NCBI GenBank assembly: GCA_014190535.1
Contig: BJGO01000005.1
Span: 1-33,095, forward strand
DNA: 33,095 bases
Source of the DNA: Bacteroidota bacterium
GTDB lineage: Bacteria > Bacteroidota > Bacteroidia > Chitinophagales > UBA10324
Reading direction: 5' to 3'
Shown: positions 1 through 33,095 of the stretch, one piece after another
Position numbering within the stretch: position 1 is the first letter of the stretch
Layout: each line of letters opens with the position of its first letter
The notes under the pieces: model-generated
Told to the model about the DNA's origin: nothing
Seen by the model: the letters and a program-made list of their open reading frames with translations, nothing else
Databases searched by the model: none
Position numbers and translations under genes: made by a program

Positions 1-243
1 CCAATCAGCAATCTGGCTGTCGTACTGAGTAAGTAACATTACACCACCAACCAAGAGCCCGGCCGCGGCAAATTGCGCGGGTTTCCATTTTAAGGGAGCT
101 TTAACAATATGTTTCGTGTCGGTGATGTAAGAACGGGCATACAACATATTGGATTTACAGGTACCAATATCCTGCGCATAAATATCAAATCCGTTTATTA
201 ATGAAATTAAGGCGAACAGCCCTGGAATAAATTTGTTAAACAT
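1..243 (-). CDS. N-terminal part of a secreted/membrane protein running off the left edge, possibly PAP2-like phosphatase
   Basis: Open minus frame from ATG at 243: MFNKFIPGLFALISLINGFDIYAQDIGTCKSNMLYARSYITDTKHIVKAPLKWKPAQFAAAGLLVGGVMLLTQYDSQIADW; signal peptide followed by a hydrophobic segment. Family assignment is tentative. Confidence 0.6.
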   Translation of the reverse strand, partial: MFNKFIPGLFALISLINGFDIYAQDIGTCKSNMLYARSYITDTKHIVKAPLKWKPAQFAAAGLLVGGVMLLTQYDSQIADW

Positions 244-251
244 TAACTCAA

Positions 252-722
252 ATGTCGAACATGAAAATCGAAAAATTTAATATTCGCGTGTATGGTTTGT
301 TATTTAATCGCAACAACGAAGTACTCGTGGTAGATGAAGAGGAGTATGGATTGCGTTTTACCAAGTTTCCCGGAGGTGGTCTGGAGTTTGGAGAAGGTCT
401 GCACGATGGGCTAAAGAGAGAATGGATGGAAGAACTGCAAACTGAAGTTGATATTGTGCGGCACCTGTATACAACAGACTTCTTTCAAGCCTCGGCATTT
501 AATCCCGGGCATCAACTAATTAGCATCTATTATGAGGTAAAACTAATCAGACCTATAGAGGCAACCATTCATATACATCCATTTTCTTTCAGTGATACGA
601 CAACCGAAAAACTCTGCTTCCGTTGGGCACAAGTTAGTGACTCACTCCTTAAACAACTCACTTTTCCTATAGACAAATTAGTGGCAGAGCAATTTGTTGA
701 CACCATTAAAAACGATATTTAA
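252..722 (+). CDS. NUDIX hydrolase
   Basis: Nudix box GGGLEFGEGLHDGLKREWMEEL in a 156-aa ORF. Confidence 0.9.
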   Translation: MSNMKIEKFNIRVYGLLFNRNNEVLVVDEEEYGLRFTKFPGGGLEFGEGLHDGLKREWMEELQTEVDIVRHLYTTDFFQASAFNPGHQLISIYYEVKLIRPIEATIHIHPFSFSDTTTEKLCFRWAQVSDSLLKQLTFPIDKLVAEQFVDTIKNDI

Positions 723-739
723 TCCAAGAACAGTTACCG

Positions 740-3631
740 TTATTGTATAACTATTTTTCCGTGTCTCATGTCGTGGCCTTCATATAACTTGATCAGATAA
801 ACTCCGGATGGCAGATTATGATCCAATACAATTTCCCGGTCAATGATTCCTTCTTCAACGCTGACATTTTGGTAATACAGCAACTTACCTACGATATCCG
901 TTATGACAACATTACAGGTACTATAATTCCAATGTTCAGCATATAAATTAAACCGGCCCTTATTAGGGTTAGGATATATCGTGAGTGGGTTTTCCAATAT
1001 TGGATCGGTCTCTTCATCAGCAACCAGTTCATCCATTCGATTTATATTGTTAACTGTAATTTCTGATGAGAATGGTGAAAAGGTATTTGATGTGCATTTT
1101 GTTCTGATGCGGACTTGGTAAGCCACACCAACTTCAAATGTTTGATCAATGATATTTTTTGAGCAACACGAACTGCTGTTCACCGCAATCGTTTGCCAGT
1201 TATTCGTTCCTGCTTTTTTATATTGAATACGGTACTGAACTGCCCCTGAAACCGATTCCCAATTGACAACAAGTTTATTGGCCGCAGTAAAAATAGCTTG
1301 AAGATTTGATGGAGCCTCACAGGAACTGATGGTCAAAAATTTGATGATATTTGACTTTATACTATTTGCTGGCGTATTGCCCGAACAAAATGTTTTAAGC
1401 TGAACTTCATAATCGTGACCGGGAACCAAGCCGGTAAGTGTCGTGGATATTGCGGGGGCATTTACAGTTACAACTTTCTCAATATTAGTAATTAAGTCTT
1501 TGTAAAATACCTTAAAGGTGCTGGCACAGGTATTGGCATCCCAATTAATGGTTGCTTTGTTCTTTGTAATGCCTGTGGCTTTAGCTAGATAGGTTACCGG
1601 ACAACCACAGGTTGGCGCTGAGCATCCATCAGAGGACAGCATTTCTTTTCTGAATCCATTTACAGGATCAAATAACGCCAATGCTCTTTCTTTCTGCCCT
1701 TCTGTTAATAATGCAATACATTCATCTTTATTATAATTCATGATGTTATTGGTCATAGTGCCGTGCTTATATGGTCTGTAGGCATCTATAAGCTGTGTAG
1801 CCGTACAAAAAACCAATCTGTCGCCTCTAACATCAACCCCGGTTACACTATTTGACGTAATCGAAGGATGCAAGGCTGTAGGTATAACTTTAGTGAATAG
1901 CTCAGGTGTGGATTCATCACCGGCATTCTGTAAACTATCCGCATGAAAAACTATTAGTCCATTACCTGCACCAACATAAATGTCGTTGTTATTTAGGGTA
2001 AACATCGTATTTCGATTTACAGCTTCCCCTACACTAAATGCAGTTGAGTTGTTTGGGTTTATTCGCCAGGTGAATGTGCTGTTGTTATCGAATACTTTTA
2101 TGCCTATACCTGAATTAAATCCAACCCATACTCGCCCCTGATCATCGGTCGTAATTCCTCGTATAAGAAAGTTATTACCAAACTCAGCAACGATATCATC
2201 GAGGCTCAAATTTGTACAAACACCATTTTGTAATTTAATGATATAAGGATTGTCACATCCGTTATTGCAACTTTTATCTACACCGAAATAGGTTACCTGA
2301 TTGATTTTATCTCTGTGTGATATGAGAAAACGAATATCGGTGGCAATTTGGGGATAGCAGGCAGTAGCCTGTGGTATATAGAAAGGAACTGTAATTAATC
2401 CGGCATCACCCTGATCGGTATTACCCGCAGTTAAACTCTGACCATTTGCTATCCAGGCATCATTATTTTCATCTATAGAAATGTCATTTACAAATCTTGA
2501 GTTTAATCCATCGGAGTTAGAAAAGAAATTATTTTCGACTAGTGAACTTTGATTAGTTGTTGGCTCAAAAATATAGACTCCTCCTGCTGTAGCTAATGCG
2601 CCCTCTTTGCCCGCTGCAATCCAAATCAAACCCGATTGATCAATCTCTATATCCCTGATTTGATAATCTTGTAAAAATAATTCAGAGGGGAAATTTCCAA
2701 ACTTGTATCTAAATCCTGAATTCTGAGTTCCGAATAAAATATTGTTATCATCGGTAATACGAACATTTCTTAACCCGGTACCTGATTCTAGTATTCCATT
2801 GAACGTACATCCCTCAACCTCACCCTGAGGACAATTAAACTGAGCACCCGCTTGAACCGGCGTATCATCAACTTCATCTGAGGAGCAAGGATTTACACCA
2901 AAGGTGTGTATCAAACTCATCCAATGACCAATCTCATGGCTGGCAGCAACCCCTAAATTAAACGTTGGCAATTCAGATCCTATTCCGAATGCGATATATT
3001 CTATTACCGGACCATCCTTGATGAACTCGTTCGTTGATCCCGGCACCAGGTTGAGTCCTATCGTGGATCCATCGATTTCCGGAACCACATACAGGTTAAG
3101 ATAATGAAGCGGGTCCCATTGTTTTGAACCCTCAAGTTCGGTTAACCACTTACCTGAAAGATCGCCAATGAAATTACAATTAGGTACTTTTTTTCTGATA
3201 ATGCCGGTAGTAGGCCCGCCGTCGGGATTTCTGGAGGCCAGACAGAACTGTATATCAAAATCTGCGGCAGCATTGGATTTGTAAAAAGGATGTGTTGTTT
3301 CAATTCTCGGATTTAATTTATTGTAATCCTGATTTAAACCTTCAAGTTGAGATACTATTCGTTCATTAAGAATATTAGCCTCCGGTACGGCATCACAATA
3401 AAGCACGTGTACGACAACAGGTATTGTAATGATATTACGTGAGCCGTTTTTACCTCTATTCTCTTTAATAATATGTTGAATTGTTTTTTCAAATTCCTTG
3501 TGCCATAACTCATATTCCGGCTTGCCTATTTGCTCGCGAATGATCTCATCTACACCGCAAGGCTGTTGTTGTTGTGCGTTAAGTTGAAAACCAGCAACAA
3601 CCATTAATAGTAAAAAGAATAAATATTTCAT
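740..3631 (-). CDS. Secreted M43 (pappalysin/cytophagalysin-like) metalloprotease with beta-propeller-like insert, two FN3 domains and T9SS type A sorting domain
   Basis: Signal peptide; zinc motif HEIGHWMSLIH; DDTPVQ; Met-turn NNIMNY followed by LLTEGQKERAL; FN3-like CEAPSNLQA...; C-terminal YPNPNKGRFNLY...GVYLIKLYEG tail. Confidence 0.88.
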   Translation of the reverse strand: MKYLFFLLLMVVAGFQLNAQQQQPCGVDEIIREQIGKPEYELWHKEFEKTIQHIIKENRGKNGSRNIITIPVVVHVLYCDAVPEANILNERIVSQLEGLNQDYNKLNPRIETTHPFYKSNAAADFDIQFCLASRNPDGGPTTGIIRKKVPNCNFIGDLSGKWLTELEGSKQWDPLHYLNLYVVPEIDGSTIGLNLVPGSTNEFIKDGPVIEYIAFGIGSELPTFNLGVAASHEIGHWMSLIHTFGVNPCSSDEVDDTPVQAGAQFNCPQGEVEGCTFNGILESGTGLRNVRITDDNNILFGTQNSGFRYKFGNFPSELFLQDYQIRDIEIDQSGLIWIAAGKEGALATAGGVYIFEPTTNQSSLVENNFFSNSDGLNSRFVNDISIDENNDAWIANGQSLTAGNTDQGDAGLITVPFYIPQATACYPQIATDIRFLISHRDKINQVTYFGVDKSCNNGCDNPYIIKLQNGVCTNLSLDDIVAEFGNNFLIRGITTDDQGRVWVGFNSGIGIKVFDNNSTFTWRINPNNSTAFSVGEAVNRNTMFTLNNNDIYVGAGNGLIVFHADSLQNAGDESTPELFTKVIPTALHPSITSNSVTGVDVRGDRLVFCTATQLIDAYRPYKHGTMTNNIMNYNKDECIALLTEGQKERALALFDPVNGFRKEMLSSDGCSAPTCGCPVTYLAKATGITKNKATINWDANTCASTFKVFYKDLITNIEKVVTVNAPAISTTLTGLVPGHDYEVQLKTFCSGNTPANSIKSNIIKFLTISSCEAPSNLQAIFTAANKLVVNWESVSGAVQYRIQYKKAGTNNWQTIAVNSSSCCSKNIIDQTFEVGVAYQVRIRTKCTSNTFSPFSSEITVNNINRMDELVADEETDPILENPLTIYPNPNKGRFNLYAEHWNYSTCNVVITDIVGKLLYYQNVSVEEGIIDREIVLDHNLPSGVYLIKLYEGHDMRHGKIVIQ

Positions 3632-3648
3632 TTTGTTAATTATTTCTG

Positions 3649-3656
3649 CAAATGTA
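3649..3656 (-). promoter_or_regulatory. Candidate Bacteroidota -7 box (TACATTTG) upstream of the M43 protease gene
   Basis: Exact TAnnTTTG match on the minus strand 17 nt before the ATG; no clear -33 TTTG was seen. Confidence 0.3.
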
Positions 3657-3688
3657 ATTTTTGATATTAAACCGATACATCACTAATT

Positions 3689-5338
3689 CTAGTGATATGT
3701 TTTCTTTACCATCTTCAGGGTTAATAAATTGAGTGCATTGGGTGATAATCCAACAATATTATGCTGTACGAAGTCTAAGGTTTCATCATAGTACAAAGGA
3801 ATGAGTGCCTGCTCTTCAGAAAGTATACGGTCCATATCCATATAGGTCTGATATCGCAAGGTATCGTCAGATTGCATCATACTCAGGTTATATTTAACAT
3901 CGAATTCCCTGTTTCTGAATCGGGTGTAATTCGGCGGGGCCGCATACCCACCATAGCAGACGGCAAGAAAACTTTCCGGATCGGGATAATCGGCAATCCA
4001 CGAGGCTTTGAAAAGTAACACATCACCCTTTACCATCCGCTCATTTAATGCTTTCCCCTGCATCACCTCTACACGCATAGTAATACCGGCCTGTTTTAGC
4101 TGATTGGCAATAAAAAGACACAAGGCCTCATTGGCCGAATTACAGGCTACTACGATTTCAGGGAGCGGATGCGTTGCATCATATCCACTTTCCTTGAGCA
4201 GAGCTCGTGCCGCATCAACATCATAAGCATCAACAGGCAACTGCCCGGTCCGATATCCGGCAATACCGGGAGCCACAAAACCATGTAAAGCGGGCAGGCC
4301 AACACCATTTCGCAGATAAGTAATTAGTTCCTTTTTATGGATTGCTTTATTGATAGCTTTTCTGATACGCACATCGGCAAGGGGGCTATTCGTTTTTGAT
4401 GCCAGTTCCAGATTAACACCGAAATACTCGGTATTTAAATATGGCTTCCTGATTAGCCGAAACCTATTCTGATAGGGAGCCCTAAGTTGACCTGACTTGG
4501 TAAGCACTTCATCTTTAAGTCCGGCGTCCAAATCAACAATTACATCCAACTCATTCAGTTTGAATTTTAAAAACTCGGTTGCCTTACTGTCAATAAATGA
4601 AATACGCACGGCATCGAGATATGGTAAGCGATTGCCCTGTTGATCCCGTTCAAAATAATTCATATTTTTTTTGAGCACCATTAACTCGCCTTCGCGCCAA
4701 AAACTAAATCGAAAAGGGCCTGTGCCAACGGGATGCGCTCTGAACTGTTTTCCATACTTCTCCACGGCCTCTTGAGGCACAATAAAGCAATACTGCATGG
4801 TAAGAATACCCGGCAAGGCCGGGAAGGGACGCAATAAACGAATCTCAACGGTTGAATCATTCAGCGCAACAAAGGGGTGCGTTGGATCAACTTTATCATT
4901 AAAGACCCAGGCACCTTTTGCCGCAGTCTTCGGATCGATCAAACGTTTGAATGAGTAAACCACATCGCCGGCATTAAATCGTCGGCCTTTATGTGACGCA
5001 AAACAGGAGTCATCGTGAAAAAACACATCCGTGCGCAAGTGAAAGGTGTAGCGCTTTCCATCGTCGCTTATCTGATAGGAACGCGCCAGAGCGGGTATTA
5101 CATTCAGATTGCTATCTGTCTCCAGCAGTCCATTGTAAATCTGATTGACCACCCAGATATTGGATTGCAAACTGGCAAAGGCCGGATCGGTAGAACTTAC
5201 GCCTGATGCCTGATTATAATTGAATATGTGGCGTTGATCGCGCCACGCATCATTATGGCATGCGCAGAAGAGCAAGGCCAAAAAACAGAACAGGTAGGTG
5301 TAGTGTCTATACTTCAATGCCCGTAAATCTAATGACAC
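3689..5338 (-). CDS. ABC transporter substrate-binding lipoprotein, family 5 (OppA/DppA-like)
   Basis: Lipobox-like LFCAC; YEFKR-type features (GDVVYSFKRLIDP, HPVGTGPFRF, DVRIRKAINKAI, LIPLYYDETLDFV). Confidence 0.92.
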   Translation of the reverse strand: MSLDLRALKYRHYTYLFCFLALLFCACHNDAWRDQRHIFNYNQASGVSSTDPAFASLQSNIWVVNQIYNGLLETDSNLNVIPALARSYQISDDGKRYTFHLRTDVFFHDDSCFASHKGRRFNAGDVVYSFKRLIDPKTAAKGAWVFNDKVDPTHPFVALNDSTVEIRLLRPFPALPGILTMQYCFIVPQEAVEKYGKQFRAHPVGTGPFRFSFWREGELMVLKKNMNYFERDQQGNRLPYLDAVRISFIDSKATEFLKFKLNELDVIVDLDAGLKDEVLTKSGQLRAPYQNRFRLIRKPYLNTEYFGVNLELASKTNSPLADVRIRKAINKAIHKKELITYLRNGVGLPALHGFVAPGIAGYRTGQLPVDAYDVDAARALLKESGYDATHPLPEIVVACNSANEALCLFIANQLKQAGITMRVEVMQGKALNERMVKGDVLLFKASWIADYPDPESFLAVCYGGYAAPPNYTRFRNREFDVKYNLSMMQSDDTLRYQTYMDMDRILSEEQALIPLYYDETLDFVQHNIVGLSPNALNLLTLKMVKKTYH

Positions 5339-5456
5339 AAGATCGGCTGAAGTGAATTAAGAATCAACAGAACAGGCCTGATTGTATGACGAATTATTTG
5401 TGTATAATTTGTTAGTAAAGAAAAGCGCGTAAACACTTCAATTGCCTGCGTTATGG

Positions 5457-5464
5457 TATCTTTG
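5457..5464 (+). promoter_or_regulatory. Candidate -7 box (TATCTTTG) of the parA operon promoter
   Basis: Exact TAnnTTTG 52 nt upstream of the parA ATG; the -33 element is unclear (a TTG at 5442 is only 12 nt away). Confidence 0.4.
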
Positions 5465-5516
5465 AAGCATCTGAAAAATAAAGCACTACAGCACATTTAA
5501 ATAACCAAAAATCATC

Positions 5517-6332
5517 ATGGGAAAAGTAATATCCATTGCCAACCAAAAAGGCGGAGTTGGTAAAACGACAACAGCAATTAACCTTGCCGCAAGTTTTGCC
5601 GTTTTTGAATACAAAACACTGATTATTGACGCAGACCCTCAGGCAAACGCCACCTCCGGTTTAGGTATCGATCCCAAACAGAAGCATAACAGTATTTATG
5701 AATGTCTGATTAACGAAGTGGATATACACGATGCCATTCAGCATACCGATGTTCCCTTCCTCGACATCATTCCTGCTCACCTCGATCTGGTGGGTGCAGA
5801 GATTGAACTGATTAATCATCCGAACCGTGAACATATCATGAAATCTGTAATCGAGGCAATCAAAAAAGATTATCAATTCATCATCATCGATTGTTCCCCT
5901 TCGCTTGGTTTAATTACTGTAAATGCACTCACCGCATCTGACTCTGTTTTAATTCCGGTACAATGTGAGTACTTCGCCCTGGAAGGATTAGGCAAGTTAC
6001 TGAATACGATTAAAATCGTTCAGAGTCGCCTGAATAATCAGCTGCAGATTGAAGGCATACTGCTTACTATGTTTGATACCAGACTTCGTTTATCGAATCA
6101 GGTGGTGGAAGAAGTAAAGCGTCATTTTGGTAAACTGGCTTTCGATACTATTATTCACCGGGCAACACGAATCAGCGAGGCACCAAGTGTGGGCAAATCT
6201 GTTGTGATGTATGATGCTGAAAGTAAAGGCGCTACGAACTACCTTAACCTGGCACGTGAAGTACTGCAAAAGAATGAATTTACACAAATGAAGACTGCGG
6301 ATAAATACTTAGACTACGAAGAAAATGAATAA
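5517..6332 (+). CDS. parA: Chromosome-partitioning ATPase ParA/Soj
   Basis: Deviant Walker A KGGVGKTTTAINLA; DADPQANATSGLG; IIIDCSPSLGLITVNAL. Confidence 0.97.
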   Translation: MGKVISIANQKGGVGKTTTAINLAASFAVFEYKTLIIDADPQANATSGLGIDPKQKHNSIYECLINEVDIHDAIQHTDVPFLDIIPAHLDLVGAEIELINHPNREHIMKSVIEAIKKDYQFIIIDCSPSLGLITVNALTASDSVLIPVQCEYFALEGLGKLLNTIKIVQSRLNNQLQIEGILLTMFDTRLRLSNQVVEEVKRHFGKLAFDTIIHRATRISEAPSVGKSVVMYDAESKGATNYLNLAREVLQKNEFTQMKTADKYLDYEENE

Positions 6333-7212
6333 TAAAAAAGATGCCCTGGGTAAGGGAATTCGAGCATTGCTCGATAGTATTGACACATCGGCTCCTACAC
6401 AAAAAGAAGAAACTACTGTCACCTCCAACACGGTAAACGAGTTACCTCTTGAATTCATTGAAGTAAATCCATTTCAGCCCCGCGTTGATTTCGACGAAGC
6501 TCGGTTGAATGAACTGGCAGATTCCATCAAGATTCATGGCGTCATACAACCGATTACCGTTAAAAAGTTAAGCGCAAAAAAATATCAGTTGATCGCCGGT
6601 GAACGGCGCCTTCGTGCCTCCAAGATGGCGGGCTTAACAACAATCCCCGCGTTTATCCGTACAGCCAATGATCAGGAGATGCTTGAAATAGCCCTGATTG
6701 AAAATACACACCGTGAAGATCTGAATGCCCACGAAGTAGCCATCAACTACAAACGACTTATGGATGAATGTAATCTGACTCAGGAAGACCTTGCTGAACG
6801 AGTTGGTAAAGACCGAGCTACCGTGGCCAACTACCTGCGTCTGTTAAAACTGCCCCCCGACATTCAACTGGCTATCAAAAATAGAACGATCAGCATGACG
6901 CACGCCAGAGCAATCATCAGCATTGAAGACCCTGTTGCTCAACTGAGTTTATATAAAGATATTATCAGCAAAGATTTATCCGTACGTGCCGTAGAGCAAT
7001 TAGCCCGGGCCGCAAAACAAAACAAACGTAAAGCTCCTCAGCATTCAAGAGCATCGTTACCACACGATTTAAAACGTGTGCAGGACAAACTCGCTTCACA
7101 TCTGAGTACCCGTGTGATCCTGAAAAATAAGCGCGGAGGTCGCGGCGAGATTGTAATCACTTACTTCTCTGACGATGACTTACAGCGATTAGTAGACTTA
7201 ATGAACCTTTAA
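6325..7212 (+). CDS. parB: Chromosome-partitioning protein ParB/Spo0J
   Basis: GKGIRALL N-terminus; NPFQPRVDFDEARLNELADSIKIHGVIQPITV; LIAGERRLRASKMAG; HTH TQEDLAERVGKDRATVANYLRLLKLP; overlaps the parA end by 8 nt. Confidence 0.97.
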   Translation: MNNKKDALGKGIRALLDSIDTSAPTQKEETTVTSNTVNELPLEFIEVNPFQPRVDFDEARLNELADSIKIHGVIQPITVKKLSAKKYQLIAGERRLRASKMAGLTTIPAFIRTANDQEMLEIALIENTHREDLNAHEVAINYKRLMDECNLTQEDLAERVGKDRATVANYLRLLKLPPDIQLAIKNRTISMTHARAIISIEDPVAQLSLYKDIISKDLSVRAVEQLARAAKQNKRKAPQHSRASLPHDLKRVQDKLASHLSTRVILKNKRGGRGEIVITYFSDDDLQRLVDLMNL

Positions 7213-7222
7213 TCCTCTGCGA

Positions 7223-7801
7223 TTGTCGCGCTCATTACTTATAACTGCGATATTACTCACTGCATCACTGAACGTAGTGGCACAGACCATCACAGACAGT
7301 ACAACCATTAAAATACATTCTCCCAGAAAAGCGGCACTCTACTCAGCTGTATTACCGGGCTTCGGACAAGTATATAATAGAAAATACTGGAAAGTGCCTA
7401 TTGTTTATGGGGCGGGTGCAGTTGCCGGTTATATGATTTATTATAATGCCACAATAACCAACAAGCTGAATACAGCACTGCGATACAGGAAAGATGATGA
7501 TCCCGAAACCTCACTCGACAACTTCACCTTGCAACGATTCTGCGGAAAACAAAACATTGATCTGACCCTATTCGGGGATGATGAAATTGCTACGCTGAAA
7601 GATACGTATCGAAGGGATCTGGATCTATCAGTGCTCTTCGCCGTTGCGGTGTACGGATTAAATATTCTTGATGCCGTTGTAGATGCACACCTCTTTTCAT
7701 TCGATGTGAGCGAGGATCTAACTTTGCAGATCAAGCCGGCACCAATCACCGCAAGCACCGGAATTCATCCGGGACTAAGCATTAAATTTAGCTCCCGATG
7801 A
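7223..7801 (+). CDS. DUF5683-type membrane/secreted protein
   Basis: TTG start, signal peptide, SPRKAALYSAVLPGFGQVYNRKYWKVPIVYGAGAVAGYMIYYN motif and placement between parB and dapB. Confidence 0.82.
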   Translation: MSRSLLITAILLTASLNVVAQTITDSTTIKIHSPRKAALYSAVLPGFGQVYNRKYWKVPIVYGAGAVAGYMIYYNATITNKLNTALRYRKDDDPETSLDNFTLQRFCGKQNIDLTLFGDDEIATLKDTYRRDLDLSVLFAVAVYGLNILDAVVDAHLFSFDVSEDLTLQIKPAPITASTGIHPGLSIKFSSR

Positions 7802-8484
7802 ATATCGTACTAGCCGGTTATGGTAAAATGGGTAAAATGATTGAAGCGGCGCTTCAGAGAGAACATCAGCACAACATTGTTTTACGTATAAACTCATCCA
7901 ACAACGATCTGCTTCACAACCTAACCGATTACCGAGCCGATGTTGTTATTGATTTCAGCAAACCGGATGTTATCGAAGAAAACATCCGATTATATATACA
8001 ACAACAAATTCCCGCAGTAATTGGCACTACGGGTTGGTACCATCGCTTGGAAAAATGGAAAGCGCTTTGCGAAAAAGAACAAGGAGCGATACTTTGGGGA
8101 AGTAATTTCAGCATTGGTGTAAATTTATACTTCCGAATCGGACAATATGCGGCATCATTGCTGAAACATTATCCCGAGTATCAGGTGAGCATAACCGAAA
8201 CACATCATAAAAATAAATTAGATGCACCGAGCGGGACCGCTTTAATGCTGTCTCAATTCGTACGAACGGATCAACAAGGCACAGAAGTGCCGATTCAGTC
8301 AATTAGAGATGAGGATTCCATTGGACGTCACGAATTACATTATCAATCAATCTGCGATCAGATTACCTTAATCCATAACGCTACAAACCGTGAAGGTTTT
8401 GCATTGGGCAGTATCCGTGCCGCATCGTGGATAATTCATCATAAAGGCTTTCACAATTTTGCCGACATTTTCGAACAACTTTAA
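7798..8484 (+). CDS. dapB: 4-hydroxy-tetrahydrodipicolinate reductase
   Basis: MNIVLAGYGKMGKMIE; VIGTTGWY; ETHHKNKLDAPSGTAL; ATG overlaps the preceding stop (ATGA). Confidence 0.95.
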   Translation: MNIVLAGYGKMGKMIEAALQREHQHNIVLRINSSNNDLLHNLTDYRADVVIDFSKPDVIEENIRLYIQQQIPAVIGTTGWYHRLEKWKALCEKEQGAILWGSNFSIGVNLYFRIGQYAASLLKHYPEYQVSITETHHKNKLDAPSGTALMLSQFVRTDQQGTEVPIQSIRDEDSIGRHELHYQSICDQITLIHNATNREGFALGSIRAASWIIHHKGFHNFADIFEQL

Positions 8485-8516
8485 ACGATTAACTGAAATA
8501 AAAAATCATATCATTT

Positions 8517-9605
8517 ATGAACTGGAAATTCTGGAAACGTAAACCCAGCAACAAATCCAAATCCCGCGAATGGATAGAAGCATTGGTTTTTGCTGTTGTT
8601 GCAGCCACACTCATTCGTACTTTCATAGTTGAAGCGTATACCATACCAACACCCTCTATGGAAAAATCCTTGCTCGTTGGTGATTTTCTGTTTGTAAGCA
8701 AACTCAGCTATGGCGCAAGAATCCCCAACACGCCATTGTCTTTTCCGTTTGCACACAATACCATGCCCATATTTGGCGGCAACTCCTATCTGGAATGGAT
8801 TAAACTTGGCTATAACCGATTACCCGGATTTGGTGTTGTTGAGCGTAACGATGTCGTGGTATTTAATTATCCTATGGAAGATTTTCGTCCGGTTGACAAA
8901 AGAGAAAACTATATCAAGCGATGCGTTGGTGTACCGGGCGACACATTAGAAATCAGAGATGCCTCTGTATATATCAATGGTAAATTAAATTGGAAAGCAC
9001 CACAACGTCAGGAAGATTATCTGGTAACAACCAATGGCACACCGATCAACGACAAATTACTGCACGAACTCGACATCAGAGAGGGAGGACCTATTGGAAC
9101 ACCCGGTGTATATAATTTTCATCTAACGGATGAGCATGTAAAAAAACTTCGTGCCTTGTCTTCGGTAGTAAAGATAGAGCCTATGGTATTGCAAAAAGGA
9201 TTTAACCCTGAGGTGTTATTCCCCGGCGATGCCGAACACTTTCCCTACAATATTGATAACTACGGACCTATTGTGATTCCGGCAAAAGATGCCACAGTGC
9301 AACTTACCGTAAACAACATTGCATTGTATCGTCGCATCATCACCATTTACGAAGGGCATAAGCTGGAGGAAAGAGATGGTAAGTTCTTTATTGATGGAAG
9401 CGAAAAGTCAACCTATCAGTTTGCAATGGATTACTATTGGATGATGGGTGACAACCGGCATAATTCTGCCGACTCGCGCTATTGGGGCTTTGTACCGGAA
9501 GATCACATTGTAGGTAAAGCAAGCATTATTTGGATGAGCTGGGACAAATACGGTGGATTCTTCAATAAAATCCGTTACAGCCGCCTGTTGAATCTCATAC
9601 ACTAG
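8517..9605 (+). CDS. lepB: Signal peptidase I (S26)
   Basis: IPTPSMEKSLLVGDFLFVSKLSYG; KRCVGVPGDTLEI; MMGDNRHNSADSRYWGFVPEDHIVGKA. Confidence 0.96.
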   Translation: MNWKFWKRKPSNKSKSREWIEALVFAVVAATLIRTFIVEAYTIPTPSMEKSLLVGDFLFVSKLSYGARIPNTPLSFPFAHNTMPIFGGNSYLEWIKLGYNRLPGFGVVERNDVVVFNYPMEDFRPVDKRENYIKRCVGVPGDTLEIRDASVYINGKLNWKAPQRQEDYLVTTNGTPINDKLLHELDIREGGPIGTPGVYNFHLTDEHVKKLRALSSVVKIEPMVLQKGFNPEVLFPGDAEHFPYNIDNYGPIVIPAKDATVQLTVNNIALYRRIITIYEGHKLEERDGKFFIDGSEKSTYQFAMDYYWMMGDNRHNSADSRYWGFVPEDHIVGKASIIWMSWDKYGGFFNKIRYSRLLNLIH

Positions 9606-11185
9606 TCAAAGTGTACCACCTTCAACTGCTGATCCCAGATATGGAATGCTTGGATGAGGGTTTGGATATAGGTTGAACCGTGTATCATGTAGTATGGCAA
9701 AAAATTATCGATACGTTCATGCAGTACATCTCCAGGCATTAAGGTGTCCTTTATCCTCACGATCTGTTTAATACCTTCATCAAGTTTTCGTTTTTCACTT
9801 TTGCGCATTTTATCACGAATTGCTTCGAGTGATTGTATAGCTTTTTTATGTTCGGCCTCCACAAACCCCTTCAGGGTAGGATCGCTTTTTTCAGCCCGGG
9901 ATAATAAGGACGCATATATATTATTCATGCGATCTGTTTCACTGATGATATCGATAGGTGTAGTGCCGTATTTATGAATAAATAAATCGGCTAACTGAGA
10001 GGCACTCCTAAAAAGTGCTGATACGGTAAATCCGTATTTATCTAGACGTTGACGTTGCTGAATATTGGTATAGATCGCCATATCACGTAACATCAACATT
10101 GGAACATGTAAACGATACGATTCAAAAAGGGTTTTCAGTTGCAGATGGTAGGCTACTTCGGCAGCGCCTCCGGCTATCATAATATCGGGTAACAACATAG
10201 CCTGATAAAGCGGCCTCAACATAACGTTCGGACTAAATCGTTCCGGATATGACTGAACCTCACGAATCAGTTCTTCCGAGGTAAACGTTTGGTCTCCGGC
10301 GATAAACATATTGTCAATTTTTTGTATGCGACTACGGCCTCCTTCAGTCAGATAAAACAGATTGATAGCACGCGGAACAGCCTGTATGTTGTATTGAGCA
10401 CCGCGCAGGCGATCCATGGTTTCTTGAACCCGTTTAGCTGATTGTCCGTTACGCAATTCATCCAGCAAAACCGGACTAAAAGCTTGCTTCAGCTCCGGGG
10501 TATCTCCGTCAATAATAATCAGCCCATAGTCTCCAAATAAATCATTGAGCAAACCTCTTGTTGCCTGAGAAATCGTTTCATATTGAAAATAGTGTTTCTC
10601 CAACCAACGCTGAACAGCATGCGCTTTCTCGTCCGCCCCCAGAATATCAAAGACCTCCTGCTTGAAGGAGTCTATATCGTGTAGTCGAAAACGACCAAAG
10701 GCTCCCTTTTGTGAAGTGTTCCAGCTAATTTTTTTACCAAACAGATGTATATGAGCCAACTCCTCTTTGTCATGATCCTCCGTACCCATCCAAAATACGG
10801 GTACGATGTACGCGCCTTGTAGTGTTGCATTCAGTTCCTGCGCAACCTTTATTATTGATGCGATCTTATGAATGAGGTATAAAGGACCACACAAGAGATT
10901 GGGCTGATGTGCCGTAGTAACTGTGAAGGTATGCTCTGCCGCAAGCCGATCTATATTAATCTTTACCGCATCAGCTAGTTGATAGCCGGCATATTGATTG
11001 GTTAAACTTTTAGCCAGCAGCGCTCGGTCGACGACATAATTTTTTCTTGCCGCAATAGCGGCTGTTATCGATTCACGATTTGGTTGATATTGATAAAACG
11101 ATGAAAGCGATTCAGCGCTATGCAGATAATCGCTTACAATTTTTGGCAATAATCCGGTTTGCGAGAACGGAATGGTTTCGTGCAT
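9602..11185 (-). CDS. bshC: Bacillithiol biosynthesis cysteine-adding enzyme BshC
   Basis: FTVTTAHQPNLLCGPLYLIHKIASIIKVAQEL; YIVPVFWMGTEDHDKEE; ~527 aa; C-terminal coiled coil. Confidence 0.92.
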   Translation of the reverse strand: MHETIPFSQTGLLPKIVSDYLHSAESLSSFYQYQPNRESITAAIAARKNYVVDRALLAKSLTNQYAGYQLADAVKINIDRLAAEHTFTVTTAHQPNLLCGPLYLIHKIASIIKVAQELNATLQGAYIVPVFWMGTEDHDKEELAHIHLFGKKISWNTSQKGAFGRFRLHDIDSFKQEVFDILGADEKAHAVQRWLEKHYFQYETISQATRGLLNDLFGDYGLIIIDGDTPELKQAFSPVLLDELRNGQSAKRVQETMDRLRGAQYNIQAVPRAINLFYLTEGGRSRIQKIDNMFIAGDQTFTSEELIREVQSYPERFSPNVMLRPLYQAMLLPDIMIAGGAAEVAYHLQLKTLFESYRLHVPMLMLRDMAIYTNIQQRQRLDKYGFTVSALFRSASQLADLFIHKYGTTPIDIISETDRMNNIYASLLSRAEKSDPTLKGFVEAEHKKAIQSLEAIRDKMRKSEKRKLDEGIKQIVRIKDTLMPGDVLHERIDNFLPYYMIHGSTYIQTLIQAFHIWDQQLKVVHFD

Positions 11186-11188
11186 ACC

Positions 11189-12502
11189 CTATGATACCGG
11201 TTCAGCGTATAAGTCAAACTCAACGGCATCCGTGATGCGTACCCTTGCAAACTCACCAATGCGCAAATAATTTTTCTGTGCATCAATCAATACTTCGTTA
11301 TCGACCTCCGGAGAGTCAAATTCAGTTCGTGCCACATAATAGTTTCCTTCTTTACGATCAACAAGGACTTTATATTGATTTCCAATTTTTATCTGGTTGA
11401 GTTCCTGAGAAATTTTAGTTTGTATGTCCATCAGTGCTGATGCCCGTTCGGCTTTACATTCTTCAGAAACATCATCCTCGTATGCATAGCCCGATGTACC
11501 TTCCTCGTGAGAATACGTAAATACGCCAACACGTTCAAATCGTTGCTCCTGAATAAAATCACACAACTCATTGAAATCGGCATCGGTCTCGCCCGGAAAA
11601 CCAACCAGCATGGTTGTGCGAATAGCTATGCCGGGCACCTCGTTTCTGATGTCTTGAATCAGTTTAATAATTTCCTCTTTGGTGATCTGCCTTTTCATAC
11701 GTTGAAGCACATGATCGGATATGTGCTGAAGCGGCATATCTATATAGTTGCATATAGCAGAACGGTTACGAATTACCGGTAATATATCCATTGGAAATTT
11801 TGACGGATAGGCATAATGCAGGCGAATCCATTCAAGCCCTTCAACATCGGCTAATGTATCAAGCAGCGTAGCCAGCTTGCGCTCCCTGTAAATATCCAAA
11901 CCATAATAGGTTAACTCCTGAGCAATGAGCATAATTTCTTTAACGCCGCTGGTAACCAGCTTTCGGGCTTCATCAACAATAACTTCCATAGGCTTTGACA
12001 CGTGCTTACCACGCATCAGGGGTATAGCACAAAATGAACAGGTACGGTTGCACCCTTCCGATATTTTCAGATAGGCATAATGGCTCGGCGTGATGAGTTG
12101 GCGCTCACCAAGTAGTTCATGCTTGTAGTCTGCTCCAAGTCGTTTAAGCAACGAAGGCAATTCCATCGTACCGAAGAAACCATCGACCTCAGCAATCTCT
12201 TCTTCCAAATCATTTTTATACCGCTCACTTAAACAGCCGGTAACGTATAGTTTATCGATGTGGCCTTTTTTCTTTAAGTCGGCATACTCCAATATCGTTT
12301 GAATAGACTCCGCTTTAGCTTTATCAATAAAGCCACAGGTATTGACAATGATGATGTCATGCTGTCTTTCGTAATCTTCGTGAAGCACATCAAAGTCGTT
12401 TGCCCGCAGTTGACCCATCAACACTTCAGAATCGACCATATTTTTAGAGCACCCAAGCGTAACAACATTCACGCGATTTTTTTTGTGAGAACGGGCGCGC
12501 AT
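11189..12502 (-). CDS. rimO: Ribosomal protein S12 methylthiotransferase RimO (ORF extends to 12553; start assigned at M18)
   Basis: VNVVTLGCSKNMVDSEVLMGQL; radical SAM GCNRTCSFCAIPLMRGKHVSK; TRAM-like C-terminus. A start at 12502 avoids a long overlap with ftsY. Confidence 0.94.
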   Translation of the reverse strand: MRARSHKKNRVNVVTLGCSKNMVDSEVLMGQLRANDFDVLHEDYERQHDIIIVNTCGFIDKAKAESIQTILEYADLKKKGHIDKLYVTGCLSERYKNDLEEEIAEVDGFFGTMELPSLLKRLGADYKHELLGERQLITPSHYAYLKISEGCNRTCSFCAIPLMRGKHVSKPMEVIVDEARKLVTSGVKEIMLIAQELTYYGLDIYRERKLATLLDTLADVEGLEWIRLHYAYPSKFPMDILPVIRNRSAICNYIDMPLQHISDHVLQRMKRQITKEEIIKLIQDIRNEVPGIAIRTTMLVGFPGETDADFNELCDFIQEQRFERVGVFTYSHEEGTSGYAYEDDVSEECKAERASALMDIQTKISQELNQIKIGNQYKVLVDRKEGNYYVARTEFDSPEVDNEVLIDAQKNYLRIGEFARVRITDAVEFDLYAEPVS

Positions 12503-12503
12503 A

Positions 12504-13475
12504 TTAAATTTTAAAACCGGTTTTATCAAATAGCGAATCAATAAACTCCGCACTGTCGAATAGCTGGAGCTGATGCATCTTCTCGCCTACGCCAATGTAC
12601 TTAACCGGAATTTTAAATTGATCGGCAATGCCAATTACAACGCCGCCTTTAGCTGTGCCATCCAGTTTGGTTAAGGCAATAGCCGTTACCTCTGTGGCGG
12701 CCGTAAATTGTTTAGCCTGTTCAATTGCATTTTGACCGGTTGAAGCATCCAGCACAAGCAGAACCTCATGAGGTGCATCAGGCACAACTTTCTGCATCAC
12801 CCGTTTTATCTTGCTCAATTCATTCATCAAACCAACTTTATTGTGCAGGCGCCCTGCGGTGTCAATAATACATACATCGGCACCTCGTGCCTTGGCAGAT
12901 TGCACGGCGTCAAAAGCAACAGCCGCAGGATCTGCGCCCTGCCCCTGCTTAACGATTTCAACCCCGGCACGATCAGACCATATCGTTAGCTGATCAACCG
13001 CCGCCGCCCGAAACGTGTCGGCCGCGCCTAACATAACCTGATAACCCTTGGCCTTAAACTGATAAGCCATTTTTCCTATAGTTGTTGTTTTACCAACTCC
13101 GTTGACACCAACAACCATAATGACGTGCGGCCTGGAGCCCGCAGGTAATTGATAGTCAACTGCTGTGGCCGGTGCTGAGGCCTGCTTCATAATCAGTTCC
13201 ACCTCTTCCCGCAGGATACGCTCCAGCTCCGACGAACTTAAATATTTATCCCGCGCTACCCGGGCTTCAATGTTTTTAATAATCTTAACGGTGGTTTCAA
13301 CACCCACATCGGAAGAAACCAGTGCATCCTCCAGATTATCCAATACCTCATCATCTACCGTTGATTTACCGGCTATCGTTTTTGCCAGCTTGCTGAAAAA
13401 ACCTTCTTTGGTTTTTTCAAGGCCTTTATTGAGATCCTCTTTTTTTTCTTTTCCAAATAGTCCGAAGAATGCCAT
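12504..13475 (-). CDS. ftsY: Signal recognition particle receptor FtsY
   Basis: GVNGVGKTTTIGKMAYQFKAKG; AADTFRAAAVDQL; DTAGRLHNKVGLMNEL; ALTKLDGTAKGGVVIGI. Confidence 0.97.
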   Translation of the reverse strand: MAFFGLFGKEKKEDLNKGLEKTKEGFFSKLAKTIAGKSTVDDEVLDNLEDALVSSDVGVETTVKIIKNIEARVARDKYLSSSELERILREEVELIMKQASAPATAVDYQLPAGSRPHVIMVVGVNGVGKTTTIGKMAYQFKAKGYQVMLGAADTFRAAAVDQLTIWSDRAGVEIVKQGQGADPAAVAFDAVQSAKARGADVCIIDTAGRLHNKVGLMNELSKIKRVMQKVVPDAPHEVLLVLDASTGQNAIEQAKQFTAATEVTAIALTKLDGTAKGGVVIGIADQFKIPVKYIGVGEKMHQLQLFDSAEFIDSLFDKTGFKI

Positions 13476-13503
13476 GATGTATGTTGTGTCTGTATAAAAA
13501 CGA

Positions 13504-13533
13504 ATAGCTTCCCCCTTAACCGGGAGAAGCTAT
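13504..13533 (-). terminator. Intrinsic terminator/attenuator between DUF4295 and ftsY
   Basis: Minus strand ATAGCTTCTCCC-GGTTAA-GGGGGAAGCTAT (12-bp stem with one GU), followed by TCGTTTTTATAC. Confidence 0.7.
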
Positions 13534-13561
13534 CGCACAAAATTGTTTAACTGAAGGAATG

Positions 13562-13747
13562 TTACTTCCCGGCTAGATATTCTTTTACTTTATCCTTGTG
13601 CACCATCTTCTCTTTAAATACGTATGCACCGGTTTTATCTGATTTCTCGGCTACGATAACTTTTACGTATGCTTTTGATGCGGCGCTCTGAGCGGCATCT
13701 TTTTGCGTTTTCGCGTTCTTTGAGGTTTTACCTGAATCTTTTGCCAT
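13562..13747 (-). CDS. DUF4295 family small basic protein
   Basis: MAKDSGKTSKNAKTQ...SKAYVKVIVAEKSDKTGAYVFKEKMVHKDKVKEYLAGK; position directly after rpmG. Confidence 0.88.
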   Translation of the reverse strand: MAKDSGKTSKNAKTQKDAAQSAASKAYVKVIVAEKSDKTGAYVFKEKMVHKDKVKEYLAGK

Positions 13748-13766
13748 AAGAGGGAGTGATTAGAGG

Positions 13767-13949
13767 TTATTTAATTTCTTTATGAATAGTGTAACGACGT
13801 AACACCGCATTGTACTTCTTTAGTTCCAAACGCTCCGGTGTATTTTTTTTGTTCTTGGTGGTGATATAACGTGATGTACCCGCCTGACCACTGTTCTTAT
13901 GCTCGGTACATTCCAGTATAACCTGAACTCTGTTTTCTTTCTTTGCCAT
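13767..13949 (-). CDS. rpmG: 50S ribosomal protein L33
   Basis: [47 protein letters not shown]. Confidence 0.97.
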
Positions 13950-13964
13950 AAAATTCTATTCGTT

Positions 13965-14189
13965 TTAAGCTTTATTTAATTCGCGTAGTACTGATGAAAT
14001 GCCCTTTTTGTTGATAGTGCGGATTGCAGAGGTCGATACTTTAAGTTCTACCCATCTGTTTTCTTCAGGGATAAAAAAACGCTTTTTCTGCAAATTCGGG
14101 TAAAATTTACGCTTGGTCTTGATGTTTGAATGCGATATTTTGTTTCCGCCTATCGCTTTTTTTCCGGTTATGTCGCAAGCTTTTGCCAT
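13965..14189 (-). CDS. rpmB: 50S ribosomal protein L28 (ORF extends to 14234; start assigned at MAKACDITG)
   Basis: MAKACDITGKKAIGGNKISHSNIKTKRKFYPNLQKKRF. Confidence 0.97.
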   Translation of the reverse strand: MAKACDITGKKAIGGNKISHSNIKTKRKFYPNLQKKRFFIPEENRWVELKVSTSAIRTINKKGISSVLRELNKA

Positions 14190-14221
14190 CGCTGAATGTG
14201 TTGTTTTAGTAAAAAGGACTG

Positions 14222-14252
14222 CAAAAGTAATCAATCAAGTGATACCAACAAA
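14222..14252 (-). promoter_or_regulatory. Promoter of the rpmB-rpmG-DUF4295 operon
   Basis: Minus strand TTTG-N19-TACTTTTG, matching the Bacteroidota -33/-7 consensus, ~33 nt upstream of the rpmB ATG. Confidence 0.65.
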
Positions 14253-14308
14253 GCACCACCGATTATTATTTTAACCGTTCCACAAAAAAAGTACGCGCAT
14301 GAATTGGC

Positions 14309-14446
14309 CTACAAGGTCTCACTAACAATAAAAGCAATTATTGTGAACCCTAACGATACCACTAAGATAATATCCCACCGGGCCAATAATCCTATTATGC
14401 GCCTCAAACCATAAAATTCGAGCCGTTTTATGGAAGAGGTTTGCAT
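14309..14446 (-). CDS. Putative 45-aa single-TM small protein (absent from the supplied ORF track)
   Basis: ATG-to-TAG frame: MQTSSIKRLEFYGLRRIIGLLARWDIILVVSLGFTIIAFIVSETL; basic N-terminus followed by a hydrophobic helix; starts 5 nt after the stop of the ORF at 14452..14622. Confidence 0.55.
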   Translation of the reverse strand: MQTSSIKRLEFYGLRRIIGLLARWDIILVVSLGFTIIAFIVSETL

Positions 14447-14451
14447 AGGAA

Positions 14452-14622
14452 TTAATTTGACATAATGAGTTTATATAGTTCAAAATCGAGATTGGGTACC
14501 GGATTATAGGCAAAGTCATCTTCCAGACAGTCGTTAATTACGGCCACCTTATAGGGTTTTAGGCTGATCACGAAGGTATTCTCATCATTTGAACCGTATT
14601 CCAGGTAGGAAAAGTAAAACAT
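14452..14622 (-). CDS. Putative 56-aa acidic small protein (absent from the supplied ORF track)
   Basis: ATG-to-TAA frame: MFYFSYLEYGSNDENTFVISLKPYKVAVINDCLEDDFAYNPVPNLDFELYKLIMSN. Confidence 0.55.
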   Translation of the reverse strand: MFYFSYLEYGSNDENTFVISLKPYKVAVINDCLEDDFAYNPVPNLDFELYKLIMSN

Positions 14623-14623
14623 A

Positions 14624-14652
14624 CTCAATAAATGTTAATCTTATTTATTGAG
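14624..14652. repeat. 10-bp perfect inverted repeat immediately upstream of the 56-aa ORF
   Basis: CTCAATAAAT-GTTAATCTT-ATTTATTGAG. Confidence 0.75.
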
Positions 14653-14695
14653 CTTATACAATATCAAATATTTATGGTTACATATTAATAGGTAT

Positions 14696-16384
14696 TTATT
14701 CCAATGCCCTAATATCGTACAAGGCCGCCTGTGGTACATTAATGCCCTGCTGATTCATAAACTGAACTAACTGTTCCGCTTTTTGCTTTTGCCTGAGCTT
14801 TATATAAGTCAGTAGCAGGTTGTTATTGATTAATGGATCATTAGGTCGTAACTCTTTGCATTTTTCCAGATACACAACCACTTCATTAAAATTATTTTGT
14901 TTGAAGTAGATACCGGAGAGTTCAAAATAGGCTTCAACATATTTTGGATTGAGTATAATCTCTTCCTTGAGTAATTGTATGGCCTTGTCGACGGAATCCT
15001 TGGGCAGATAGTAATCGCGCGCTATAAAAAACCGACAGTATGGCTCGGCGTCATTCAACTTGTGGGCTTTGATGAATAATGGCAAGGCCTCCGCTTTTCG
15101 CTTATCGTTCACGTATCGGGCGGCCAGCTGATTATTGGCATACGATGAATTGGGTGAATCTTTAACGGCGTTTTCCCAGAATACAATCGGATTATCGAAT
15201 CGGGGCAGATAACTATAAATCTGATAGGAGTAAAACAGTAGCACCGCGAATAGCGCATAACGATTGTATTCATTTCGCCATTGTCCGTTAAACAATGCCG
15301 ACTCCGACATTACGATGAGCATACCAATAAGAGGTAAATACAGGCGATGCTCAAAAACCTGATCATTTATACCCTTAGGCACCAGAAAGAATGGAATGAT
15401 AAATACAATAAACCAAAATAAACCAAATAACATCATCGGCATATTTTTTTTCTTGGTTGCAGCTAGGAGTGCTATCAGTACTACTAATGCCATGATACCC
15501 CACCAGATATTCATATTTTCTGCTGAGGGATAATTAGACAGCTCAACCGGGATAAAGACTATACCTAAATAAAGCAGTATGCGTGGCATCCGTTCGGCAA
15601 TAAGATAAACCTGAGCCATAATACCATCTTTAAACAGCGAGTTATCGGAAACATTCGTTTTGAGGAGCGCCCACACGCCAATAATCAGTACCCATACCGT
15701 TGCCAGTTGCAACAGTGGTTTCGGCTTTCGCGGCAAAGGAAGAGCAAGGATAATACCTGCCGACACGAATGGAATAAAAAAGGCCGTTTCTTTCGTAAAC
15801 AAGGCCAGAAAAAAGAATAAGCCCTGTAAAATCAGATGTTTAGGATTATCGCTTTGCAAATACCGGATCAGTTGTATAAAGAAACAAAGCGTAAATACGG
15901 TTAGCAGGGAATCGTTACGACCCGGAATCCAGGCCACAGCCATCGTTAAGGCCGGATGCAGGGCAAACAGAGAAGCTAATGCCCATGCCGTATTTGTTGC
16001 TTTTCCCATCACAATAAATAACCGAAACACCAGATAAACGGCAATCAGATGCAAGAGTATATTGTTAAAATGATAGATAGCCACAGAGTCTTTTGAAACC
16101 AACTGTTCGATCATAAAACTTATCTGCAAGAATGGTCTGTAGTAGATGTCTTTTTCTCCAAAAGTGCCTACCGTAAAGGCCTTGAAAATATTTGTTATTT
16201 TATTAAACTGTTCTTTCTCGAAAATCAGGATGTAATCATCCAGTTGTGTGATAAAAAAACCCAGGCTTTTGGCATAGACCATAAATGTTACGACTAATAG
16301 CGGCAGGATCATCCAGCTCAATGATGAGGCTGATGCCGTTCGTATAAGTTCTTTTTGTTTGTTTATTTTTTTGTCTTTACTCAT
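14696..16384 (-). CDS. Multi-pass membrane protein with C-terminal TPR repeats (glycosyltransferase-like/O-mannosyltransferase-type)
   Basis: Multiple TM segments; FALHPALTMAVAWIPGRNDSLLTVFTL; C-terminal TPR-like NPKYVEAYFELSGIYFKQNNFNEVVVYLEKCKELRPNDP. Confidence 0.8.
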   Translation of the reverse strand: MSKDKKINKQKELIRTASASSLSWMILPLLVVTFMVYAKSLGFFITQLDDYILIFEKEQFNKITNIFKAFTVGTFGEKDIYYRPFLQISFMIEQLVSKDSVAIYHFNNILLHLIAVYLVFRLFIVMGKATNTAWALASLFALHPALTMAVAWIPGRNDSLLTVFTLCFFIQLIRYLQSDNPKHLILQGLFFFLALFTKETAFFIPFVSAGIILALPLPRKPKPLLQLATVWVLIIGVWALLKTNVSDNSLFKDGIMAQVYLIAERMPRILLYLGIVFIPVELSNYPSAENMNIWWGIMALVVLIALLAATKKKNMPMMLFGLFWFIVFIIPFFLVPKGINDQVFEHRLYLPLIGMLIVMSESALFNGQWRNEYNRYALFAVLLFYSYQIYSYLPRFDNPIVFWENAVKDSPNSSYANNQLAARYVNDKRKAEALPLFIKAHKLNDAEPYCRFFIARDYYLPKDSVDKAIQLLKEEIILNPKYVEAYFELSGIYFKQNNFNEVVVYLEKCKELRPNDPLINNNLLLTYIKLRQKQKAEQLVQFMNQQGINVPQAALYDIRALE

Positions 16385-16395
16385 AAATCACAGCA

Positions 16396-17640
16396 TTATA
16401 ATTTTCGCAAATCCAGTTTTCGTAAGTCCGGCGCTTTCCAGTAGGCCACAAACACGGAGACTATAGCCACACTGCCGCCCAGCACTACTGACGGGATCAA
16501 GCCGAGGAGCTTTGCCGCCAACCCACTTTCAAAAGCACCTATCTCATTCGAACTGCCAACAAAAATATTGTTTACCGCCGACACACGCCCTCTCATCTCG
16601 TCGGGTGTCATTAATTGCAGGATGGTTGCCCGAATCACTACACTTACATTATCAAACACCCCGCTCATAAACAACAGAAAGAAACTCCACCAGAACAACT
16701 CGGAGCAGGCGAACAGGATGTTACACAAACCAAACGCGGCCACACAACACAACATATTTAATCCGGCATGGCGCATAGGCCTGCGTGATGCAATAAAAAC
16801 GCCCATCACCACAGAACCCAGAAATGGAGCCGCTCTGAGATAGCCTAAACCTTCGGGCCCTGTGTGCAGTATTTTTGATGCAAATATTGGCAATACGGCA
16901 ACGGCACCACCAAAAAGCACTGCTACTAAATCAAGGGTTAACGCCGCCAGGATAATCTGATTACCCAACACAAAACGTACGCCCTCGCCTATGCTTTTAA
17001 AAACGCCTTCTTTTTTAGTCTTAACCGGTAGCGGGTAAGCGGGTATCATAAACATCAGCAATACGGAAAGGCCGGCACAAGCAATCACCACAAGATAGGC
17101 ATTCATCACGCCGAACCAACCATATAACAAGCCTCCGAATGCCGGTCCGGCCACTGCCGCACTTTGCCATACATTGGTATTCCAGGCCGAACCATTTACA
17201 TATAACGAACGGGGGACAATCTGTGCAAACAATGCCGATACCGAAGGTGCCAGAAACCCTCTTGCAATGCCTGTGGTGAATAGGATTGCATAAAACAACC
17301 ATACGGCCAGGTTATCGTTCTGCACATAGCTTGTCACAAATAACATGGCCACACTGCAGATAAAAAACAAAAGCGAGCACACCACATTTATTCGTTTACG
17401 ATTAAACACATCCGCCACGTGACCACCAAACAGCGAGGTGCCGACATAGGGCAGTGCCTCGGCCAGGCCTATCATGCCCAGCGATAAGGCATCATCGGTT
17501 AATGCATAAATCTGCCAACCCACAATCACCCCCTGCATCTGCACGGCAAACGTTAACAGAAAACGAAATCCGAGAAAGAATCTGAAATCGCGGATACGCA
17601 GTGAGGCAAAGGTGTCGTGTGCTGTTGTTTCTTGAGTCAA
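16396..17640 (-). CDS. MFS transporter (EntS/DHA3-like exporter)
   Basis: 12-TM-like pattern; GWQIYALTDDALSLGMIGLAEALPYVGTSLFGGHVADVFNRKRI; MRGRVSAVNNIFVGSSNEIGAFESG. Confidence 0.9.
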   Translation of the reverse strand: MTQETTAHDTFASLRIRDFRFFLGFRFLLTFAVQMQGVIVGWQIYALTDDALSLGMIGLAEALPYVGTSLFGGHVADVFNRKRINVVCSLLFFICSVAMLFVTSYVQNDNLAVWLFYAILFTTGIARGFLAPSVSALFAQIVPRSLYVNGSAWNTNVWQSAAVAGPAFGGLLYGWFGVMNAYLVVIACAGLSVLLMFMIPAYPLPVKTKKEGVFKSIGEGVRFVLGNQIILAALTLDLVAVLFGGAVAVLPIFASKILHTGPEGLGYLRAAPFLGSVVMGVFIASRRPMRHAGLNMLCCVAAFGLCNILFACSELFWWSFFLLFMSGVFDNVSVVIRATILQLMTPDEMRGRVSAVNNIFVGSSNEIGAFESGLAAKLLGLIPSVVLGGSVAIVSVFVAYWKAPDLRKLDLRKL

Positions 17641-17664
17641 CTAAATAGGATTCAGTACAATGCT

Positions 17665-17693
17665 AATAAAAAAAGCCACGTTACCGTGGCTTT
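17665..17693 (-). terminator. Intrinsic terminator after the ferredoxin gene
   Basis: Minus strand AAAGCCACG-GTAA-CGTGGCTTTTTTTATTAG: 9-bp stem, 4-nt loop, U-tract. Confidence 0.8.
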
Positions 17694-17713
17694 ATATTTA
17701 GGTGTTGTTCAAC

Positions 17714-18061
17714 TTAGATATGCATCTTGGCTTTTTTTGCCAACAGTTGTTCCTGTGTTTCTTTATGGTCCGGATCCGGCACACAGCAATCTACCGGACA
17801 AACCGCGGCACACTGTGGCTCTTCATGAAAACCTACACACTCGGTGCATTTATTGGGCACAATGTAATATACATCCTCGGCGATTGGCGTGTGACGCTGC
17901 TCGGCATCAACCTCTGTTCCGTCCAGCAATGTAATCGCTCCGCGGATTGTGGTACCATCTGAAATCGCCCACTCGGCACCACCTTCATAAATTGCATTAT
18001 TCGGACACTCGGGCTCACAGGCACCACAGTTGATACACTCATCAGTGATTTTTATTGACAT
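17714..18061 (-). CDS. 4Fe-4S dicluster ferredoxin
   Basis: [16 protein letters not shown] and [26 protein letters not shown]. Confidence 0.95.
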
Positions 18062-18069
18062 AGTACGTT

Positions 18070-18091
18070 TAGTTTTGTATTCGCAAAATTA
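18070..18091. promoter_or_regulatory. Overlapping divergent promoter region: TAGTTTTG (+, 18070..18077) and TAATTTTG (-, 18084..18091)
   Basis: Two exact TAnnTTTG boxes on opposite strands in the 55-bp gap between the divergent ferredoxin and acyl-CoA reductase genes. Confidence 0.4.
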
Positions 18092-18116
18092 ATGTTCCTG
18101 ACTATAACTGCATAAC

Positions 18117-19133
18117 ATGGAAAAAGTTTTAATTCCACAACAAACAATTCAAGCACTAACCACTCTGGGGGAGCAGTTAAGCATCCGGCTTCATCAGGGT
18201 GAGCTGGATCAGGTACTCCATGAGGCTTACCTGGCCAATAACTTTTTCACACGCGAGTTCACTTCCTATGCGCTCAAACAAATTCTTACCCATTTTCTGG
18301 ATAAACAAAAACTGCAACGTTTTGCGGCAGGCTATAGCCCGGTGCAAACGCCGGGAACCATAGCCATCATTATGGCGGGCAATATTCCGCTCGCCGGATT
18401 TCACGACTGGCTCTGCGTGATGCTGGCAGGGCATCTTGCCTTAGTTAAGTGTTCATCCAAAGATGTTGTATTGTTTCGGTATATCATCGAATGCCTGAAA
18501 CAAACCGACTCTGACCTTGCCAGCCGCACACTGTTTTCAGAACGGCTAAATGACTTCGATGCCATCATAGCAACCGGAAGTGCAAATACCAATCGCTACT
18601 TCGACTACTATTTCAGTAAATATCCGCACATCTTCCGATCGAACCGAAGCGCTGTGGCTATTATCACCGGCAACGAAAGCGATGACGAGCTTCGAGCACT
18701 TGGCACCGATATCTTTATGTACTTCGGTCTCGGATGCCGCTCGGTGTCTAAGGTGTTTGTGCCCGAAGCATACGATGTATCTAATTTACTGCATTATATG
18801 GAGCCGTTTGCTCATCTGGCGCAACACACCAAGTACATGAATAACTACGACTACAACCGAACCATACTGCTGATGAACAAGGTACCACATTGGGCTAATA
18901 ACGTGGTCTGCTTAACAGAAAGTGCATCCGTACATTCATCCATTGCCGTACTGCACTACGAATATTACAAAGATGCCGAACAACTTCACGAACGGCTCCG
19001 CCGGGATGCGCATCAAATACAAACTATCGTCGGTAAAGAACACACCCCATTCGGCGGTGCCCAGCAACCGGCACTGGATGTATTTGCTGACCATATGGAT
19101 ACCATGCAATTTCTGTGTACACTGTCACAATAA
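18117..19133 (+). CDS. Acyl-CoA reductase (LuxC superfamily)
   Basis: TPGTIAIIMAGNIPLAGFHDWLCVMLAGHLALVKCSSKD; FRSNRSAVAIITGNESDDELRALGTDIFMYFGLGCRSVSKVFVP; divergent from ferredoxin. Confidence 0.85.
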   Translation: MEKVLIPQQTIQALTTLGEQLSIRLHQGELDQVLHEAYLANNFFTREFTSYALKQILTHFLDKQKLQRFAAGYSPVQTPGTIAIIMAGNIPLAGFHDWLCVMLAGHLALVKCSSKDVVLFRYIIECLKQTDSDLASRTLFSERLNDFDAIIATGSANTNRYFDYYFSKYPHIFRSNRSAVAIITGNESDDELRALGTDIFMYFGLGCRSVSKVFVPEAYDVSNLLHYMEPFAHLAQHTKYMNNYDYNRTILLMNKVPHWANNVVCLTESASVHSSIAVLHYEYYKDAEQLHERLRRDAHQIQTIVGKEHTPFGGAQQPALDVFADHMDTMQFLCTLSQ

Positions 19134-19195
19134 ATCATCGCGGGCTTGTACGTGCGCATGTGATTGAACACGGCATACAAACGATCTAAAATAAA

Positions 19196-19228
19196 GAGCC
19201 CCCCGAACGATTTCTCGTCGGAGGGCTC
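19196..19228 (-). terminator. Intrinsic terminator after the ~2258-aa GEVED protein gene
   Basis: Minus strand GAGCCCTCCGACGAGAAATCGTTCGGGGGGCTC followed by TTTATTTTAG. Confidence 0.75.
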
Positions 19229-19271
19229 GGGTGATGCACTGTAATTCAGCACATCACATTTTTACATGTTA

Positions 19272-22200
19272 TTAGTCTCTGTTTAATACCAGACGGTTCA
19301 CATATACGTTGGTTCCAACGTGTACACGAACAAAGTAAACACCTGATGCTACCGCGTTATCCAGTTGTATGCCTTCGATAAGATTACCGCCCGACATATT
19401 GCTGATTTGTGTCACCAGTGACTGACCCAGGGCATTCATCACTTCGATGCGTACTTCCTGATCACTTAAGTCACTGCTGTTTATGGCAACAGAGAAATTA
19501 CCGGTTGATGGATTCGGGAACACATTGATGCCTTCACCCTGCGGGCTAACGGATTCAACGATTTCACCGGCCTCATCTTCACGGCAACCGGGACCACCGG
19601 TAGTGAAGGTTACGATAGGCGAAGCCGGAGACAGGTAACCGTTACACGATACAGACTGCGCAAAAATATTGTACGCCGTATTTGGTGATAACCAGTTAAT
19701 CACTTTGAAATAGTTGGCACCAACAGGATAGGCATTGTATGCAGTCTCCGTGGTTTTCTTGATGTTAATAAAGTAACCCAATACACCAATACAGTTCGAC
19801 TCATTCCAGGAGAATGTACCGCCTAGGCAATTGATAGTGCTCATGATCGGATTAGAGATCGCTGAACAAGCCGGCTTAACTTCTACAAGCTGAACCGTAG
19901 CATTTGGCGATGCCACATTACCTGTGCACAATGAACGTACATATATTTCCCAGATACTTCCTGCAAGACTTGAACCGATACTTAAGTTTATACTTGGTGA
20001 TGATACACTGTACGAAACACCTGCTGTTTGTGTAGGGAATATACGACGGAAACGTACTTCGTAAGTACCCGTAGGTGATCCGCTTAATCCCGTAACACTC
20101 ATCTGATTAGGACAGTTGGAAACAGCCGTAAATGTTGGAATTGGACAGCTATTTACCGGGTTGAGGGTTACATAGGATATGCTACTTGGATCGCCCAGAG
20201 CCGTTGCATTGGAAGGACAATTGTTTACCGCTACATATACGGCAATCGTATTTCCTGCATACAGTGTAGAAGCTACTGCAGAGGTAAGCGTTTTGGTTGT
20301 ACCTGCCGTATCGATAAACGACCAGCCGGCACCTAACTGCATGTTTCTCCAGTAAACGCGGTATGTTGTAGCTCCCGCAACAGCATTCCAGTTTACTTTG
20401 AATCCGGGATTTCCTAAAGCATCCGTTGCATTTACCAGCGAGGTAATCGTTGGTTTAGCGCACAAGGTCTTAACACTCGAAACACCCGGGCTGGTACCGG
20501 AACACACCGGAGAAGCCAGCGTAACCGTTACATTCAGATTCGTGTTCGGTGTTAAACCGGTAATGGTATAGTTATTTGTTGTTACCGCCGCGGCAGAACC
20601 ACTGCCCGCTCCGGTCCAGTTTAGGTTGTACTGTCCGGAACCGAACGGTGACCAGGTTACGGTTGCCGTGGTTGAGGTTACACTGGTAAACGTAACAATC
20701 GGTGTAGCACTTACCGCCACCACTGCTGTGGTCGATGATACGCTGAAGCAGTTATTCGCTATGGAGATGCAACGGTAATATTTTAAGCTGTTCCCATTGC
20801 CCGCTGTGGTCAGATAGGTATTCGCCGTGGCTCCGGCAATATCCGTAAAGCTGATATTATCGGTTGAAATCTGCCACTGGAAGAACCCTACGCCACCCAC
20901 ATTGGTGAGTAAACGTGTACCGCCGGTACAGATTACTGATGAAGCCGGTGTTACGTTACCCCCCTTAGGCAGTGACGCTACCGGTACAATGGCATTGGCC
21001 GCACACGAAGTGCCCGATAATTGTCCGGTTACCGTATAGAATACCACATCACCGCCTGTAGTGGCTACTACTGCCGATCCGCTGGTTTGACTCAATCCGG
21101 TAGCAGGTACCCACGTATAGGTGCCGGTACCGCCTGAAGCCGTGAGCGTATTGGTAATACCCGTACACACAGCATTGGGTGGCGTAACGGTTAAGGACGG
21201 CAACGGCATCAGGAATATCGTGTACTCTTCCAGTTCACCTCTGCGGTACGTATTCATCGTAGAGGCATTCTTGTTCCAGCAGGTAATGGAGTTTATGGCC
21301 GAGGTACTGTCCACACACATCACGCGCATTGTTGCCTCTCCCGTAATGTTATCATCCGGATCAACCGATGAACACGGTATGGTAATGTTAAAGGTATGTA
21401 CCTGTGCGGCTGAACTGGATTTGTATAATAATTCTGTAGTGCTGAATTCGCCATCAACATCGGAGTCGAGCCATACTGCAACCTGCAGGGGCTTGTTCAC
21501 CGCATTCTGATTCATATTGACTACCATCTGATACGTTTTACCGCGGTTCAGTGGTGTAGATATGCTTCTGAAATCCTGATAGCCTACCGGCTTGTTGATG
21601 GTGAGCGACGGATTGTTTAATAAAATGGTTGCCCCATCGTTGATTCGTACATTGCTGATGACATCGTTGTTATCAAATGTATTGGTTGTTGTACCAAAGC
21701 TTGATGCACAACGTAATTTCACCAGAGCCACATTACTGTATGCTACCGGACATCCGCCATTTTTGTAAACACCACGCACATATAGGTATGGTGAGCTGGG
21801 GTTAACATTAATAATTGCTTTGTTAGGATACGTAATATAAGTCCCCAGTGAGGTGGTAAAGTTGTCGGCTGAATATTCCCATCCAAGACGAGTTCCAACA
21901 CCCGGATCTTCCGTGATATCAATTTCACCGTTTACAGCCTGCTCGGTTGGTAATATGGTGGTAATGGTTCCCGGCAGTGTTGCGTTCAAACAACTGCTGG
22001 CCTCCACCTCAATATTATAATCTTCCGATTCGCCGTTTACATAATTTAAACCGGTGCTCAAACATGCATCGAGGGCATTAGTCGTATTAGAAGCACGAAC
22101 GCGCATACGCACTAAACCTAAGTTTGCTGTGGCCGGAACATTTATAAGGAAGTACACCGGCTGACTGTTTGATGTAGCCTGCATACCTACCTGTTCTCCG

Positions 22201-25200
22201 GCATCGTTAAAGTCGTTGTCGCCATTCCAGTCGATCCAGGCGCCGATGTTATGCGTGCCGGGATTGGTTCCGGGAACAACTTTTAACCAATATGGCGCGC
22301 CCTGCTGTACGATTCCTTCGGTTACCGTAGTAAAATACTGATAGAAAGGTGCTGTGGTATTGGCTCCTGAGGTATTGGATAAACCACTGTTTTCCAATTC
22401 TACACTGCTAATGAAATAGCCGTTGCTCGTACCGGTGGTAAACGATGGCTGACAACCGCAGAAAACAGAACTTACATTAAGCGTGGAAGAATAGTCGAAA
22501 AGACCGGAGTTCACGCAGGTGATCCGTCGTCTGTATTGTGAGGTTGGTGTACCGGGAGGTATGTTTACATTTAAGGTCAGAAAGGTTGCACCAAGAACAT
22601 TGGTCCATCCTGAACCGGTATTGCGCTCCCACTGATAGCTCAGCCCTGTTTGGCCGGCAGATGCTCCGGTTACAGAAAGTACAAAGGGGGTTCCCTGACA
22701 TGGATTGGGAATGGAGCTGACTGTAGTACCTCCGGTTGGTGTGCCGGAACAAACCGGAAGCACACTGATCTGAATACCGTAGTCTTCGGTTTCGCCGAAA
22801 TACACCGCCGAACACGCATCGGTCCAGGGATTCGATGGCAGAGGAATACCCTGACACGGATCCGCTATGCGAACACGCATACGGGTATAAGGTGCCGGTG
22901 CGGTACCTGCCGGTATCGTTACATTAATGATACGGATATTGTTTGCCGGACCTGTGCCTGCGGGAATACCGCAATATGAAGTAAACTGTACCTGACCCAT
23001 CCATTCTCCCGGATCATCAAAGTCGGCATCGGTATTTAAATCTACCCAAACCGATGCACGCTCGCCGGTGTAAGGGCCACATTGAATTTCTACCGGATAC
23101 GTGGTGCCAATATTTAATATGCTTACCGGTGCGGTTGGCGTTCCGGTATTGGAATAACGGAACTGATCGGATGTTGAGGTACGGGTATACCCGTTGAAAC
23201 TCACGCGATCGATACGGTCGGCCGAGTTATCGGTCATAACCGGTGTGCAATAACAATTTACGAAGCTGGGATTACCCAATACCGTAATGGGCGTGGAGTA
23301 TGCCTCCTGACCGCTGATCGTACACGTGGTGCGGCGACGGAACTGATACGTTCCACCAAGTGGCACGCCGCTATAGGTTGCATTAACCAAGGTAGCTCCC
23401 GGCATGTCGTTCCAGGTAATACCCGCATCGGCACTCATTTCCCACTGGAAGCTGATGCTACCATTGTTCGGGAACGTTTGTGTAGATAAGTAAATAATCG
23501 AGGACGGACACACATAGTTGGTGCTACCGAACGATGTAGAAGGTAATAGCTGAGCAGGAGTGATGATGTATGTACCCGTACCGCCTGTACCGGTGCCCAG
23601 CGCTGTAACGGTTGTTCCAAAAGCCACATTAGGTCCATCGAGGAACATACCCAATGCAACCTGACCCGATGTGATACCGGATACCGTTAATACAGAGCCC
23701 GCGCCGGTGATTGAGGTGCTGGCAAAGGCATGAGGTGCACTTAAGGTGTACACGCCGGCCTGTCCCGGAGTGCCGGATACCTGAGCAATAATTGCTGTTC
23801 CGGGCGCAATACCGGGGCCTGAAATGGTGCCCGGTGTATTTATATTTATTGGCCCGTTGGTTAATGCCGTTACCGTTAACACGTTATTGGCACCGGCAAC
23901 GGTGATACTTGGCGTATTGTGTGAATTACTGATGGTATAGATACCGGTACTGCCCGCACCGCCACTCACCTGTGCGGTGATGGTGGTACCCGGCGTTATT
24001 CCGGCTCCGCTCAGGTTCATACCCACGGTAAGCGCTCCGGATGAAATAGCCGTAACACTCATCCGGTTACCGGAACCGCTAATCGTTGTGCTCGCCACTA
24101 ACTGAGTACTGCTGATGGTATAGGTGCCGGTGCCACCGGTGCCGGTGCCCAGTGCCGTGATGGTTGTGCCCGGTGCAATACCTGCGCCGGTAATCGACAT
24201 TCCAACCCCTATGTTATTATTTCCTGCTGATACCGCCGAAACCGTTAAACGGGTTCCGGAACCGGTAATTGTAGTACTTGCTATGGTTTGTGCATTGTTT
24301 ACCGTGTAGGTTCCGGTGCCACCGCTACCGGTGCCCAGTGCCGTAATGGCTGTACCGGCCGAAATGGCCCCACCGCTGAGCAGGGTACCCACGGCCAGCG
24401 GTGCTGAACCGCCGGTTACGGCTGTAATCGTTAATGTGGTTCCGGATATGGTTCCCGTATAGGTTCCGCCATTGATGGTTCCGGTAAAGGTAGCGCCGGT
24501 ATTAGCGGTAAATATGGCGCCGGCTCTTGCGGTAATGGATGGGCCGGTAATGGTTCCGGTAAAAGTTGTGGCCGAAAAGTCAAAACCGGTAGATGTACTG
24601 CCGGCTAAGGTATTACCCCCGCCGTCGGGTGCGCCCGAACAGGCTACCGATGGCGCTATGATCACTTTATAGTCTTCTACCTCTCCGTAATTATACTGCG
24701 CTGTACACGCCGGATTGGCAACCGTTAGGTTGCTCCAGGTATAACGTATTCTCATTTTGGTTGTGCCACTCAATGCTGTGGGCGGCACGTTTATAAGGCC
24801 GCAGAATTTATTGTAGGGAACCGTAGGCGTACCGCATTCGGTAAGCTGTACACGCTCCGATACATCAAATATGGCATTCTGATTATAGTCGATCCAAACC
24901 CACACCTGTACACCCGGGAAAGGCGAGGTGGTTTCTACAGTTATAGGAAAACTTCCGTTGAGCGATACGTTTGCCGCTGTACCGGAAAAGTAATCGGTAA
25001 AGCCGGCAAAACCACTTACATTATTGATGCCGGCAAAAATAACGCGGCTCATGGTTCCTACACCACCGGCTCCGGTATTTGTAGGCGCACAATAACAACT
25101 GGTAAAGGCTACCGGATTAACCGTAAGTGCCGTACTGGTTGCTGAGGCGCCGTTACCCACACACGAAACGATGACCCGATACTGAGTGGCTACACCCGTA

Positions 25201-26048
25201 TAGGCTATGGTTAAGCTGGTGGCATTGGTACCTTCGTTGGTCCAGCCGGCCGAGTTTATATTACGTTGCCACTGATAGGCAAAGGCACTACCCACCGATG
25301 CTCCGGTTAAGGTAAGCGCCACGTTGGAATTAATACAAGCCGTTGCCGGGCCGGTTACGGTACCGGCTACCGGGCCACCCATCGGGCAGGGCTGATTGGT
25401 GAAACGAATGGAAGGGCGTAGATTAAACACCACACCGCCCGTGCTACTGCACACGCCGGTAGTCGAGTTGTCGGCAAATTCGCGACGACCTACCGTAACA
25501 CCGATATTACTCTGACCAACGGTGGGGAAACTGGTGGTGCTCTGGAGCGTTGCCACATTCGTATTACTGTTAAAGCAGATTTCTACCACAATACCGTTAT
25601 TTACGGCCCGGTTAAACGTGCTTGAAAAAGATATCGTGTGCCAGCCGGTAGCCGAGGGGCCGTTGGCGCTATTGATGTTACCATTAAACACCAGCGTGGA
25701 GGCGCCCGTGACCCAGCCGCCGCTCAGGTTGGCTACCGTGGTATTGTACAGGCGTATGGTGTATCCGTTAAACGGATTTGTTGCACCATTCCATCCATTC
25801 AGGTTATCCACGAAAAACTGCATCGATGTAATGTTACCTGCCGGAACTCCTGCGGCATTCAGGTCTGCATTGGTGTAGAGGAACTGAACGCGTTGCGCTT
25901 CAGCCTCCAGGCAATACGGATTGGCACGGCCATTCAGGCTCGTGGTCCCTGTACCTATGGTCCAGGTTTGTGCCTTGAGGTTCGTAGCCAGTAATCCCAT
26001 AAGGATTATCAGGTACAATGAAATGAATCGGGTAACATGTAGTTTCAT
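19272..26048 (-). CDS. Giant secreted GEVED/Ig-like/FN3 multidomain protein with T9SS type A sorting domain (ORF extends to 26132; probable start M29)
   Basis: Signal peptide [27 protein letters not shown] then TWTIGTG; four GEVED-like modules ([36 protein letters not shown]) with DxNxDxDFxDxGE loops; C-terminal [11 protein letters not shown]...[11 protein letters not shown]...RLVLNRD. Confidence 0.92.
23527..24449 (-). repeat. Five ~61-aa (~183-bp) Gly/Thr-rich tandem protein repeats inside the giant protein
   Basis: Units such as [62 protein letters not shown]; the [11 protein letters not shown] core recurs, with degenerate units in the middle. Confidence 0.9.
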
Positions 26049-26172
26049 ATAAAATGGATTTAATTGTTTTACTTTTTTGGACAATACAGGCACCCTATTA
26101 CTGAAAGAAAATGATTTTGTTGCGGCCTGCATGGGGTATATCTTGTTTGGTTTTACGGTTAATTACGAAAAG

Positions 26173-26207
26173 CAAAACTATGCTTGCCTTAAGGTGAATA
26201 TTCCAAA
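26173..26207 (-). promoter_or_regulatory. Candidate promoter of the ~2258-aa giant protein gene
   Basis: Minus strand TTTG-N23-TAGTTTTG upstream of the ORF; spacing is slightly longer than the usual ~19-21. Confidence 0.4.
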
Positions 26208-26301
26208 TATTAGATTACTGAGCTGTTAAATACGTTAATATGATGATAATGACCGATAACGTGATCTATTGAAAAGAGCGTTAGCAAGGTGCTAAAAAGA
26301 A

Positions 26302-26333
26302 AAATCCCCCGACCAGGTTGTGGCGGGGGATTT
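26302..26333 (-). terminator. Intrinsic terminator after the 1908-aa GEVED protein gene
   Basis: Minus strand AAATCCCCCG-CCACAACCTGGT-CGGGGGATTTTTCTTTTT. Confidence 0.8.
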
Positions 26334-26385
26334 CCCTGATTACCGATTACAACCCGGAGGCCGTAATGCGGTTAGTGATAAAAAA

Positions 26386-29300
26386 TTAGTCTCTGCTGAG
26401 TACCAGACGGTTCACATATACGTTCTTTCCAACGTGTACACGAACAAAATAAACGCCTGATGCTACGGAGTTATCCAGTTGTATGCCTTCGATGAGGTTA
26501 CCACCGGTCATATTGGTAATGTTAGTTACCATGATCTGACCAATAGCATTCATTACTTCGATGCGTACTTCCTGAGCACTTAAATCGTTGCTGTTAACCG
26601 ATACGGAGAAGTTTCCGTCCGTTGGATTCGGGAAGATGTTGATGCCTTCGCCGTGCGCATTAACCGCTTCAACAGTTTCAGCTTCTTCTTCACGACAACC
26701 AGGTCCACCGGTAGTGAACGTTAAGATTGACGATGCAGGAGAGATGTACCCATTGCACGATACAGAGCTAACATAAATGTTGTACGCTGTATTTGGTGTA
26801 AGGAAGTTGATCACACGGTATGTGTTTAAACCACCTGTTGGGTATGCACTGTAGGCTGTTGCTGTAGTCTTCTTAATGTACATATAGTAACCGGTAACGC
26901 CCACGCAAGTGGTTGGGTTCCAGCTAATTGTACCTCCAAAACAGTTGATAGCACTGATTAATGGGTTAGATAATGACGGACAAGCCGGCTTAACTTCCAC
27001 AATCTGTACAGGGCTGTTTTCAGAGAACGTAGGACCAGTACAAACCGACTGCACATATACTTCATATACAGAACCGGAGTTTTGTGAACCGATGCTGATA
27101 TTGAACGTAGGTGATGAAACCTGATAAGTTACAGACGATGTAAAGCTTGGGAAAATACGACGGAACGAAACACGGTAGTTACCCGTTGGTGAACCGCTTA
27201 ATCCGGTAATGCTTAACTGGTTAGGACAGTTTGAAACCGCAGTAAACGTTGGTGCAGAACATCCGCTCAATGGTGGTACTGCAATGTACTGGATGGTACT
27301 TACATCACCAAGTGCGGTTGGGTTAGAAGGACAGTTGTTCACGGCTACATAAACCGCCCACGTTGAGTTAGGCGCGGCATTAACCGGTAAGGTTTTAACG
27401 GTGCCTCCTGTAGTGTCCACAAATGCCCAGCCGGCGTTGCTGTTCATGTTACGGTAGTAAATACGGTAGCTGGTAGCACCTCCAACGGCAGTCCACGTAG
27501 CACGAAGCAATTTGTTGCTTGTAGTCGCCTGTGTAATTGCGGTTAAGCTCAGGCCTGTAGGTTTAGCACATAGTGTTTTGGTTGTGGCTGTACCGGGGCT
27601 TGTACCCACGCAGGTTGGTGTGTTTAAGGTAACGGTAACGTTCAGGTTGGTGTTTGGTGTTAAACCACTCAATGCAAAGTTATTGGTGGTTACCAAGGTC
27701 TGAGAGCCGGTACCGGCACCTGTCCAGGCAATGTTATACTGGCTTGGTCCAAATGGTGTCCAGGATACGAGCGCACTGGTTGAAGTTACGTTGGTAATGC
27801 TCACAATCGGTGTGGATGAAGGGCTAACTACAGCTGTAGTAGACGAGATGTCGAAACAGGCTGAAGACGATGCAATAACACGTACAAAAGTAGTGGCCGT
27901 GATGTTGGTTAAGTTGAATGTGTTGTTGGTAGCACCGACAACGTTAGTCCAGGGGCCTGTTGCACTTGACGCGGTTTGCCACTGCAGGTTACCTGCAGTG
28001 CCTGTAGCCGTAAACAATCTAGCCGTACCGCTACACACTACAGACGAAGCCGGAGTTGCATTACCACCTATAGGTAAAGTAGCCGCGGCAAAGGTCTGCT
28101 GAATGGCACATCCTGTACCTGCCTGCGTACCGGTAACGGTATAGAATTGCAGGGTAGGAATGTTGTTAACCGTAATGGTAGTGCCGGTAGTAGCACTGAT
28201 ACCGGTAGCAGGAGCCCAGGTATAGGTACCTGTTCCGCCGCTTACCGTAATCGAACCACCCGCAGGCACACACACCGCATTTGGAGGTGTTACCGTTAAG
28301 TTTCCAAGTGGTTGAATATCCACTGAATACTCTTCAATTTCACCATAACCCTGAGCAGTAGTTGTACATGCATTAGAGTCGATAGGTGTACCGCTGAATT
28401 TAGTCATTACACGTAACACAGCCGGGCCAATATAGTTATTAGCCGGGTTGGTGTTTGAACAAGGAACAGTAATGGTAAATGTTTGTGCGGTAGTTAAGGC
28501 TGTGGTTGAACGAGCGCACATTTCATTGTTTTGGAAAGTACCATCGCCATTGAAATCAATCCACGCGGCTACGTGTTCAGACCAATTGCCCTGAGGCGTA
28601 ACACGCAATTCGTATTGTTTACCACGCTCAATGTCGGCAGAAATGGTTTTAAAGTTCTGATAGCTATCCGGATCAACAGGATCAACGGTAGAGTTGTTGT
28701 CGAACAGGGTAGTTAAGGCCGGCAGGGTACGTAAACGAACATTGGTGATGTTATCGTTATCGTGAGCACCTTGGGTAATGTTTACGGCGCAATCCGTTTT
28801 TACAAAAGCTACGTTAGAGTTGGCAACCGGGCAACCTTCGTTCTGATAAACCGCACGTACATACGTAAACGGATTAGGGTTAACCAGTAAGTGAATAAAC
28901 GGAGCCGGGTTAGGATAAGCGGCAAAGCTTCCAGCAGGGGCTGTAGCAAAATCGTCGAAAGAGAATTCCCAACGGATAAGCGTACCATCACCACCGGAAA
29001 TGGTTGGCGTTACTACGTCGTTATTGGTGGTAAAGGTAGGAGTAACACCGCTTAAGTTACCGGCAACCGAACCACCTGCAGGGCAGTTTACCGGACCAAC
29101 CTGAATCTTGTAATCTTCCGTTTCACCATTCACATAGTTGGTACAAGGATCGAGGAATGCAAACGGATTGGCACCGCTCACGCGGATACGCATACGCGTA
29201 GTACCTAACGTAGCTCCTACAGGAACCTGGAAGAGAGCATTCACCACGCCACCGGCACCGGTACCACCGGGAGCCGTTGTAAAGGTAGGTGACATGAGGT

Positions 29301-32112
29301 TTTCGCCGGCGTCAACAAAGTCGCCATCCTGATTCCAGTCGGCCCAGGCGCCATAGTAATGTATGCCGGCACCGGTACCGCTGTTGAGGCGTAACCAGTA
29401 ATAAGCACTGCGCGAAGCGTTGGCAGAAAACGAAGAGTCTGTATAGTTAGCATAGGCCGGAGCGGCACCAATGCCACCGGTAGTATTGTCGAGGGTTCCA
29501 CCTTCAACACGTACGCGGCTAACGAAGAAAGCGCCGTTACCCGATGTAAATGACGTTGCGCAATAGCAAATGGTACGGGCTACAGTTACCGCACTGGAGA
29601 ATGACGTATCTGAAGTGTTGGTACAAACAATACGACGACGGAACTGCACGCTCAGCGGATCGGAAACCGAATAGGTAAATCCGTTAAGGGCCAAACCGTT
29701 ACCGCCGGCGATATCGATCCATCCGGCACCGTCGTTACGTTGCCACTGATAAGCTAAACCGCTCACACCGGTAGTAGAACCGGTTACCGTTAAGTTAAAT
29801 GGAATACCGGTACAGCCGGTGCCCCCTACCGAAGATACCGCAGTACCACCGGTTGGCGCCGCCGAACAGTTTGGTATCACCGCAAGCGTAACAAAGTAAT
29901 CTTCTGTTTCACCAAAACCGTAGGTCGTACAAGGTGATATTGAACTTGTTGCAAACACCTCACGAACACGAAGGCGTGTAACTCCCGCAACCGCAGTTGG
30001 CGGCACAGTAAAGTTTACCGTTGCGCTGGCAGAGCCTGCCAGGCCGGTTACTTCACCTAATTTTTCACCGGCGTCGTTAAAGTCGCCGTCCGCATTAAAA
30101 TCGATCCATCCGGCAAAACCATTGGAGCTTGTCCAGGTACCAACCTGTACAATAAGGTCGTACGCAGCGCCAATATCTAATGAAGTGGTAAGGTTAGCCG
30201 GAGGTGCCGTAAATAGGGTGAAGTATGGCGCAGTAGTGTTCTGACCGCTATTGAGGTTCGTTAAGGTATTTAACGTAACGCTGTTTACGAAGTCGCCGCT
30301 TGGCGCGTTGGTATATGTAGGTATGCAATAGCAATTGGTAGCCACATCGTTATTTAAGGAAATGGTATTGGAATTATTTCCTAAACCGCTTGGGGTACAC
30401 AATGTATAAATACGGTATTGTGTGTTTTCTGACTGACCGGTAACGGTAACGCTAGCAGAAGTAACCGAGCCGGCAGCCACGGTGATACCGCCTGCAGGCA
30501 GGTTGGTCCAGCCGCCAAGGGTGGCATTATTGGCCTGCCACTGATAGGATATACCGGGCGCCTGAGTTAGGCCTGTAGCCGAAAGGGCGATATTAGTAAA
30601 TGAACAAACAAGCCCGGCAGGACCTGAAGCGGTACCGGCACTTGGCGTGCCACTACAAGGAGGTGTAGCAATGATGTTTACGCGATAGAGTTCGGCTTCA
30701 CCCCAGGTAAAGGTGCTGGCGCAAGGCAAATTGGCATTCGGGAAACCCTGTTCAATATTTTTTACCAACATACCGGTAATACCGAGTGTTGCGCTACCGG
30801 GTATGGTGATGGTTCCGGTTTGTGTGCCAGGTCCAAAAAGTGCTGTCGGGCTGTTGTAAACCTCCTCACCGGCGTCGTCAAAGTCGCCATCCTGGTTAAA
30901 ATCGATCCACATTTTAAAACCGTTGGTGTAAGTACCAGAGGCGATAATAGATGTAAGTGAAATATTGTAGGTGGCACTCTGACCTAAATCGGGCACCGTT
31001 GCCAGGTTGGTGTAGTTCTGATACTGATTGATTAAAGATGGCGTACCGGGAGCTGTAGAAGCCGGAGAGGCCAGCGTAGTGGTATTGTTGAGGGTAATGG
31101 TTTGCCCTACAACCGTTACGTTTCCGAGATCTTCGTCAGCTACAGAAGTAGCACCACCATAAGGAGGCGCACTGGCTGAGCAATAGCAGGCCCAGAATGG
31201 AGACATAGCTACCGATACCACATTGGAAACAGCGCTCAAGCCACTTGGCGTACATAATGTAAAAATACGGTACTGGGTAGCCACCGTTTGTGATACAACA
31301 GCTGAAGCTGAAGTTGCAGCGGCAATGTTGTTCCAGGTGGTTCCGCCATCGGTAGAGCGTTGCCAGTTGTAGCCGATACCGCTACCAGTGGTTAAGCCGG
31401 TAGCTGATACTGTAAAGTTAGCACCGGTACAGGCGCCGCTCGGGCCTGTAGCGGTACCGTTATTGGGTGTGCCGACACAGCCGCTCAGGCGAATAAAGCG
31501 CGCGTTAGGGCGTGTAGTTGTGGTAATGGCAGTCGAAAGACTACTGGCACAAACCCCTGCGGCATCAGCGCGGTATGTGCGGCTGGTATTTGCAGGCAAA
31601 AGCGTAGTTTGGCGAACAGGTACGTTGTTTGTAAATCCTGTTCCTTGAACGCACACTTCTACGATAATGTTTGAAGTTCCGTCCCAGCTGAACGCACCAA
31701 GCGTAAAGTCTTTCCAGCCGGCAGCTCCTGCTGTGAAATTGGCTGGACCATATACTAATGTCATTCCTGTTTCCCAGGCGGTTAATGCTCCGGTAGCAGA
31801 ATTTTTCAAGCTTATAGTAAAGTTTGGTTGAACGTTATTATTCAAAGCAGTTGATTCCCAACCAATCTGAGAAATGGTACCGGCGGTCATTCCCGCAGCG
31901 GTCAGTTCAGTGGCTCTGTATATAAACTGTTGACGAGCACCCCAGTAATAGTTACCCCAAACGCAGGGGTAGCCTGTTGTTGTACTGGCACCTATTCCCG
32001 TTCCTATAGTCCATGTCTGTGCCATAGATTCGGTAAACAAGCCCGTTATCATAAGCGCCACAAGAGCTACTAAGCTCAGCGCTTTTTTTGTTGATGTATA
32101 AATCGTATTCAT
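26386..32112 (-). CDS. Giant secreted GEVED/Ig-like/FN3 multidomain protein with T9SS type A sorting domain; tandem paralog of the gene at 19272..26048
   Basis: Signal peptide then QTWTIGTG; four GEVED-like modules (WGEAELYRV, FGETEDYFV, NGETEDYKI, YGEIEEYSV); C-terminal FPNPTDGNFSV...[24 protein letters not shown]. Confidence 0.93.
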   Translation of the reverse strand: MNTIYTSTKKALSLVALVALMITGLFTESMAQTWTIGTGIGASTTTGYPCVWGNYYWGARQQFIYRATELTAAGMTAGTISQIGWESTALNNNVQPNFTISLKNSATGALTAWETGMTLVYGPANFTAGAAGWKDFTLGAFSWDGTSNIIVEVCVQGTGFTNNVPVRQTTLLPANTSRTYRADAAGVCASSLSTAITTTTRPNARFIRLSGCVGTPNNGTATGPSGACTGANFTVSATGLTTGSGIGYNWQRSTDGGTTWNNIAAATSASAVVSQTVATQYRIFTLCTPSGLSAVSNVVSVAMSPFWACYCSASAPPYGGATSVADEDLGNVTVVGQTITLNNTTTLASPASTAPGTPSLINQYQNYTNLATVPDLGQSATYNISLTSIIASGTYTNGFKMWIDFNQDGDFDDAGEEVYNSPTALFGPGTQTGTITIPGSATLGITGMLVKNIEQGFPNANLPCASTFTWGEAELYRVNIIATPPCSGTPSAGTASGPAGLVCSFTNIALSATGLTQAPGISYQWQANNATLGGWTNLPAGGITVAAGSVTSASVTVTGQSENTQYRIYTLCTPSGLGNNSNTISLNNDVATNCYCIPTYTNAPSGDFVNSVTLNTLTNLNSGQNTTAPYFTLFTAPPANLTTSLDIGAAYDLIVQVGTWTSSNGFAGWIDFNADGDFNDAGEKLGEVTGLAGSASATVNFTVPPTAVAGVTRLRVREVFATSSISPCTTYGFGETEDYFVTLAVIPNCSAAPTGGTAVSSVGGTGCTGIPFNLTVTGSTTGVSGLAYQWQRNDGAGWIDIAGGNGLALNGFTYSVSDPLSVQFRRRIVCTNTSDTSFSSAVTVARTICYCATSFTSGNGAFFVSRVRVEGGTLDNTTGGIGAAPAYANYTDSSFSANASRSAYYWLRLNSGTGAGIHYYGAWADWNQDGDFVDAGENLMSPTFTTAPGGTGAGGVVNALFQVPVGATLGTTRMRIRVSGANPFAFLDPCTNYVNGETEDYKIQVGPVNCPAGGSVAGNLSGVTPTFTTNNDVVTPTISGGDGTLIRWEFSFDDFATAPAGSFAAYPNPAPFIHLLVNPNPFTYVRAVYQNEGCPVANSNVAFVKTDCAVNITQGAHDNDNITNVRLRTLPALTTLFDNNSTVDPVDPDSYQNFKTISADIERGKQYELRVTPQGNWSEHVAAWIDFNGDGTFQNNEMCARSTTALTTAQTFTITVPCSNTNPANNYIGPAVLRVMTKFSGTPIDSNACTTTAQGYGEIEEYSVDIQPLGNLTVTPPNAVCVPAGGSITVSGGTGTYTWAPATGISATTGTTITVNNIPTLQFYTVTGTQAGTGCAIQQTFAAATLPIGGNATPASSVVCSGTARLFTATGTAGNLQWQTASSATGPWTNVVGATNNTFNLTNITATTFVRVIASSSACFDISSTTAVVSPSSTPIVSITNVTSTSALVSWTPFGPSQYNIAWTGAGTGSQTLVTTNNFALSGLTPNTNLNVTVTLNTPTCVGTSPGTATTKTLCAKPTGLSLTAITQATTSNKLLRATWTAVGGATSYRIYYRNMNSNAGWAFVDTTGGTVKTLPVNAAPNSTWAVYVAVNNCPSNPTALGDVSTIQYIAVPPLSGCSAPTFTAVSNCPNQLSITGLSGSPTGNYRVSFRRIFPSFTSSVTYQVSSPTFNISIGSQNSGSVYEVYVQSVCTGPTFSENSPVQIVEVKPACPSLSNPLISAINCFGGTISWNPTTCVGVTGYYMYIKKTTATAYSAYPTGGLNTYRVINFLTPNTAYNIYVSSVSCNGYISPASSILTFTTGGPGCREEEAETVEAVNAHGEGINIFPNPTDGNFSVSVNSNDLSAQEVRIEVMNAIGQIMVTNITNMTGGNLIEGIQLDNSVASGVYFVRVHVGKNVYVNRLVLSRD

Positions 32113-32130
32113 GGTTTAAGTCGGTTTTTT

Positions 32131-32601
32131 TTAGTGAGCAGACGAGTTAGAACCTATCGCTTTATAGTAGTTGTACTTCCATAAAGAGGCAAGGCCGCCG
32201 TTGTTAAGAATATCCATTTCTTCGCGACTCATGAAGCTTTCCCAGTTTTCGGTAGTGGAAGACCACGCTTTAAACTGCGAAATGAAGTTGTTCATTACCG
32301 CATCTAAGTTTTGCACCCCTTCGGCAATCTGCTTTTTGGTTTCAGCAGAGAAAGCCTGAGGGAATCCCGCCTTAAGGCGTGCATCAGATAGCTCAGCTGT
32401 AAGAACATTCGGCTGGGTTGCCGTTTGTCCGTTCACTGAACCGTCTTTTTTAACGATGGCATATGGCTTCGCTCCTTCGGGAGTGATAACCACTGCGTTG
32501 TTTGGATCAAAGTTCGCCTGCTGGGCCGCCGCGCCAAAAGCGCAAAGCAACACCAGTGCTAAACTCATGAACCAAGCCGTTGTGTTGGTTTTGGTTTTCA
32601 T
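32131..32601 (-). CDS. Small secreted protein of unknown function (ORF extends to 32742; probable start M48)
   Basis: Signal peptide MKTKTNTTAWFMSLALVLLCAFGAAAQ after the internal Met; ends 18 nt before the start of the 1908-aa gene. Confidence 0.75.
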   Translation of the reverse strand: MKTKTNTTAWFMSLALVLLCAFGAAAQQANFDPNNAVVITPEGAKPYAIVKKDGSVNGQTATQPNVLTAELSDARLKAGFPQAFSAETKKQIAEGVQNLDAVMNNFISQFKAWSSTTENWESFMSREEMDILNNGGLASLWKYNYYKAIGSNSSAH

Positions 32602-32808
32602 GATAGAAAATTGATTTAGGTTAAAAAATTGGTTTTGGTTTAAAAATTGGTTGTTATTAAAAAAAAGTGATTGCTGCGTAGAAGCCGAATCGAATATAGC
32701 GACAGGTAGTAATTCCGTATGGAGCACGGTTGCAGTCTTCATGTTTTCAGGTGTTTCGGTTTCGGTTAGGTTTTTTACAGATACTACTTGGTTGTGTTAT
32801 CTGAAGGT

Positions 32809-32826
32809 TAAGTTTACGTAAACTTA
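32809..32826. promoter_or_regulatory. 18-bp perfect palindrome, candidate operator
   Basis: TAAGTTTACGTAAACTTA is its own reverse complement; lies in the gap upstream of the 32131..32601 gene. Confidence 0.5.
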
Positions 32827-32953
32827 GCATTATAAAATTCACAAACAAGTGTTGAAGTAATTTTTTTTTAAACAAAATGTGTATAACCGACGAGTGGTTA
32901 TTTTTTTTCGATGAATTAATTAATTGTTTGTTTGAAATTTTTTGGAGGCTGTT

Positions 32954-33095
32954 TGTCATTCTGAACGTAGCGCAGCGCAGTGAAGAATCCCCCTTGTCAT
33001 TCTGAACGAAGTGCAGCGCAGTGAAGAATCCCCTGTCATTCTGAACGAAGCACAGCGCAGTGAAGAATCCCCCTGTCATTCTGAACGCAGCGCAG
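32954..33095. repeat. Tandem ~39-41-bp repeats (3 full copies plus a truncated 4th at the window edge)
   Basis: TGTCATTCTGAACGnAGcGCAGCGCAGTGAAGAATCCCCC units starting at 32954, 32995, 33034 and 33074. Confidence 0.93.

Follow-up and report, generated by a model that had tools for sequence, protein, structure and literature searches.

A Reg_prop propeller within the catalytic domain of a predicted type-IX-secreted pappalysin-family metalloprotease

In M43 metalloproteases the zinc motif and the Met-turn normally lie a few tens of residues apart, as the earlier note on this DNA had stated; we measured 50-67 aa from the HExxH motif to the Met-turn in those uninterrupted relatives whose Met-turn was recognized by a motif scan. 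One gene in the 33,095-nucleotide stretch of Bacteroidota DNA analyzed here (the window) raises the question of whether a single enzyme can be built from elements that are much farther apart. In its 963-aa product, the zinc helix HEIGHWMSLIH and the Met-turn NNIMNY are separated by approximately 390 aa. The earlier note had proposed that a beta-propeller is inserted between them, in the active-site cleft.

The 963-aa protein is read as a single open frame, without a stop. A Pfam search, which the earlier note had recommended, returned Peptidase_M43 (PF05572; 36.1 bits against a cut-off of 23) and Reg_prop above its cut-off. The M43 match ends at position 120 of the 152-position profile because the insert begins there. 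The T9SS sorting domain TIGR04183 scored 34.3 bits against a cut-off of 23. By these profile matches, 740..3631 encodes a metalloprotease of the pappalysin family (M43) that is secreted by the type IX system. The features of the gene and its upstream neighbor are as follows.

740..3631, minus strand: gene for the secreted M43 metalloprotease with its insert, 963 aa (open reading frame; Pfam Peptidase_M43, Reg_prop, fn3 and Por_Secre_tail)
3575..3631, minus strand: putative signal peptide, aa 1-19, MKYLFFLLLMVVAGFQLNA (read by eye from the sequence)
3554..3559, minus strand: candidate cysteine-switch motif Cys25-Gly26 in the pro-segment (conservation; CG motif of promirolysin, PMC6949598)
2804..3124, minus strand: Pfam Peptidase_M43 match, aa 170-276
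2906..2938, minus strand: extended zinc motif HEIGHWMSLIH, aa 232-242 (sequence; alignment)
2807..2905, minus strand: first part of the zinc-to-Met (ZnM) loop, aa 243-275, with Cys249, Cys267, Cys275 and DDTP (alignment; mirolysin disulfides)
1766..2806, minus strand: inserted Reg_prop beta-propeller, aa 276-622 (profile and fold matches; repeats)
1637..1765, minus strand: C-terminal subdomain of the protease, aa 623-665 (HMM test; second ulilysin segment)
1733..1750, minus strand: Met-turn NNIMNY, aa 628-633, followed by Asp636, Cys638 and LTEGQKxR
1052..1585, minus strand: two fn3-like domains, approximately aa 683-763 and aa 773-860 (Pfam fn3 in two stretches; fibronectin matches)
746..979, minus strand: Por_Secre_tail, T9SS type A sorting domain, aa 885-962 (Pfam; TIGR04183)
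3689..5338, minus strand: gene for an SBP_bac_5 (OppA-like) lipoprotein, 57 bp upstream of the protease

The OppA-like lipoprotein gene, on the same strand, is a possible operon partner of the protease, and its position would fit peptide scavenging by a protease and peptide-uptake unit. Elsewhere in the window, two adjacent genes on the minus strand (19272..26132 and 26386..32112) encode giant proteins of 2286 and 1908 aa, each with four GEVED stretches, fn3 domains and a T9SS tail; they likely arose by tandem duplication. The 2.6-Mb draft genome contains 140 matches to the T9SS type A sorting domain (the protease and 139 others), a very heavy investment in secretion.

We compared the protein with its solved and uninterrupted relatives. 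Phmmer searches against solved structures recovered ulilysin (E 1.1e-35 for the whole sequence), aligned to the protein as two pieces corresponding to aa 22-275 and aa 623-664, and also found mirolysin. The zinc motif at 2906..2938 and NIMNY (aa 629-633) at 1733..1747 lie where the earlier note had placed them, and the Met-turn match lies 397 aa beyond the HExxH histidine, compared with 443 aa in a paralog encoded on contig C68 of the same genome. An uninterrupted second Met-turn soon after HEIGHW would have argued against a split domain; none occurs in the stretch that joins the zinc helix to the insert, aa 243-275 (TFGVNPCSSDEVDDTPVQAGAQFNCPQGEVEGC). In the uninterrupted relatives, the Cys275 equivalent is separated from a GxMxxNxM strand by a few loop residues, and just those are replaced. 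In the alignment, the junctions of the insert are clean and fall in the ZnM loop, between zinc helix and Met-turn. The propeller thus sits between the two motifs as the earlier note had said, although its span is narrower (1766..2806, aa 276-622) than the 1760-2938 first given.

The inserted block was also taken to be a propeller from its repeated strands, and this identification held. The insert alone matches Reg_prop at 28.5 bits (Pfam cut-off, 20.4). A profile built with six relatives of the insert matched the HTCS propellers 4a2l (E 2.8e-39), 3v9f and 3ott, as well as PorZ (5m11; E 3.8e-9). The predicted fold of the insert (pLDDT 67, pTM 0.75) gave the same HTCS structures as its best matches, with E-values down to 3.4e-9. 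Seven repeat units can be read by eye, beginning at aa 286, 324, 380, 432, 489, 538 and 595 with a spacing of 38-57 residues. By profile and predicted fold, then, the insert is a Reg_prop beta-propeller, with a blade count of seven as read by eye. Together, these alignments and profile matches support one M43 catalytic domain that is split by an apparently complete Reg_prop propeller, in an inserted rather than an appended topology.

The assembly is a draft of 261 contigs, and the gap could in principle reflect an assembly chimera, or a chance Met-turn-like motif, with no genuine split protease at all. We built an HMM of the Met-turn subdomain from 22 uninterrupted M43 proteins only, leaving out the window protein and its paralog. 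This model matched aa 624-655 at 28.7 bits, far above the 4.2 bits or less obtained with 1000 shuffles of the same sequence. The reading frame is continuous across the insert, and the GC content of the insert is not distinct from that of its flanks. Moreover, the independent contig C68 (L045:2559-5321) encodes an M43 protein with the same split that is 28% identical to the window protein over most of its length. The paralog, the shuffle test and the single open frame together rule out an artefact or chance motif for practical purposes, and we give that explanation almost no weight. A recent foreign insertion was rejected as well, since the GC content resembles that of the flanks and the paralog suggests that the insertion predates divergence of the two proteins.

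In the M43 tree, the C68 and window proteins are sisters (support 100/99), with long branches leading to both. The C68 protein is the one homolog with the same split architecture that we found, a search that the earlier note had also called for. Its gene lies downstream of one for a repeat-rich protein, the C-terminal end of which resembles a gliding-type sorting domain.

If the catalytic elements that must meet are separated by an insert, then the protein may no longer be an enzyme: display of the propeller could be what is selected, with the protease fold retained as a scaffold. The active-site residues argue against this possibility. His232, Glu233, His236 and His242 are invariant in all 24 aligned sequences, and Met631, Tyr633 and Asp636 are kept in the window protein, the paralog and nearly all of the 22 uninterrupted relatives. 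An equivalent of Cys25 is found in 20 of those 22, the remaining two being gapped at that position. Thus, the zinc ligands, the general base (catalytic Glu), the Met, the Tyr switch, the S1' Asp and the pro-segment Cys are retained in both split paralogs. Identity between the two paralogs is 35.6% before the insert, 27.6% inside it and 47.5% after it, so the post-insert subdomain of the protease is better conserved than the propeller. As judged from these residues, the 397-aa zinc-to-Met span is a departure from M43 in architecture and not in catalytic motifs. The AlphaFold2 model of aa 20-680 has a mean pLDDT of 65 and a pTM of 0.55, with much of the N-terminal catalytic part confident; this part is ulilysin-like (Foldseek E 2.4e-16), and the alignment of the low-confidence model covers approximately 225 columns and does not cross the insert. 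The model shows neither the packing of the Met-turn nor the orientation of the domains. On balance, we consider it improbable that the protein is a pseudo-protease.

The cysteines indicate how the propeller may be attached. In promirolysin a CG motif blocks the zinc, and mirolysin has disulfides C243-C271 and C262-C291 (PMC6949598). By analogy, the disulfides of the window protein would be C249-C275 and C267-C638, and the correspondence therefore implies that the propeller stalk would leave a disulfide-pinned loop. The paralog has a Tyr aligned to Cys638 and lacks the Cys267 partner, changes that are consistent with the loss of one disulfide.

We then surveyed relatives of the protease and of the propeller. 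The source genome has seven M43 matches, one of which, on contig C76 (L046:3547-7026), is an intact M43 domain followed by a propeller, fn3 domains and a T9SS tail; its appended propeller can be aligned with the window insert along most of its length. The nearest propellers outside the source genome are in G081, one genome of the same order. Here the same propeller subfamily is C-terminal on two M4 thermolysin-type proteases (L078:2143-5253 and L079:984-4235), which points to one module common to unrelated secreted proteases. In two further large G081 proteins the propeller is at the N-terminal side, and one of these reads like an alpha/beta hydrolase, without a Pfam match for it. The propeller tree, in which long branches meet, does not reject a clade of the window and C76 propellers and gives no direction from appended to inserted or the reverse. 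No further close members were found in approximately 400 genomes each of the order, class and phylum. HTCS-like sensors in G849 and G928 proved to be ordinary relatives.

Searches for other split M43 proteins were likewise negative among the matches to the M43 profile in G081 and in 15 genomes of the same family, in an order-wide long-profile search that scored the best two candidates per genome, and among relatives fetched from genome contigs. The one early-stopping match from the same-family genomes and G081 that starts near the N-terminal end of the M43 profile was a 292-aa frame. Viral contigs and plasmids gave partial matches only, to the N-terminal protease part. The split is rare in our sample, because these genome searches yielded no further split member.

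What might a propeller do at this site? In human PAPP-A, the ZnM loop extends the lower cleft by ~20 Å, and cleavage of IGFBP-4, the main substrate, requires several residues of this loop (PMC9579167). Because that loop follows the lower cleft rim, a propeller rooted in it is expected there. The idea that the propeller is inserted into the active-site cleft is accordingly revised: insertion into the M43 domain stands, and the site is instead the disulfide-pinned loop that lies at the lower cleft rim in PAPP-A. We envisage that the chain forms the N-terminal subdomain and exits below the cleft into the propeller. It would return next to the exit point because the ends of a propeller meet, and would then complete the C-terminal subdomain; the enzyme would therefore fold as one metzincin. 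The propeller would hang from the lower side of the cleft, the primed one, and would most likely serve as an exosite, docking certain substrates, whether protein or glycan-bearing, and restricting others. Cys25 in the pro-segment probably silences the zymogen until export, and the C-terminal domain would direct type IX export and surface attachment. Since the PAPP-A loop is needed for substrate cleavage, we infer that substrate docking or gating is the best reading of the propeller's role. On the whole, we think that the protein is probably a type-IX-secreted pappalysin in which a propeller in the ZnM loop forms part of one fold, most likely as an exosite that docks or limits substrates.

The main rival to an exosite is a role of the propeller as a tether or adhesin, binding cell-wall, glycan or matrix ligands simply to position the enzyme, with its site an accident of domain tolerance. 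Propellers of the same type are merely appended in the C76 protein and in the G081 M4 proteases, and the role may therefore be a position-independent, generic binding function; the two large G081 proteins carry them as well. The closest solved relatives of the propeller, moreover, are the ligand-sensing HTCS domains and PorZ. However, a 347-aa domain should hardly be neutral for substrate access, because in PAPP-A, a related enzyme, the cleft is bordered by the ZnM loop, and the inserted arrangement has been kept despite the strong divergence of the two paralogs (28% identity). We therefore regard a tether as possible but rather unlikely and continue to favor the exosite.

Comparison with known systems places the architecture among other modified peptidases. 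The M43 proteases ulilysin and mirolysin (PDB 2cki, 8cdb and 6r7u) share the pro-segment Cys, zinc motif, DDTP loop, paired cysteines, Met-turn, Tyr switch and FTxGQ helix with the window protein. In contrast, their catalytic domains are uninterrupted, and the aligned chains lack a propeller, fn3 domains and a T9SS tail. In the metzincins MMP-2 and MMP-9, the catalytic domain contains an insertion of three fibronectin type II repeats, which serves as a substrate-binding exosite. That insertion precedes the zinc helix, and the module and the family are both different. PAPP-A (pappalysin-1) is a pappalysin with modules inserted in its catalytic domain, and its ZnM loop, at the rim of the cleft, is enlarged to 63 residues and important for cleaving substrate (PMC9579167), but its inserted modules are LNR repeats of ~30 residues above the cleft, and there is no separate domain in the ZnM loop. 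Leishmanolysin, an M8 metzincin, also keeps its active-site geometry around an insertion in the zinc-site region, although this segment of 62 residues is much smaller than a propeller and is located between the Gly and the third His, outside the zinc-to-Met loop (PMC5572447).

Prolyl oligopeptidase family S9 likewise combines a beta-propeller with a peptidase, and there the propeller caps the active site and regulates access to it (PMC12871690). Unlike the window protein, these are serine peptidases of another fold, and the propeller is the S9 cap domain rather than Reg_prop. The HTCS propellers (BT4663 and BT4673) and PorZ have Reg_prop repeats and are the nearest solved profile relatives of the insert, the HTCS propellers being nearest by fold as well. 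Their solved chains, at 737-795 residues, are about twice as long as the insert, and they come from sensors or from a component of the T9SS rather than from proteases. A literature search that could not reach most subscription papers and preprints found no M43-propeller insertion. Both building blocks are known families, and it is the combination and the insertion site that appear to be unreported.

Metzincins share a conserved core made up of the zinc helix and the Met-turn, and the insertions that we found on record are short loops or lie elsewhere in the domain. Here, a full domain is tolerated in the core of two diverged paralogs, and a third copy carries the same propeller type in appended form; together they are a natural experiment in the wiring of recognition modules to a protease. 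By analogy with S9, a propeller grown from the ZnM loop might set selectivity; this would make the enzyme a propeller-gated metzincin convergent with S9, and the loop a point of module exchange in secreted Bacteroidota proteases, a proposal that we offer tentatively. The ZnM loop may also be a site for specificity engineering.
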